A stretch of 64,000 nt of DNA. Source: Okeania sp. KiyG1. Its GTDB lineage: Bacteria > Cyanobacteriota > Cyanobacteriia > Cyanobacteriales > Microcoleaceae. A model generated the notes under the pieces. The model saw only the letters and a list, made by a program, of their open reading frames with translations. It was not told the origin of the DNA and did not search any database. Shown here piece by piece: positions 1-64,000 of the stretch. The stretch spans positions 44,583-108,582 of the forward strand of contig NZ_BLZO01000072.1 in assembly GCF_014132355.1 (NCBI RefSeq), in the 5' to 3' direction. Positions within the stretch are counted from its first letter, which is position 1. Every line of letters begins with the position of its first letter. Both the position numbers and the translations under genes were made by a program.

Positions 1-668
1 TTCCTCAAATTAAACTTATATTTTCCAATACTCCAAGTAGGATGGGTTGCTAATATTGAGAGAGTTTGTCCCTGAATCTCAACTTGGGTACTTACGGTTT
101 TTCTTCCTCCTCCTAAATCTTGTATCGATGTATTTTTTAGAGGTATCTTGCTATAAACTGCTATTCCCAAATTTATATTTTTACCGAAAGCAATTTGTGG
201 ATCTTGATGAATCACCGAATAAGAATAATCTTGTTGTAAAAGTTCTAATTTTTCTGCCCAAGCATCAGTCACTTCTATAAATATGGCTACATCGGGATTT
301 TCTTCTTTGACTTCAGAGATTAATCGCTTATACTGTTGGTTCATATAGAAGACATTCGCTTCCAAAAATCTGATTTTTTGAACGCTCCCATCTTTGATTA
401 TATTTCGGGAAATATAAAACGGCATTACTTCTAACAAATTAATCGTCAGGCAGAATAAACTAATCAGCAACCAGAGAGAATTGCCAACCCATAAAAAAAA
501 CGATATCCCCAACAAGCTAAGAAATGTATATTGGATTTTAAAATGGCAGGTTAGTTCGAGCAGAAAATGAAACTTCCCTAAATAACTTGCCAGAGAACAT
601 AGAGTCACTAAAACGATGGTAATGACAAAAATCAAGTATAGTAGTTTTTCTATCCCCAAAATATCCAT
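1..668 (-). CDS. Membrane-anchored endonuclease/exonuclease/phosphatase (EEP) family protein, partial
   Basis: An open frame runs from an ATG at 668 leftward off the window edge, so the C-terminus is missing. A ribosome-binding site (AGGAAAG) lies just upstream of the ATG. Residues about 8-85 are hydrophobic and form two or three membrane segments. The domain that follows has the start of an EEP fold: a strand with FLEANV, then KEENPDVAIFIEV, where the Glu matches the metal-ligand Glu of DNase I/AP-endonuclease-like enzymes, then LGIAVYSK and ATHPTW. Membrane-anchored EEP proteins with this order are common in cyanobacteria. They act on phosphodiester or phospholipid substrates that are usually unknown. 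The gene is followed by the CHASE2 cyclase on the same strand. The fold is fairly sure; the substrate cannot be told. Confidence 0.75.
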   Translation of the reverse strand, partial: MDILGIEKLLYLIFVITIVLVTLCSLASYLGKFHFLLELTCHFKIQYTFLSLLGISFFLWVGNSLWLLISLFCLTINLLEVMPFYISRNIIKDGSVQKIRFLEANVFYMNQQYKRLISEVKEENPDVAIFIEVTDAWAEKLELLQQDYSYSVIHQDPQIAFGKNINLGIAVYSKIPLKNTSIQDLGGGRKTVSTQVEIQGQTLSILATHPTWSIGKYKFNLR

Positions 669-773
669 AAGACTTTCCTGTTAATAAGTTAATTAAAGAG
701 ATCCAAGATTAAATTAGCAAGCAAGAGTAGTTCTATATAGAATCCGGTTATGAAGTTTTGAGATTCAAAATAA

Positions 774-3020
774 TCATCTTTTGTGCAACAAAGCAAGGGA
801 TTCATACAAATATTCTAATTTAGCAGAAACATCTGGAGGTTTAGCCGTAAAATGAATATAAAAATTTCCATTTCCTGCTTTTTTCTCTAAAACCTTGCCA
901 TAAATATCCTCACTTTCTACCCCATCCCAGATCAAATTCAGCTTAATATTAATCAAAGCTGGTGGCAGATAATCTTTTGTTTGCATACCCTGAATTTCTG
1001 CTTCTTTTTCTGATAGTTTTACTAAACTTCCTTTTTGCAAACAATCACCGACATTTTTACCATCTAAAACTACATAATGTAAAGATATTGGTTCTTGAAG
1101 TGATAGATAATGTTCTTCTTCTTTTCTCAAAAATAAATTATATTTACCATCAATACCAGCAACATCATAAATAGTAATTGGTTTTTTAACTCCTTTCGGC
1201 ATTACTTCTTTTTGATCGTTAATTTTAATTATCGGCCCCACTTCTTTCAAAGTTGTTTCAGAAATTAAAACTTGACCACCTGTAGTATAAGATTCAATCC
1301 GATAAGTTAAATTTACCTGACTGCCTACAACACCATATTTTGTCCGTTTATCAGAGCCAATATTACCAACAACAACCTCTCCTGTATTAATACCAATTCC
1401 CATTTCTAATGGTGGTAAACCCCATTCTTTCATCTGTTTATTGACAGGTTCCATTGCTAATTGCATATCAATAGCACAAGCAATAGCTCTTACCGGGTCG
1501 TCTTCTCTAGTTATAGGAGCACCGAATAAAACCAAAATTCCATCCCCCATAAACTCATCAATAGTTCCCTGATACTTAGTAATTACATCTGCCATATATC
1601 CCAGATAAAAGTTAAGAATTTTCACAACTTCTTCTGGTGTTACACGTTCTGATGTAGCAGTAAATCCTCTTAAATCGGAAGTTAAAATAGTGATTTTTCG
1701 GCGTTCGCCTCCTAATCTTAATCCTTCAGGACTTTCTAATAAAGTCGCCACTACTTCATCAGTTAAATAACGACCAAAAGTTTTGCGAATATCTTGTGCA
1801 GTACGAGCAATATAAGTTGTAATTGTAACTGCTGATGCACTCAGACCTAAAAACGCTGGAATTACTGGCAACCACAAATTCCAAACAAAAGCAGTATAGG
1901 TGCTAGCGAATAAAACTACACCTGCAGCGAACATTGTCAATACTTTCCAAATAGAAAAATAGCTAACACCACCAGCAGTACGCCATTTCCAGGTTGTCGC
2001 TGCTCCCACCAAAGACCAGAATAAAATCCACACCCACTCAAGAGGTTCTGCCCAAATCTTAATTAGAGGACGACCATCGGTAGCAGAACTAATTAGTTGA
2101 CTGATGAGATTAGCATGAACTTCTACCCCACTCATGGGTTCTAGAGTTTTAATTAAGTTACTACTGTGGGGGGTAGAAAATAAATCATTAAAGCCTTCAC
2201 TGACTGCTCCAATCAAGATGATGCGATCGCGGCCCCAATCAGGCGGCACTCTGTCTTTGAGAATATCCATCATGGAAACAATATCAAAGTAGCGACTCGG
2301 ACCCCGGTAGTTTAGAAGCATGAGATAACCACCTGCATCTGCTCTGATATAACCACCATCATTAGCTTCAAATGGCTCTATTATTGTCTTCCCTAACTGA
2401 AATTTGTCACCATCAATTTTCTCAAGACTAATACTCAAATTGTGTAAGTAACGCAAAGCAACATGAGAAGCAAAACTCCAGACATTTTCTCCGTTTTGCA
2501 GCGTGACATATAAATAACCTCGTCGAATTTTTTTATCTGGGTCTACCTTTACATCATTAGCACCTGCTTGATTATTAGCTTCCAGAGCTGGTGGTGCTTC
2601 TATTACATCATTTTGCCTTTCCCCCACTACTTTTTTAATTCCTACCAAGTTGGAGGTAGACTCGAATATTTTCACTAAGTCCTGATGGCCAGGCTCTACA
2701 GGTAAGTCTCGATAAATGTCTAGACCAATAACTTTTGGCTCCATTGCTTTTAATTTATTCAGCAATTTAGCGTAAATAGCGTCAGGAAAAATTGGTTGCC
2801 CGACTGCTCTGACATCATCTTCATTTATACCTACAATGACGATACGATTGTCTGGACTCTCCAAAGGCCGCCATCGCATATATTGGTCATAAGTTGCCCA
2901 TTCCCAAGCTTGTAGTAAGCCAAGAAAACGTAGTAGGATTACTAACCCTGTGATGCTGGGGGCGGTAATCCATACACCATACCACTGAGAAAAAAAATTC
3001 TGGCATTTATTCCATAACAT
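774..3020 (-). CDS. CHASE2-domain class III nucleotide cyclase
   Basis: The protein has an N-terminal membrane segment (about 38-55), an extracytoplasmic CHASE2 sensor domain (about 60-335), three membrane segments (about 345-425), and a class III adenylate/guanylate cyclase domain (about 455-640). A C-terminal region of about 110 residues weakly resembles a PilZ-like barrel. In the cyclase domain D466 and D510 fit the two metal-binding Asp, and N587 and R591 fit the transition-state pair. The purine-selecting positions read E506 (usually Lys in adenylate cyclases) and S584. The longest frame begins with TTG at 3071, but that codon lies in a dispersed repeat. I therefore prefer the ATG at 3020 (MLWNKCQ). 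It converts ATP or GTP to cyclic nucleotide in response to an outside signal. DUF928 lies next to it, a common cyanobacterial pairing. Confidence 0.9.
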   Translation of the reverse strand: MLWNKCQNFFSQWYGVWITAPSITGLVILLRFLGLLQAWEWATYDQYMRWRPLESPDNRIVIVGINEDDVRAVGQPIFPDAIYAKLLNKLKAMEPKVIGLDIYRDLPVEPGHQDLVKIFESTSNLVGIKKVVGERQNDVIEAPPALEANNQAGANDVKVDPDKKIRRGYLYVTLQNGENVWSFASHVALRYLHNLSISLEKIDGDKFQLGKTIIEPFEANDGGYIRADAGGYLMLLNYRGPSRYFDIVSMMDILKDRVPPDWGRDRIILIGAVSEGFNDLFSTPHSSNLIKTLEPMSGVEVHANLISQLISSATDGRPLIKIWAEPLEWVWILFWSLVGAATTWKWRTAGGVSYFSIWKVLTMFAAGVVLFASTYTAFVWNLWLPVIPAFLGLSASAVTITTYIARTAQDIRKTFGRYLTDEVVATLLESPEGLRLGGERRKITILTSDLRGFTATSERVTPEEVVKILNFYLGYMADVITKYQGTIDEFMGDGILVLFGAPITREDDPVRAIACAIDMQLAMEPVNKQMKEWGLPPLEMGIGINTGEVVVGNIGSDKRTKYGVVGSQVNLTYRIESYTTGGQVLISETTLKEVGPIIKINDQKEVMPKGVKKPITIYDVAGIDGKYNLFLRKEEEHYLSLQEPISLHYVVLDGKNVGDCLQKGSLVKLSEKEAEIQGMQTKDYLPPALINIKLNLIWDGVESEDIYGKVLEKKAGNGNFYIHFTAKPPDVSAKLEYLYESLALLHKR

Positions 3021-3063
3021 TTGTGTTAGCTGCTTTGTAGAAATTAAAAGTTTTTGGGGGTAG

Positions 3064-3206
3064 TTCAACAATTAATAATTAATAATTAATAATTAATAAT
3101 TAACAATTACCTCTCCTTGAAAACGGATAGGATTGACTAATCATGAAAGTTTTTTCTTGTTTCTCCTTTAAACGAGAGGCTTTAAACCTTAATTATGGGG
3201 TAAAAA
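3064..3206 (-). repeat. Dispersed repeat, type B end, between the cyclase and DUF928 genes
   Basis: On the minus strand this copy runs from an AATTAAGG-type left end through CTCTCGTTTAAAGGAG to the right end AAGGAGAGGTAATTG, followed by tandem AATTATT units and TTGTTGAA. The same pattern recurs at 22750, 33175, 61894 and 62394. It separates the cyclase gene from the DUF928 gene, and its last bases run into the longest cyclase frame. Confidence 0.7.
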
Positions 3207-3304
3207 AAACAGAGCGATTTGCTCGCCTTCACCATAAAATCAATGTGATAGTAGTGTACCAGACTCAACTTAGTTACTGACAGCTATTTCAATGCTAACT
3301 TAAT

Positions 3305-4048
3305 TTATTCTTCTATTTGACAGCAGGGTGCAAAGGGTTCAGAAGCAATCTCTTGTAATCCGACTGATGTTAGTAATTCTTCCCACTCTGTCGGGTTAGA
3401 ATCGCGTAACTCGGCCACAGTAGCGATCGTTTCATTCCAAATCCTTGCTTTTGCATATATTTCTGCTTGTTCCAGGGGACTAGCGTTTTTTAAGCTATTT
3501 TCTAAGTCTGAACTGATTTCTACTTTTTTGATAGTTCCTTCAACATATGGGTAACCACTGCGATCCCATTCATCTTCACCTTCATTACAAATCATTACAA
3601 ATGCCCAAGTATATTCTTTATTGGTTGTCAGACTTATATTTTTTGGCAGGGTAAGTTTCACAATACCAGAAGTCTCGGAAATATCTAATTCAGTTAAATA
3701 GATGCTCTTACCTGATGATTTATCAGTTATTTCAAATTCTGCTGACTTTGCTTTGTGTTCGGGAACATACAGGAAAAATTTGGGGTTATTAGCAACTGTT
3801 GTTACGACATTATCTCCTGGCATTAAGGCTGTCAATTTGATTTCACCACGAGTACAGGGGTCTCCACGAGTACCTGCACCTCTTGTTTCTTCTGAACTTG
3901 GCCTTTGTGGCCCAGAAGGAAATTTTACACTAATCAGCAATTCTGCGGTTGACTGTGCTTGTACTAGATGCACCCCTGAAAAAGTTACAATTATTGGGGA
4001 TGTCGCTAAAGCCAAAAGTCCCCAAAACTTTATATTTTGCCTCCCCAT
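3305..4048 (-). CDS. DUF928 domain-containing secreted protein
   Basis: A 247-residue protein with an N-terminal signal peptide (hydrophobic stretch about 10-30, ending near VQAQS). The body follows the cyanobacterial DUF928 pattern: GTRGDPC, then LTALMPG, PKFFLYVPE, a VKLTLP strand and an EYTWAFVMIC strand. A cysteine pair (APCC) sits at the C-terminus. An AAGGAG ribosome-binding site lies about 12 bases before the ATG. The function of DUF928 is unknown. In cyanobacteria it often sits next to CHASE2 or CHAT-domain genes, as here, which suggests a shared periplasmic sensing role (inference). Confidence 0.85.
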   Translation of the reverse strand: MGRQNIKFWGLLALATSPIIVTFSGVHLVQAQSTAELLISVKFPSGPQRPSSEETRGAGTRGDPCTRGEIKLTALMPGDNVVTTVANNPKFFLYVPEHKAKSAEFEITDKSSGKSIYLTELDISETSGIVKLTLPKNISLTTNKEYTWAFVMICNEGEDEWDRSGYPYVEGTIKKVEISSDLENSLKNASPLEQAEIYAKARIWNETIATVAELRDSNPTEWEELLTSVGLQEIASEPFAPCCQIEE

Positions 4049-5518
4049 AATTTATTATATCTCCTTTTTTGATATTTTCACTATACCTGTAATCCTAACA
4101 TACCTCTAAATCAGTTTTTATCGGTGTCTTAATTTACTTCAAACTTTCCCTTCTACGAGATAGTTTTTCTTGATTCTCGGGTAATTTTATATAGCGTTTA
4201 TTCTTGGAATTAGGTAAAAATTTTGATTTTTAGGGAACAGAGAATCTAGAAATGTATCATACACATCGCGTATTTTTTGGAAAATTATTATATTTACCGA
4301 AATTCGATTTGATATATTTGATATATAAGTAAGGGTAAATAACAGCTTGACATAATCTATGATTATCTAGTATAAAGCGTTAAATTTAGCTATGGCGGTC
4401 AGTTTGCTCCGCAACGCTGGCGCGTTTCGCGCTAGCGTTGCGTTGCGCCAGCTTTGCGTTGCGCCAGCTTTGCGTTGCGCCAGCTTTGCGAAGCAAAAGC
4501 AAAAGCAAAAGCAAACGACCGTGACAGCCTGTGGACTGGACAGGCGCCGACGTTGCCAGATAGAAACAGGAATAGAACAGGCTATCTATAGATAATCATA
4601 GATTTATATAGATAATCGTAGGTTTCTAAGAACGGATAGGTAAACTGATGAAACATAATCATCAAGCAAAATAAGATAGAACAACATTTAGGAAAATCTT
4701 GATTTGTTGGTGTAGCTACCATTTGAATCAGTTAACTAGCTATCAGCATTTCAGCACCCTAAAAGCTTGGGTTGGACCTCCCGACTTCGAGCAAGTCGCT
4801 CCTGTTTTCAAAGCAGTCGATCGCCTCCTTTGAAAAAGCTGGCAAGGGTTGCATTCTGGAACGGAAACACTGATTGCTGACTACTTCTTTAACTGATGAG
4901 CGATCGATAACATCTTTAAATATTGAGTTAATTAACAATATCTCACAAAAATTTTCAACAATAGTCCGTTTTTTAGGGGATGCATGATCGAAGTTATTAG
5001 TGATTTATACACACAAAAATTGTCTACTTATCCGGCCTCTGTTTCTAAATAGTCCCAACTTGATGAAAAGATAGTTAAGGTACTCTATATGAATACAGTT
5101 TTTTATTTAGGCTAAGTATATACTCTAGCTTAAGGGTGGCAATGCTAAAGTTATTTTCCTTGAAGTGAAAAACGGTGGTGTTGATGATTCTGGGTATGAT
5201 GCAAGCCCCCCTAGCCCCCCACCCATTGGGGGGAATAAAACTCTAAAAGTCCCCTTTTATTAATCCCCCTCCCGTCCGCCTTTTTGATCCCCCTCCCGTC
5301 CCCCGCAGGATCGGGGGAAGCCAGAGGATGTTTCGCTTTTTGTTGAATGGTGGACCAGAGGGGGCGAAGGCGAGAACCAAACAATCGCGCATTCATACTT
5401 CAATTCAGCAACGCCAAAATGGTAAATACTTTTCACATATTCTCTGAGCTTAGGCTAGTAATTATTACTCAAAGCCATTGAGATTTTGAGTCTGTAGATC
5501 GAGCAACCTGATATTTAC
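4049..5518. other. Gene-free stretch with short palindromic and GC-rich repeats
   Basis: No convincing gene. 4392-4530 holds tandem copies of a palindrome-rich unit (CGCCAGCTTTGCGTTG) and a run of AAGCAA. 4740-4860 holds pieces of the GCTATCAGCATT repeat. 5196-5330 holds a CCCCC/GGGGG-rich repeat with hairpins (CCCCCGCAGGATCGGGGG). The open frames here (for example 4392-4595 and 5211-5396) are translations of these repeats. Confidence 0.6.
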
Positions 5519-5810
5519 CGAAAAATTGTGGTTTAAAGCCTCCTCTTTTAAGGGGATAAAAGCGGTCGTTTGCTTTTGCTTTTGTTTCGCAAAGCTGGCG
5601 CAACGCAAAGCTGGCGCAACGCAACGCTGACGCGTTTCGCGTCAGCGGAACGGAGTTCTATCTTTGGAGCTTACCGTAGGATGGGATGGCGAGGAAACCT
5701 GCACCATATCCAATCGAGCAACAGAAGAAAAATTTTCCTTTTAGTCAATCCTATCCGTTTTAAAGGAGAGGTAATTGTTAATTACTAATTATTAATTATT
5801 AATTGTTGAA
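5519..5810 (+). mobile_element. Non-autonomous IS200/IS605-like element, type B right end
   Basis: The element starts directly after TTAC (5515-5518) with CGAAAAATTGTGGTTTAAAG and a hairpin (GCCTCCTC...AAGGGG). It runs through GGGATGGCGAGGAAACC and CCATATCCAA and ends with AAGGAGAGGTAATTG, tandem AATTATT and TTGTTGAA. Its middle carries the same CGCAAAGCTGGCGCAACG palindromes as 4392-4530, in the opposite orientation. No gene is inside. Confidence 0.65.
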
Positions 5811-5836
5811 AGTAGCAGATTTAAGAAAGAGGTAGT

Positions 5837-6122
5837 ATGACTATTTCATTATTAAAACAACTCAATTTGATTTCTTTTATACCTATATTCTTAATAATAT
5901 TTTTTGAGTATCCTTCTTTGTCAAAAATTACACTCAAAAATTATCAGATAATGAAGCCAACAATATATTAAAACTAAACAAGCCTCAATCTACTAAACCG
6001 CAAAATCAACCTCCTAATAAATATCTAAAAATAGAATAGAAGTATCTGAAGATGGATGTATAACTAAGAACTTGAGGTTGAGAAATGGTATGAAGATTAA
6101 AATCAGACAAAATTGTAATTAA
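5837..6122 (+). pseudogene. Decayed small secreted-protein gene
   Basis: An ATG at 5837 with an upstream AGAAAGAGG site starts a signal-peptide-like stretch (LISFIPIFLIIFFEY). The frame then breaks. Coding-like sequence resumes in a second frame (SDNEANNILKLNKPQS, then PNKYLKIE) and again in a third frame (NRIEVSEDGCITKN, then GMKIKIRQNCN and a stop at 6120-6122). Two frameshifts in about 285 bases give a consistent small exported protein of about 90 residues. I do not recognise the family. Codon use and length make this plausible but not certain. Confidence 0.35.
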
Positions 6123-6306
6123 GTGAAAGTTTAAAAAATAAGCTTTGAAAAAGGAGTCAGTTATCAGTTATCAGTACCTCCTACTGTTTGCGTAGCATGA
6201 CCTAGGAAAGCAGGAGGCAAGAAAATACTGAAGTTTATCTTCTCAGAGAAAAAAAATTTTCCCTACTGCCTCAATTCTCTTCTTTTCAAGGAGAGGTAAT
6301 AATTAA

Positions 6307-6640
6307 TTAGGGTTTGCTGATTAAATCTAAAAACATTGATATCTAAAGCTAGAGCGTATTTTTTAGTTGAAAAAAGTCCAAGCTTAATGGTCGTAATGGT
6401 TCAAAAAATTAGCATTTTAGGCGGCTTTGTTGCACAGAATAATCCCTTGATTATTCTTCCTCCTACCTCCTAATTAATTCCCATTTATCCTGTCTCCCCC
6501 TCCCCTCCTGGGAGGGGTTAGGGTGGGTTGGGAGGGGAGGGGTTAGGGGTGGGTTGTCTACTGTCTTCCCCTCCTCCTGGGAGGGGCGAGGGTGGGTTGT
6601 CTCCTACCCTTACCCATAAGACTTTTTCAGCAAACCCTAA
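6307..6640. mobile_element. MITE-like element with TTAGGGTTTGCTGA terminal inverted repeats
   Basis: Perfect 14-bp inverted repeats: TTAGGGTTTGCTGA at 6307-6320 and TCAGCAAACCCTAA at 6627-6640. The interior carries repeated GGGAGGGGTTAGGG blocks and no gene. Related copies are at 25089-25371 (inverted) and 62585-62856, and a lone right end lies near 23044. This copy sits inside the AATTATT tail of a type B repeat, with TTATTAATTATTAATTG continuing after it. Confidence 0.75.
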
Positions 6641-6901
6641 TTATTAATTATTAATTGTTGAACGGTGATTATTAAAGTATGGAATTAAAGTATGGAAAAT
6701 TAAAATAATCCTCTGGCAACAGCAATTTCAAAAAGCAAGACTTAACAGTAAATTCAAGTAGGCAATAAACCTTTTTAAGGCTAATGTTGTTGGTATCCAA
6801 AAAATAATTAAATATTTTAAATACTACCCATTTTGACTTGCCGTTAGAATTAGAATATATTTATTGACTGCAATATCCTAATTCAGCAAGGTAATGCAAC
6901 T

Positions 6902-8197
6902 ATGACACAAACACCACCACCTCGTCCCCCAGCACCTCGTCCTCCTGGAAGCCGTGGTTTACCGCGTCCCCCAGCTCCACCTAGTCCACCAGCAGCAAGA
7001 AGACCGCCAACATCTCCTCCACCTTCTTCCGCTCCACCAGCATCATCAACATCTGTTTCTCAACAAATAATTCCTCCAACGGAAACCGCACCAGTACCTC
7101 AAATACCAACTCCCGGTGGTCCACAACTGGGTTCTGGACAAATACCACTGACAGATATTGTCCGGCGAGCTAATGAAGAAGGTGTTTCAGATGTTCATCT
7201 AGGGGTGAAAGAAGTACCACGGTTCCGCAAACGTGGAGACCTTCTACCCCTTGAATATCCAGAAACTGATTTGAACACCTTTATGTTTTGGTTGCGAGAA
7301 ATTCTTACAGATGAAGAAATTCGTGCATTCCAAGAAAATCTTGACTTTGATGGTGCTGCTGACTTGGGTTTTGTACGGATTAGGATTAGTTTGTTTGACT
7401 CTCTTGCAGGTCCAGCCATGGTTTTACGACTGATTGGGTCTAAAATCCTGACGATGGAGCAACTTAAATTGCCAGAAGTCTTTAAGAAAGTCTGTCATTA
7501 CCATAAAGGGTTAATTTTGGTGACCGGACCTACAGGTTCTGGTAAGTCCACCACCATGGCAGCGATGATTGATTTTATGAACAGTACTTTTCCTTATCAT
7601 GTCATCACTATCGAAGACCCTGTGGAATTTGTCCATGAAAGCCGAAAATGTTTGATCAAGCACCGGGAAGTAGGTAGACATACTCTAAAATTCTTCAATG
7701 CTCTTAAAGGTGCTCTCCGTCAAGACCCTGACTTAATGTTAGTAGGGGAAATTCGAGATAAGGAAACGGTGGGAATTGCTATTAAAGCTGCTTCTACAGG
7801 ACACTTGGTAATGGGAACATTACACACCAACAGTGCCATCAAGACTCTGACTCGTATTTTGGATATGTTTTCTGCTGAGGAGCAACCAGCGATTAAATTA
7901 GCTCTTTCAGAAATTCTGGTAGCAATTATTGCTCAGTTGTTGTGCAAAACTACTGATGGTAAGCGAGCAGCTTTCCATGACATTTTGATTAATACTGATG
8001 TAGTTAAGGAATATATTGTTAAAGACCAGTATGAGGAAATTAACCAAATTATGCTCAAAGATACTTATGAAGGTATGACTACCATGAATAGGTCTTTGTT
8101 TGATCTTTATCAAGAAGGTCGAATAACAGAAGAAACAGCAATAGACCAGTCTCCCTTCCCAAATGAAATGGCTCAGATTTTACGAGGTAGAATTTGA
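6902..8197 (+). CDS. pilT: Type IV pilus retraction ATPase PilT family, with Pro-rich N-terminus
   Basis: A 431-residue secretion ATPase. Residues 1-80 are an unusual Pro/Ala/Ser-rich extension. The core then follows PilT: an N-terminal domain (ISDVHLG-like DVHLGVKEVPRFR), Walker A GPTGSGKST (209-217), Asp box ITIEDPVEFVH, Walker B LMLVGEIRD (about 278-286) and His box GHLVMGTLHT. The C-terminal AIRNLIRE motif of canonical PilT is not seen; the region reads VVKEYIVKDQ. It may therefore be a PilT2/PilU-like paralogue rather than the main retraction motor. It drives pilus retraction on the cytoplasmic side of the inner membrane. The stop codon lies at the boundary of the IS605-type remnant that follows, so the last residues may have been altered by that insertion. 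Confidence 0.92.
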   Translation: MTQTPPPRPPAPRPPGSRGLPRPPAPPSPPAARRPPTSPPPSSAPPASSTSVSQQIIPPTETAPVPQIPTPGGPQLGSGQIPLTDIVRRANEEGVSDVHLGVKEVPRFRKRGDLLPLEYPETDLNTFMFWLREILTDEEIRAFQENLDFDGAADLGFVRIRISLFDSLAGPAMVLRLIGSKILTMEQLKLPEVFKKVCHYHKGLILVTGPTGSGKSTTMAAMIDFMNSTFPYHVITIEDPVEFVHESRKCLIKHREVGRHTLKFFNALKGALRQDPDLMLVGEIRDKETVGIAIKAASTGHLVMGTLHTNSAIKTLTRILDMFSAEEQPAIKLALSEILVAIIAQLLCKTTDGKRAAFHDILINTDVVKEYIVKDQYEEINQIMLKDTYEGMTTMNRSLFDLYQEGRITEETAIDQSPFPNEMAQILRGRI

Positions 8198-9788
8198 CAT
8201 ACTCCCAACATTGCGCATGGCGCGACAACGCGGGATTCTTCAGCCAGAGAAGCTCTGACCGCAGTTTTAACAGAGGTGATGTCTTCCCCCTGCGTTGATA
8301 ACAATCCAACCCACCCCCATCCCCTCCCGGGAGGGGAGCTAGAGGGGTGGGTGAGTTATAGTCCCTATCTAGTTCTTGTCCGCATTTAGGACATGAATGC
8401 CTTTCATGTCGCGGAGCGAAACGCTCTGATAAGCTTTTAGGGACTTTACTTAAGCATTCCCAACAATGTTGAGATGTACCTTTTGGGTCTACGCGTGATA
8501 ATTATCTTGCCAAGTTTCCAAGGGACATATTCTAAGACTTGAACAAACTTACCAAAAGCTGCATCCTGCAAGGACTTATTTAGTCCTGACTTCGCCGATT
8601 GACCGTTGGGTAAGAACTGGCCATTATGGCAGAAGAAAGAAGGAAGAAGGAAGAAGGAAGAAGGAAAAGTATTACATTGTCTGAGTTTTAAGTTTTTGAT
8701 CTGTCCTAACCTTTGCTTCGACTGCTATATCGCTGATTTTTGCTTTGCAACGTCTAACTAAAGAAGCTATCTGTAGGTCTTCAAGGAATATTACCTGACA
8801 ATCACGCTCACAAATGATAAGCAAGTTTGAATTGCCAGTCTAACCTTTGTCTAGCTATTAATTGATGCAGTTTAGCTATTTTGCACTTGAGAATCTTCCA
8901 AGATCGGGAATGTTTTCGTTTCTTAGCCAATCTAACCTGGAGTTTAGACAATCGATACTCAGATTTTCTAAAGAACTTGGGAACTTCTATAAACTCACCA
9001 TCACTGGTAACAGCATAGTGCAACAATCCTAAATCAATACATCCATGAGTTTTCTTTAGTGGGTTGAATTTCTGCAACCTCTAATGCTACAGTCTTATCT
9101 TCTATTGTTAAGCTGATATACCAACCATCAGCTTCACGGATTACTGTTCCGGTTTTAACCTTGAATCCTCTTGGTATTGAGCGATTGTAGACAAAAGGAA
9201 CTAAGCCTATTTTTGGTAAATTGATACAATAACGACCGTTAGCATTTTTAACAATATTGGTATTTGATAGCTGAGGATAACTGAACGAGTTATAGTAATG
9301 CTTCCCTTTGAATTTAGGTCTCCCACTGGTTTTACCGTTTTTGTCAGGTAAGGCACAACTTATCCATAGTAGTTTGTACACGCTGGATAACATCTTGTAG
9401 CACTTGAGAGTGCATAGACTTATACTCAGGAAATAGCTTTTTGGTTTGTACTAAATCTGCTAGTTGAACAGTTTCCCACACAACATAACCATTTATTATA
9501 TTTGGATGCCTATCGCCTTTCTTTGTTACTGGATTACCATCGCCGTCTTTTTTTCTACCGTCCCTTGTTTGTATTCTAAACTCTGGGATATGCATGATAA
9601 ATCTTTTCTACAGGAACTACTGAAACGTTAAGTGGGCAAGCGTTTACTGGTGTCCGTGTGGCTTCAAACCAATTCATCCTTTGAGCTAAACGGTAGTTAT
9701 ATTGCTTTCGGGCTAATTCCAACCAATTAGCTATAATTACCGTTTGGCTTTTCTGTGGTTTGAGCTTGTACTTATATTTCAGTAGCAT
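8193..9788 (-). pseudogene. Degraded IS605-type tnpB with its right end
   Basis: Reading leftward from 9788, TnpB sequence appears in several frames. First comes the N-terminus (MLLKYKYKLKPQKSQ). Then come the RPKFKGK and GRYCINLPKIG blocks, the first catalytic block (CIDLGLLHYAVTSDG), and the second block LEDLQIASL near 8770, reached by a frameshift after LAYHL. NGQSAKSGLNKSLQDAAFG follows at about 8540-8620, and a zinc-finger remnant (CWECLSK and CPKCGQELDRD) at about 8370-8490. The right end with its hairpin and GAGTATGTCAA terminus abuts pilT. At least four frameshifts and two inserted repeats are present, so it is dead. TnpB is the RNA-guided nuclease of IS200/IS605 elements. Confidence 0.85.
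8625..8729. mobile_element. MITE-like GAAGGAA-tract element inside the tnpB remnant
   Basis: Ends read ATGGCAG and CTGCTAT, a short imperfect inverted repeat. The interior has a GAAGGAA microsatellite, then TTGTCTGAGTTTTAAG and CCTTTGCTTCGACTGC. Without it the tnpB frame reads through from KAKISD to NGQFLPNGQ. Related sequences lie at 60042-60170 and, inverted and partial, at 11404-11494. Confidence 0.65.
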
Positions 9789-10312
9789 GATGTAGTATCG
9801 ACCTTTATATCTACGTTATCTATCATAACAACTGTTTTGATTTATAGCTGTGGTAGTGCCAGTGTTCCAGTGCTAAAGGAGTGCATAGAAAATCAGGCAA
9901 ACCGCACACATAACACCCGACTTTCTCGTAGGGCGCTGAATTAAAAATTACAGCGCGGGACTTTTCCCCAGGAAAGTTAAAAAGATTGTGAAGTTTTAAA
10001 TTTTAAGGTCTCTAGATGAACTAGAGTATAAGTGAAGGGTACAGTTTGAAGTTAAGCTAATGCCTTAATTAGCTATCAGCTTTTAGCATTCAGCTACCCT
10101 CCCAAGTCGGAACTGCGTTAACAGCTTTTTGCAGCTCTAGGTTAAAATCCCCTGCAACTATTGTATTGCGCAGGATTGTTGAGTAGGGTTTGAAATTCCC
10201 TTCTCGCACGTTCAAAAAAATAATCTTGCTGAGTGCTGAGTGCTGAGTGCTCAACGCTTCTTTAACCAGTCGAGTTTAATGAAAAAACTCTAAAGTCTGT
10301 AGTCGATCCTAA
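9789..10312. other. Intergenic stretch with IS end and dispersed repeats
   Basis: No gene seen. 9800-9960 is probably the left end of the decayed IS605-type element, with a hairpin around GTAGGGCGCTG and CAGCGCGGGA. 10060-10140 carries a TAGCTATCAGCTTTTAGC repeat followed by GGAACTGCG, found in many gaps of this window. 10230-10255 is a short tandem of GAGTGCT. Confidence 0.5.
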
Positions 10313-11101
10313 TTGATTTTCTTGAAACCAGATCCAGTAAAATTCCCCCTGTTGTTCAAGGGTATTGCCTTGTTTACACCTGGGGGGGATTTAATTTATT
10401 GTATAGACCCAAGTAAACAAAATCGATGGCATCTACACCTCTGTGTAGAGCTACAAGAAATATTGGGGTTATCTGAACCACCTCATTTCTTGATACCAGG
10501 ATACACTGCAACTATTGATAAATGGTTAGACCCTCGCACTCAAGAAGTCCAAATCTCTGCTGAAGCTTATGCTCCTGTTTTAAGATATCAAATATTACTT
10601 AATGCCATTTTTAAGACTGATAACTTGATTTGGCAACCTGCTCCTTGGTCAGAGGAATTTTGTAATCCAATGGTAATTTCTACTTATTATGACCAGTTTT
10701 CTCAACTCTGGGAAAATCATGACCTTGTTGTACATCTTGAGCAGCAAGAGTTTAATCTGGACTCAACTCCAGAGGAAGTTTTGACTTCCAGTCTCGATCT
10801 ACAACTAGAAAAACCAGAAGTTCAAGGGTATGTTCTTCGGTTATTTGTATCGGGTAATAGTATTGGCACTGAGCGGGCTCTGAAGAGTCTCCACCAAATA
10901 TTAGAACAGTCTCTTTCTCATCCTTATACTTTGAAGGTAATAGATGTGTTGCAACATCCCGAACAAGCTGAAGCAGATCAAATTACTGCTACTCCTACCT
11001 TGATTAGGGTTTGGCCTCTACCTGTGCGGAGAATTGTTGGGGAATTTAATGATGTGGAAAAAATTCTTACGTTGTTGGAAGCTAATAATTACAGATTTTA
11101 A
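10313..11101 (+). CDS. KaiB-fold protein with a long N-terminal domain
   Basis: A 262-residue protein. Residues about 175-262 match KaiB from end to end: YVLRLFVSGN, RALKSLHQILEQ, YTLKVIDVLQHPEQAE, ITATPTL and PVRRIVGEF. The motif order is that of the clock protein KaiB (and of the KaiB-like sensor of SasA). The first about 170 residues form a separate domain (LFTPGGDLIYCIDP, FLIPGYTATIDKWL, ENHDLVVHLEQ) that I do not recognise. An in-frame stop lies directly before the TTG at 10313 and no early ATG exists, so TTG is the likely start, without a clear ribosome-binding site. It stands alone, without kaiA or kaiC nearby. A role tied to KaiC or another AAA partner is inference. Confidence 0.8.
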   Translation: MIFLKPDPVKFPLLFKGIALFTPGGDLIYCIDPSKQNRWHLHLCVELQEILGLSEPPHFLIPGYTATIDKWLDPRTQEVQISAEAYAPVLRYQILLNAIFKTDNLIWQPAPWSEEFCNPMVISTYYDQFSQLWENHDLVVHLEQQEFNLDSTPEEVLTSSLDLQLEKPEVQGYVLRLFVSGNSIGTERALKSLHQILEQSLSHPYTLKVIDVLQHPEQAEADQITATPTLIRVWPLPVRRIVGEFNDVEKILTLLEANNYRF

Positions 11102-11128
11102 ATGTTAGATTTTTAGCATTTGGTAGTA

Positions 11129-11313
11129 ATATCATGTCTGGTGGAAGGAAGGCAGAAGGCAGAAGGTTTTTTTCCCATTGCTACCTTATTTTATACAATA
11201 AAGATTTTACAGGACATTATATCAGAACTCAGAACTCAGGAGTGAAGAAGAGGGGGTTTTAAGGTATAAGGAAGAAAAAGTTTTTTTGTCATGCTTTTAT
11301 CCAGACATGATAT
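11129..11313. mobile_element. MITE with ATATCATGTCTGG terminal inverted repeats
   Basis: Perfect 13-bp inverted repeats: ATATCATGTCTGG at 11129-11141 and CCAGACATGATAT at 11301-11313. The 185-bp interior holds GAAGGCAGAAGGC and AGAACTCAGAACTCAGGAG tracts but no gene. A sister copy with ATATCATGTCCGG ends is at 61445-61595. Confidence 0.75.
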
Positions 11314-11403
11314 CTAATCCGGTTAAACATGGTTAAGTCTTTAGGAATCAGTTAGGGGAGCTGTCGGTAGGGCGACGTACGGGAGGAAAAAGAATCACAA
11401 AGA

Positions 11404-11494
11404 TTTAAAAGCTTAAAACTCAGACAACGTAAGATTTTTCCTTCTTCCTTCTTCCTTCTTCCTTCTTCCTTCTTCCTTCTTCCTTCTGCTATAA
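11404..11494 (-). repeat. Partial GAAGGAA-tract repeat overlapping the end of the NHL gene
   Basis: On the minus strand it starts TATAGCAG, followed by about ten GAAGGAA units and TTACGTTGTCTGAGTTTTAA, as in the copies at 8625 and 60042. The far end is not recognisable. The TAG stop of the NHL gene (11489-11491) lies inside TATAGCAG, so the element supplies that gene's stop codon. Confidence 0.6.
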
Positions 11495-12997
11495 ACAGAC
11501 ATCAGGAGCGCACAAACCTGGAAAATTTACGGTTGTGACTTCCAAGGTATCTAGCTCAACTTTGCGGATAATACAATTATTTGTATCTGCAATAAATAAA
11601 TGTTGCGCGATCGCACTTAATCCTGATGGCTCAAAAAATTGACAATTAATACCTTGTCCATCTTGATGACCAGTGGTGCCATTTCCTAACATGGTAAGGC
11701 ATAAACCTGCGTGATATTCTACCCGCTTAATTTTGTGATTATAGGTATCAGCAACCCATACATAATTTTGGGTATATTCTATTCCCAAACAGTGTTGTAG
11801 CAAAACTTCTGAACCTTGGCCATCTTTGTCGCCAAAGCCAAATAGTCCTCCACTACCACAAATAGTCCGCACTTGCGGATGCTCATTAATACCTACTGCT
11901 CGAATAGAGCTAATTTCACTATCTGCCACAAATAATTCATTGCCATCCGTACTAATACCGCTAGGTTGAGCAAAAGCAGATTCTGTCAGAGAGCCATCTA
12001 CACAAGCTTCTGCACCAGTCCCTGCATAAGTGCTAATCATCCCAGTATCCAGTTGCAACAGCCAAATTTGATGGGAACCTGCCATAGCAATAAAGATGCG
12101 ATCGCCTATCTTGTCCACATCCCAAGGTGAATTAAGTTTAGTTTCTCTAGCAACTCCACTATGAGATGCAATTTGATAACTTTTTTCTCCAGTACCTGCA
12201 ATAGTTTCCACCTGCTGAGTTCTAAAATCAATTTTGCGTAAAGCATGATTTTCTGTATCGGCAACATATAGAATTTGATTCTTGGCATCAAAAGTCATAC
12301 CTTGGGGAGCAAAAAATTGAGCTTCAGAAAATGAACCATTAATTAATCCTGCTTTCCCAGTACCAATAATGTGCAAAACTTCTCCCTCAAGAGTACTAAC
12401 AACAATACGATGATGTCCTGAGTCGGCGACAAATAATTGATTAGTATCACTATCAGCAAGAACTTTACCTGGAAAAGCTAAAGGTGTAGTCACAGGTTGC
12501 TTTTGCTTTTCTAGAATTGAGCTAACTTCACTAAAATTAATAGTACCTTTGTCTTGATGTTCTTCTATCAATTTACCAATAATTTCATCCAAGACATCAC
12601 GTTTACCTTCACCAGAAACAGACCCCACTATATACCCTTCTGGATCGATAATTTTGAAAGTCGGCCATGCACGAACAGCATATTGTTGCCAAACTCTCGA
12701 TCCACTGTCCACTAAAACAGGATGTCCAATATCGTAGCGGAGGATAGCTTGGCGGACATTTTCCAATTCTTTTTCATTCTCGAATTTTGCTGAGTGGACA
12801 CCAATAATAGTCAGGCTATCTGGATATTTTTGTTCTAGGAATTCTAGGTCTGGTAGAACGTGGAGGCAATTAATGCAACAGTAAGTCCAGAAGTCGAGGA
12901 TAACCACTCGTCCTTTTAGAGATTCGAGGGACAGTGGTTTGTCTGTATTTAGCCAGGGATAATTTTGGGGCAGTTTAGGCGCTCTGATACGGGACAT
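11489..12997 (-). CDS. Thioredoxin-like / NHL repeat protein (NHLRC2 type)
   Basis: A 502-residue two-domain protein. Residues 1-150 are a TlpA/redoxin-like thioredoxin fold with the motif WTYCCINC (C41 and C44) and a RAWPTFKIIDPEG block with the cis-Pro. Residues about 165-490 are NHL beta-propeller blades (GKVLADSDTNQLFVADSGHH, PQGMTFDAKNQILYVADTEN, QPSGISTDGNELFVADSE and others). This order and the CCINC motif are those of NHLRC2-type proteins. Those are thought to be redox-active scaffolds, but the substrate is unknown. There is no signal peptide, so it is probably cytoplasmic. It stands alone on the minus strand, and its stop codon falls in a dispersed repeat. Confidence 0.9.
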   Translation of the reverse strand: MSRIRAPKLPQNYPWLNTDKPLSLESLKGRVVILDFWTYCCINCLHVLPDLEFLEQKYPDSLTIIGVHSAKFENEKELENVRQAILRYDIGHPVLVDSGSRVWQQYAVRAWPTFKIIDPEGYIVGSVSGEGKRDVLDEIIGKLIEEHQDKGTINFSEVSSILEKQKQPVTTPLAFPGKVLADSDTNQLFVADSGHHRIVVSTLEGEVLHIIGTGKAGLINGSFSEAQFFAPQGMTFDAKNQILYVADTENHALRKIDFRTQQVETIAGTGEKSYQIASHSGVARETKLNSPWDVDKIGDRIFIAMAGSHQIWLLQLDTGMISTYAGTGAEACVDGSLTESAFAQPSGISTDGNELFVADSEISSIRAVGINEHPQVRTICGSGGLFGFGDKDGQGSEVLLQHCLGIEYTQNYVWVADTYNHKIKRVEYHAGLCLTMLGNGTTGHQDGQGINCQFFEPSGLSAIAQHLFIADTNNCIIRKVELDTLEVTTVNFPGLCAPDVCL

Positions 12998-13262
12998 ATA
13001 TATTGGCTCGGTAATAGTAAAAGTTGGTGCTTATCTAAATTTAACGAAGTCTGAGGGTCTTGTTTGATTAAGGTAATATTTTTACTCCTACATTTCTGCA
13101 GGGTCCAATCTTCAACTGATCAGAAAATACGCTCGCTGTTAAATCCAAAACGGCGGGCGCATTATTATCAGCTATATTAGATATTATTTTTTAATTTTTA
13201 TTTATTTAACAGAAGTCAACCTTGTATTTGAGTTAATTTTGATGTCGCTCTATTTTCTAAAC

Positions 13263-13344
13263 TGAACACTTTGAATAGAAAAATGAACAGAAAGTGAACA
13301 ATTTAATAAAAAAGTGAACAGATAAGTGAGCAGAAAAATGAGCA
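13263..13344 (+). promoter_or_regulatory. Six phased TGAACA/TGAGCA repeats upstream of the PEP-CTERM gene
   Basis: TGAACA or TGAGCA starts at 13263, 13284, 13295, 13315, 13327 and 13339, mostly preceded by AAG or AAA. The spacings (21, 11, 20, 12, 12) are near one or two helical turns, so the sites face one side of the DNA. They end about 65 bases before the ATG at 13409. An operator for a cooperative regulator is a fair inference; no regulator is known. Confidence 0.45.
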
Positions 13345-13408
13345 ACCACTGTGGAATTACTGTGAGATTATTAGTAAAGTAAAGTTATTCTGAATTAAAG
13401 TTTAAAAT

Positions 13409-14258
13409 ATGGAATTTCAAAATTCCTCAAATCATTGTAATCAGTTACTAAAAAAAGTTATTTTCTTCACTTTAAGCTTAAGTAGTTCGATCTGTATAGC
13501 TGGTGAGGCAAAGGCAGCAAGTTTCTTAGCAGAAATTAATAATTTTAATCTTACAATGCCTGACGCTATAACCAACAAATTTGGATTTACTTTAAGTACA
13601 GGAACAGAAAGAAATACTGCACCCAGAGGTGATAGAAATTTCTTTGGAGATGCTTTTGCTGACTATAATAAATTTACGGTTTCAGGTCCAGATCCTATCC
13701 CTCCAGTTGAAAGACAAATTACAGGGGGGAGCTGCCTTTGGTGATGCAGGACCTTCTTCAGGTTTCTCCGAAGCTTATTCACAAGCAATGCTTTTTGGTA
13801 GATTGGGTAATCCAACAGGCCGAGATGGATTCCCACCAGCTGAAGATATACCACTAACATTTGATTTGAGCTTTAGTTATAATTTAAGTGCTGTAGCAAA
13901 TAATTTGGCATTTGAAGATGCTTCTGCTGGTTATGAAGTTAGTGTAGATGGATTCGGTACTCCCGATGCAGCTTGTGCGCCTTTAAGCCTTAATATTGAC
14001 GCTAACGACGCTCAAAATGGTAATGTTACTTGTACTTTCTCCACAATTCTGGAAGCAGATGAATTTCGAGATTTTGATATTCAAGTCAAAGTATTTGGTA
14101 ATGCCGTAGCAGTTGATATGCCTCCTGTTCCTATTTTTCCTATATTAGTTCCACCTGATATTGTAGCAACACCTGAACCAATATCAACCATAAGTCTCGT
14201 TTCCCTTGGAATTCTTGGAGCAGGTGCGACTTTAAAACGCAAATTCAAACGCCTATAA
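13409..14258 (+). pseudogene. PEP-CTERM sorting-domain protein, frameshifted at a G6 tract
   Basis: The first frame (13409-13744) has a signal peptide (VIFFTLSLSSSICIAGEAKA) and continues to ERQITGG. It then hits a stop. The next frame continues with GAAFGDAGPSSGF through VEVSVDGFG-like repeats to the C-terminal sorting signal: TPEPIS, a hydrophobic segment, and a basic end (KRKFKRL). The switch is at six G residues (13724-13729), and removing one G joins the frames into about 280 residues. PEP-CTERM proteins are exported and processed by exosortase, often as extracellular matrix parts. The break could be a real mutation, phase variation at the G tract, or a sequencing error. Confidence 0.8.
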
Positions 14259-14404
14259 TTTCTCTTTTTTTAAAACCGAGAAGAATGAAGAAGACCTCTT
14301 GGAAAGTGCAGTTCTCAATAGTGATTCTTAATGCTTATTGATGCCATTGTAGAACTCCCCACTTAAAATAGTGGCGCTAACGCGTCACCATTTTCTATAG
14401 CTAT

Positions 14405-14545
14405 TAGACTTGTCACTAAATAGAGGAAAAAAATTCCTCCAACCTAGACAGAGCAATAATTCTAAGGCATTTTAGTTTCCAATGGCTACAATCCTTGTAG
14501 AACAAGGTTTTTGGGAATTTTTTAAGTTATAAAGTGACAAGTCTA
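14405..14545. mobile_element. MITE with TAGACTTGTCACT terminal inverted repeats
   Basis: Perfect 13-bp inverted repeats: TAGACTTGTCACT at 14405-14417 and AGTGACAAGTCTA at 14533-14545. TA stands at each boundary, as expected for IS630/mariner-type insertion. The 141-bp interior is non-coding. It resembles the two ends of a larger IS joined together. Confidence 0.7.
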
Positions 14546-14592
14546 TTATTTTATTCAAATAATTTTCATTTTCCCTTTTAATCTATTATGTC

Positions 14593-14844
14593 TTAATAAT
14601 CAAATCCCGTTCTCCACCATTCACGATTGGCAGGCTCGGTCGGGAACGGTGTCGCTATTTCTGCATCTCCTAGTTTTTTTGCCCAATAGGGAATTTGACC
14701 GTAGATGCTTTTTAAGAAAGCACCATCAAGGTATTTCACATAAGAATCAAGAGATTGTGCAACATCTCCTCCTTGTTCATAAATTTCCCATTCTTGTGTA
14801 AAGCGATCAAATAAATCAAAAGTCTCATTTCCTGAAGTTTCCAT
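14593..14844 (-). CDS. Small conserved-looking hypothetical protein
   Basis: An 83-residue acidic protein (FDLFDRFTQEWEIYEQGGD, then LDGAFLKSIYGQIPYWAKKL and PTEPANREWWRTGFDY). A ribosome-binding site (AAGGAC) lies about 10 bases before the ATG. It has no membrane segment and no motif I recognise. The amino-acid composition and the clean start and stop look like a real gene. It lies downstream of sbcC on the same strand, with about 250 bases between. Confidence 0.55.
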   Translation of the reverse strand: METSGNETFDLFDRFTQEWEIYEQGGDVAQSLDSYVKYLDGAFLKSIYGQIPYWAKKLGDAEIATPFPTEPANREWWRTGFDY

Positions 14845-15101
14845 ATATCTAGATGTCCTTGTACTTCTTTGAAATCAACTTCAGAATTTTAATATAAGTA
14901 GAAAGTTAAGTGTCTGATAAGGACGATCGCTTAATTAGGCTAAAACTAGAGAAGCTGTATTTTAGTGCCAACTCACTTGTAACGCAGTCTATGAGTAAAC
15001 TTAAGCATAGCCAATTCCCTTCTGATCCTAAAAAAATGAGCGCATTATTGTCAGCTATAACACACTCAACCATTCGCCCACTCCCAACTCCCTAATAAAT
15101 A

Positions 15102-18100
15102 TCAAACAGATAACATAATTTGAGAACCTTGAGGGGTTTTACTAACTTCAATTCGTGCCTGAAAAGCTTCTTTAAAATGAGGAATATGAGTCACAGTCAA
15201 AATACAAGAAAAATCAGAAGAAATGGCATTAATAGCTGCAATTAATCTGTCGCATCCTTCAGCATCTTGAGTGCCAAATCCTTCATCAATAATTAGCAGT
15301 TGTAATGCAGTTCCAGAACGCTGTGCCAACAATTTTGACAATGCTAAACGGATAGCAAAGTTAACTCTAAAAGCTTCTCCACCGGAATAAGTTTCATAAG
15401 GTCTTGTTCCTTGAGTGTCTGCAATTAAAATATCCAAAGTATCTATCCATTTGCTATTTTTTTTACTCCCTTTTGTAGCTTTTTGAGTCACAAATTGAAT
15501 GTGTAATTGATTACCACTTAATCTTGCTAAAATCTGATTTGTTTCAGCTTCTAATTGTGGCAAAATATTTTCAATCATTAGCGCTTGAATACCTTTTTTC
15601 CCAAAAGCTAAAGATAATTCTTGATAAACTCGATATTGCCTTTTAGCAGTTTTTAATTGCTCTAATTGTTCATGGGTTTGAACTTTCAATTTCTCTAAAT
15701 GTTGTAATTGCTGTTGCACTTTTCCTAAACTTCCCAACTTTTCATCTAACTGCCGACGACGGTCTTGAATTTTTTTATCTAAAAATAGAATCTTTTCATC
15801 GGCATCAGGAGTTTGTTCTAACTGTTGATTTAAAGTTAAAATCTGGCTTTTAATTCCTGCTAAATCTTGTTGCTGATTTTCGATAACTTCCTTCAATTCA
15901 TTAATTCGTTTTAATAGTTGGGGATATTGTTTTTGAGCCTGACATAATTTTTCCACACGAGTTAACCAAAATTGTGTTTTTCTCAATTCAGACCTCACAC
16001 AATTATGTTCTTCTAAATCATATCCAATTTCAGCAATTTCTCTCTCAATCATAATAATTTGCTGTTGTACATGAGAAGTTTGTTTTTGTTGCTCCAACTC
16101 CTGCTTTAAACTAACTATTTGCTCTTCAATTTCTGGCAGATGAACCCTAATTTTCCCCAACTTTGTCTCTGCATCTTTAATCTGACCATACTTAATTTCT
16201 GCCCACCTTAATTTCTTCTCTTCTTGTCTAGCTAAACTATGACTCCGGTCATCATAATTAAGCTGTTTAATTTTTTCCTCTAAAATGCTAAGTTCAGCAT
16301 ATAAATTAGCTGCAAAATCTCCCGTCTGTAGCGATCGCTCTACCTGTGTCACTTCCTTTACTAACTCTTGCAACAAAGTTTCATCTTTACCAATATTATC
16401 TAACTGCGCTTGTAAACTACCTCGACATTCCCGCAACTCATCATATTTCTCTAACTCTCCCTCTATTTGCCGATATTCGGTTCTCAAAACCTGAATTTCC
16501 CGCTCAGAAATAGCTAGTTGTTCCCGTGCAACCCATAATAAGTCTCTAATTTCCTTTTGCTGACTCTGATGTTTGTCCACGACTAAATTCCAGTGATGTT
16601 CATCCAGGGGGCGATCGCATAATGGACAAGGTGGGTACTCTGTCACTCCTATTTCAATATTATCGGTACCTTTATTTAATAATTTCAACTTTTGGTCTAA
16701 CTCAGTCAGTCTAGTTTCGTAGTCTTTTTTATTACGAACTAAACGTTCGAGAAAATGATGTCTTTCCTGTCCCTTCTCCTGTACCCGTCGCAGATAAACT
16801 CGCTTATTATCTAATTTAGAAATTTCTTCTACTACTTCCTGTAATGCTGCTTGTAGTTGAGGTTGCTTTTGCAGTTGAGTTTTTCTGAGTTGCTGCACTC
16901 TAGAATTGAGTTCTTCCAAACGAGCGCTCAAACGTGCTTGCTCCCGTTCCAGTTCAGTTTGTAATTTTTGGCGTTGTTGCTGTAGTGGGGTAACTTCCAC
17001 CTGTAACTTATCTAGTTCATTTAATTTTGTTCTGGCAGTTTGCAGTTGTGTCAGAGCAGTTTCAATATCAGCACGCTTACTCAAAATATCCAAATTTTCT
17101 TGTTCCTGTTGTTTTAGAGAATTTAACTGTGCTTGATGTTGCTGAATTTTGTTTTGTACTTCTTGGAGTTGTTGACGTTGTTTTTCCTGGAGTTGTTGAC
17201 GCTGGTTCAGAGCATTTTGATGGGTTCTAAATTTTGCAGATAAACTCTCTTCGGTAGTTTGCAAGTTTTGGAAATGAGCATATCCAGCTTTAATTTCATC
17301 TTCCTGTTCTAAAACTGCTAATAGTTCGTCTTGTTGTTGTTGGGTAGTTTTGAGTTCCTGTTGGAGGCGATAACATTCTTGCACCAGTTTGTCATATTGT
17401 TGTTGTTGTCCGTGCAGTAGTTTTTCCCAGGTTAGACGATGGTTTTGTTGAGTTTGCAGTTGTTTTAGTCGTTCTTTATCACATTCTTGTTGTTGCTGGA
17501 GTTGAGTAAGGGTAGTTTGGAGATGAGTCTGTTGTTTAGCGATCGCTTCTTTTTGTTCGAGTTGCTTTTGGTTTACTTCTAAGGTCTGTTCGAGTAATTC
17601 CACTTTAGCTTTAAATTGTCGAGCAGTATCTTTAGCTTTTTCTCCCAGGGTGTCATATTGGTCAAGTTTGAGGAGGTTGGCGAGAATTTCTTTCCGTTCA
17701 TTAGGACGTTTGAGCATAAATTCATCTGCTCTACCTTGACGCAGATATGCTGAGTTCACGAATGTTTCATAGTCGAGTTTGAGATGTTGGATAATAGTTT
17801 GTTGGGTTGCACGGACGCCTTTTTGAGTAAGACTTTTAAACCGGGAACCAGTGCTAATTTGAAATTCTAGAGTAGCTGAACTACCCCGACGACGACCACG
17901 AATTACACGGTAGACGTTACCGTTGCTGCTAAAGGTGAAGTCTACTCGTACTTCCTTTTCTCCCAGACTGATAATATCATCTTCAGTAGCGGCACGACTA
18001 TTTCCCCACACTGACCAGGCGATCGCTTCTAATAGAGAAGATTTTCCTGCACCATTTGGTCCGCAAATACAAGCAGTATGCAGACCCGTAAAATCTAGAG

Positions 18101-18152
18101 TTGCTTCCTGATAGCTGAGGAAATTTTTTAGTTTCAATTTTTGAGGAATCAT
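15102..18152 (-). CDS. sbcC: Nuclease subunit SbcC/Rad50-like ATPase
   Basis: A 1016-residue SMC-like protein. It has an N-terminal Walker A (GPNGAGKSSLLEAI, about 34-47) and long Gln-rich coiled coils. The zinc hook CPLCDRPL lies near residue 509, at the middle of the coil. The C-terminal ATPase half has the signature SGGEAFRVNFAIRLALSKLL and Walker B LLIIDEGFGTQD. SbcC pairs with the nuclease SbcD to cut hairpins and protein-blocked DNA ends. sbcD is not next to it in this window. Such a hairpin-cutting enzyme is notable in a genome so rich in palindromes. Confidence 0.95.
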   Translation of the reverse strand: MIPQKLKLKNFLSYQEATLDFTGLHTACICGPNGAGKSSLLEAIAWSVWGNSRAATEDDIISLGEKEVRVDFTFSSNGNVYRVIRGRRRGSSATLEFQISTGSRFKSLTQKGVRATQQTIIQHLKLDYETFVNSAYLRQGRADEFMLKRPNERKEILANLLKLDQYDTLGEKAKDTARQFKAKVELLEQTLEVNQKQLEQKEAIAKQQTHLQTTLTQLQQQQECDKERLKQLQTQQNHRLTWEKLLHGQQQQYDKLVQECYRLQQELKTTQQQQDELLAVLEQEDEIKAGYAHFQNLQTTEESLSAKFRTHQNALNQRQQLQEKQRQQLQEVQNKIQQHQAQLNSLKQQEQENLDILSKRADIETALTQLQTARTKLNELDKLQVEVTPLQQQRQKLQTELEREQARLSARLEELNSRVQQLRKTQLQKQPQLQAALQEVVEEISKLDNKRVYLRRVQEKGQERHHFLERLVRNKKDYETRLTELDQKLKLLNKGTDNIEIGVTEYPPCPLCDRPLDEHHWNLVVDKHQSQQKEIRDLLWVAREQLAISEREIQVLRTEYRQIEGELEKYDELRECRGSLQAQLDNIGKDETLLQELVKEVTQVERSLQTGDFAANLYAELSILEEKIKQLNYDDRSHSLARQEEKKLRWAEIKYGQIKDAETKLGKIRVHLPEIEEQIVSLKQELEQQKQTSHVQQQIIMIEREIAEIGYDLEEHNCVRSELRKTQFWLTRVEKLCQAQKQYPQLLKRINELKEVIENQQQDLAGIKSQILTLNQQLEQTPDADEKILFLDKKIQDRRRQLDEKLGSLGKVQQQLQHLEKLKVQTHEQLEQLKTAKRQYRVYQELSLAFGKKGIQALMIENILPQLEAETNQILARLSGNQLHIQFVTQKATKGSKKNSKWIDTLDILIADTQGTRPYETYSGGEAFRVNFAIRLALSKLLAQRSGTALQLLIIDEGFGTQDAEGCDRLIAAINAISSDFSCILTVTHIPHFKEAFQARIEVSKTPQGSQIMLSV

Positions 18153-18189
18153 TTTGTTATCGCACTTTTAGTTGTCAAGATTTATTAAA

Positions 18190-18280
18190 CAGGACTTACA
18201 CAAATTCACCTTGAAAACACCATCTGTAGGGGCGAATGGCATTCGCCCTCACTTGATTTAGTGTTCGTGCGTAAGTCCTG
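18190..18280. mobile_element. Small MITE, CAGGACTTAC ends
   Basis: CAGGACTTAC at 18190-18199 and GTAAGTCCTG at 18271-18280 form perfect 10-bp inverted repeats. The interior holds the palindrome GGGCGAATGGCATTCGCCC. Pieces of the same family are at 20147-20215 (upstream of the kinase) and 41325-41395. 44922-45016 has a close variant, CAGGAATTACGCA. Confidence 0.65.
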
Positions 18281-18599
18281 ACTAAAATAATGTTTCACTG
18301 AGTTTTGTTTTAACTAATTTGGTTGATGTTAATTTACCTAGTTTTTGCTTTCTTTTCTAGGTTATTTTGTATACAACAAATATATTAGTTTGGTTAAATT
18401 TTTCACATTTTACATTAGCACAAAAAAATAACTATTGTGCTTAGGTTTCTATCTACAAATATAAATTCTTGAGTTTCCTATGGTAGACTTAATCTAATTT
18501 TTTCTATATTTGGTGTGATTAATTTCTTGTTAACGCTATATATAAATTTTCTAGCGGTGGCGATCGCTAAAAGCTGATTTATAAATTTATCCCGTATCT

Positions 18600-18700
18600 T
18601 GAGTAGGGGAGTGGGGGAGTGAGGGAGTAGGGGAGTGGGGGAGAAGTAAACATCAGAATAATTGATGCTAACCAGGGTGCTAATTATTAACAAATCGCTA
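18600..18700 (+). repeat. GAGTGGGGGAGT repeat with conserved AT-rich tail
   Basis: GAGTGGGGGAGTGAGGGAG units are followed by AAGTAAACATCAGAATAATT and TAACCAGGGTGCTAATTA. The same order (G-rich units, then TAAACATAAGAATAATT, then CTAATTAGC) recurs at 41170-41265, and the G-rich part alone at 49055-49125. It has no coding content. Confidence 0.55.
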
Positions 18701-18738
18701 AAAGTTGATTTATAAAATTGACTAATTTTTGTAGTAAT

Positions 18739-20106
18739 TCACATGACACGATGAATCCCTTCTACATAGAAATCTTTGAGACGTTCATCAAAACCAGTAA
18801 AATCAGGTTCACTACTTAGAGGAATTCGTAGTAATTCAATTTTTTCTTCATCAGAACTTCCTGTAATTTTATCAGAAGGATTGATAATTCCTAGTAAAAT
18901 TACTTCATTTCCTGTTAAGTACCCTTCAAATGCGGGAGAAAAGAATTCATTTAAAAAATCATAAGATACGTTAATACCCCCTCCATAAAACAGACCTACA
19001 GATGTATATCTAAATCTGAAATTTTCCCAGTCGTGGTATATGCGTGATGTATCTGCTCTTCCTTTATCTGCAACATAAAAATCAGAACTAATCTCTGGGA
19101 CTATACGCTCAACAATCTTAAAAACTTCACTAATAATTTTATGAGAAATATCTTGAAATAACTTCTTTTCTACATTACTTGATACTTTGTATCTAATCTG
19201 TTCTAATAAAACTTCAGTTTGATTAGGGTCTTGATTTTCTGATTCTACAATATTTATTAAAGTATTTCTAAGTGCAGGAATAGACTGCCAACGAGTATCT
19301 ATTCTATATTCAAAAGCTCTATCAAAAACTCTATTGATTTTAGATAGTATGTGTTGGGGTAAAATTGATAAATTTTGTTGAATTTCTTGCCTCTGATTCT
19401 GATGTGGTTTATTTCCTCTTTCATCTAAATGATGGCGAGGTTCTTTTCCTGTTATAACAAAAAATAAAATGCCACAAACTTGTGTTATGTCAGACCGTTC
19501 GTCTCTTTGTAAACCACTTTCTCGTTTATGCTCTGGAAGCACAAGAAATCTATTTCCTATATCCTGTCCTGTAGGTGTTAAACTTGTATCATCTTCTTTG
19601 TTAAAAGAAAGACCAAAATCTATTAATACAGGTGTAGTAATATCATTGTTTCTAATAATAATATTATCGGGCTTAATATCTCGATGAACTATATCTCTTT
19701 GATGACAATATTCAAGAATATCTAATAATTTGAGTGTAAAATGTACAGCATCAAAAACATTCATTACACCTTCTGCTACAAACTATTCTAATGTACTTCC
19801 TTCTATCAATTCAGTCACCATGTAGAGAGGAATATTTAAGTCTTCAAAAAACTCGTAATTAGAATCAATTAATTTAGGTATTCCGGGATTTTTCAAAGTT
19901 CTGATATTAGTTACCTCTCTGTACATTCTTGCACGTCTTTCATCATCCTTTTGCTTATGAAGTATTTTTAGTACATATTTGCCAGGAAGAGATGAATCAT
20001 TTTTAGATTTGACTAAAGAAGTTTTGCCTTGACCACCACTACCAATATCTTCAAGTTTTTCCCAATTTTCATCCCAAGGTTTAGGTTTACTTTTACTTTT
20101 GCTCAT
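18739..20106 (-). pseudogene. Ser/Thr protein kinase with an in-frame amber codon
   Basis: The kinase reads in one frame except for a TAG at 19783-19785, between EGSTLE and FVAEGVMNVF. Many kinases have LEQF here, so CAG to TAG is likely. The N-terminal part has the Gly loop GSGGQGKTSLVK and the VLKIL lysine. The rest has HRDIKPDN, the DFG motif (IDFGLSF), PEHK and a DITQVCGILFFVITGKEP helix. After the kinase domain comes about 200 residues of unknown type (VERIVPEISSDFYVADKG, FYGGGINVSYDFLNEFF). The start is probably MSKSKSK at 20106; a longer frame begins at 20130. As written the protein stops before the catalytic loop, unless the amber codon is suppressed or is a sequence error. Confidence 0.85.
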
Positions 20107-20146
20107 AATTACACTGACTAAAACGTACAAATGTTATTATATAGTC

Positions 20147-21637
20147 AGGACTTACGCAGAGACTCTACATATAGGGAGGGCGAATGCCATTCGCCCCTAC
20201 ATATCAGGATTTTTTTTCGGTGGTGCTGCATTATAGTTATTTTTGTTACCAGACACGGTAGTGGGAGCATCTTGCTCCCTCACTGCTATTGCTTTTTCTT
20301 AATAGCTACTTAACTTTTTTTCCCCACAACAAAAACAACGCCTCAGTCTTACTCACTCAGTGACTTCCTTCAATTTATGGATTATTTCTGGAGTTGCACT
20401 AAGTCATAAAAGAAATCTTAGTTACATCGCTCCCCTTTTACCATTTAAGGAAGTATTAGTTTTCTATTTTGGCGTTGTTTTTGATTATTTAAGGAGACAG
20501 ATTTTCGTAGATTTAACAGCTTTATAACCTCCTGAGTTCCTGAAATTATTTCCTCTGTTTTAATGAATTTGAAATGAAGTTTAACTCAAATCTAAACTTG
20601 AGCAATCTTTACTTCCTTACTGTTACAACTTGAGGAAATACCAGCTTCTGCCAAAGAAGTTGCTGTTGTTGAATCAGACAGATAACTAGATTTAACAGTA
20701 TTTTGTTTCCTCCTTATTTTTAATGTCAACTACTTAAATTAACAATTAAGGTTGACAACAACCTGTTTCTCAGTCAAAACCTTAACACTAAGTATTAAGT
20801 TCTAACTCTTTGAGCAAAGAATATAAGGTTGTTAATGCAATTACTTGCTTCAATTACTAATCTAACACTTTTACTAATAATTACAAGACAATTTAACGAA
20901 ACTTTACTTTATTTTTTTAAGTCAATCTTTTCAGACAATAACACCCACCTATACTCACTTCATTACTTCCTTTTTTCCTCTTTAGGTCTTGGATGTACAG
21001 TCTTCAATTCACTGTACTAATCCCAAATTTTTAGGAAGTATTCGCTTTCTAGATGGGTGTTATTCCGACTCTGTATTGAGATTAAGTTAAAGTTAAACAG
21101 CTTTTTTTTACCTCCTTGGCTGAGTAATTTCCTCTACATTATTCAATATTAAATAGAGTTAGAATTTTCAAAAGTTTGAATTCATTGCTCCCCTACAAAT
21201 ATTTGAGGAAATATCAACCACCGTTGGTTGCTGTTGGAGTCTAAACGAACAGATGATGAGCAGGTTAAACAGTTTTTTGTTGCCTCCTAAGTTATTATTT
21301 CAACTTTTGACATCTGCTAAAGAAGCCTCTTTGCTTCTTCATGTTTCTAATTTAGCACTATTAATTAACTATGCAAGTTAATTTAACGAAACTTCACTGA
21401 ATAGCTTTTCAATACCTTTGAGATTGTAAATATAGGTTAAATTTTAGTCATATTTACTATATAATTAAAATCTAAGTCAAACTCTGATTAGGAGATAATT
21501 TAGTATTTAGGAAAGTGACAATCAATCATATTAAGAATTGAAAAATTAATAACTTTGAACGCCGTTATATGCTAGAGGCGCGATCGCAGTATTCAGAAAA
21601 CAAGAAAATACTTCCCAAGTTCACAATCAACTTTCAC
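20147..21637. other. Long non-coding block with degenerate repeated units
   Basis: 20147-20215 is a piece of the CAGGACTTACGCA family. From about 20430 to 21300 I see the same order of short phrases four times (near 20452, 20632, 21032 and 21212): GAGGAA(A/G)TA, a Ctt/GTTG segment, AACAG(C/T)TTT, then CCTCC. Copies 1 and 3, and copies 2 and 4, are each about 580 bases apart. TTTAACGAAACTT also occurs twice (20890, 21384). This looks like an old, decayed duplication. No open frame is convincing. Confidence 0.4.
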
Positions 21638-21733
21638 CAAAAAATAAGGTCTGAAGCCTCCCCTTGGCTGCGTCGCGAGCTACCGCTCTACAAGGGGAGG
21701 TACTGATAACTGATAACTGATAACTGAAATGAC
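21638..21733 (+). mobile_element. Minimal 96-bp copy of the IS200/IS605-like element, type A right end
   Basis: The shortest copy of the family. It follows TTCAC and starts CAAAAAATAAGGTCTG. It then forms a strong hairpin (CCTCCCCTTGGCTGC... pairing with CTACAAGGGGAGG) and ends with tandem TGATAAC units and ACTGAAATGAC. Same ends as the copy at 57309-57528. It shows that the left hairpin and the TGATAAC tail are the conserved parts. Confidence 0.65.
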
Positions 21734-21899
21734 TTCACTTTCTATTTATAATAATTTCTCCTTTCAATTTCTGATTTTTATTGAGACAATGATGCAGAAT
21801 TGTGGGATTCTAATTAATATACAAACTACTAATTAAGTAAGTATCTAAAATCTAAAAAAGCTAATATAGTAAAATTACACTAACTGGCCTATAACTATA

Positions 21900-22637
21900 A
21901 TGTTAAAAACATCAATTCCATCACTACGAGAACAACAACACCCCTTAGTACGCCAACTAGCAGATACCATAGAAGAAGTTTGGCAACGTTACCTGGACTT
22001 ACAACCATATTACTTACCCGCAGAACTAGGGTATGTAGAAGGCCGCCTCGAAGGGGAAAAACTAACAATAGAAAATAAATGCTATCAAACCCCCCAGTTC
22101 CGCAAGCTACATCTGGAACTGGCCAAAGTAGGACAAAGCTTAGATATATTGCACTGCGTAATGTTTCCTAGAACAAGTTATGCCTTACCCATATTTGGCA
22201 CAGACTTAGTGGGAGGAAGAGAGCAAATAAGTGCAGCAGTAGTGGATCTATCACCCCTAAATCAAGATAGAAAACTGCCACAAGTGTATAATTACCAACT
22301 TAAAAGCTTACCAATAAAAGAATTTTCTTCTCCTCGCCAACTCCCAGAATGGGGCGAAATATTTTCAGAATTTTGTCTATTCATAAGACCTAATGATTTA
22401 AACGAAGAGCAAAAATTTCTAGATATAGTGGAATCTTACCTAGAAATACATTGTCAACAAGCGATCGCCCAAACACCTGTTACCCCAGAACAACAACTTG
22501 AGATTCTTAAAGCTCAACGCCATTACTCTAGTCAGCAGAGACAAAACGACAAAACCCGCCGAGTCTTGGAAAAAGCTTTTGGGCCTGAATGGACAGATTA
22601 TTATTTGACAACTGTATTATTTGATAGTCCTGATTAA
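21900..22637 (+). CDS. pcyA: Phycocyanobilin:ferredoxin oxidoreductase
   Basis: A 245-residue ferredoxin-dependent bilin reductase matching PcyA along its length (usual length about 245-250). E73, H85 (in LDILHCVMFPR) and D102 (in LPIFGTDLVGG) stand at the places of the catalytic Glu76, His88 and Asp105 of the Synechocystis enzyme. It reduces biliverdin IXalpha by four electrons to phycocyanobilin, the chromophore of phycobilisomes and phytochromes. It is monocistronic, flanked by repeats. It is one of the clearest cyanobacterial markers in the window. Confidence 0.96.
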   Translation: MLKTSIPSLREQQHPLVRQLADTIEEVWQRYLDLQPYYLPAELGYVEGRLEGEKLTIENKCYQTPQFRKLHLELAKVGQSLDILHCVMFPRTSYALPIFGTDLVGGREQISAAVVDLSPLNQDRKLPQVYNYQLKSLPIKEFSSPRQLPEWGEIFSEFCLFIRPNDLNEEQKFLDIVESYLEIHCQQAIAQTPVTPEQQLEILKAQRHYSSQQRQNDKTRRVLEKAFGPEWTDYYLTTVLFDSPD

Positions 22638-22749
22638 TTAGTTAGAATAAAGTTCTTAGGGAACGGGCCAGATGACCATTCCACAAAACTATTAAAATTA
22701 TCCCGCATTAAAGAACGAGTTGGTTTTTGATTTATGCTGCTGATGAAGC

Positions 22750-22867
22750 TTCAACAATTAATAATTAATAATTAATAATTACCTCTCCTTGAAAAGAAGA
22801 GGATTGATTCAAAGGAATTTTTTTTGTTTCTCCTTAAAAGGAGAGGATTTAAACCTTAATTATTCGG
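22750..22867 (-). repeat. Type B dispersed repeat
   Basis: On the minus strand: ACCGAATAATTAAGGTTTAA, CTCTCCTTTTAAGGAG, AATCCTCTTCTTTTC, AAGGAGAGGTAATTATTAAT, and TTGTTGAA. Short version without the GGCGAGGAAACC centre. A lone right end of the TTAGGGTTTGCTGA family follows at 23044-23057. Confidence 0.65.
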
Positions 22868-23056
22868 TTATCAATAAAGTTGAAATTATACAAAAATTAA
22901 CGATAAAAAGAAGATAACTATATTTATTTTTACTCACAATTATCGCATTTTATAGCATTGAGGGACAATTATTACTCCTACCTCCTCTAAATTCCCTGTT
23001 TCTCCTGACTTCTGACTCCTACCCCTACCACTCATACTTTATTCAGCAAACCCTAA

Positions 23057-23956
23057 TTATTTCCGAATTTTAGCATTTTTAGCATTATTTTTAATTGCAC
23101 CTTTTGTTTTCTCTTTTGTAGATAGTTGGGTTGCTACTTTTTTAGTAGTCTTTCTTTTACCTACAGTTGATTTGGATGGAGGTGGAGGAGGTGGTGGACT
23201 AGCATTCCTTACTGCTGGTCGGTTAGTACGAAATAGAACTCCATCATTAGATTGTTCTAGTACCAACATCGGTGTTGGTTTTGCTTTTTGATCCCAATCA
23301 ATATGTACAATTCGACCTTGAATAGTAGGAGTCCAATTATCATGATCGTCACTAGGACTAAGGTAGGTTTCTAAACAATCAATAATTTGATTAATCGTTT
23401 GAGAAGTTGCCTGAGTTGGTAATTTTGTCAGTTTGATTGACACTCGAAATAACACTCTTTTTTTAACTTCTTTACCTGCTTCTCCAGTCTCATATTCTAC
23501 ATCAAACATAGAATCAATTTGTCGCCCACTTGGACTTCCTTTTTCTCCTGCTGTTAATGGAGTAGGACGCAGTGCAACACTAATTTGTTGTTTAACTTTT
23601 ACTTTAATTTGATTGACAATAGCAAAGTGAAAAACTTCCTCTGCCATCCGCATTCTTAAGTAGTCTAAGTTAAAGTCTCGCGAATGGATTAAGTCAGGAT
23701 TTTTTTCCATTTTTGAGATAGTTGCTACAGCTAATTTATATTTTTTTTGCAGGTCTTTATTTCTAAACTCCTCCAGATTAAGTTTTTTATTAAATTGCTT
23801 CATTTTTACTTGGTGGAATATACTCATAATAACCAGTAATAGCAATAGTATTCCAGATGCACTCATCCAAATATATTCTGATTTTGGCAAAGTTAGTTCT
23901 GGTGCTGGTGAAGCTTCGGCTAACTTTGGTTCCACAATAGTCATTGGTGTTAACAT
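23057..23956 (-). CDS. Single-pass membrane protein of unknown function
   Basis: A 299-residue protein. A short N-terminal tail is followed by one membrane segment (about 29-47: IWMSASGILLLLLVIMSIF) and a Lys/Glu-rich helix (about 50-85). A soluble alpha/beta region spans about 95-245, and the C-terminus is basic (six to seven Pro in a row, then KSTVGKRKTTKKVA and more Lys). The topology suggests a cytoplasmic domain held at the membrane. I do not recognise the family. It stands alone between long gaps. Confidence 0.75.
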   Translation of the reverse strand: MLTPMTIVEPKLAEASPAPELTLPKSEYIWMSASGILLLLLVIMSIFHQVKMKQFNKKLNLEEFRNKDLQKKYKLAVATISKMEKNPDLIHSRDFNLDYLRMRMAEEVFHFAIVNQIKVKVKQQISVALRPTPLTAGEKGSPSGRQIDSMFDVEYETGEAGKEVKKRVLFRVSIKLTKLPTQATSQTINQIIDCLETYLSPSDDHDNWTPTIQGRIVHIDWDQKAKPTPMLVLEQSNDGVLFRTNRPAVRNASPPPPPPPSKSTVGKRKTTKKVATQLSTKEKTKGAIKNNAKNAKIRK

Positions 23957-24444
23957 AGGTTTTAAACAAAATTTGACAATTAATTTACAGCAATTTCCGT
24001 ATAAATGTCTGATAGTTATAGTTGTATAAAATAATTGAGGCTATTGATTGGCAGGAAAATTATAGATTGGTTGAAAATCACTGACTGGTAAATCTACAGT
24101 CAGCATCTTAATAATTTTAATTTCCCAGAAGTTACAGAACATAAACCATAAATTTATCTTGCTTTTATTTGCTTTGAGGGTGTCTTAAATTCTGAGAATA
24201 CCTCAGATTTATACACTCGTTTTTGACTTATCTTATGCACAAAATATTATATAAAATCTAGAGTTTTTGTTCTATAATGCGTAAGCATTCAGCAGTCAGC
24301 TAGCCTCCTGTCGGAGGAACTGCGTTATCAGCACTTCCCTGCGGGATGCTACGCAAACAGCTATTACTTTTAGTTTGAGATAAAAGCTTTACTAATTGAG
24401 GTATAATAATTTATATTTATTATCAAAGTATGCTAAAAAGTCTA

Positions 24445-24570
24445 TAGCAATCCTATTTTATTCGTGTCAAAAATCTTACTGCTTTTTAGGGAACAGGGAA
24501 CAGGGAACAGGTAAGAGTTTAAGTTTTTTTATCTACTTTTTGATTACCCGCAACCTATTTAGGATTGCTA
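24445..24570. mobile_element. MITE inserted into a dispersed repeat, TA target
   Basis: The ends TAGCAATCCTA and TAGGATTGCTA are perfect inverted repeats, with TA on both sides (24443-24444 and 24571-24572), which extends the palindromic match to 13 bp. The related repeat at 59735-59950 has the empty site GTCTATATT at 59881-59889 where this copy has GTC-TA-element-TA-TATT. The 126-bp interior has GGGAACAGGGAACAGG and no gene. Confidence 0.75.
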
Positions 24571-25088
24571 TATATTCATTTAAACCCACTCATGAGAGCT
24601 AATAGCTGTTTGCGCAGCATTCCGCAGGAAATGCTTACTATAATTCTGTAAATTAAAGATTGATTGTCTAAGCAATCAAAGATAAATCCTACACCAGCTA
24701 GCCAATTTTCCAGCCTCATAGAAATTTATAGCCGAATCTAAATTAAGTTAGATTTTGTCAAAATTACTCACAAAATAAAGGCTATTCAAACTATTTTTAT
24801 CAAAATTAGCTTATCAGTTAGGAATTATGTTATGCCAGTTTCATGAAATTATTACTAGAGTGGTTTAATTTGCCGGTGGATATCTAGAGATTAAGACTAT
24901 AACTATCTTTTTGAATTTGGTATTAGAAATTAGACATACATTTAATTTATTCACAAAAATTAAGTAAGATATTTAGAATTTTTGAGCTACTACTCTATAA
25001 TAGTAAATATTATACTTCATATAAATTAGGGAAAATACATAAATTGTTAAAACCTTTGTAAAGGAATAAATTTTCATAGACAATATAA

Positions 25089-25371
25089 TTAGGGTTTGCT
25101 GAAAAAGTCTTATGGGTGAGGGTAGGAGACAGGAGACAACCCACCCCTCGCCCCTCCCCCTCCGGTGGAGGGGAAGACAGGAGACAGGAGAAATGGGAAC
25201 GAGCGAGGAGGTAGGAGCTAAGTTTTGTAAGAATGATTTTCTGCCCAACTATTCGCCTAAAATACGCTCCTTTTTGACCTTGAGCAACCGAAAACAGGCG
25301 CACTTTTTTAAATCTAAAACAGCTGAAACCTTTATCTATCAATGCTTTGATATTAGATCGGTAAGCCCTAA
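25089..25371. mobile_element. Inverted copy of the TTAGGGTTTGCTGA element
   Basis: The left end TTAGGGTTTGCTGA is exact; the right end GGTAAGCCCTAA is degenerate. The interior (GGGTGAGGGTAGGAGACAG, GAAAATCATTCTT on the other strand, AAATACGCTCC) is the reverse complement of the copy at 62585-62856. Confidence 0.65.
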
Positions 25372-25480
25372 CTAAAATATCATCAAATTCTTAAGTATAA
25401 ATACAGAAAAAGCAATAAATTAGTATTGCTTATTACTTTCATCAAATTGGAATATACGAAATCATTCTTATTTCTGAATT

Positions 25481-27520
25481 GTGGCCTACAAACCTCTCCA
25501 TCACAAATATCGTCCTCAGACTTTTGCTGACTTAGTGGGTCAGGAAGCGATCGCCCAAACCCTCACAAATGCTATCCATACTGAACGAATAGCTCCAGCA
25601 TATCTATTCACAGGACCGAGAGGTACAGGGAAAACTTCCAGCGCCAGAATTTTTGCCAAATCTCTCAACTGTCTCTCCCACGATCGCCCTACCTCCACTC
25701 CTTGTGGTACTTGTGATGTTTGTACAGGTATTACAAAAGGGTCAACTCTGGATGTAATAGAAATTGATGCTGCTAGCAATACTGGTGTGGACAACATTCG
25801 GGAATTGATTGAAAGGTCCCAGTTTGCACCCGTTCAATGTCGTTATAAGGTATATGTGGTCGATGAAGTCCATATGTTGTCTGTGTCAGCTTTTAATGCT
25901 CTGCTCAAAACTTTGGAAGAGCCACCAAACCGAGTGGTCTTTATTCTGGCAACGACAGACCCTCAGAGAGTTTTACCGACTATTATTTCCCGTTGTCAAA
26001 GGTTTGACTTTCGTAGAATTCCTCTAGAAGCGATGGTCGGACACTTACAAAAAATTGCTACGGAAGAAAAGATTGAAATTAGTGCTGAAGCTGTCCAAAT
26101 GATAGCTCAAATTGCTCAAGGTGGACTGCGAGACGCAGAAAGTTTGTTAGACCAGTTGAGTTTATTGGCAGGTGAGATTACAGTTGAACGAGTATGGGAC
26201 TTGGTAGGGGCGGTGCCTGAGCGAGATTTAATGGCACTTTTGGAAGCGATCGCCTCTGATAATTCTACGGATGTTTTGGAATGTACTCGTCAAATAATGG
26301 ACCGGGGTCGGGAACCTATTATTGTATTGCAAAATTTAGCAGGATTTTACCGAGATTTATTAATAGCAAAAACTGCACCGACAAATGGAAATTTGGTGGC
26401 GTTGACAAAAGCTACTTGGGAACAACTTTGTCAAGTTTCTCAAGCATGGGATATTAGTACTATTTTAGCTGGTCAAAAACATTTACAAACTTCTGAGGTA
26501 CAAATTAAAAATACTACTCAACCTCGTTTATGGTTGGAGGTAACTTTATTGGGATTATTGCCTGCTGCATTGGCAAGTTCGAGGGTAATAGTTGAACAGG
26601 TACCTGAAAGACAAGTAACCAAAGAAATAAGTAAAAATATTCCAGTTAAAGCCACTCCAAAAACTGCGCCTGAAGTAAAATCACAAGCACCTATTTCTCA
26701 ACCTCCTGAAAGAAAAATCTCGGAGGTACAAGAAATTCCTGCTGCATCAAAAAATGAGGAAAATTTAGTTAGTTCTGAAGGGGTTAATGTTAATCCTGAA
26801 GAACAGAATTTAGAAGAAATTTGGCAACGGGTACTTGCTCAGATAAAAAAAATTGGTACTCAACAGTTGTTCCAACAAAATGCAAAATTACTAAGTTTTA
26901 ATGGTCAAGTAGCTTATATCGGTATTCGCTTTCAAAATTGGTTAAAAAGGGTATCTGAGAAAGCATCTGAAATTGAGGATGCTTTTGAAAAAGTTTTTGA
27001 TATGCAAATAAAGGTAAAAATAGAGGTAGCTAATTCTAATCAGAATAATCATCCTCGAACTAGAAATACAAATTATCCCAATACGACCAGAAAATACAAT
27101 CAAGAAACTCAACCTGATAGAGAACCGGAAACTTCTAATTCTGATGATGAAACTTCAGAGGATGAACCAGAAATTTATCCGCCATCTAATCCAATAAATT
27201 CTCAGATAGAAAACAAAATTATCCCAGAGGTTTCCCGGTCTAAATCACAGTTAAATAATGTGGTGGAGCAGGAAAAATATTCTGAAAGAGAAAGACAGAC
27301 TGTGGAGATCGCCACTCAGCGAATAGTTGATTTTTTTCAGGGAGAAATAATAGATATAGAGTCTCTTAAATCAGTGGATAAAACCAATATATCTACGATA
27401 TCTGAGTCTCCTAATTTATCTATTGATTCTCAGATTGTTGAGTTTGAAAATAGTAATGTTGTTATAGATGAACCAGAGGAAAATGAAGAGATTGAGTTGA
27501 ATGATGATGTTGATTTTTAA
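25481..27520 (+). CDS. dnaX: DNA polymerase III subunit gamma/tau
   Basis: A 679-residue clamp-loader ATPase starting at GTG (MAYKPLHHKYRPQTFADLVG). It has Walker A GPRGTGKTSS, a zinc module (C-x8-C-x2-C-x2-C around CGTCDVC), the DExx box VVDEVHMLS, sensor ATTDPQ and the SRC motif SRCQRFDF. The AAA domains and lid span about 1-370. A low-complexity, acidic linker and a small C-terminal fold (TQRIVDFFQGEII) follow, as in tau. It loads the sliding clamp and holds the polymerase at the fork. No intein is present. The last about 300 codons and some 3' flank are duplicated directly downstream. Confidence 0.95.
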   Translation: MAYKPLHHKYRPQTFADLVGQEAIAQTLTNAIHTERIAPAYLFTGPRGTGKTSSARIFAKSLNCLSHDRPTSTPCGTCDVCTGITKGSTLDVIEIDAASNTGVDNIRELIERSQFAPVQCRYKVYVVDEVHMLSVSAFNALLKTLEEPPNRVVFILATTDPQRVLPTIISRCQRFDFRRIPLEAMVGHLQKIATEEKIEISAEAVQMIAQIAQGGLRDAESLLDQLSLLAGEITVERVWDLVGAVPERDLMALLEAIASDNSTDVLECTRQIMDRGREPIIVLQNLAGFYRDLLIAKTAPTNGNLVALTKATWEQLCQVSQAWDISTILAGQKHLQTSEVQIKNTTQPRLWLEVTLLGLLPAALASSRVIVEQVPERQVTKEISKNIPVKATPKTAPEVKSQAPISQPPERKISEVQEIPAASKNEENLVSSEGVNVNPEEQNLEEIWQRVLAQIKKIGTQQLFQQNAKLLSFNGQVAYIGIRFQNWLKRVSEKASEIEDAFEKVFDMQIKVKIEVANSNQNNHPRTRNTNYPNTTRKYNQETQPDREPETSNSDDETSEDEPEIYPPSNPINSQIENKIIPEVSRSKSQLNNVVEQEKYSERERQTVEIATQRIVDFFQGEIIDIESLKSVDKTNISTISESPNLSIDSQIVEFENSNVVIDEPEENEEIELNDDVDF

Positions 27521-27548
27521 CCTAATTTTGCGGGGTTAAATAGCAAAC

Positions 27549-28453
27549 TTGTAGCACTGCACCTGAAGCAAAATTACAACCACCTATTTCTCTACCTCCA
27601 GAATCAAAAATATCGGAGGCAAAAGAAATTCGGTAGTGCATCAAAAAGTGAGGAAAATTTAGTTAGTTCTGAAGGGGTTAATATTAATCCTGAACAACAT
27701 AATTTACAAGAAATTTGGCAAAGGGTACTTGCTGAAGTGAAATTGAGTACCCAACAGTTACTACTTCAACCTCAGCCCCAAGTTAGATTATTAGGGTTTA
27801 ATAATCAAGTAGCGCGTATTGCTGTTAGTTCTGATAAATGGCAAAAAATGGTAATGTCTAAAGTTGCTAGTATTGAAGCTGGGTTTGAGAAGGTTTTTAA
27901 GACTGCGGTAAAAGTTAAAGTAGAAGTAACGAATACCAAGGGAAAAAATCAAAGTGTTAGTGAAAATATTTATCCCAATAATAGTAAAAGAGAAAGAAAT
28001 ATAACTAACTATGAAAAACATCAAGAAACCTCTAATTATGAGGATGAAATTGTAGAAAATGAGCCATAAAAAAAAACACTTCCAGCTAATACAATAAACT
28101 CAGAAAAAGGAAACAAAGATGAATCTAAAATTTCTTGAACTCAACAAAATTGGGATGATCAGGTTGAAAAAGAAAAATATACGGAAAAAGAAAGACAGAC
28201 TGTAGAAGTTGCCACTCAGCGAATAGTTGATTTTTTTCAGGGAGAAATAATAGATATAGAGTCTCTTAAATCAGTGGATAAAACCAATATATCTACGATA
28301 TCTGAGTCTCCTAATTTATCTATTGATTCTCAGATTGTTGAGTTTTAAAATAGTAATGTTGTTATAGATGAACCAGAGGAAAATGAAGAGTTTGAGTTTA
28401 ATGATGATGTCGAATTTTAACCTTATTTTTCTGGGTTAAATAGCCAACTTGTA
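27549..28453 (+). pseudogene. Tandem, decayed copy of the 3' end of dnaX
   Basis: This stretch repeats 26655-27548 at an offset of about 900 bases, including the GGGTTAAATAGC and AACTTGTAG phrases after the stop. It has no start, several stops and indels. The middle (27737-28069) is still open. The first two thirds have diverged clearly. About 27311-27442 and 28211-28342 are identical or nearly so, and the match stays high to the stop. Confidence 0.85.
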
Positions 28454-28454
28454 G

Positions 28455-28580
28455 AGTGCGTTAGACGGCTTAAATTAAGACTAGGAAAAGGATTAGCAAT
28501 CCGTCGTAACGCACCATTTTAACTGCGGAACTGACTAAACTTTATTTGGATGGCGGTGCGTTAGCGAAGCGTAACGCACC
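28455..28580 (+). repeat. GTGCGTTA palindromic repeats upstream of the reverse transcriptase
   Basis: GTGCGTTAGACGG (28457 on) pairs with CCGTCGTAACGCAC (28501 on), and a 26-bp near-perfect palindrome (GGTGCGTTAGCG / CGTAACGCACC) fills 28555-28580. Such GGTGCGTTA repeats are common between cyanobacterial genes. They also lie exactly where a retron RNA would be expected, 40 bases before the RT start. Confidence 0.55.
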
Positions 28581-28619
28581 CTACTGGACTTATAGTGGAA
28601 TGACACACCTTTTTTTGAT

Positions 28620-30359
28620 ATGGACTTAGATGAAATTCTTAAGAATGGTATTGAATATTACTGGGAAAAAAGCTACGAACAAGCTATTGAATGCTTTAAC
28701 CAAATTATTAGTTTTAATCCTAACTATGCTAAAGCATACCATTATCGAGCTTTAGTTCGGCGGCGACAAAGAGATGACAAAGGTGCTAGAGAAGACTTAG
28801 TACAAGCTGCCTCACTTTTGGGAGACCGAGAATACACTGCTATGTCTCAAAAAATGCTGAAGTTAATTGGTTGTGATTATCGACACAAATCTCCCCCTAG
28901 AGAGGATGATTTTGATTTTATTTTTTATGACGAGAATTGGTACAGTGATTATGATGAATTGTCAGAAATGTTTCCCGAAGAGTTTCCTCCCTCTTGGGAA
29001 TATGAAGTTGATATATTAGATGGAATTGCTTATGCAGGAGAAGAGTTAGACAGACTCGAAACATGGCTCTTTAAAAAACTAGAACGTGCTTGTTATATTC
29101 AAAAAAAACGTGCAATAAATGCTAAGTTTGATGAGAAGAGATTAAGGGAAAATAACTTACCATTATGTAATTCCCATGAAGAGATTGCTGCTGCTATAGG
29201 AATTAGTATTGCAGGATTACGTTGGTTAGCTTATTCGCAAAAAAAATACCACTATACTCATTTTAAAATACCAAAAAAAACTGGTGGAGAACGAAACATA
29301 TCTACACCTATTCCTCTATTGAAAAAAGCACAAAATTGGATTCTGAATAATATTTTGATAAAAATCCAACCACACGATGCTGCTCACGGGTTCTGTACTG
29401 AACGTTCCATAGTTACGAATGCTCAACTGCACTTAGGGAAAGAAGTTATTATCAATATCGACTTAAAAGACTTTTTTCCTTCTATTTCCTACAAACGAGT
29501 CAAAGGAGTTTTTCAATCTTTTGGATACTCAAAAACAGCATCAATAATCTTTGGTTTGATTTGTACTGCACCCAAGTTAAAAGAAATAAAATTGGATGAA
29601 AAACTTCATCAACTACTATCCTGGAAAGAACGTTATTTACCTCAGGGTTCTCCTAGTAGTCCTGCTATTAGTAATCTTGTTTGTCGGAGGTTAGATAGCA
29701 GATTAACTGAAATAGCTGTAAAATATGGTTTTAATTATACTCGCTATGCTGATGATCTAACTTTTTCTGCTTCTGGAGACAGTCTCAGAAATATTTCTCA
29801 TATTCTTAAAGACACGAGATTAATTGTAAGATTGCAAGACTTTGAAATTAACGAAAATAAAACTAGAATTATGCGGAAATCTCGGCGACAAGAAGTTACT
29901 GGAATTGTTGTCAATAGTGAGTTGAATATTTCTAGAGAAACTTTAAAACGCTTCCGCGCTACTCTATATAATCTGGAAAAAGACGGTTTAGAAAATCGAC
30001 ATTGGAGGAATTCTCAAGGTGGTGATATTATTGCCTCAATTGAAGGATTTGCTAATTTTGTATCTATGGTCAATCCTCAAAAAGGAGCTAAATTTCAACA
30101 GCAAGTAACTCGGATTAAAGAAAAATATAAACCTAAAAAAACACAAAACAGTCTCGCTCCCCAACTCATAACTAAATCGGATATTATTGCTTTGATTAAT
30201 GACGATATTAGAAAGTTGCACTGGAGTAATAGAGACAGGCGAATATATTTGAGGCAAGTCTACGGGAAACAATCACTTCAACAATTTACAGAAGAAGAAT
30301 TACTGAAAGTACAGAATCATTTTTGTAGTTTTTTAGATGCTTTATCCCAAAAAATATAG
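28620..30359 (+). CDS. Retron-like reverse transcriptase with N-terminal TPR domain
   Basis: A 579-residue protein. Residues 1-70 form about two TPR units (GIEYYWEKSYEQAIECFNQI, FNPNYAKAYHYRALVRRR). An acidic linker (90-135) follows. The RT domain spans about 185-480: IPKKTGGERNISTP (RT1), GFCTERSIVTNAQLH (RT2, with the NAxxH motif at 267-271), DLKDFFPSI (D281), LPQGSPSSPAISNLV (RT4), YADD (376-379), and KTRIMRKSRRQEVTGIVVN with VTG at 426-428. NAxxH and VTG are hallmarks of retron RTs rather than group II intron or DGR RTs. The last about 100 residues are of unknown type. Retrons make msDNA and act in phage defence with a partner protein. The TPR part might be the partner or bind it (inference). 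No maturase, HNH or Cas1 domain is seen. Confidence 0.9.
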   Translation: MDLDEILKNGIEYYWEKSYEQAIECFNQIISFNPNYAKAYHYRALVRRRQRDDKGAREDLVQAASLLGDREYTAMSQKMLKLIGCDYRHKSPPREDDFDFIFYDENWYSDYDELSEMFPEEFPPSWEYEVDILDGIAYAGEELDRLETWLFKKLERACYIQKKRAINAKFDEKRLRENNLPLCNSHEEIAAAIGISIAGLRWLAYSQKKYHYTHFKIPKKTGGERNISTPIPLLKKAQNWILNNILIKIQPHDAAHGFCTERSIVTNAQLHLGKEVIINIDLKDFFPSISYKRVKGVFQSFGYSKTASIIFGLICTAPKLKEIKLDEKLHQLLSWKERYLPQGSPSSPAISNLVCRRLDSRLTEIAVKYGFNYTRYADDLTFSASGDSLRNISHILKDTRLIVRLQDFEINENKTRIMRKSRRQEVTGIVVNSELNISRETLKRFRATLYNLEKDGLENRHWRNSQGGDIIASIEGFANFVSMVNPQKGAKFQQQVTRIKEKYKPKKTQNSLAPQLITKSDIIALINDDIRKLHWSNRDRRIYLRQVYGKQSLQQFTEEELLKVQNHFCSFLDALSQKI

Positions 30360-30370
30360 AGGTCGCTCGC

Positions 30371-30499
30371 TTGGGGTGGAGCGGACTACGGGAACAAAAT
30401 TATCTTGAAGACACTTATTATAAATATTCGCCTGAAGACTTAACCTACCAAGAGTTGCTAGAATTTCTAGAATATCTGAAATCTCAGCCAAGTCCATAA
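30371..30499 (+). CDS. Small C-terminal-like ORF after the reverse transcriptase
   Basis: A 42-residue frame opens at TTG 30371 just after the RT stop and ends EDLTYQELLEFLEYLKSQ plus PSP. The second half looks like a real amphipathic helix-rich protein end. There is no good ATG or ribosome-binding site. It may be a remnant of a gene once joined to the RT operon, or a small partner. I cannot name it. Confidence 0.3.
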   Translation: MGWSGLREQNYLEDTYYKYSPEDLTYQELLEFLEYLKSQPSP

Positions 30500-30589
30500 T
30501 TCTTATTTGATATGTTGTCCAACTCAAGATAAAAGTTATCAATCTATAGATATCCCCTCTTTTTGAATCATGTTATAATTATGAAGTTA

Positions 30590-30775
30590 CGCACAACTAT
30601 TAACAGGCAAAACAGCCTTGCAATCTGGGCGGTGGAGCGCCGTCCATGTCTTAATGATAACTCTTAATCGCCTGGCCTTTCGGCTTTCGGCGAATCACCA
30701 GAAGACTAATGTTGTTTGGTGGACATTTACGAAGGGGCAATCTGTTAGCAGGAGTGCGTGGCTTTTTTTCAGAAT
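30590..30775 (+). ncRNA. Structured RNA candidate, HEARO/omega-RNA-like
   Basis: A GC-richer island in AT-rich DNA. TAACAG near 30600 can pair with CTGTTA near 30744 to close the whole region. Inside are a hairpin at GGGCGGTGGAGCGCCGTCC, one around GCCTTTCGGC, and CACCAGAAG...TTTGGTGG. It ends TGCGTGGC followed by seven T, like a terminator. The layout recalls HEARO RNAs, the guide-scaffold RNAs of IscB transposons, which also occur without an IscB gene. None is seen here. The class is inferred from memory of such RNAs; the pairing is seen. Confidence 0.4.
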
Positions 30776-31030
30776 AGTTTTCTGGAAAACAATTGTTAAT
30801 AAGCAAGGAGATGGGGAAGTTATAAAATCAAAAGGAGGTACTAGACTGACACACCTTAAATAGTGCGTTACTTTTTGGTTGTGATGCTTACTTGGAAGAC
30901 AAGGGATACAAGGTGATAAGGGAGAAAAAAAACGCTATGCACAGTTTTATTTGTGTCAGTCTAATACTAGACTCTAACTCATTTTCTTCCTAAATTCTCT
31001 TAGCATTTTACTGCTACCTATCTTGAATGC

Positions 31031-31837
31031 TTACTTAACTAAACTAGGAATTAAATCTAAAATTGGTAAATCGGGAAAGGTAGAACTGATAGATGATTCC
31101 ACATATAATCCATCAGTAAAAACATTAATCGTGAATTTTTCTTCAGTATAGCTCCATAATTCTGGGATTTCTAAAGCTTGATAAGCATCAAGAGTAGTTT
31201 TGGAAGTTACCGAAAAATTGGGTTTAAAGCCTCGCCCTTCTAGGGCGACTTTTTATTTGCAAGTAAATTGAATATATGCTATGGTACTAAAAGTTGCCGG
31301 GGGGCACTCGGAAACTCTAAACGGACGTGGAGGCAGGCATAAGACTACTGTCAAAGTAGCAGCAGCCTAAGAAGCGTCAACCCGCCGAAGAGCTACGGCT
31401 CAGTAGGAATCTCCGTGCCTTTAGGCCGGAGAGGATGTCAAATCTACCTCAATAGCTAAGTCAGGGGGTGGATCTACAGTCATATCTATCCTCATTCGAG
31501 GACGCATTTTTTGAGCATTTTAAATATAAAAACAGTTATCAGGTTCTAGACCGACTTTTTTCGCTCTTTTCCTAAAGGTTGTCGAACCGAACTCTTCCCA
31601 GTCTCGCTCTTGACTGTCCAGCAATACTTTCACAATATCGCTAATAATTCGGTGTGGTCGTTCGTGAGCGGGGAGAGGAGACATGATGGCTAAAGTTCCT
31701 TGAATATAAGCAATCCGTGTCCTTATTCCTTTAGCTTCTTTTTCCTCCATAAATGCTTCAAACTGCTCCCACGTTAAGTCATTAAGGGTAATTAGACTAC
31801 CTGGGTTAAGCTGAATTTTGTTAATAGGTATGGTCAT
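31031..31837 (-). pseudogene. Uma2-family nuclease gene, interrupted by a small element
   Basis: Removing 31211-31441 joins two exact frames: codons 1-132 (31837-31442) and 60 more including the stop (31210-31031). The joined protein has 191 positions, a normal Uma2 (DUF820) length. The junction reads AIEVD-VTSKTTLDAYQ, as the family does. Conserved parts are EQFEAFMEEKEAKG, LAIMSPLPAHERPHRIISDI, MTVDPPPDLAIEVD and IPELWSYTEEKFTINVF. A TAA at codon 106 (FYI-stop-NAQKM) is a second lesion. Uma2 proteins have a PD-(D/E)xK-like fold and are very numerous in cyanobacteria; their role is uncertain. The ATG lies in the ACTGAAATGAC end of another repeat copy. Confidence 0.88.
31211..31441 (+). mobile_element. 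231-bp IS605-type deletion derivative inside Uma2
   Basis: It lies directly 3' of TTAC (31207-31210). The left end CGAAAAATTGGGTTTAAAGC and hairpin CGCCCTTCTAGGGCG are those of the repeat family of this window. The rest encodes the last residues of a TnpB (LKVAGGHSETLNGRGG, then RHKTTVKVAAA and a stop). It closes with a typical right end (ATCTCCGTGCCTTTAGGCC, then GGAGAGGATGTCAA). Insertion and frame repair on removal are exact. Confidence 0.85.
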
Positions 31838-32159
31838 TTCAGTTATCAGTTATCAGTTATCAGTTATCAGCTTTTAGTTATCAGACATCTCCAGAAAATA
31901 GGGAATAGGGGACCCACCCTAACCCCTCCCAGGAGGGGAAATAATTGATAATTTCTGTACGATAATTGATTTTATTTTTGATTTTTGGAGATGTCTTTAT
32001 CAGTTATCAGCTTTTAGCTATCAGCTATTATAGTTGTGAGTAAAAATCCCCGCGAATGGTTGAGGAGGAGTTGAAATCTCCTTTCCTGACGGAATGCTCC
32101 GCAAAAGAGGGGGTCTCACAAAAATGCTGAGTGCTGAGTGCTGAGTGCTGACTGCTTCT
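31838..32159. repeat. TTATCAG tandem repeat with a nested MITE
   Basis: 31838-31882 and 31997-32030 are tandem CAGTTAT/TATCAG units. Between them 31883-31996 is a small element with perfect ends AGACATCTCCA and TGGAGATGTCT. Its interior (GGGGAAATAATTGATAATTT, GCGATAATTGATTTT-like) recurs at about 59690-59740. 32120-32160 has GAGTGCT repeats. No gene. Confidence 0.6.
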
Positions 32160-32591
32160 TTAAAGCTGAATAAATTCACTCATTCCTGTTTCTAATATTT
32201 CCAATAAAGTATCAACATTCTGACCCAGTTGTTCAAAACAGTCTGGTGGGGATGTTTCTGGTTGAAAATAAACTAATTTTATTTGACCATCACCAATAGC
32301 AATCATTAATACTTCTAATTCTGGTTTATAACCATCTATCAAACCTAAAATTTCCTGAATTTTACCATCAACATTGCGATTTAATGTTTCTATAGCTGCT
32401 TTTGAACAATATACAAATTTTGGTGTTCCTTTTAAATCAATTCCAATTGTCTCATCAGTTTCTCCCTTTTCCAAATGTAGACCCCATGCTAAAGCTGCTA
32501 ATTCTTTTTGATTAGCTTTAACAAATTTATTTAATTGATGTTGCCAATTATTTTTGTCTTTATTAGGTGGGTTAGTATTTAATCTATTCAT
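32160..32591 (-). CDS. ccmS: Probable beta-carboxysome assembly chaperone CcmS
   Basis: A 143-residue protein with the pattern of a conserved cyanobacterial family: WQHQLNKFVKANQKELAALA, WGLHLEKGETDETIGIDL, FVYCSKAAIETLN, KIQEILGLIDGYKPE, VLMIAIGDGQIKLVYFQPE and PPDCFEQLG. I recall this family as CcmS, a chaperone for the scaffold CcmM in beta-carboxysome assembly. The match is from memory of the pattern. It is cytoplasmic, without membrane segments, and stands alone. Confidence 0.6.
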   Translation of the reverse strand: MNRLNTNPPNKDKNNWQHQLNKFVKANQKELAALAWGLHLEKGETDETIGIDLKGTPKFVYCSKAAIETLNRNVDGKIQEILGLIDGYKPELEVLMIAIGDGQIKLVYFQPETSPPDCFEQLGQNVDTLLEILETGMSEFIQL

Positions 32592-33372
32592 AGTTAAATG
32601 TGAAGTTCAATTTTTTAGGATAAATATTTGGTTGCCAGGAAACATCTCTAGAAACTAAATTTTTACTCTGATTTTACAATACTTTCAGCTTCATTTTTGC
32701 AGAGGTCTAGTAGTAACCAAATAATTTTGTAGTCTTAGACTAAAATTTTGACCATCATTAATTTATAAAAATCAATTTTTTCAGGTAAATACCTTAAATT
32801 TATTAATCAAAGCTTAGGAAACAATAATATAGTCATTTAACTTTAGATTGAGACAAAGCTTTCTTGCTCTGAGGAAGTTTCAGACGAAAAACGTCTCATT
32901 TTTAAGTTAAACAACTATAGTTTCAAAAATTATCAAATAGTAATTTTTTTAGGGTATATTTGTTCCATTACTACCAAAACAATTTTCCTTTTTTTATTAA
33001 CCTAGGTTTTTGTTCTATTACTGGCGATCGCTTAGGTGCGAAATCTCAATTGTTGAACTTTAGGTATAAACAACTGATTACATTCTCACTAACTATGCCT
33101 GGGTTTGGTATTAGGATTTTTTCAATATATTTCACTTCTGCCTTCCTTATTATTTCTTCCTTCTTACTTCTTACCAAATAATTAAGGTTTAAAGGAGAGG
33201 CTTTAAAGGATAAAAAAGCAGTCGTTGCGTAGCTTCCCGTAGGGTGGGATGGTGAGGTTTCCTCGCCATATCCAATTGACCAAGAGAAGAAAAAATTTTC
33301 CTTTTAGTCAATCCTTTTCTTTTCAAGGAGAGGTAATTATTAATTATTAATTATTAATTATTAATTGTTGAA
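32592..33372. other. AT-rich gap ending in a type B element
   Basis: 32600-33170 is AT-rich with no convincing gene; a short hairpin (GACGAAAAACGTC) lies near 32882. 33175-33372 is a repeat copy directly after TTAC (33171-33174): CAAATAATTAAGGTTTAAAG, GTAGGGTGGGATGG, CCATATCCAATTGACC, AAGGAGAGGTAATTATTAA, and TTGTTGAA, ending 8 bases before the stop of the ABC transporter gene. Confidence 0.6.
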
Positions 33373-33379
33373 TCCTTCC

Positions 33380-35167
33380 TTACTTTAAGCCAGATTGTAC
33401 TCTCCATAAACTAGCATAAATTCCCGCACTTTCTAATAACTCTTCATGGCGACCAAACTCAACTATTTTACCAGATTCCATTACATAAATACTATCGGCA
33501 TTTCTGATAGTAGAAAGACGATGAGCAATAGCAATAGTTGTCCGATTTTGAGTAATTTTTTCTAAAGATTTTTGAATAGCTGCTTCAGTTTCATTATCAA
33601 CTGCTGAAGTTGCCTCATCAAGTATCAAAATAGGAGGATTTTTCAACACAGCTCTAGCAATAGCAATTCGCTGTCTTTGACCCCCTGATAATTTCTGTCC
33701 TCTTTCCCCAACAATAGTATCGTAACCTTGAGGTAATTTATTAATAAAATCATCCGCTTCAGCAATTTTAGCTGCGGCAATAATTTCTGGCAAAGTTGCA
33801 TCAAAAGAACCATAATTAATATTTTCAGCCACAGTTCCATGAAACAAAAATACATCCTGACTAACTAAACCTATTGCTCGCCGTAAATCTTGTAAATTAA
33901 TCTGATTTATTTCCATACCATCCAGAGTAATTTTACCTGCTTGTATTTCATAAAACCTGAGTAATAACTTTACTATTGTGCTTTTTCCCGAACCTGTTGA
34001 ACCGACAATTCCAATAGTTTTACCAGCAGGAATTTTGAGAGAAATATTTTCTACAACAGGTAGATTTTTCCCATAGGCAAAAGTGACATTTTCTAACTCT
34101 AATTCTCCCTTAACTGACTCAACAGACAAAGCAATATTTCCCGGATAAATAGTAATCTGAGTATCCAATAAATTCATCACCCGATTAGTAGAAGCCATAC
34201 TTCGTTGATATAAATCAAGAGTTTGTCCTAAACGAGTTAAAGGCCATAATAATCTTTGAGTTAAAAATACCATGACACTATAAGTACCTACAGCTAATCT
34301 ACCAGCAACTGCCTCTAAACCACCTAATAATAAAGTTGCAGTAAAACCAATAAAAATTATAATTCTAATCAAAGGCACAAAAGCAGCAGAAAAAGCGATC
34401 GCTCGTCTATTACTGATTTTATAAGCTTCACTTTCTCGACTAATTCTTCCTACTTCGTAAGCTTCTGCTGTGAAACTTTTGATAGTAGTAATTCCTGAAA
34501 GATTATTAGATAATTGCCCGCTTAATAAACTTACCCTTTCTCTAACTTCAGCATAACGAGGCACCAAAAATTTTTGAAACACAATTGAACCCCAAATAAT
34601 AAATGGCATCGGTAAAACTGCCCACCAAGCTACACTAGGGGTTAAAACAAAAAAAGCACCACCAATAATTAAGACTGTTACTAGCACTTGAATTATTTCA
34701 TTTGCTCCTATATCTAAGAATCTTTCTAACTGATTAATATCATCATTTAAAATTGCCATTAAATTGCCCGTGCTGCGTTCTTCAAAATAGGCTAATTCTA
34801 AATCTTGTAAATGACTATAAGCTTCAATGCGTAGATTGTGCTGAATATTTTGAGCCAAACTGCGCCAAAGTAGCTCATAAGCATATTGAAAAATTGATTC
34901 TAATCCCCAAACAATTAAACTCAAAAATGTTAAAATTATAAGTTGTCCAAAAATATCTTGAATTCCCCATTGAGCAATTAGAGAATCTTCTTGTTTGACA
35001 ACAACATCAACTGCTGCTCCAATTAAAACTGGAGGTGCCAGGTCGAAAATTTTATTTAAAATTGAGCAGATAGTAGCTTGCCAAATTTGAATACGATAAC
35101 TACTTCCATAGTTGAGCAAACGTAAAAAAGGATGTTTTGATTTAATTGTTTTTTTTGACAAGGTCAT
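33380..35167 (-). CDS. ABC transporter, fused permease and ATPase (exporter type)
   Basis: A 595-residue half-transporter. Six membrane segments lie in about 25-320. The nucleotide-binding domain has Walker A GSTGSGKST (about 390), Q-loop VSQDVFLFHGT, signature LSGGQRQRIAIARA (about 490), Walker B ILILDEATSAVD and the H-loop IAHRLSTI. It is complete and of normal length for MsbA/lipid- or peptide-exporter families; the substrate cannot be told. The ATG (35165-35167) lies inside ATGAC, the terminal bases of a repeat element, and the upstream bases (GATAACTGTTAACTGAA) contain no ribosome-binding site. Confidence 0.93.
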   Translation of the reverse strand: MTLSKKTIKSKHPFLRLLNYGSSYRIQIWQATICSILNKIFDLAPPVLIGAAVDVVVKQEDSLIAQWGIQDIFGQLIILTFLSLIVWGLESIFQYAYELLWRSLAQNIQHNLRIEAYSHLQDLELAYFEERSTGNLMAILNDDINQLERFLDIGANEIIQVLVTVLIIGGAFFVLTPSVAWWAVLPMPFIIWGSIVFQKFLVPRYAEVRERVSLLSGQLSNNLSGITTIKSFTAEAYEVGRISRESEAYKISNRRAIAFSAAFVPLIRIIIFIGFTATLLLGGLEAVAGRLAVGTYSVMVFLTQRLLWPLTRLGQTLDLYQRSMASTNRVMNLLDTQITIYPGNIALSVESVKGELELENVTFAYGKNLPVVENISLKIPAGKTIGIVGSTGSGKSTIVKLLLRFYEIQAGKITLDGMEINQINLQDLRRAIGLVSQDVFLFHGTVAENINYGSFDATLPEIIAAAKIAEADDFINKLPQGYDTIVGERGQKLSGGQRQRIAIARAVLKNPPILILDEATSAVDNETEAAIQKSLEKITQNRTTIAIAHRLSTIRNADSIYVMESGKIVEFGRHEELLESAGIYASLWRVQSGLK

Positions 35168-35369
35168 TTCAGTTAACAGTTATCAGTTATCAGTTATCAG
35201 TTAACCTCCCCCGGAGAAACTGCGGACTTCAGTACCTCTGCAATAAGGAGTCTTGACATAAGGAATATATTCTTTTCTCTTGGTCGATTAGATATGGCGA
35301 GGAAACTTCGCCATCTCCCGACCACTTTTTATCTCCTTAAAAGGGGAAGTTTTAGACCAGAATTTTTCG
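35163..35369 (-). mobile_element. Full-length IS200/IS605-like non-autonomous element, type A end
   Basis: On the minus strand it follows TTAC (plus strand GTAA, 35370-35373). It starts CGAAAAATTCTGGTC and forms a hairpin (CTTCCCCTTTTAAGGAG). It continues GTGGTCGGGAGATGGCGAAG, CCTCGCCATATC and CGACCAAGAGAAA, then GAGGTACTGAAGTCCGCAG. It ends with TGATAAC repeats and ACTGAAATGAC. The final ATG is the start codon of the ABC gene. Confidence 0.7.
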
Positions 35370-35468
35370 GTAAAATCCCAATAATTTTATATCAATAAAA
35401 GCAGAAGTTATTATAACATATTTAACATTAACTATAATGTAAATATAGCCAGTCTAAATTAACGAACT

Positions 35469-36207
35469 ATGAAAAATTCCCAAATAGATAAAAAATGTAA
35501 AATTATTATCCCTGTTATCTTGAGACAATCCTCAATACTTAATCTATTCTTAATCACGGCTGCAACTATTTTTAATACTAGCTGTAGTGATTGGGACTTG
35601 AAATTATATAATTCCAGGCAAACTATAGACCAACAAACTCGTTTTTCCTTGAATAACCGTCCAGACTTTTTTGAAAAAGGACGACTACAGATAGAGGAAG
35701 AAATGAGAAAACTAGAAATACAAAAACCCCAATCTGTATTAACAATTGAATCTGGGCAGATAGAATGGCAAAAATTTCTTTTTAAAGAAGGTGATTTTAC
35801 CATCTGGATGCCTACTGGTGGAATGACTGCCGAGACAGAAGTTATTGAAATTAAGAATGGAAAGATTAATTTTAAAGTATTTGCAAGTCATCCTAAATCA
35901 GCAAGATTTGTAGTTGCTTATTCCGACGTTTTAAATAGTAAACAATTGGCCGATCAACAAGAGATATTAGTAAGAGTAAAAAGAAAATTATTGATGTTAA
36001 AGATTTTAAATTGATTAGGGATTATTCCTACAATTCAGAAAGATTTTTAGGGCGAGAATTTGTACTGAAAATGATGTAGAAATTATTACATTCAGAGTTT
36101 ATTTAGCAGGAAAAAGGTTGTATATGGTTGGAGCAAGTGAAATAGAAACAGAACACGAAATTCCAGGAGCAGTAGAAAAATTTTTAGATTCATTTAAACT
36201 AAATTAA
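35469..36207 (+). pseudogene. Lipoprotein gene broken by two frameshifts
   Basis: An ATG at 35469 opens a protein with a lipoprotein signal (hydrophobic stretch to ATIFNTSC, Cys near residue 39). A soluble domain follows: FEKGRLQIEEEMRKLE, FKEGDFTIWMPTGGMTAE, VFASHPKSARFVVAYSD. A shift near 35985 moves the frame to KIIDVKDFKLIRDYSYNSER plus FLGREFVL. A second shift near 36072 gives ENDVEIITFRVYLAGKRLYM and EIPGAVEKFLDSFKLN with a stop. The three parts together look like one about 245-residue cyanobacterial lipoprotein of unknown function. Confidence 0.75.
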
Positions 36208-37063
36208 ATACTGTGATGAATAACATACCTCGTCAAACACTTTATCAATTGATTCAAAAAGAGGGGATAACCCGGTACAAGGAAGCAAAAAAATGTAAAA
36301 CTGTACTATAATACCAAATCCGGTTAAACAGTTATAGAATGGTTAACTTTCTAGGAGTCAGGAGTCAGGAGTCAGGAGGAGAGAGAATTACAAATATGAA
36401 CGTAGTTATCACGATTGAAGATTTTTTGGTTGTGCATTACCAAAGTGTGGGATAAGTAAGTAGGGCAGGCGGTTGGTAATCATTCAGCACTGATATATAT
36501 AAGGTTGAGCGTATTTTTGTCGCGAAGGGGTGCGAGTTGTTAAGCTTGTTGGACCAAAAAGTTAGGACGGCATCAAGACAAGCACAATAAATATACACCC
36601 AACAATTATTCCTCCTACTTTCTTTCTCAGCTCTCCCCACATTCCCCTCCACGGTCGGGGGAGGGGCTAGGGTGGGTCCCCACCCTCCCCACACTTCCTT
36701 GACGCACTACCGATTTTTTTTATGTCCAATAAAGCGGATCTGATATCAGATTTGTGTGGAGAATATCCAAAGGAAATTTCAGCACTTGTTGTAGCACTAG
36801 AAGAACAAGTTCAAGTTATAGATGAGTTGCAAAAAAATGCCGAAGTTGTTCCTTGAGAGCTGATTTGTAAACTTAGCTGAAAGTCTTATCTTCCTGAATA
36901 ATTGTGGTTTAAATACTCCTATTTTAAGGGGATAAAAAGAAAAATTTTCCTTTCTAAAGTTTGAAACTATTTATAACATTCTTTTTCAAGTTAGAATAAC
37001 ATCAAATTTGGTGAAATGCTAAATTATAAAAAATGAATTTGTATGATGGAGGAAATATGAATC
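36208..37063. other. Gap with repeats and one very small ORF
   Basis: 36340-36390 has AGGAGTCAGGAGTCAGGAG. 36430-36715 may be a MITE-like block with AGTGTGGG and CCCACACT near its ends and a G-rich centre (CGGTCGGGGGAGGGGC). An ATG at 36722 opens a 44-residue acidic helical ORF to 36856 (SNKADLISDLCGEYPKEI, ALVVALEEQVQVIDELQ) without a ribosome-binding site; it may be a gene remnant. 36890-36950 is a piece of the TTAC-type element. Confidence 0.45.
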
Positions 37064-38857
37064 ATGTATCAAAAAATAGCAGCTCTAAAAAAGATTCTAA
37101 TATTCGGAATTTTAGCAGCATTTGGTTGCTTAATAGGTGCAATTATTGGTGAACTCTTACTGGCATTTATTCTACCAACTCCTACTCTTCAGCAAATTGA
37201 TGTTTTATTTGTATTAGATGCTACTAATAGTATGGAAGGAGAAATCAATGGTGTAAAAAATGGCATCAGTAACTTTGTATCTACTTTAAACTCAAGAGAA
37301 CTAGATGCACAAGTAGGATTAATTGCCTTTCGCGATCGCTTTCACGGAGCAGAACCTGAAATTCTCTCTTTTGATGGAAAACCTTTTACCAAAGATATAG
37401 ATAGCTTTAGAAATAAATTAGGCAAAGTAAGAACAATTAGTGGGGTAGATTGGCCAGAAAGTAGTCTTGATGCCCTAGTTTTAGGAGCACGACAGCCATT
37501 TCGTGAGGATGCCACCAAAGTTATTCTTTTGATTACTGATGCTTCGCCCAAAATACCAGATAAAGAAATTCCCTCTGTAGCAGCAGCGGAAAAATTTGTG
37601 CGAGACCAAAGAATAGACCAACTTCATCTAGTAATTAGCGATAAATACCGTTCAACATTCCAACCATTACAAACAGAAATTAGTGGTGAAATTTTTTCCC
37701 TCGCTAATACTGCTGCTGCTCGGCAAAACTTTGACAAAATTTTACCAGAAATCGGAGAAAAAATCGCTTCTGCTATTGGAACACAACAAGTTTCCAAAGA
37801 CCAAAAGACTTCTTTGATCCTTGCTACTAGCTTGTGGACTGCCTTACTAGCTATTGGTACATTTATTGCTCTAACCACAGGGCAAAAACGCTATTTAGGA
37901 ACCTCCCTCAACTTTGTACAGGGGACTGCTGGAGTTGCAGGTAGTTTGACAGCAGGTTTAGTCGCAGGAGGAATGGGAGAATTATTTTATGGAGGAATGG
38001 CAGATGTTGCAATTATAGGTAGGAGCATTGCCTGGGGACTACTTGGAGCATTATTAGCTTTTGGTATGGCATTCTTTATACCTAACTTACAGGGAAAACG
38101 AGCCTTAGTTGGTGGAGCAGTAGGCGGTGTTCTAGGAGCGATCGCCTTTCTATCCATCGCTGGAGCTTTTGGCGATCTAGCAGGTAGATTAATAGGTGCT
38201 GCCATATTAGGATTCTGTATCGGTATAATGATTGTGATTACAGAAGTTCTATTTCGGAAAGCATGGTTGGAAATTAGTTATGGTCCAAAAGAAATTAAGA
38301 CGGTGAATCTGGGAAAAGAAACTGTAACTGTGGGGAGTAACCCCGAACTATGTATCGTTTATATTCCTGACACTCCCTCTGTTGCTTTGAAATTTCAGTT
38401 CGATCAAGGAAACATTTTCTGTGAAGACGTGGAAGCAGGTAGCAAGCGAAGCGTTCGACCAGGATACCAAATAGATGTAGGTCGGGCAAAAGTAACGGTT
38501 TGTGGTTCAGAAGCAACAACTTCCACTTTATCTGACTCACCGATAAAAATGCCTCCACTTTCATCAAGAAGCAGTTTTTCTTTGAATATCAATGGTCGGG
38601 TAATTACCCTTAACCATAATACTCAACTAAATGAAAGAGATATTTCAGGTTTAACCTCTCAATCAAATAATGGAATTGTGGCAAAAGTTAATCCTAATCC
38701 TAAAGACCCTAATATATTAGGATTACAAAATTTATCCAATCAAACTTGGGTTGCTATTATGGCTAATGGTGAGTCTAAAAATATTGAACCTACTCGAACT
38801 TTAAAGCTAGCAGCAGGTACTCAAATTAATTTTGGTTCTGTTAGAGGACAAATATAG
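37064..38857 (+). CDS. VWA-domain membrane protein with FHA-like C-terminus
   Basis: A 597-residue protein with an N-terminal membrane segment (about 10-38) and a von Willebrand A domain (about 45-235). Its MIDAS reads D52-A-T-N-S56, a DxTxS variant, followed by LLITDASP. Several Gly/Ala-rich membrane segments lie in about 255-400. The C-terminal beta-rich region (about 410-597) has KTVNLGKETVTVGSNPE and, at the end, LKLAAGTQINFGSVRG, resembling FHA or a related sandwich. The layout suggests a metal-dependent adhesion domain tethered at the membrane. A decayed duplicate of the last part lies at 39420-39677. The function is unknown. Confidence 0.85.
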   Translation: MYQKIAALKKILIFGILAAFGCLIGAIIGELLLAFILPTPTLQQIDVLFVLDATNSMEGEINGVKNGISNFVSTLNSRELDAQVGLIAFRDRFHGAEPEILSFDGKPFTKDIDSFRNKLGKVRTISGVDWPESSLDALVLGARQPFREDATKVILLITDASPKIPDKEIPSVAAAEKFVRDQRIDQLHLVISDKYRSTFQPLQTEISGEIFSLANTAAARQNFDKILPEIGEKIASAIGTQQVSKDQKTSLILATSLWTALLAIGTFIALTTGQKRYLGTSLNFVQGTAGVAGSLTAGLVAGGMGELFYGGMADVAIIGRSIAWGLLGALLAFGMAFFIPNLQGKRALVGGAVGGVLGAIAFLSIAGAFGDLAGRLIGAAILGFCIGIMIVITEVLFRKAWLEISYGPKEIKTVNLGKETVTVGSNPELCIVYIPDTPSVALKFQFDQGNIFCEDVEAGSKRSVRPGYQIDVGRAKVTVCGSEATTSTLSDSPIKMPPLSSRSSFSLNINGRVITLNHNTQLNERDISGLTSQSNNGIVAKVNPNPKDPNILGLQNLSNQTWVAIMANGESKNIEPTRTLKLAAGTQINFGSVRGQI

Positions 38858-39419
38858 TTGAAGTCAGAAGTCAGAAGTGTAAGCATTTCCTACGGAATGC
38901 TGCGCAAACAGCGGTCAGCTATCAGCTATCAGCTTTATAGAATTAAAAGTATGAGTAATAGAATTGCCGATTACTTAACCTTAGCAGTAAGTGCGAGCCA
39001 CATATACATTTTCCTCCATAGAGTTGAAAATGTAGTAGAAGTTAAACGAGTACTTGCTTCATTCATTTTTATTGCTGTTTGCGCAGCATTCCGCAGGAAT
39101 AGCTGAGTGCTAATAGCTGAATGCTTACTCTGAAGTTATCTATTACTCAGTTTTTCCTAGGTCAATGCTCCGCAAACAGTATTTACTAATGTCTGCGCCT
39201 TTTGCTTCTACTGCTATAAATGCCTCAAAAAAACTATCAGGACTTATACCATTTTGAAAAAAGAATGTTACGAATAATAAGGGCCATTAAAATACTTTAT
39301 AGAAGATGTATCTTAGACGAAAAAGATAAATTAAGACCTAAAAACTGCTATTAAAGTTATTCATTCTGACTCCTGAATCCTAAGAAATATCCTAGCTATT
39401 TATAGCAAAAATTTATCCA

Positions 39420-39677
39420 TTTGTATTACCCGTTCGAGCAAAAAAAACAAGTAAACTTTATCATATAGACGATGGGAAAAAATATAATTTTTCAGCACCA
39501 GTAGCAGAAGTAGTTAGAAATCCTAAAAAATTCTAGCCTTTGGGGACTGAAAAATCTAACCACTGCAAAATGCGTGGTGATAATAACATGAAAGATTTTG
39601 AACCTGGAGGTGGTGTTACTATGGTAGTGGGAACGAAAATTAACTTCGGAACTGAACAAGGAGAAATTCGAGTTTAA
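39420..39677 (+). pseudogene. Fragment of a second VWA-type gene (C-terminal end)
   Basis: Reading one frame gives HIDDGKKYNFSAPVAEVVRN, then PKKF-stop, then MRGDNNMKDFEPGGGVTMVV and GTKINFGTEQGEIRV before a stop at 39675-39677. The last part matches the end of the VWA protein upstream (EPTRTLKLAAGTQINFG). Only this piece remains, with one stop and probably a shift. Confidence 0.6.
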
Positions 39678-39828
39678 ATTTCCTTTCAAATTTTTTGACC
39701 AGAAAACATTAAACAGCATTAGGAGAAACAACTTATCAAATCGACCAAGAGAAAGAGAATATTCCAGATTTCAAGCCTCCTTATTGCAAGAGGTACTGAT
39801 AACTGATAACTGATAACTGATAACTGAA

Positions 39829-41169
39829 ATGACAAACACCATTGCTTTACTTGCTTATGACAGTAAAAAAGACAACTTAGTTGAATTTGCCAAACAACAT
39901 CAAGTTGTGCTATCTCGCTATCAATTAATTGCCCCAGAAGACACTGCTCAATATCTTTTACAAGAAACAGCTATAGAAATAAACTCTGTATTACCAATTT
40001 CCTTGGGAGGAGATGCTCAAATAGCAGCAGAAATAGCCACAGGAAATATTATTGCTGTTATCTGTTTAGTAGATTACCTATTCTCTCAATCTTATGAACC
40101 AGACCTCAAATTATTACTGCGTATTTGTCAGGTACATAATGTTCCCATTGCCATTAATATTGCCACTGCTGAAGCAATTATTAATAGTTTCATTCAAGCT
40201 ACTGTTGCCCACCTCATATTCAACCCTGTATCTGGTCAGGGCAATGCTCAACAAGAATTATCATTAATTAAATCACTTCTCGAACCTCATCTACATTTAC
40301 ATATACACGAAACAACTATAGATAAAACAGCAGAAGAATTGACAAAAGAAGCGATCGCTAAACAAGCAGATATTATTATTGCTTCTGGCGGTGATGGCAC
40401 TGTTTCTGCTGTTGCTGGAGAATTAGTAAATACAGGTATTCCTCTGGGTATAATTCCTAGAGGTACTGCTAATGCTTTTAGTATGGCTTTAGGAATTCCC
40501 AGTATTACGCCAATTAGAAGTGCTTGTGATGTCATCTTAGCAGGCAAAATTCGTACAATAGATGTTGGTCAGTGCAATGAGCGTACCATGATTTTGTTAG
40601 CAGGAGTGGGGTATGAAGCAGAAACTATAGAGAGAGCAGATAGAGAAGCAAAAAACCGTTGGGGAGTTCTTGCTTATGTGATGGCAGGTTGGCAACAACT
40701 AAACGAACAACAACTTTTTGATGTTGAAATAGAAATTGACGGTGTTACCAAAACCTTTGAAGCAGGAGCAATAACTATTGCCAATGCAGCTCCACCCACA
40801 TCAGTTTTAGCTCAAGGTTTGGGAGAAGTAATTATGAATGATGGTTTATTAGAAGTAATGATTATTACCTCCAATAGTAGACTGCAAGCTGTTAATACCG
40901 TAGTTAGAATGTTCGGGTCAGGCATATTTAAAACTCCTGCTCAACATCAAGATACTATTGGTTTGCGAACCAAGCAGGTAAAAGTTAGTACAGATCCACC
41001 ACAAAAAGTTGTTCTTGACGGTGAAATTATTGGCACTACTCCAGTTGAAATTAAGTGTATTCCTGATGGTTTAATTGTGCTTGCTCCACCAACTAATGAA
41101 GTTGAAGAAAAATCTGCCTGGAGTTTCTTATCTTTACCAACAAGAGTTAAAAATCAGGTTCTGCTTTAA
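39829..41169 (+). CDS. Diacylglycerol kinase-family protein fused to a methylglyoxal synthase-like domain
   Basis: Residues about 1-125 follow methylglyoxal synthase (IALLAYDSKKDNLVEF, LGGDAQIAAEIATGNI, YEPDLKLLLRICQVHNVPIA). Residues about 130-446 are a YegS-like lipid kinase (IFNPVSGQGN, GGDGTVSAVAGELVNTGIPL, GIIPRGTANAFS, GVGYEAETIERAD, VVLDGEIIGTTPVEI). Such fusions are known in cyanobacteria. In the first domain the two His of the E. coli enzyme (19 and 98) are replaced (Ser, Tyr) and its TGTTG phosphate loop is missing, while both Asp remain. That domain may be regulatory only. The ATG lies in ACTGAAATGAC, the end of a repeat element (39790-39833). Confidence 0.88.
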   Translation: MTNTIALLAYDSKKDNLVEFAKQHQVVLSRYQLIAPEDTAQYLLQETAIEINSVLPISLGGDAQIAAEIATGNIIAVICLVDYLFSQSYEPDLKLLLRICQVHNVPIAINIATAEAIINSFIQATVAHLIFNPVSGQGNAQQELSLIKSLLEPHLHLHIHETTIDKTAEELTKEAIAKQADIIIASGGDGTVSAVAGELVNTGIPLGIIPRGTANAFSMALGIPSITPIRSACDVILAGKIRTIDVGQCNERTMILLAGVGYEAETIERADREAKNRWGVLAYVMAGWQQLNEQQLFDVEIEIDGVTKTFEAGAITIANAAPPTSVLAQGLGEVIMNDGLLEVMIITSNSRLQAVNTVVRMFGSGIFKTPAQHQDTIGLRTKQVKVSTDPPQKVVLDGEIIGTTPVEIKCIPDGLIVLAPPTNEVEEKSAWSFLSLPTRVKNQVLL

Positions 41170-41636
41170 GGAGTGGGGGAGCGGGGAGCGGGGGAGTGGG
41201 GTAGTGAGGGAGAAATAAACATAAGAATAATTAAAATTAACTTAGCTGCTAATTAGCAAAAAAGTTATTCGACCTTTGTTAATTATTTCATGATTTAGGC
41301 AAAACCGCCATATATAGTATATAGTAGGGGTGAATGCCATTCGCCCCTTACAGATAGCGTATTGTCTAAGAATTTGCGTAAGTCCTGTATTTACAGCAAA
41401 TTCCAAGTATATGAAGTACAGATATGAAAAATTAAATGTTCCCAGTGCGAGCATCTTGCTCGCTTCGGGGTGTACCTCACCAAGGTGGAACCCGCTGTAA
41501 TAATTGAAGTGTGGCCTAAGTATAGCATTAATGCACGGGAATTCTTATAAGTAGTCAGGAGGGAAGAAAAGAGAAAAGCAGAAGTAATTTCAAAATTTCT
41601 TCAGTACTGTAAATTCTTAAATTTTAGACAAAAATA
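41170..41636. repeat. Dispersed repeats between the lipid kinase and the oxidoreductase
   Basis: 41172-41265 repeats the GAGTGGGGGAG and TAAACATAAGAATAATT block of 18600. 41325-41395 is a piece of the CAGGACTTACGCA family with GGTGAATGCCATTCGCCCC and ends GCGTAAGTCCTG. 41445-41465 has the hairpin GCGAGCATCTTGCTCGC. No gene. Confidence 0.55.
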
Positions 41637-43061
41637 ATGATCTACTCAGACAAAATAAATATTTCACAGCAACAACCTAAAAAAGGTAATCATGCAATCG
41701 TAATTGGTGGTAGTATCGCAGGGTTATTAGCAGGACGAGTATTAACAAACCATTTTCAGCAAGTAACAATAGTAGAGCGCGATCGCTTTCCCGAACATCC
41801 CCAATTTCGGCCAGGAGTAGCTCAAAGCCATCATGTCCATGTACTATTATCCAAAGGTCAACAAATTTTAGAGCAACTGTTTCCTGGTTTAGTCAAAAAT
41901 TTGGAAACTGCAGGTTCCCTAAAAATTGATTGGGCAGCAGAATTTCCCTGGTATAATTTATTTGGTTGGCAACCTCGGTTTCGTTCAGATATAAAAAGTT
42001 GTCTTTGTAGTCGCCATCTATTAGAGTGGTCAATACGTCGTCAATTAACTGCTGATTACAGTGTGCAATTTCTAGAAGGTACTCAGGTAAAAAATTTACT
42101 CAGCAACGTTAATAACTCTAGAGTTACAGGAGTACGAATAAAGTCAAATTCTCACGAACAAGATTTAACTGCTGACTTAGTTGTTGATGCTAGTGGGCGA
42201 AATTCCTCTCTACCTAAATGGTTAACTGCTTTAGGTTATCAAGCTCCTGAAGAAACAGTAATAAATTCTTTTTTGGGCTATAGTAGTCGATGGTATAAGT
42301 GTCCAGAGGGTTTTCAGACAGATTGGAAAGTATTAGCAGTAGCAACAAAGCCACCCAATGATCAACGTGCGGGGATAATTTATTCGGTGGAAAACAATTG
42401 TTGGGTGACTACTCTTTATGGTATCAACAAAGATTATCCTCCTACTGATGAAGTTGGTTTCCTAGAATTTGCCCGTAGTTTGCGAAATCCCATTGTCTAC
42501 GAATTTATTAAAGATGCTCAACCCATTTCCCCAGTTTATAGCTACCGACGTACAGAAAATCGCCTCAGTCATTACGATAAATTATCAAGACTACCAGATG
42601 GTATTGTTGCTATAGGTGATGCAGTCTGTTGCTTTAATCCTGTTTATGGTCAAGGTATGACTGTAGCTGCTTTAGGAGCGATCACCCTTGATGGATGTCT
42701 GCAAAGTAATCCCAGTCTTAAAGGTTTAAACAAGTATTTCCAGAAGCAACTTGCTCAAGTAAATTCTATCCCTTGGTTAATGGCAACTTCGGAAGATTTA
42801 CGTTGGCCAGGTACAGAAGGTGCTAAACCAGACTGGATGACAAGATTAATACAGCAATATTTAGACCAGGTATTGCGGCTTTCTGTAGAGCACCCGGAAG
42901 TTTATCAAAAATATATAGTAGTCATGCAACTGACTCAACCTCCAAAAATTCTGTTTCAACCTGATATTATGGCAAAAATTTTGGGGCAGATAATCAAAAA
43001 TAATCAACAATTTGAGCAAACTGTTCTGGGGCAAAATATTCCTGAACTGCACAGTAATTAA
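41637..43061 (+). CDS. FAD-dependent oxidoreductase (monooxygenase/geranylgeranyl reductase-like)
   Basis: A 474-residue flavoprotein. The FAD-binding Rossmann motif is VIGGSIAGLLAGRVL (about 22-36) with the acidic end of strand 2 (VTIVERDRFPE). The second motif is DLVVDASGRNS, and the third, GDAVCCFNPVYGQGMT (about 330), binds FAD ribityl-phosphate. The QSHHVHVLLSKGQQILEQ block is typical of the aromatic-hydroxylase/GG-reductase superfamily. The substrate cannot be told. There is no membrane anchor. It is monocistronic, flanked by repeats. Confidence 0.88.
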   Translation: MIYSDKINISQQQPKKGNHAIVIGGSIAGLLAGRVLTNHFQQVTIVERDRFPEHPQFRPGVAQSHHVHVLLSKGQQILEQLFPGLVKNLETAGSLKIDWAAEFPWYNLFGWQPRFRSDIKSCLCSRHLLEWSIRRQLTADYSVQFLEGTQVKNLLSNVNNSRVTGVRIKSNSHEQDLTADLVVDASGRNSSLPKWLTALGYQAPEETVINSFLGYSSRWYKCPEGFQTDWKVLAVATKPPNDQRAGIIYSVENNCWVTTLYGINKDYPPTDEVGFLEFARSLRNPIVYEFIKDAQPISPVYSYRRTENRLSHYDKLSRLPDGIVAIGDAVCCFNPVYGQGMTVAALGAITLDGCLQSNPSLKGLNKYFQKQLAQVNSIPWLMATSEDLRWPGTEGAKPDWMTRLIQQYLDQVLRLSVEHPEVYQKYIVVMQLTQPPKILFQPDIMAKILGQIIKNNQQFEQTVLGQNIPELHSN

Positions 43062-43226
43062 ACAATAAAATCTGGTTTTAGGTAGGTATTTCACCTGCCT
43101 TTTAGTTTGATAATTTGTAGCTTGACAAATATTAAAGAATATGATTATCTACTCGAAAGAATTAAAATTGCATTGGAATGGTAACTCAAATTCTTGTTTT
43201 TTGACGGTGACTGCTACAACTATTCC

Positions 43227-44954
43227 TTAGTCAAACTTTCTTTCCTGGCGATACATTTCCAGTGGGTCCTCTCTACCTATGGTGGTGCATTCGTAACCAG
43301 GAACAGTTTCTTTAACCTTCCATAGTGTCATGACTAAATTGTCTTTACCACCAACATACTCAAATTCAGCTTCTCCTTTGCACCTCTCAGCTCCCTTATT
43401 GTCAACAAATTTGTACTTAGCAAAATCATTATTATAGTTTCCGCACTGACTAGGATAGAGTAAACCGCTCGCAGCATTTTCAACAAAAACAGAATAAGAA
43501 CCACTGTGTTTTCCTGCTTCACAAGCTTCTTTGTATAAAAATAATTGTGTTACCTTTGTTTTCTTGTCTTTAGTAAATAAAACATAATACTTTTTTAGCT
43601 GGTTTAATATACTAATAACCTCATTATAAGAGTCAGTTTGACCGCTATTTAAAAAAATGTTTGCTGCTTTTTCAAATTCTTTAATCGCAGCTTTATGTTT
43701 TTCAAAATTAATATAGTAAATATTTCCTATTCTGGCATAAGCAAGCCCGTAGTTAGAATCAATTTGAATGGCTTTTCTATACTCCTGCAAAGCAGCGTCT
43801 TTATCCCCTTTTTTTTGATAAATATCTCCACGACCAACGTAACCTGGTGCATATTTTGAGTCTATATTAACTGCATTAGAATACTCCTTAAAAGCAGCGT
43901 CTTTATCTCCTTTTTTTTGATAAACATCTCCACGACCAACATAGGCTGGTGCATATTTGGGGTCTATATTAACTGCATTAGAATACTCTTTAAAAGCAGC
44001 GTCTTTATCCCCTTTTTTTTGATAAACATCTCCACGACCAACATAGGCTGGTGCATATTTGGGGTCTATATTAACTGCATTAGAATACTCTTTAAAAGCA
44101 GCATCTTTATCTCCTTTTTTTTGATAAATATTTCCACGACCAACATAGGCTGGTGCATATTCTGGATCTATTTTCACACTTGCAGTATAGTCCTTAAAAG
44201 CAGCTTCAATATTTTCTATATCTAAGTAAGCATTACCCCGCTTATAATATATTGTCTTGCTGTTAGGTTGAGCTTCTATTTCCTTGGTATATTTTTTAAT
44301 GTTTCTCTTTGATTCATACTCTTTAGTTTTTAAGGAAGCATCCCATCTAGGAGGTGAACCAGGATAATGGCACGTTAGCTCTGAAGGTCTCCATTCACCA
44401 GCCATAATCCAGTGTTCAAGAGAACACCAATTTGTGACACTATTATTAATTAATCCAGCCAAGCCTATATGTGGACTTATAAACCAAATAGGTACGATAA
44501 TTAAAGGTAAAGCATACCACTTTTTTTGACGAAGCAACCAAGGTATTCTTTCTATTTTTAGAGATAAGTTTTCTGCTTTTGTTTTTAAAGATTCAATAAA
44601 TCCAATAATATCAACTAGAAAATAACCTAGTATGTAGACTATTTCTGGTGGCTCCCCTTTCCTTTTTCTTATTCTTGAAGTTATTTGGTAGTCAAAAAAC
44701 AATAATAATAATGAGCCAATAAGTTTCGCAAAATATAAAGCTATTTGCAAAAATATTACGGTTGCCCACGGAAGAAAACGAAGAGCGAAAAACGGAGCAA
44801 GAGGTATTGCTAGCAAAAACACCACTAATACTTGCCACGGCATGGGTATAGGTAATAGAAACTCCCACAAATTTTGAAAAACAAATCCCATAAATCTTAG
44901 AAAGTAATAGTTTACCTTTTCAACAGGAATTACGCATTTTTTAGCTCTAAGCAC
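43227..44954 (-). CDS. Membrane protein with near-identical TPR repeats
   Basis: The N-terminal about 190 residues hold about four membrane segments (LVVFLLAIPLAPFFALRF, ATVIFLQIALYFAKLIGS, ALPLIIVPIWFISPHI). Then come six to seven TPR units of 34 residues (about 225-440), of which four are nearly the same (AYVGRGDVYQKKGDKDAAFK). At DNA level these are 102-bp repeats at about 43790-44200, so their number may vary. The last about 130 residues form a separate domain (KVTQLFLYKEACEAG and EFEYVGGKDNLVMTLWKV). The first codons (MLRAKKCVIPVEK) come from the end of a MITE; an ATG at 44891 (MGFVFQNLWE) may be the original start. It follows the SPFH-like gene of the cluster upstream. Confidence 0.85.
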   Translation of the reverse strand: MLRAKKCVIPVEKVNYYFLRFMGFVFQNLWEFLLPIPMPWQVLVVFLLAIPLAPFFALRFLPWATVIFLQIALYFAKLIGSLLLLFFDYQITSRIRKRKGEPPEIVYILGYFLVDIIGFIESLKTKAENLSLKIERIPWLLRQKKWYALPLIIVPIWFISPHIGLAGLINNSVTNWCSLEHWIMAGEWRPSELTCHYPGSPPRWDASLKTKEYESKRNIKKYTKEIEAQPNSKTIYYKRGNAYLDIENIEAAFKDYTASVKIDPEYAPAYVGRGNIYQKKGDKDAAFKEYSNAVNIDPKYAPAYVGRGDVYQKKGDKDAAFKEYSNAVNIDPKYAPAYVGRGDVYQKKGDKDAAFKEYSNAVNIDSKYAPGYVGRGDIYQKKGDKDAALQEYRKAIQIDSNYGLAYARIGNIYYINFEKHKAAIKEFEKAANIFLNSGQTDSYNEVISILNQLKKYYVLFTKDKKTKVTQLFLYKEACEAGKHSGSYSVFVENAASGLLYPSQCGNYNNDFAKYKFVDNKGAERCKGEAEFEYVGGKDNLVMTLWKVKETVPGYECTTIGREDPLEMYRQERKFD

Positions 44955-45016
44955 TATATATTTCTAACGTTATAGTTTTTGAATGCTATAGATAGTGTCT
45001 TTGCGTAATTCCTGTT
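44922..45016. mobile_element. 95-bp MITE with 15-bp perfect ends at the 5' end of the TPR gene
   Basis: AACAGGAATTACGCA at 44922-44936 and TGCGTAATTCCTGTT at 45002-45016 are perfect inverted repeats. The interior is AT-rich with a GAATGCTATAGATAGTG arm. It provides the first about ten codons and the ATG of the longest TPR frame. Confidence 0.75.
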
Positions 45017-45050
45017 CAATCCACATCGATTTACTTGAGCAGTTTGATGA

Positions 45051-45973
45051 TTAATCGTCTTTGTCTCGGCTAATTTCATCAGGTATAGATGGCTTAAAAT
45101 CCTGAATCTGCTGAAAATCTTCTGGTTTGTTAGATTCTAATTGACTCTCTAAAGAAGCCACTGATTGATCAAACACCCCACCCGTGAATAACTTAGCAAA
45201 TTCATGAAGTTCCCAAACTTCTAATTTACCTTTTTCAATTAAGTCTTTTAAATTTTTCACCATTTCCTGCTTTCTTTGACTATCTATTTCTTGTTGATTT
45301 AACGCTACATCTAGCATTTTTTGATCTGCTGGATCGTTTGGATTAAACATTGCCAAGAGAGTTTGCCAGTCACCAGATTTGATTAAGTCTACAAAGAATT
45401 CCGCCCTCTTTTTCTTTAACTCGAAATCAGTTGCCTGTTTTAATTGATTTACTACACTATCTTTTTAATTTGACTAATTTCTTTATCCCCAGATATCTCA
45501 ACAAAAGCAGAGATTATCGGCTTGAAGCCTTTCTCACGAACCTCATCTTTAATTATAGCAGCAATAATATTTTCGGCTTCTCCAATCTGCTCATAAGTGT
45601 ATTCGCGGCTAGTACGTCGCATCACCTTAATTGCTTGTTTTTTTAACTGACCTGCATCTGTTATTCGATCGTTCACAATCAGAGCAGGATCGCTCACCGC
45701 ATAAGTTAGTTCAACTTTTGCACGAAACTCCAAGCCATCAGCAAAAGGTAACTTTTCCTCTAATTCCAGTGAGCGATCGCCCATATCCACTTCATAGAAT
45801 GTATTGTATTTCCCCCACAACAATTCTCCTTGTGTCGGACCCCGCTCACCTTCATAAACAACAACAGGCTTTTTACCACCAATAAAAACAAGAGCAGTCC
45901 CCAGTTTTGGCGATTCAGGACGTTTCCAACGCTTCAATTCCTTTTCTACAAAAAGTAACTTTTCTTCCGGCAT
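45051..45973 (-). pseudogene. SPFH/band 7-like protein, one frameshift
   Basis: Codons from 45973 read MPEEKLLFVEKELKRW, then GLEFRAKVELTYAVSDPALI, QAIKVMRRTSREYTYEQIGE and ENIIAAIIKDEVREKGFKP, in the style of SPFH/band 7 domains. The frame stops at 45452. One base away, the sequence continues DSVVNQLKQATDFELKKKRA through LIKSGDWQTLLAMFNPNDPA to the stop at 45051. The break is at five T on the plus strand (45462-45466). The whole would be about 307 residues, with a helical C-terminal half. SPFH proteins form membrane-bound scaffolds. It lies 15 bases behind the helical-repeat gene, so it belongs to the same operon. Confidence 0.7.
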
Positions 45974-45987
45974 TTCTTGCTCCTATG

Positions 45988-47058
45988 TTACAAATTTTGA
46001 TTAATTAAATTTAGAATCCGAATAGCTGTTTGAGAATTTCTAGACCACATATTTAGGTAATAGCATATTCTTTTGCGCTCATTTCCAGAACTGGCAGCTA
46101 GAGTAAAAATAATTCTCGCAAGAGTTTTATATAAAGTTTGATGTCGATCAACAAACTCCAACCAATTAAGAATTTCAGTCAGTATCGAATCTCTTCTTGA
46201 CCCTAAATTGAGACCATTCCTCATCAGATATACTATTGAGTCTTCAAAATCCTCACTTTCTTTTGCTAGCCAAAGTAAGGTTGGTTGTCGAATATCATTT
46301 TTCACAATCCATGATTTACGCATTAACCCCCTGAAAATAAGCAAACTTAATCTATAAACAGAAGTGTTGTCATCTTGATCTACCCATTCTCTAAGTCTAT
46401 TTAACACAAGACCATGTAGATTAGGAAGTTGAACACCCGCATTAAACAACTTTTCCACAGCTTTAGCAATATCTGAGAACAACTTGCCATTGCCTGATTG
46501 GGCAATTATCTTTAAGTTATCAAGGGCTTTTTCAGGAACAAGCAATCCTATATAACCACCGTATGCAGCAATAGCTGTCCATTGCAAAGGGGGCGATGTT
46601 TTTAAACTGCTCCAGTGATCGACAAGATTTAAAGCTTGCTGGGCGATCTCCTCATTTTCGTTATATGCCACTACAGCAAGAGCTAAAGCTGCTAATTTTT
46701 GAACACTGGGTTTACCTGATTTAGCCCAAGGTGAAAGTATTTTTTCACGAACTGGACGAAACTCATAGGTTGCTAACTTCCCTGCAGTTTCTGCCACCTT
46801 CAAGCGAGCTTCAAAATTTTGCCCTTCTGCTAGCTCATATAACCACTGAAGTGTGGCTTCTGCGTAAGTATCATACTCATCCCAAACATAGGAAAGAATA
46901 GACAGCGGAGCTTCTTGCTCTTTATACGAAACTCTCTTTATGGGATTTTTCCCAGATTCAGTAAGTTCGTAACCTTCAACTAAATGTGCAGAAACCTCCT
47001 GAAGCAATTCACTACGTTTTTTCTCGTTTACTCCTATGTTCAGACTGCTAGATGTCAT
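45988..47058 (-). CDS. Alpha-helical (HEAT-like) repeat protein of the cluster
   Basis: A 356-residue, fully helical protein. Regular amphipathic helices (ATLQWLYELAEGQNFEARLK, VAETAGKLATYEFRPV, PSVQKLAALALAVVAYNENE, QALNLVDHWSSL) suggest HEAT/ARM-like stacking. There are no membrane segments and no enzyme motif. The start ATG is 3 bases after the stop of the preceding acidic protein and the stop is 15 bases before the SPFH-like gene, so translation is probably coupled. I do not recognise the family. A scaffold or sensor role is inferred from the fold and context. Confidence 0.8.
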   Translation of the reverse strand: MTSSSLNIGVNEKKRSELLQEVSAHLVEGYELTESGKNPIKRVSYKEQEAPLSILSYVWDEYDTYAEATLQWLYELAEGQNFEARLKVAETAGKLATYEFRPVREKILSPWAKSGKPSVQKLAALALAVVAYNENEEIAQQALNLVDHWSSLKTSPPLQWTAIAAYGGYIGLLVPEKALDNLKIIAQSGNGKLFSDIAKAVEKLFNAGVQLPNLHGLVLNRLREWVDQDDNTSVYRLSLLIFRGLMRKSWIVKNDIRQPTLLWLAKESEDFEDSIVYLMRNGLNLGSRRDSILTEILNWLEFVDRHQTLYKTLARIIFTLAASSGNERKRICYYLNMWSRNSQTAIRILNLINQNL

Positions 47059-47060
47059 AT

Positions 47061-47651
47061 TTATGCTTCCAATTTTTCTTCCGGTTCAAGAATAGACTGC
47101 AATTTCTGACTAGCTTTATACACTGTGTAATAGTTACAACCATTAAGTGCTGCTAGAGCAATCATAAAGCTACGTTGTTTAACATTTTCACGTCTATCAA
47201 ATACTGACTCAATAGACTCATTTTTCTCTTGGTCATCAAGTGATTTGTTACTTTGTTCTCCTGAAAGTCCCTCTGTATTAACATTTGAATTAGTCTTTAA
47301 ATCTCTTCCTACAAAATGCCCATTCTTGCTTTCTACATGACTATCCTTAATATGAATACCGTCATAATAATTATTTGTTGTACCGAATAAGTTTTCAAGT
47401 CCAAGTTCTTGTGCTTTTTTGCAAAAGCTTATAAATTTGAAAAATTCTTTTTCTGCGTCTAAACCAGAGTCTTCAGCTTGGTTAGCTTCGGGATTAAATA
47501 CACTCTCTGCTGATTCGAGACCTTCTTCTTCTGATATTGCCTCAACGGATTCGTTGTCTTCCTCCTCCGTTGATTCAGCTTTATCAGAATTAAAGTCTTC
47601 AGACTGAGGTTCGTTTACATTAGGATCGTCTGAAGTAGGTTTGTTGCTCAT
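47061..47651 (-). CDS. Acidic protein with a Gly/His/Val homotypic-like motif
   Basis: A 196-residue protein. Residues 1-65 are highly acidic and low in complexity (STEEEDNESVEAISEEEG). A short helix (FFKFISFCKKAQELGLENL) follows. Then comes the motif G98-I-H-I-K-D-S-H-V-E-S-K-N-G-H-F-V-G-R-D117. The C-terminus is helical (RSFMIALAALNGCNYYTVY). The motif aligns without a gap with residues 126-145 of the protein encoded next door. Shared motifs in adjacent genes recall bacterial amyloid/RHIM-like signalling pairs (inference). It lies between the gene at 48123 (17 bases) and the helical-repeat gene (3 bases). Confidence 0.78.
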   Translation of the reverse strand: MSNKPTSDDPNVNEPQSEDFNSDKAESTEEEDNESVEAISEEEGLESAESVFNPEANQAEDSGLDAEKEFFKFISFCKKAQELGLENLFGTTNNYYDGIHIKDSHVESKNGHFVGRDLKTNSNVNTEGLSGEQSNKSLDDQEKNESIESVFDRRENVKQRSFMIALAALNGCNYYTVYKASQKLQSILEPEEKLEA

Positions 47652-47667
47652 CTGATTAAGTCCTCAA

Positions 47668-48123
47668 CTACTTATTACCAACGGTTTTATCGCCCCCAAC
47701 AATATCTCCATTTGTCTGCGAGACAGTTGAGCCAGAAATATGTACGCCCCCAATGTGAATTTCTGTTTGAGTGGAAGAGGTTTTTGCTTGATGAAGAAGC
47801 TTCTCAATCTCTGAGCTTACTTGTGGGTTATCCGTAAGAAGTTTCTTGATTTGAAAACGTAGCATAGCTTGTGCATCCTCATCAGAAGGACTATTTGCTA
47901 CTTCTGTAGCAGCTTCTGTAATAGCCGCTTCTTTTTCATTCGATTTTGGTCCAGAACGAGAAACAAGTTTTTCCCAGATAGTTTTAGCCCATTCTAAAGT
48001 ATCTGCGCCTACCTTTCTTGAAGCTCCAGCGAAGACTTCTTCCCCTCCTTTTTTTAAAAGATATGGGATTGCTGGAACTATAAATGAAGTAACTTTTTCT
48101 GCCAGTGGTGCTGCTTCTAGCAT
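47668..48123 (-). CDS. Small protein with helical N-terminus and C-terminal Gly/His/Val motif
   Basis: The first gene of the cluster, 151 residues. The N-terminal half is helical (EKVTSFIVPAIPYLLKKGGE, TLEWAKTIWEKLVSR), and a second helical part (about 75-115) has LRFQIKKLLTDNPQVSSEIE. The C-terminal 32 residues carry G126-V-H-I-S-G-S-T-V-S-Q-T-N-G-D-I-V-G-G-D145 and end KTVGNK. The GDIVGGDK style of tail is seen in many cyanobacterial and actinobacterial proteins linked to conflict or signalling systems. 328 bases without a gene lie upstream, the likely place of the promoter. Confidence 0.78.
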   Translation of the reverse strand: MLEAAPLAEKVTSFIVPAIPYLLKKGGEEVFAGASRKVGADTLEWAKTIWEKLVSRSGPKSNEKEAAITEAATEVANSPSDEDAQAMLRFQIKKLLTDNPQVSSEIEKLLHQAKTSSTQTEIHIGGVHISGSTVSQTNGDIVGGDKTVGNK

Positions 48124-48451
48124 AGTTTTTATAGACCTTTATGAAGTTTTACTTGATAAAAAGTACATTTTCAATATATTATAGTAAATTTTATTTCAGC
48201 CATCAACAAATGGTTTTCTGGCCATTTCCCATCAAAAAGCCAAGCAGCATTAAACTGTATATCTCTTGACTACAGCTACGCAAATAAACTGTATCGATCG
48301 CCAAGCAGAACAATCAGTAGTAGAAGTAATCTTGCGCAACTCCTGAGATTGCTTCCTTCCACTCCGTTCTAGTCGCAATGACCTACAATAAGCAATTATT
48401 AGGATTTAATATCAGAAATTACTTCTGACTTCTAACTTCTGACTTCTGACT

Positions 48452-49047
48452 TCAGCTTGCCATCCAAACCAGAAAGCTCAAAATTTGCTCAACGGGTGGC
48501 AATGGATAATCTGTCAAATCAATTGTTACTGTTTGTTCTTCTAGTTTGAGAAACCGCCAAACTGTACCACTTGTCACTGTACCGTATATAGTAGAAATTG
48601 GTTGCTGTTTCTGTTGATTAAACCGTTGAGCTGCTACCATTTGTGCTAAACATTGTCCAAGAGCTGGTTTCAGGTCTTCTTTTTTCGCTTCAACTAATAC
48701 CACCACAGGAGCTTTAATAAACAATTGCTCTGGAGAACGACTAATCAGAAAATCAACATACCCAGTCAAATCAACTTCTGGTTGTACGGCGAATTCTTCA
48801 CCAGAAAAAACACTAATTTTTCCTTTGAGCTGACGTTTTACTTCTAATAATACGGGATTAATAATACCTTCAGAACGAGCTTTTTCACTACCCACAGCGA
48901 TCGCCCAAGGTACTGTTTCTTTGAGGGTATCTTTGAGCAAAGCAGTAGGATTAATTGGGAAACGTCTGGTAAAAAGCGATCGCCTTCGATGATAGTCAGT
49001 TGAAAATCTTCTACGACTTTACTGAGGGTAAATTTACTATAGGGCAT
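48452..49047 (-). pseudogene. PD-(D/E)xK nuclease-like protein, one frameshift
   Basis: From 49047 the frame reads MPYSKFTLSKVVEDFQL, then IIEGDRFLPD. It then shifts near 48963 (one extra base) to FPINPTALLKDTLKETVPWA and IAVGSEKARSEGIINPVLLE, then ends after FLVWMAS. The core LTGYVDFLISRSPEQ and VVVLVEAKKEDL has the D...ExK order of PD-(D/E)xK nucleases, as in type I restriction-like and Uma2-like families. The joined length would be about 198 residues. It is a common cyanobacterial family with unproven function. It lies upstream of the small-motif cluster on the same strand, about 330 bases away. Confidence 0.75.
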
Positions 49048-49054
49048 AATGGAA

Positions 49055-49125
49055 GTAAGGGAGTAGGGGAGTGGGGAGTGGGGAAGTAAGGGAGTAGGGG
49101 AGTTAGGGAGTTAGGGAGTTAGGGA
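49055..49125 (+). repeat. GGGAGTAGGGGAGT tandem repeat
   Basis: Tandem GGGAGT(A/T)(A)G units directly upstream (minus-strand sense) of the PD-(D/E)xK-like gene. The same G-rich unit occurs at 18605 and 41172. No coding content. Confidence 0.55.
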
Positions 49126-49397
49126 GTAAAATAATACAGAGTAATATTATTAGACTAATTTACTCTAAAAGTAGGTTATTTAGGATTACCTATAAATTGC
49201 AAATTACTCGTCAACTAACTAAAGATTTTAGCCTTTCCAGTTTCGACAAATATTGATATTATCATTGCATTTTCTTAGCAAGTTTAGCACAATATTTCTA
49301 TAAATCATTGCTTTGAATTAGTTTGTTTAACGCTATTATTTTTTGACAAATATAAAAAATATGGTAATCAAATATAAAAATATAGAGGAAATAACTA

Positions 49398-50261
49398 ATG
49401 AAAATTGGGTTTTTAGGAACGGGTTTAATGGGTCTGCCAATGGCTCAAAAATTGTTAGAAGCTAATCATATTGTAACTGCTTATAATCGGACTCAATCAA
49501 AATTAGAACCTTTACAAAAAGTAGGTGCTAATATTGCTAATTCTCCGGTAGAAGCTATTCAAAATTCTGAATGTTTGATTTTGATGTTGACTAATGCTGA
49601 AGCTATTCAAAATGTACTTTTATCTGATAGTTCAAAAGCCGAATTATCGGGTCGAACAGTGATTCAAATGGGAACTATTTCCCCTACTGAAAGTAAAGAA
49701 ATTAGAGATGAAGTTGTGGCTTGTGGCTGTGAATATTTAGAAGCTCCTGTTTTGGGCAGTATTCCTCAAGTAAAATCTGGCAGTTTAATTGTTATGGTAG
49801 GAGCTTCGCCAGAACAATATGAAAAATGGTGTGGTTTATTAAAGATATTTAGTTCCGAACCATTACATATTGGCGCGGTGGGTAGTGGTGCTGCAATTAA
49901 GTTAGCAATGAATCAATTAATTGGTTCTTTAACAACTGCTTTTGCTCTGAGTTTAGGATTAATAGTTAGGGAAGGAATAGATGTAGATTTGTTTATGCAA
50001 ATTGTTCGGAATAGCGCTTTATATGCTCCAACATTTGATAAAAAGTTACAACGAATGTTAGACAGAAATTATGAAAATCCTAATTTTCCAGCCAAACATT
50101 TATTGAAGGATACGAACATATTTATTAATGCGGCAGAATCAGCAGGACTTGATGTGAGTATTCAAGAAGGAGTGCGTAAAGTTTTGGAGAAAACTATTGA
50201 ATTAGGTTTATCAGATGTGGATTATTCTGCTTTATTTTCAGCAGTTAATCCAAATAACTAG
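49398..50261 (+). CDS. NAD(P)-dependent beta-hydroxyacid dehydrogenase family protein
   Basis: A 287-residue enzyme of the 3-hydroxyisobutyrate dehydrogenase/glyoxylate reductase family. The N-terminal dinucleotide site is GFLGTGLMGLPMAQKLL. The substrate loop is EAPVLGSIPQVKSGSL. The catalytic Lys is K168 in GSGAAIKLAMNQLIGS. The C-terminal helical domain (APTFDKKLQRML, FPAKHLLKDTNIF) is complete. The YNRTQSK after strand 2 has Arg, which favours NADP (inference). It probably reduces a short aldehyde-acid such as glyoxylate or succinic semialdehyde. GAGGAAA lies upstream of the ATG. It is monocistronic. Confidence 0.92.
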   Translation: MKIGFLGTGLMGLPMAQKLLEANHIVTAYNRTQSKLEPLQKVGANIANSPVEAIQNSECLILMLTNAEAIQNVLLSDSSKAELSGRTVIQMGTISPTESKEIRDEVVACGCEYLEAPVLGSIPQVKSGSLIVMVGASPEQYEKWCGLLKIFSSEPLHIGAVGSGAAIKLAMNQLIGSLTTAFALSLGLIVREGIDVDLFMQIVRNSALYAPTFDKKLQRMLDRNYENPNFPAKHLLKDTNIFINAAESAGLDVSIQEGVRKVLEKTIELGLSDVDYSALFSAVNPNN

Positions 50262-50462
50262 AATATGTTTTCTTTTGATAAGCACGTTCTTCCAAAGTTA
50301 TGAAAAAATCACCCTTAATTGTGGCGCTGCTGATTTGATCTATAAAATTCAATTAGTAGCGCTGTGCGCAGGCAATAGGCAACAGGGGAATAAAAGCTTA
50401 TAATATAAAACTTTTAGCTATTGGACACCTCCTGCAATTTGTAAATTTTCACCCAATTCTTA

Positions 50463-51880
50463 GTTGAATAAAAAGTCATGTATAGGGGCGAGTTACCCCC
50501 AATAACTAAATCATATCATGATTTGTCTTGAGTGTGTCTTTCATTCCGAGGAGACCTCGGAATTACACACTCGCTTTTTGAGGATGCAAGGGGAAAAGCC
50601 TTGCCGTTTTTTTGGTCTTGACAGGATGATAATTTTCTGGATTTGTGAATATAGCGTTGGCGGAGCAAGTGCGGTAGCTACATCGCTTCTTCATGAATAA
50701 TATTGATACTCTTGATGGGGCGGGCAAATTTTCTGATCGTTACTTCTTGAGCTAAGTGCTTCACAGAATGATGATATTTCTCTTTTTTTGATGTGTGAAT
50801 ATCTCTTCTATATAGTATTCAGCGACGATATGCCATTACTTAGTTGAATAAAAAGTCATGCGTAGGGGCGTGTTACACCCTATAACAAAATAGTATCACG
50901 ATTTTTTAGGAGATGCAAGGAGAAAAACCTTCCCGTTTTTTTTGAGCTTCACAAAATGCAGATTAATCATCCCTGTATATGTAGCTAAATCCTTGTCTGG
51001 CTGATGGAGTTGAAAATTTTTCCTATCATTACTTTTTTTATCTAAGTGCTTCACAGGATGATATTTTTTCTCTGCTTTGGTTTCTGAGTATCTCTTCATA
51101 TATATTCTATTCAGTGGCGATATGCTGTTTTGGGGTTGAATAAAAAGTCATGCGTAGGGGCGTGTTACACCCTATAACAAAATAGTATCACGATTTTTTA
51201 GGAGATGCAAGGGGAAATTCCTTGCCGTTTTTTTTGAGCTTCACAAAATGAAAATCTTTGGTTGTGAATATAGCCTACGCTTCTACATAAATAATATCGA
51301 TACTGTGGATGGGGTGAAAAATTTGGCTATCGCTACTTCTTTATTCAAGTGCTTCACAAAATGATGAAATTTATCTGGTTTGATTTCTGAGTATCCCTTC
51401 TATATATTCAGTGGCGATATGCTGTTTTTGCGTTGAATAAAAAGTCATGCACAGGGGCGAGTGAACCCCAATAATAAAATAGTATCACGATTTTTTTGGC
51501 GATGCAAGAGGAAAAACCTTGCTGTTTTTTTTGAGCTTCACAAAATGCAGGTTAATCATCTGTGTATCCGTGGCAAAATCCTTGTCTGGCTGATGGGGCG
51601 GGCAAATTTTCTGATCGTTACTTTTACAGCAAAGTGCTTCACAGAATGATAATTTTTCTGCTTTGATAGTGTGAGTATCTCTTCTATATATATTCAGTGG
51701 CGATATGCTATTTTTGCGTTGAATAAAAAGTCATGCACAGGGGCGAGTGAACCCCAATAATAAAATAGTATCACGATTTTTTTGGCGATGCAAGAGGAAA
51801 AACCTTGCTGTTTTTTTTTTGAGCTTCACAGGATGCAGATTAATCATAGGTGTATCCGTGGCAAAATCCTTGTCTGGCAA
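50463..51880 (+). repeat. Tandem array of about 290-bp units
   Basis: The phrase GTTGAATAAAAAGTCATG starts units at 50463, 50843, 51135, 51432 and 51718 (spacings 380, 292, 297, 286). The last unit is cut at about 51880 by the end of the dacB-like gene. Each unit goes: GGGGCG(A/T)GTTACACCC, AATAGTATCACGATTTTT, GATGCAAGGGGAAA, TTTTTTTTGAGCTTCACA, CTTGTCTGGCTGATGG, AAGTGCTTCACAG and TTCAGTGGCGATATGC. The first unit has an extra palindrome (CCGAGGAGACCTCGG), with a relative at 24180-24225. Short ORFs recur in each unit but do not look like genes. Confidence 0.8.
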
Positions 51881-51884
51881 CGCC

Positions 51885-53198
51885 TTAATTGTATTTTTCC
51901 AAAATCTGATTTCGATCGCTAGCTCCCAAACCCAAGCGATCGCCATTAATCTGAGGAGTAATAACCTCGGGTACTTCAGTAACTCCCCAAAGACTTACCA
52001 ATTGCTGTAAAAATTTATCTTGCTCCACCCGTGTTGCTTCCCAGTAGGGACTTCGGTTAATCATCGTAAACCAAACCAAACCCTCTTCACGGGTAGGAAT
52101 AACTCCAGCCAAAGCAATCACATCATTGAGAGTACCAGTTTTCACCGCCGAACCCTGGGGAATATTCCTAGACTGGTCTACCAAAGTTCCTCGGTCATAA
52201 CCAGATACCGGAAACAAGTCAGCAATAACCCACTTAGAAGTTTGAAGATACCTTTGAATAGCAATTAACATTGCACTTACCGCTCTTGGAGAAATTTTAT
52301 TTTCCACTCCCAACCCAGAACCATTAATTAACTGAATTTCTGCTTGAGGCACTCCCGCAGTCCAGGCAGCTTTTTGTTGAACAACTTTTGCTCCACCCAA
52401 ATTACTAGCTATTATTTCAGCCAACTCATTATTACTTTCCACATTCATAGTTTTGAGAATATAGATAAGTGGCAAAGACTTGTGTCGAACAATTGGAATT
52501 TCTGTAGATACAGATTTTTGGGATATTACAGAACCAGCGATCGCCACTTTTGGCTGAAGTGTTCCTGGTGGCATTCGGTTGTAGATATTTCTCACATTAT
52601 TAGACCAAGTGGCTGAATTAATACCTTCTCGGAATAATTGGCCTGCAACTATAGGGTCAGTCCGATAATTCATCCAGAAATCACCTACTACAATCAAATT
52701 ACCTGTGACTTGATTAATTCCTAGTTTTTGGATGGTGTTCCCCAGGGCGATCGCTTCTTCCCAGACAAAATATGGGTCATTACCGCCATTAATTACTAAA
52801 TCTCCTCGCAATATTCCATTTGTAATTGGGCCTGTGGTGCTGATGGAGGTTTCAAATTGATGTTGAGGTCCCCAAGTTTCTAGGGCAGCTAAAGATGTGG
52901 CGATTTTTGTTAAGGAAGCACCAGGCATGGGAACTGTACCTTCGTGGCCATGCAAAAGTTTAAATTCTGACTGTATCCATATACCCTGAGCATCGGAAGT
53001 TAGTAATCTCTTGGCTGCCAAACCTTTCAAATATTCATCTACTTCTATAGTTAATATTTGATCGGAATTTTCAGGTGAAATTAATTGGGGTAAACCTGTT
53101 TGCCATTTGAGTATGGTTACAGTATTTTGCCCAATAGTTTGTATGCCTGCCATTTCTAGCCATAGAGATATAATTCCATAGCTGAACAAATCCCACAT
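51885..53198 (-). CDS. dacB: D-alanyl-D-alanine carboxypeptidase/endopeptidase, PBP4 (S13) family
   Basis: A 437-residue penicillin-binding protein with all three motifs of family S13: S95-L-T-K98 (in MPGASLTKIA), S255-N-N257 and K353-T-G. GDLVINGGNDPYF and GSGLGVENKISPRAV are further family blocks. The N-terminus has only a weak hydrophobic segment (SLWLEMAGIQTIG), so export is likely but not clear. It trims or cuts peptidoglycan cross-links in the periplasm. The stop codon lies a few bases from the tandem array, and the array's last unit is cut there. Confidence 0.9.
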   Translation of the reverse strand: MWDLFSYGIISLWLEMAGIQTIGQNTVTILKWQTGLPQLISPENSDQILTIEVDEYLKGLAAKRLLTSDAQGIWIQSEFKLLHGHEGTVPMPGASLTKIATSLAALETWGPQHQFETSISTTGPITNGILRGDLVINGGNDPYFVWEEAIALGNTIQKLGINQVTGNLIVVGDFWMNYRTDPIVAGQLFREGINSATWSNNVRNIYNRMPPGTLQPKVAIAGSVISQKSVSTEIPIVRHKSLPLIYILKTMNVESNNELAEIIASNLGGAKVVQQKAAWTAGVPQAEIQLINGSGLGVENKISPRAVSAMLIAIQRYLQTSKWVIADLFPVSGYDRGTLVDQSRNIPQGSAVKTGTLNDVIALAGVIPTREEGLVWFTMINRSPYWEATRVEQDKFLQQLVSLWGVTEVPEVITPQINGDRLGLGASDRNQILEKYN

Positions 53199-53277
53199 AA
53201 ATCAATTCAATTTTTTTCAATTGATGTCTCTAGGGGTTAAAACACCCTAGATTCTTAGCGGATGTGCTACGCGGGCG

Positions 53278-54586
53278 CTATTGCCATGCAACGCACTGCT
53301 GACGATATTTTTGAGTTAGATTATCCAACTTATATCGCTGTGGAAGCATCAAGACTCCCCTACAGACCTTGGCTAGATTTATTTCTAGCTGTGTCGATAC
53401 TTTTCTTAAAATATTGGCTGCTCCATTAGCATCGGCATTAATCAATTTACCTGTTGATGAACGGTACAAACCACGATTAACACGCTTTCCTGATGGCTCC
53501 CACCTTTTGGGTTTTTCACCAAATGTCGGCAGAAAATCATCATCTAGAAAACTAGCCTTACTTGTGTAACTTTCCTCAGTCTCAACAAACTTAATCCCAT
53601 ACTGCTCAGACAATTCAGCTATCCTGGCTTTTAACTTGGCTGTTGGTATTTGAACAAACTGTTGGTTATTTTTCTTACCAATGTTAATACTATCTTTTTG
53701 GCGTTTATTCCAACCAAAAACTACTGTACCTATTTGATGCTCAATGCACCAGTTGACAACAAATCTTGCTGCTTTGTTCACATTATCCCGCATCTGACGG
53801 TTGCGCTTTTCAGTAATAGCTGCTAAGTTATCGTCCCAGTAGTCACCAGGCTTACCTGCTTTGATTTTGGCTACTTGCTTATTGTACCATTGATTTTGGG
53901 ATTTGACCTTTTTTCCATCAACTATAAAAGCTTTTCCCACATTACTCACACAGGTTAACCAGTTATTTAATCCTGGGTCTATGCCTAAGACGTTTTCTGC
54001 TATTAGCTGGCCTTTTTTAGGTTCTGGTTGGTCATAGACAAACTCTAGGTAAAAGCAGTTATTTCTAGGGACGAACCTAAATTCTTTTATTTGCTTAAAG
54101 TCTAGGTTCAAGGGCATTGGTAACAAGAAATGGTCAATGCCAAACCATGCTTTAACTTGCTTGCCCAGTGGAAACTTAAGCATTTCATTCACCAACTTCA
54201 CCCAACGCGCCGGATAACTTACAACTGCTAAACCATATTTTTTACGGTATTTTGGTGGTTTTGGTTTCTGTGTCAGTTGACCTGATTTAAACATTTTGGC
54301 AAGTCTTGCATAAGAGTTAAAGGACTCAATTACAGAGTGCAGTGTTTGTTGGGCACAAGCTGTTCGCGCTAGCGTTGCGGAGCAAACGCATGGCCTTAAA
54401 ATGCGGATTACTTTTTAACTCAAAATCTAGTTCAGCTTTAGACACAAAGCGTCCTGCTTTAAACAGCATTTGACGACAATAGTAAATCCCGCAGTTAGTA
54501 AGCTTATTGGCTTCTGTGCAAAGGTACTCAATAGTTGCCATTACTTCTGGACTACTTTTAACTAAGTGTTGCTGACATCCGTACAT
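53278..54586 (-). pseudogene. tnpB: TnpB (RNA-guided nuclease family) split by a short palindromic repeat
   Basis: The N-terminal part (54586 on) reads MYGCQQHLVKSSPEVMATIE to NPHFKAM. An inserted palindromic repeat (CGCAACGCTAGCGCGAA at about 54362-54378) shifts the frame and adds a stop. In the correct frame the protein goes on ACAQQTLHSVIESFNSYARL-AKMFKSGQ and the 338-residue rest. The RuvC parts are GIDPGLNNWLT (first Asp), TVVFGWNKRQKD, EESYTSKASFLD and ADANGAANI (last Asp). The usual second-motif Glu is Gly here, as in a TnpB group whose acidic residue sits at EESYTS, and the four-Cys zinc finger is absent. As written it cannot make the full protein. Confidence 0.85.
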
Positions 54587-54642
54587 TAATCATCACCTCC
54601 TGTAGATATAATAGCACTATTCAACATAATATATCTACATAT

Positions 54643-55045
54643 ATGAAAAAAACCAGACGAATATAGAAGAAATCCCCACTCAGTAACATTAATAAATTAC
54701 TATTTTGTATTTTGTCCCAAACGTAGAAAACCAGTACTGGTAGGAGATGTCAAACAGCGGCTACAAGAAATTATTTTTGAGTTATGTACTGAGCATGATT
54801 GGAGACTCATAGGACTTGAAATAATGCCAGACCATGTACATTTATTTTTAGAAGTTGACCCAACTTTTGCACCCTCTGTAATTATCAAACGAGTCAAAGG
54901 TAGGGCTTCTCATCACTTGAGAAAAGAATTTCCTAGATTACTAAAGCTACCCACACTTTGGACTCCTAGCTTTTTTTGCGCAACAACAGGAAATGCTTCA
55001 ACGGAAACAGTTAAAAAGTATATTGAAAACCAGACCGGAAAGTAA
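54643..55045 (+). pseudogene. tnpA: IS200/IS605 family TnpA (Y1 HUH transposase), shifted at A7
   Basis: The ATG at 54643 is followed by seven A (54646-54652). With six A the frame would read MKKPDEYRRNPHSVTLINYY and go on through FVFCPKRRKPVLVGD to the stop at 55043. The HUH motif is PDHVHLFLE and the catalytic Tyr lies in TVKKYIENQ. The size is about 133 residues, as usual. It cuts and joins single-stranded element ends. The A7 tract may be a simple mutation or a slippage site, as some IS use. It is divergent from the tnpB beside it. Confidence 0.82.
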
Positions 55046-55301
55046 CGCCGCTTTGTTACCCGCGTGTCGTTATTCAACCAGGGGATAAATCTTCCGGGAA
55101 CTTTCTGAGCGTCATTTTTTAGGTTTTGACATACGCAACAGTAAGACATCAAACCTCTGCCAATCATCAATTTGAAGACTCCTACTGAGGAAAAAGTATT
55201 ATTTTTTACTTTAATTACTGAGAAAATAAATGATTAAAGATTTACAAAATTTTACTAAATTATTTGCTAAACTTGTTTATTGAATATGCTAAGTTCTGAA
55301 A

Positions 55302-55892
55302 ATGAGCAAAATTTCTATAGGGAAAGCCGCAGAACTACTTGGAGTAGCAGAAAGTACTCTAAGAAGATGGGAACGCGAAGGCAAAATCCAATCAGAAAGA
55401 ACTAAAAATGGACATCGCCGATATGATGTTACTACTCTTCTTGGACTAAGAGCTGGAGAACGTAAAACTATTGGTTATGCCTGCATTTCCAATTCTGAGC
55501 GAACAGCGGATTTAGATAGACAAATTATGGTACTAGAAGCCTACTGTAATAATCAGGGTTGGCTAGTAGAAATTATCCGAGATTTAGGCTCAGGAATTAA
55601 TTATAGAAAACGGGGGTTAGTAAGATTAATAAAAATGATCTGCTCAGAAAAAGTAGAGCGTTTAGTTTTAACGAATAAAGACCGTTTAGTAAGATTTGGT
55701 TCGGAACTAATCTTTACAATTTGTGAGATTTTTGGCACAGAAATTGTGATTATTAATCACTTGTCTGAATGTACAGAAGAAGAAGATTTGGGTACAGATA
55801 TCTTAGAAATAATCAAAATTTTTAGTGCTAGGTTATATGGTAGCCGTAGCCAAAAAATAAAAAATCGTCGAAAAATTGCAAGAGGCAGCTAA
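55302..55892 (+). CDS. IS607-type serine recombinase (TnpA), without its tnpB
   Basis: A 196-residue protein. The N-terminal MerR/excisionase-like winged helix reads IGKAAELLGVAESTLRRWER, then EGKIQSERTKNGHRRYD. It is followed by a small serine resolvase domain: IGYACISNSERTADLDRQ with the catalytic Ser, then VLTNKDRLVRFGSELI. This order is that of IS607 family transposases. The usual partner tnpB is not downstream; plsX follows after about 220 bases. It lies next to an IS605-type element, so it could be part of a compound or decayed IS. It looks intact. Confidence 0.88.
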   Translation: MSKISIGKAAELLGVAESTLRRWEREGKIQSERTKNGHRRYDVTTLLGLRAGERKTIGYACISNSERTADLDRQIMVLEAYCNNQGWLVEIIRDLGSGINYRKRGLVRLIKMICSEKVERLVLTNKDRLVRFGSELIFTICEIFGTEIVIINHLSECTEEEDLGTDILEIIKIFSARLYGSRSQKIKNRRKIARGS

Positions 55893-56110
55893 TCAAATAA
55901 ATTGATAGCTATTAATTCAAAAAATCTCAGTAATGAAGACCTCTGTAAATCAACTCGGAAAACTGTATATTTTGTGTGTTTATAGAAAATATTTTTGCTT
56001 TTATAAATTGAATTAATGTCCGAGAGAATAATTTTTCAAAAGTCATTCATTCAAAGTAAATAAACATCAATTAACTGATAAAATCTTGAAGGTTTCTCTA
56101 ACTTGGATCA

Positions 56111-57148
56111 ATGGGAATAACACCTACACGAATCGCAATAGACGCTATGGGTGGGGACTACGCCCCATCAGAAATTGTTGAGGGAGCAATACAAGCACAA
56201 GAAACTCATGGTGTAAAAGTATTGTTAGTTGGCGACCCTCAGCAAATAAAAGCCTGTATTAATCACAAGTCAAATCAACCTCTGCCAGAAATAGTCCCCG
56301 CCGAGGAAATTGTGGAAATGCACGAAGAACCTTTGACTGCTATTAGACGTAAGTCCAAAGCATCAATTAATGTGGCAATGAAATTAGTCAAGCAAAAAGA
56401 AGCTGATGCTGTGGTATCTGCAGGTCATTCAGGAGCAGTCATGGCCTCCGCTTTACTACGTTTGGGACGACTAACAGGAATCGATCGCCCTGCAATTGGG
56501 GCAGTTTTGCCAACTATGGTTCCCAAAAAACCAGTACTGATTCTTGATGTTGGAGCAAATGTAGACTGCCGTCCTAAATTTTTAGAGCAGTTTGCAGTGA
56601 TGGGAACAATTTATAGCGAATATGTCCTGGGGACTACTGAACCAAAAGTGGGACTACTGAATATTGGGGAAGAACCATCAAAAGGAAATGATTTAGCAGT
56701 AAGGAGTCATCAAATACTGCAAGAAAATAATCAAATTAAGTTTATTGGTAATGCAGAAGGTCGGGATGTTTTATCTGGTAGTTTTGATGTGATAGTCTGT
56801 GATGGTTTTGCCGGAAATATTTTATTAAAATTTGCTGAGGCAGTGGGTGATGCTGTATTGCAAATGATGAGAGAAGAATTAACGCCAGGTCTGAGTGGGA
56901 AAATAGGTACTGCAATATTACGACCTAATTTAAAACGAATGAAGCAAAGAATAGATCATGTAGAACATGGAGGTGGATTACTATTAGGAGTAGGCGGGAT
57001 TTGTATTATTAGTCATGGTTCTTCTAAAGCTATCGCTATATCTAATGCAATTCGTTCAGCAAGGGACGCAGTAGAAAATAAAGTAATTGAACGAATTAAT
57101 TCTAACTATGTACCAGAAAATCACAAATCAATAGTCAGTAATCAGTAA
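56111..57148 (+). CDS. plsX: Phosphate acyltransferase PlsX
   Basis: A 345-residue enzyme with the PlsX pattern from the start: IAIDAMGGDYAPSEIVEGA, VLLVGDPQQIK, AGHSGAVMASALLRLGRL, IGAVLPTMVPKKPVLILDVG, GLLNIGEEPSKGND, VIVCDGFAGNILLKF and the C-terminal GGGLLLGVGGICIISHGSS. It makes acyl-phosphate from acyl-ACP for phospholipid synthesis at the membrane. In cyanobacteria plsX, fabH and fabD are usually clustered. Here the order is kept but repeats and a tnpB remnant separate them. Confidence 0.96.
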   Translation: MGITPTRIAIDAMGGDYAPSEIVEGAIQAQETHGVKVLLVGDPQQIKACINHKSNQPLPEIVPAEEIVEMHEEPLTAIRRKSKASINVAMKLVKQKEADAVVSAGHSGAVMASALLRLGRLTGIDRPAIGAVLPTMVPKKPVLILDVGANVDCRPKFLEQFAVMGTIYSEYVLGTTEPKVGLLNIGEEPSKGNDLAVRSHQILQENNQIKFIGNAEGRDVLSGSFDVIVCDGFAGNILLKFAEAVGDAVLQMMREELTPGLSGKIGTAILRPNLKRMKQRIDHVEHGGGLLLGVGGICIISHGSSKAIAISNAIRSARDAVENKVIERINSNYVPENHKSIVSNQ

Positions 57149-57219
57149 TTTTTCTATATATTTTAGGTTGATTAACTGTGATTAGAAGCTGCCAAAATTA
57201 TTGAACAAAAATTGGAAAG

Positions 57220-58258
57220 GTAAAGTTAATTCAACATCGTCCAATACCAGAAGGGTTTATAATTAAAACAGTGAGTATTAGTCGTAAAGCTGATGGTTAT
57301 TATGTTACCAAAAAATAAGGTCAATAGCCTCCCCTTGGCTGCGCCGCGAGCTACCGCTCTACAAGGGGATGAAAAAGCGGTCGAGGGATGGCGAGGAAAC
57401 CTGCGCCATATCCATGAGACCAAGAGAAAGTCAAGTTCAATATTTCAATCTCGATGCTTGACCTTTGTCATGCTGCGCAAACAGGCACACAGAGGTACTG
57501 ATAACTGATAACTGATAACTGAAATGACTTTATCCCTAGAAGAAAAATCAGTTCCAGCTTTAACAACTGAAGTGGAAACTACATTAAAAAATACTCTGGG
57601 AATTGATATGGGGTTGAAGGAATTCTTAGTAACAAGTGAAGGAGAATCTGTCTCCATACCTGAATACTATCGAAAATATCAGCAGCGATTAAAGACTCAA
57701 AAGAAACGTTTATCTCGTAAAAAGAAAGGTAGCAAAAGATGGTTAAAAGCTGTCAAAGCTGTCGTAAAACAACGTAAAAAGGTTGCCGATAAACGTAAAG
57801 ATTTTAATTTTAAAACAGCCAATAAATTGTTATCAAAAGCTAAAGTTATCCAATACGAAAACTTAAACATTAAAGGGCTAGCAAAGACTCGTTTGAGTAA
57901 ATCAATTAAGGATGCGATTTGGGGGTCAATTCCTGTCTATTTTGACTGTCAAAGCCGGAAATGCTGGAGGTGAAAACTATAACAGTGAACCCAAAAAATA
58001 CTAGCCAAAATTGCTCAAACTGTGGGGAAAAAGTCGATAAAGAATTAAACATACGAACTCATTCTTGCCCACATTGCGGTATTGTAGTAGAGCGCGACTT
58101 GTTTGCGTAGTATGACAAACGGAAATGCAGCGATAAATATAAAAAATAGGGCGGTAGGGCATTCCGTCTTTAAAGCTCGTGGAGCCCGATGCAATGGCAG
58201 GGCTGCGAAACGAGAAGCCCACACTATAGCGCCAGCGAGCGTGTGGGAGTATGTCACT
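57220..58258 (+). pseudogene. IS605-type tnpB remnant between plsX and fabH
   Basis: TnpB sequence appears in pieces: KLIQHRPIPEGFIIKTVSIS and KADGYYV (57220-57308), a 220-bp element, then [31 protein letters not shown], and [15 protein letters not shown] (the second acidic residue). After frameshifts come [26 protein letters not shown] and SCPHCGIVVERD (zinc finger). A short palindromic insertion (TTGTTTGCGTAGTATGAC) follows. NAAINIKNRAVGHSVFKARG and the right end with GTGTGGGAGTATGTCA close it. It is dead. Confidence 0.85.
57309..57528 (+). mobile_element. 220-bp IS200/IS605-like element inside the tnpB remnant
   Basis: It follows TTAC (57305-57308), begins CAAAAAATAAGGTCAATAGC, carries the CCTCCCCTTGG/CTACAAGGGG hairpin and GGGATGGCGAGGAAACC, and ends with TGATAAC repeats and ACTGAAATGAC. 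Removing it joins GTTAC and TTTATCC to give [14 protein letters not shown] in frame. The ATG in its tail therefore only looks like a start codon. Confidence 0.85.
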
Positions 58259-58293
58259 CACGTTTAAACCAATAAGAGCTTAAAAACTGACAG

Positions 58294-59301
58294 ATGACAA
58301 ATATCGGTATTGCCATTACAGGAAGCGGTTCAGCTACGCCAAAAGTCTCCCTAAGTAACCAACAGTTATCCCAAATAGTAGAGACTTCTGACGAATGGAT
58401 CGGCACTCGTACAGGAATTCGTAATCGACGACTGGCAGATACAACAGAATCATTATGTACCCTTGCAACTAAAGCATCTCTAGCAGCGATCGCCCAAGCT
58501 AATATTACTCCTACAGATATTGACTTGATAATTTTGGCCACATCTACTCCAGATGATTTGTTTGGCACTGCTAGTCAAATTCAAGCAGAATTGGGTGCCC
58601 TGAAAGCAGTGGCCTTCGATCTGACTGCTGCTTGTTCTGGATTTTTATTTGGTCTGGTAACAGGAGGACAATTTATCCGTACAGGAGTGTATCAGAATGT
58701 TTTGCTGATTGGGGCAGATATTTTGTCCCGATGGGTAGACTGGGAAGATAGAGGCACTTGTGTGTTATTTGGAGATGGTGCTGGTGCTGTGATTTTGCAA
58801 GCTTCAGAACAAGACCGACTCTTTGGGTTTGAACTTCGCAGTGATGGTAGTCAAAATAACTGTCTAAATCTTTCTTATCAACCCCAAGCAAAACAAATAA
58901 TTGAGGGAGTAACTGTTAGTCAAGGTACTTATCAACCAGTCACTATGAATGGGAAAGAAGTCTATCGTTTTGCGGTTCAAAAAGTTCCGGAAGTGATAGA
59001 AAAAGCTTTATTTAAGGCTAATATGAGTACTGAGAAAATTGATTGGTTATTATTACATCAGGCTAACCAAAGAATTCTTGATTCTGTTGCTAGTAGACTC
59101 AAAATTCCATCAGAAAAAGTTATTAGTAATCTCGAAAATTATGGCAATACTTCTGCTGCTTCTATACCTATAGCTTTAGATGAAGCTGTGAGGGAGGGTA
59201 AAGTTAAACCGGGAGATATTATTGCTGCTTCTGGTTTTGGAGCAGGGTTAACTTGGGGAGCAGCAATTTTTGAATGGGGCATTTCAATAATTAATAATTA
59301 A
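58294..59301 (+). CDS. fabH: 3-oxoacyl-ACP synthase III
   Basis: A 335-residue condensing enzyme with a full KAS III pattern: SDEWIGTRTGIRNRRLAD, FDLTAACSGFLFGL with C114, WLLLHQANQRI with H255, and ENYGNTSAASIP with N285. FGAGLTWGAAIFEW ends the protein. It joins acetyl-CoA and malonyl-ACP to start fatty-acid synthesis. It follows plsX in order, after about 1.1 kb of insertions, and precedes fabD by about 1 kb of repeats, so co-transcription is unlikely now. Confidence 0.96.
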   Translation: MTNIGIAITGSGSATPKVSLSNQQLSQIVETSDEWIGTRTGIRNRRLADTTESLCTLATKASLAAIAQANITPTDIDLIILATSTPDDLFGTASQIQAELGALKAVAFDLTAACSGFLFGLVTGGQFIRTGVYQNVLLIGADILSRWVDWEDRGTCVLFGDGAGAVILQASEQDRLFGFELRSDGSQNNCLNLSYQPQAKQIIEGVTVSQGTYQPVTMNGKEVYRFAVQKVPEVIEKALFKANMSTEKIDWLLLHQANQRILDSVASRLKIPSEKVISNLENYGNTSAASIPIALDEAVREGKVKPGDIIAASGFGAGLTWGAAIFEWGISIINN

Positions 59302-60339
59302 TAATTAATAATTAAATAATTCGCGCCTTGAAGCCTCCCTTGATCGGGGAAAAAAGAAATAATATTTCCTTATATTCAATTCCGTAACGGTTAAAACCCG
59401 AGGTAATTATCAATTATCCATTATCAATTATCAATTAATGAACCCTCCTTTAAAACGGAATTGATTGACTAATCATGAAAATTTTTCTTCTCTTGGTCGA
59501 TTGGATATGGCCAGGAAACCCGAAGAGTAACAGAGCCGCTCTGAATGGTGCCATCTCACTCTACGGGAAGCTCCGAATATCGACCGTTTTTATCCTCTGA
59601 AAAGAGGAGGCTTTCAACCACAATTTTTCGGTAATTGAGTCGAAGTTCAAATAGACCTCTCTATCAAAAGAGGGAGTAGGGAGTAGGGGAAAATAATTGA
59701 TTATTTATGTGCGATAATTGATTTGATTTGTAATCATTTCCTGCGGACTGCTGCGCAAACAGCCGTCAGCTAGCCTCCTGTGGTCGGAACTGCGAACTTC
59801 AGCTATTGCTTTTAGTTTTAGATAAAAGCTTTACTAATTGAGGCAGAATTTATACTTAACTATAAAAGCTGGCTAAAACAGTCTATATTAATTAAAATCC
59901 CCTCATGAGAGCTGAGAGCTGACAGCTAATAGCTGAATGCTTACTTTGATTTTTTATTATCATGTCTATGTCTAATGTAATTTAAGCTAAAACGCATTGA
60001 TGATTTTATACTCTCTATTTCCTTTTACAAAAAATTGGGATATATAGCAGAAGAAAAAAGAAATAAGAAAGAAGGAATAAGAAAGAAGAAATAAGAAAGA
60101 AAGAAAAGTCTTACGTTTTCTGAGTTTTAAACTTTTTAACTGTCAAGCACCTTTCCTTCGACTACTATATATTTTCAGGGCTAAATAGCTGATACCATTT
60201 CGACCTGATGTTGCGTTTAATAAAAGATAACAGCTATTAGTAAAATTCAGGTTTTGGTAATAATTATTAAGCGCATTGTTACAGAGAAATGGTATGACAA
60301 CTTTTAAACATAAATCATAGTCAAAATTATCATATTAAA
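59302..60339. other. Repeat-filled gap between fabH and fabD
   Basis: 59302-59330 has AATTAATAATT units. About 59430-59630 is a minus-strand TTAC-type element (left end CGAAAAATTGTGGTTGAAAG before GTAA at 59631), with CCATATCCAATCGACC. 59690-59740 resembles the inside of the element at 31883. 59735-59950 is the GATAAAAGCTTTACTAATTG repeat with the empty MITE site. 60042-60170 is a GAAGGAA-type MITE. No gene. Confidence 0.6.
60042..60170. mobile_element. GAAGGAA-tract MITE, second copy
   Basis: It starts ATATAGCAGAAG and ends CCTTCGACTACTATAT, so the tips pair. The interior AAGAAAGAAGGAATAAGAAAG, TTACGTTTTCTGAGTTTTAA and ACTGTCAAGCACCTTT-like parts follow the copy at 8625-8729. Confidence 0.6.
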
Positions 60340-61232
60340 ATGACAAAAACAGCATGGGTGTTTCCAGGGCAAGGTTCTCAAAAAATTGGTATGGGAATAG
60401 ATTTGTTAGACTTACCTTCTGCTCAAGCAAAATTTGAGAAAGCTAACGAAATTTTAGATTGGTCTATTACGGAAATTTGTGAAACCCAAGAAGAAAAATT
60501 ATCTCAAACTCTTTATACTCAACCCTGTTTATATGTAGTAGAAAGCTTATTAGCAGATGAAATGTGTGCTAATTCTTTTCAACCAGATATTGTTGCAGGT
60601 CATAGTTTAGGAGAATATGTTGCTCTCTACGTTGCTGGGGTATTCGATTTTGAGACAGGATTAAAATTAGTTAAAAAACGTGCCGAACTTATGAATAATG
60701 CCACAGATGGACAGATGGCAGCTTTAATGGGATTCGATCGAGAAAAGCTTGAAGAGGAACTTCAGCAAACAGCAGATGTTGTTCTAGCAAATGATAATAA
60801 TTCAGCTCAAGTTGTCATATCTGGTACACCAGAAGCAGTCGAAACTTTGCTCAGTAAAATTAAGGTTAAACGTGTAGTGAAGTTAAATGTTTCTGGAGCG
60901 TTTCATTCTCACTTAATGAAGTCTGCATCTATAGAATTTCAACAAGTATTAGAATCAGAAAAATTTGCCGATCCAAAATTTCCCATAATTTCCAATTTTG
61001 AGCCAATTGCTACTACAGATGCAGCTACTATAAAAAAACGTCTTGCTCAACAAATGACAAATGGTGTGCGGTGGCGCGAAACATCTTTAGAGATGCAAAA
61101 GAAGAAGTAGAAAAAGTTATAGAAATTGGTCCGGGAAAAGTTCTCACAGGTATAATTAAACGAACTTGTCCAGATTTTAAATTAGCAAATGTAAGTAGTT
61201 TAAAGGATATTAAAGTTCAAGTTAAAATTTGA
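60340..61232 (+). CDS. fabD: Malonyl-CoA:ACP transacylase, with a late frameshift
   Basis: Residues 1-250 are a normal FabD: FPGQGSQKIGMG, AGHSLGEYVAL with the nucleophile S89, KKRAELM with the Arg, and NVSGAFHSHLM with H189. The frame then ends at a stop (61108-61110) after SLEMQKKK. One base away it goes on AKEEVEKVIEIGPGKVLTGI, then IKRTCPDFKLANVSSL, to a stop at 61230-61232, the expected end of FabD. All catalytic residues are before the break, but the conserved GPGKVL block is lost in the short form. The gene is essential in other bacteria, so a sequence error near 61085-61105 or a second fabD elsewhere must be considered. Confidence 0.88.
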
Positions 61233-61444
61233 AAGTCAAAAGCTAAAGAATGTAAGTATTTCCTGCGGAATGCTGCGCAAACAGCTATTAGCGGTCAGCT
61301 TTCCTCCTCCGGAGGAACTACGTTAACAGGAATTAGTAATTTGATGATTTGACTAATATTGAGTCGTGAACAAGTAGCTAATTTATTGCAGACTTTTAAT
61401 TCTATTAAATATTTCAACTCTGATTCCTCCTTCAATGGCAATTA

Positions 61445-61595
61445 ATATCATGTCCGGTTGAACAGTTATAAATAAATAACAACGGAGGAGTCAGGAGTCA
61501 GGACTCAGGACTCAGGAGGGAAGAAAGAAGAAGGAAGAAGAAGAACAGGAGAAGAAGGAGAAAGTTTTTTATCACTAATTATCCGGACATGATAT
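61445..61595. mobile_element. MITE with ATATCATGTCCGG terminal inverted repeats
   Basis: Perfect 13-bp ends: ATATCATGTCCGG (61445-61457) and CCGGACATGATAT (61583-61595). The interior has GGAGTCAGGAGTCAGGACTC and GAAGAAGG tracts. Sister of 11129-11313. The GTCCGGTTGAACAGTTATA start also resembles 36318-36345, so a third, decayed copy may lie there. Confidence 0.75.
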
Positions 61596-63560
61596 AAGTT
61601 AATAGCTGATGGCTGAAGTCCGCAGTTATGACTTTACGAGACAAGCACATCTGAATGTTTACTAAAGAATAGCCTAGAAGTTTTTATGATTTATAGTCAA
61701 AAATTTAGTAGATAGTTTGATATTTTTTAAATTTATCATAGGCAAAAAAATTAGCCTTTTGGGTAGCAAAGAGAATAGTCACATCCTATTTTTTAGACTA
61801 AAATAACAATCCTATTTCAGTTGTGGGTAAAAGTATCTTTGAATTGAAGAAACACCGGATCTGGGTATAGGGGAAAAGTTTCAGAGTTTTTACCGAATAA
61901 TTAAGGTAAAATGCCTCTCCTTTAAAGGATAAACAAGCGGTCGTTTTGCTGGCGCATAAATACGTTAACGCTGCGCGACATGTTTGCGGAGCATGACAAA
62001 CGGAAAAAGCGGAGCTTCCCGTAGGGTGGGATGGCGAGGTCTCGGAGCCATATTCAATGGACCAAGAGAGAAAAAATTTTCATGATTAGTCAATCCTATC
62101 CGTTTTCAAGGAGAGGTAATTATTAATTATTAATTGTTGAAATATCCTTAGATTTCTTACAAATAATTTGATATTGCTATATAACAATGCAGATTTTAAT
62201 TGTGGTATATTCTAGACTTTTAAGGAATAAGGAATAAGGAATAGGGAATAGGGAAAACCGAAGTAGTAAAATTATCAAGAAGGATTTAGGGTTTCTATAA
62301 CTATAAATTCTTGGGTTATATCGTACTTTAATTACTGATCAGTACATAGTCAATTCAGTTATCAGTAATCTAGTTATTCGTTAGCCTCTTTACCGAAAAA
62401 TTGTGGTTTAAAGCCTCCCCTTTTAAGGAGATAATAAGCGGTCGTTAGCGTAGCTTCCCGTAGGGTGGGATGGCGATCTTCGGAGCGGCTCTGATAAGAG
62501 CGGGTCTCCTCGCCATATCCAATGGACCAAGAGAAGAAAAATTTTCATTATTAGTCAATCCTATCCGTTTTCAAGGAGAGGTAATTAGGGCTTGCTGATT
62601 AAATCTAAAAGTATTTACAGATAAAGGTTTTAGCCTTTTTGGGGTCTTTAAAAAGTGCCTGGTTTTCAGCTCTTCACGCTCAAAAAGGAGCGTATTTTAG
62701 GTAAGAGTTGGGCAGAAAAATCACTATATCCAATTCTTACTCCTACCTCCTCGCTCTCGACACTTTTCTCCTGTCTTCCCCTCCACCGGAGGGGTTAGGG
62801 GTGGGTTGTCTCCTGTCTCCTACCCTCACCCATAAGACTTTTTCAGCAAACCCTTATTAATTATTAATTGTTGAAAGAGGAGCTGCGTGCTTAAGTACAT
62901 CCTGTAATAGGGAGGGAAAAGATGCAAAATTTTTTTCTCTTGGTCAATTATGTGGGGAAATTTTCTCACTATCTCATCCAATGGAAAGCTCCACTAACGA
63001 CCACCTTTTATCCCCTTAAAAGGGGAGACTTAAGACCTGATTTTTTTGGTGATAAATAAAGTTAATTTTGAGACTAGGAGTCAGGAAGCAGATAGGATAA
63101 TCTATGGTTTGGCGACATACCGAAGTCAAAATAATTTGGGAACATTTACTTGATGCAGTATATTTTGCGTTTAATCTTAAACTTACATATAAAAAAATAT
63201 CTATGAGAATAAAATTCTGCAAATTGACGACCACACTCAAAGCAATTGATAATTTTGCTGAACTCACCTATAGCCGCTTTTTCCTGATATTATTTGATGT
63301 ACATTCAGGACAGTTAATTTGTAAGCATTTCCTGCGGAATGCTGCGCAAACAGCTATTAGCAGTCAGCAGTCAGCAATTAGTAATGAGTAATGACTTCTA
63401 AGGTTTAGGAAGGGGACGCATGACAGTAACTTTTATTCCTTCTCAATTTTAAAGGTTGCTTTTATCTTCCTCAAAATTAATAGCTGAAGTCTGCAGTTCC
63501 GACCATAGGAGGTTAGCTAATAGCTGATGGCTGAATGCTTACGTTAATTTTCATGCTTCC
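61596..63560. other. Repeat cluster downstream of fabD
   Basis: 61894-62141 is a type B element after TTAC (61890-61893). 62394-62874 is another after TTAC (62390-62393); it contains a TTAGGGCTTGCTGA element at 62585-62856 within its AATTATT tail. 62880-63050 is a minus-strand copy. 63320-63370 has the GCATTTCCTGCGGAATGCTG phrase seen also at 24620 and 61256. 63104-63391 is open but shows no protein-like conservation that I can see. No gene is supported. Confidence 0.6.
62585..62856. mobile_element. TTAGGGCTTGCTGA element nested in a type B repeat
   Basis: The left end TTAGGGCTTGCTGA (62585-62598) and the right end TCAGCAAACCCTTA (62843-62856) are inverted repeats with two mismatches. It lies between GGAGAGGTAA and TTAATTATTAATTGTTGAA, that is, in the tail of the host repeat, the same place as the copy at 6307. 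Confidence 0.7.
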
Positions 63561-63582
63561 TACCTTGGCGATCGCCAAGGTA
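63561..63582. terminator. Perfect 22-bp palindrome followed by a T run
   Basis: TACCTTGGCGA and its exact reverse complement TCGCCAAGGTA meet with no loop, with a HIP1-like GGCGATCGCC at the centre. AAAATTTTTTC follows on the plus strand. It could act as an intrinsic terminator, but nothing clear ends just before it, so it may be only a repeat. Confidence 0.35.
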
Positions 63583-63918
63583 AAATTTTTTCTTTGATTA
63601 TAAATCATCCCGCAATGGTGGAACGCCACTTAGAGCATAATACATCTGTTAAGGAATGAGGATTAAATAAAATACAGAAGTTAAAGAGCAAAACTTAAAT
63701 AGATTAAACCTGAGTTTTTCTAAATTATTGAAGTAATAAAATACTCATTTTTAAATAAGTAAAAGAATCTCTCCGATCATGCTACTTATTCAGGCTAAAA
63801 TTCTAGAATAGAAACAACTGGAGTACAAATTTATAGGTAGTCATTGGTTATCTATAACTCCATAAGTAATTTGATCCAAATTGTACTTAGTATCACTATA
63901 AAATCAAGTAAAACAATC

Positions 63919-64000
63919 ATGGCTAAAAATAATACACCACCAGTAATTGTTTTTATACTATTATTTTTCCTACTAGCTGGAGGAGGATACTGGTTTTTAT
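63919..64000 (+). CDS. Membrane-anchored protein, 5' end only
   Basis: An ATG at 63919 opens MAKNNTPP followed by a strong hydrophobic stretch (VIVFILLFFLLAGGGYW), and the frame runs off the window. It is an N-terminal signal anchor. Similar starts are known in cyanobacterial substrate-binding/OmpA-like proteins, but 27 residues are too few to decide. No clear ribosome-binding site. Confidence 0.5.
   Translation, partial: MAKNNTPPVIVFILLFFLLAGGGYWFL

Follow-up and report, generated by a model that had tools for sequence, protein, structure and literature searches.

A TPR-fused reverse transcriptase with a conserved RNA behind its gene: a probable retron relative of type XIII in Okeania sp. 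KiyG1

Retron reverse transcriptases (RTs), retron RNAs and the type XIII retrons are already known. The msr-msd normally lies upstream of the RT, as it does in retron Ec86, whose effector is separate. In ordinary type XIII retrons the RT is accompanied by two partner proteins, SWIM and WGR/HEAT-ARM, and the RNA is situated behind SWIM. The single-gene retrons (I-C, RT-Toprim; XI, RT-protease; XII, RT-TIR; PADLOC names) have an RT that is itself fused to further domains. DRT2/DRT9-type antiviral RTs are described as working with one neighbouring ncRNA. Retron RNAs are often looked for upstream of the RT (PMC6868368).

The locus described here lies in Okeania sp. KiyG1, in a 64,000-nucleotide stretch of contig NZ_BLZO01000072.1 that was analysed as a whole and is called the window below. 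Its central gene is an open frame encoding 579 amino acids (Table 1). An earlier note on this DNA had recognised in the product a retron-like RT with NAxxH, YADD and VTG motifs, headed by TPRs and an acidic stretch, and both parts of that description are borne out. NAQLH occupies residues 267-271, YADD residues 376-379 and VTG residues 426-428, and the residues of all three motifs are invariant in 12 aligned RTs, comprising the window protein and 11 relatives (from the group of 14 defined below, two were omitted: L075, which nearly duplicates L074, and the Hydrocoleum copy, which is interrupted). NAxxH and VTG are signature motifs of retron RTs. In Pfam, RVT_1 covers residues 217-430, and TPR motifs cover 10-36. 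The best PADLOC class is RT_XIII (524 bits, residues 148-515), the next being RT_III-A at 309, and RT_XIII matches all 12 of the group proteins, the best at 9.5e-168. Matches to solved structures are headed by the retron RTs Ec86 (1.8e-42) and Ec67 (1e-38), although Ec86 differs from the window protein in RT class. By PADLOC class, by these structural matches and by a tree of 47 rows, a narrower comparison than a full RT phylogeny, the RT falls on the retron side, where the earlier note had placed it. The Drt2 profile of NCBIfam scores 41.5 bits, far under its cut-off of 390, and the RNA of the window is related to retron RNA; in both respects the locus differs from the DRT2/DRT9-type systems.

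The RT domain is flanked on both sides by additional protein segments. In the window protein itself, TPR_2 at residues 10-36 scores 27.1, barely above the cut-off of 27.0, and it is clear among the relatives (11 of the 12 proteins scanned, best E 1.6e-11). A structure prediction made from three alignment rows places helices at residues 3-16, 19-32, 37-49, 53-66 and 69-83; the model is otherwise poor (mean pLDDT 40.5), with pLDDT values of 71-79 for blocks in residues 21-70. The acidic stretch that follows is visible in the sequence. At the other end of the protein is a small helical domain that could be assigned to no enzyme family. It has only the C-terminal part in common with the slr1353 family (NCBIfam NF058667), which scores 35.7 bits against a cut-off of 100. 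One 412-aa open frame in this genome contains the domain three times. Neither this domain nor its second, out-of-frame copy behind the gene (Table 1) figured in the earlier note.

Close relatives of the window RT were sought in 60 related genomes and in sets of 388 (class), 62 (family) and 389 (order) genomes, which overlap and include the genome itself. At E<=1e-150 they were present in 3, 7 and 14 genomes of the class, family and order sets, respectively, and the union of 14 genomes is referred to as the TPR group. A TPR-like region opens 13 of the 14 group RTs, the exception, L076, having an acidic N-terminus only. Ordinary type XIII RTs match the window RT from about residue 141 onward and differ in their N-terminal region, where the TPR group carries the TPRs and the acidic linker; the C-terminal domain is likewise an addition relative to type XIII.

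Immediately 3′ to the RT gene is a structured element that probably corresponds to the retron RNA. The earlier note had pointed to a compact structured region in this place as a candidate, and this region not only folds well (z=-5.0 for 30583-30768) but is kept in homologous loci, on the 3′ side throughout; the outcome that the note had named as refuting, homologous loci lacking a conserved flanking RNA, did not arise. A covariance model built from 13 of the 14 group genomes (the 14th, G479, being a near-copy of one of them) finds it directly behind the RT in 14/14 TPR-group loci, with the opposite strand scoring 23.8 bits at most, and a model-free blastn comparison between the flanks also shows that the DNA following the RT is conserved at each of the 14. 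The element is closed by a terminal helix of two arms, a1 and a2, in which 6 of the 15 modelled pairs change on both sides. Within it are SL1, which has no pair with two-sided changes and is marked by a CCTTGCA sequence invariant in the 13 aligned loci, and SL2, a strong stem-loop with the TPR-group consensus GGGCGGUG-GAN-CGCCGCCC and two-sided changes in 2 of its 8 pairs. Next come a variable hairpin region, the presumed msd body, and a conserved block adjoining a2. A T-run is present in 11 of the 13 aligned RNAs (L042 and L074 have none).

Covariation supports this architecture, in figures that are inflated by kinship and that refer to a structure derived from the same alignment: 95.3% of cells are paired across the 13 sequences, as against 90.7% in shuffles, a level reached by 0 of 500 shuffles; two-sided changes affect 8 pairs and 22 cells, each count reached by 0 of 500; and the covariation score of 0.278 compares with 0.194 in shuffles, 0 of 500 being as high. 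The number of further pair types does not go beyond the shuffles (138 of 500). Slid controls show 29-51% pairing. In front of the RNA, a -10-like box is in place in 13/13 aligned loci by a loose pattern counted without a shuffled control, and takes the extended form in 10/13; generic scans of 30350-30850 on the RNA strand found no promoter (no -35) and no terminator. Rfam gave no match within the window at gathering score, and at a relaxed threshold in 30300-31500 only a sub-threshold HgcC-like match outside the RNA.

Table 1. Features of the TPR-RT locus, in positions of the window
Feature	Position	Strand	Basis
TPR-RT fusion gene, 579 aa	28620..30359	+	ORF; PADLOC RT_XIII E=7.8e-158 over residues 148-515
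TPR region, residues about 3-83, two TPRs and capping helix	28626..28868	+	Pfam TPR_2/TPR_1; predicted helices
Acidic linker, residues about 84-165, length varies in relatives	28869..29114	+	Alignment, by inspection
Retron RT domain, residues about 173-505, NAxxH/YADD/VTG	29136..30134	+	Ec86 match 1.8e-42, invariant motifs; limits approximate
C-terminal slr1353-like helical domain, copy 1	30162..30329	+	Own-genome search with L076 domain, 3.5e-13; NF058667 1.2e-8
C-terminal domain, copy 2, other frame, mostly past the stop	30350..30496	+	Own-genome search, E=1.3e-9
Extended -10 box TGTTATAAT of the RNA gene, proposed	30571..30579	+	-10-like box in aligned loci
Retron RNA (proposed msr-msd) with T-run	30583..30769	+	cmsearch 171.1 bits (itself a model member); z=-5.01; type XIII homology
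a1 arm, terminal helix	30586..30607	+	15 modelled pairs with a2; inner end by inspection
SL1, small stem-loop (GCAA...TTGC)	30607..30621	+	96.1% of cells paired
SL2 stem-loop (GGGCGGUG-GAG-CGCCGUCC)	30627..30645	+	99.0% of cells paired
Variable hairpin region, proposed msd body	30646..30728	+	Sequence and length vary among loci; hairpins in fold
Conserved block ACGAAGGGGCAA, directly 5′ of a2	30729..30740	+	CGAAGG invariant in 13 TPR-group RNAs
a2 arm, terminal helix	30742..30762	+	Covariation; inner end by inspection; T-run 30763-30769 next

The identification as a retron RNA rests further on ordinary type XIII systems, which were sampled as 18 RT stretches (two of them being one place, hence 17 different places). 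An HMM made from the TPR-group RNAs alone matches in 5 of the 18 (E 2.4e-19 to 5.8e-13), in each case in front of the RT, and the covariance model scores 52-73 bits at these RNAs. The gene order there is WGR/HEAT-ARM, SWIM, RNA and RT, in some with other genes between the RNA and the RT; PADLOC itself named the proteins of one locus, L044 (WGR_XIII, SWIM_XIII and RT_XIII), and the other loci were named by the likeness of their ORFs. ACGAAGG follows CCTTGCA in all 18 stretches scanned. The two stem-loops and the CGAAGG block are common to both sets of RNAs. In the middle, ordinary type XIII RNAs form a long hairpin, and those of the TPR group have a different, mostly shorter region.

RNA and RT also occur together across genomes. 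Among genomes that carry a type XIII RT, 29 of 30 also have the RNA (the miss is G050). Of 40 further genomes it was found in G009 alone, where the only type XIII RT match of this set lies (a fragment, 1.3e-79); G021 and G032, also among the 40, hold a different RT and a broken remnant, respectively. In all, the RNA accompanies 30/31 genomes with a type XIII RT and 0/39 without (Fisher p 6e-19), and 16/17 against 0/39 when the 14 TPR-group genomes, the source of the model, are set aside; these counts come from an RT search that scored up to 22 first-look candidates per genome in the 60 relatives and may miss an RT.

The partner proteins of type XIII are a point of departure. In a search of 16 genomes, the 14 of the TPR group and two ordinary type XIII controls, neither SWIM (E<=1e-10) nor WGR/HEAT-ARM (E<=1e-40) was matched in 11 of the 14 group genomes, the window's own included; genome completeness (own 92%, G440 84%, G549 66%) makes this absence less than certain. 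The locus shares with type XIII the RT class and the kind of RNA, and departs from it in the two partners, neither of which was found, and in the position of the RNA, which is behind SWIM there and behind the RT here in 14/14 loci. As a retron it has an RT of the clade with its motifs and an adjoining RNA closed by a1/a2, on the unusual 3′ side. Since the partners and the gene order differ, it is filed as a retron variant related to type XIII and not as a type XIII system. The likeness to the single-gene retrons is one of layout only, because these carry a Toprim, protease or TIR domain where the window RT has TPRs and a small helical domain.

Taken as sequence evidence, these comparisons suggest, with a probability of roughly 0.8, that the locus is a two-part retron consisting of a TPR-RT fusion and an RNA that forms a small gene of its own behind it, a differently arranged relative of type XIII. 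By analogy with retrons, the RNA would be transcribed from its own promoter. It is highly probable, again by that analogy, that the RT would bind the msr stem-loops on the 5′ side, prime at a 2′-OH, for which a guanosine near the inner end of a1 is the candidate, copy the hairpin region from the a2 side and stay bound to the resulting msDNA-RNA. SWIM and WGR/HEAT-ARM would be the partners of such a complex in ordinary type XIII, a place that the TPRs and the C-terminal domain may take in the present locus. TPRs usually dock proteins, and so the effector is likely, on this analogy, to be encoded elsewhere. A more tentative suggestion is that the TPRs and the C-terminal domain fill the roles of the two partners, either by docking an effector encoded elsewhere or by acting with that effector in anti-phage defence. 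The earlier note had already supposed that the TPR part might replace the effector or dock it, which fits the absence of the type XIII partners. Formation of msDNA and an anti-phage function would be expected of such a locus. Whether it represents a separate retron lineage, with an autonomous promoter-driven RNA gene and with TPR and slr1353-like modules in place of two partner proteins, seems to us evenly balanced.

The neighbourhood bears on an alternative in which the RT does bind an expressed RNA, yet the two form a domesticated housekeeping pair, or a regulatory TPR-RT, rather than a defence retron. No gene besides the RT is common to all 14 loci (5 kb around, or to the contig end), and a common effector gene beside the RT was rejected on this ground. 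The widest-shared neighbour is the same gene, which we take to be bchN-like, in front of the RT in 8/14 loci and three taxonomic families, so the 14 loci are not all independent. This setting resembles a chromosomal position retained over a long time more than it does a defence island, and the want of a neighbour common to all loci also speaks for the housekeeping reading. However, the TPR-RT is patchy, being present in 14/389 genomes sampled in the order and absent from all five other same-genus genomes searched, and its closest relatives are classed by PADLOC as defence retrons; the housekeeping reading is accordingly judged rather unlikely. The TPRs and the C-terminal domain are the sole in-cis candidates for an effector or accessory role. 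A gene that is presumably HicB-like in front of the RT and a 352-aa protein behind it accompany the same five loci only.

A second alternative, that the window copy is a decayed, non-functional remnant, draws on the condition of two copies. The second C-terminal domain of the window is out of frame, and the RT of the Hydrocoleum copy is broken by an insert with stops, the other group copies being open; for these two reasons single copies of the locus, in the window and in Hydrocoleum, may be decaying. A MITE-like repeat and a duplicated dnaX-like tail at the flanks of the window locus also count toward this reading. Against it, the RT frame and motifs are intact, the RNA helix is kept, and 579 aa is not short beside open relatives of 515 to 742 aa, so that a dead remnant appears distinctly improbable. 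The frame change at copy 2 may equally reflect an assembly error, a natural truncation or frameshifting; the Hydrocoleum copy is in frame across the region of copy 2, yet follows the C-terminal domain only partly.

It is conceivable, thirdly, that the TPR-RT is an auxiliary RT of ordinary type XIII, working in trans with SWIM, WGR/HEAT-ARM or RNAs elsewhere. SWIM and WGR are present in both controls and in three genomes with a TPR-group locus (G035, G549 and G529), and an ordinary type XIII RT is often on another contig than its RNA. But those three genomes have two RNAs and two RTs each (in G549 and G529, SWIM and WGR are part of a complete type XIII locus of the ordinary kind, on a separate contig), and the 11 remaining group genomes yielded neither partner, which makes such a role very improbable. 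Finally, the proposal of the earlier note that the palindrome-rich DNA upstream of the gene (28455-28580) is the msr-msd can be set aside: the inverted repeats are real, the fold of 28430-28615 has z=-2.4 and upstream is the usual msr-msd place (PMC6868368), but blastn (E<=1e-3, 800 bases) matches 28430-28615 to none of the upstream flanks of the 13 other RTs, similarity of the Hydrocoleum copy to the window locus starts only at the RT start codon, and the palindrome at 28555-28580 recurs in five further genome copies with <=2 mismatches, as dispersed repeats do.

The origin of the arrangement was approached with two trees, from both of which L042 and L075 of the TPR group and L056 and L030 of the ordinary type XIII sample were left out. 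In the tree of 47 rows, which was restricted to the RT columns, ordinary type XIII groups with the TPR group against 16 other RTs (14 viral-contig matches and two from cyanobacterial genomes) with support 99/98; a branch at 65/45 sets off the TPR group, and long-branch warnings apply to this tree. When N-terminal columns are included, two distant outgroup rows fall within the TPR group, ordinary type XIII is nested there as well, and starred branches force two changes. On these trees no loss or gain is claimed: the TPR-RT layout may either derive from ordinary type XIII through loss of partners and fusion or itself be the older one.

Related sequences were also sought on mobile elements. No plasmid or phage record covers 80% of the window protein. 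A Methylobacterium plasmid RT is 46.9% identical to window residues 171-503, and no convincing RNA was found there by the covariance model (best E 0.068). Viral contigs hold 375 relatives, and among the best 80 of 375 identity is at most 40%. A pattern search of assembled contigs matched 126 stretches, among which one relative, the Hydrocoleum copy, was found.

The literature searched, which does not extend to the type XIII classification work and so leaves absence unproven, contained no recognised description of a TPR-RT retron with a 3′ RNA or of type XIII systems whose RNA is distant from the RT. Systems of this kind, in which the RNA follows the RT, as here, or is on another contig, as in ten relatives, could be mistaken for lone RTs, and the RNA model from the TPR group makes such retrons findable. 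If the reading as a separate lineage is true, the locus, together with the split type XIII systems, would imply that retron RNAs of this group work in trans and that a single transcript does not make up the retron unit. Genome editing would benefit from a retron RNA that is naturally trans-acting and promoter-driven. The two layouts, one with two partner proteins and the other with TPR and C-terminal domains fused to the RT, would offer a clean test of effector coupling. In the split type XIII systems, RNA and RT lie far apart and nevertheless co-occur; the two are on different contigs in ten ordinary type XIII genomes.

The same gene, which we take to resemble bchN, precedes 8 of the 14 loci in the TPR group (L040, L041, L069, L070, L071, L072, L074 and L075), and these loci are distributed over three taxonomic families. 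This shared neighbor may reflect either a position that has been kept or a hot spot for insertion. Among plasmids, the closest match to the RT lies outside the cyanobacteria, on a plasmid of Methylobacterium bullatum (L221), where residues 171-503 display 46.9% identity; RNA model R1, which is built from the RNAs of the TPR group, gives no convincing RNA at that locus.

The window locus itself is bordered by several repeats and duplicated segments (table). GACACACC of the MITE-like repeat recurs at 28602, upstream of the RT gene. The repeat that has a near-identical copy on another contig reaches an HgcC-like score of merely 18.9 bits, which is under the cut-off.

Repeats and duplicated segments around the proposed retron locus of the window
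Feature	Position in window	Description
Gene taken to be dnaX-like	26663-27529	Source of the degenerate duplicate
dnaX-like 3′ end, degenerate duplicate	27556-28429	76.6% identity over 887 aligned bases
MITE-like repeat	30838-30967	Directly behind the retron RNA; 39-nt inverted arms, 74% complementary
Repeat	31207-31444	Contig C93 (L001) holds a copy, 98% identical, close to an RT gene

The strong stem-loop is doubled in the RNA of L060 (6103-6342), the second copy being similar to the first, and the RNA of L074 (5114-5324) carries an additional hairpin at the position of this second stem-loop.

Type XIII retrons also occur in a split arrangement, with the RNA and the sole type XIII RT of the genome residing on separate contigs, in 10 genomes (G013, G018, G023, G011, G029, G017, G022, G038, G039 and G059; loci L121-L130 with L045, L048-L054, L056 and L024), a count in which the more fragmented assemblies could still have the two elements linked past the contig ends. 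In G013, the RNA is situated 543 kb into a contig of 1.1 Mb, and the RT 114 kb into one of 2.5 Mb. The SWIM gene precedes the RNA, at a distance of at most 2.3 kb, in nine of the 10 genomes, and WGR is likewise seen in six. At one of these loci (L128, in G038), a single SWIM gene is followed by two RNAs positioned approximately 1.3 kb apart.

One genome with an ordinary type XIII RT also contains a second, short type XIII-like RT (L135, on G056:C59) in an open frame of 364 amino acids, the flanks of which hold no convincing RNA. In six loci (L046, L047, L048, L049, L050 and L051), the ordinary type XIII RT is preceded by an ORF that, judging from the look of its sequence, presumably resembles ribonuclease III.
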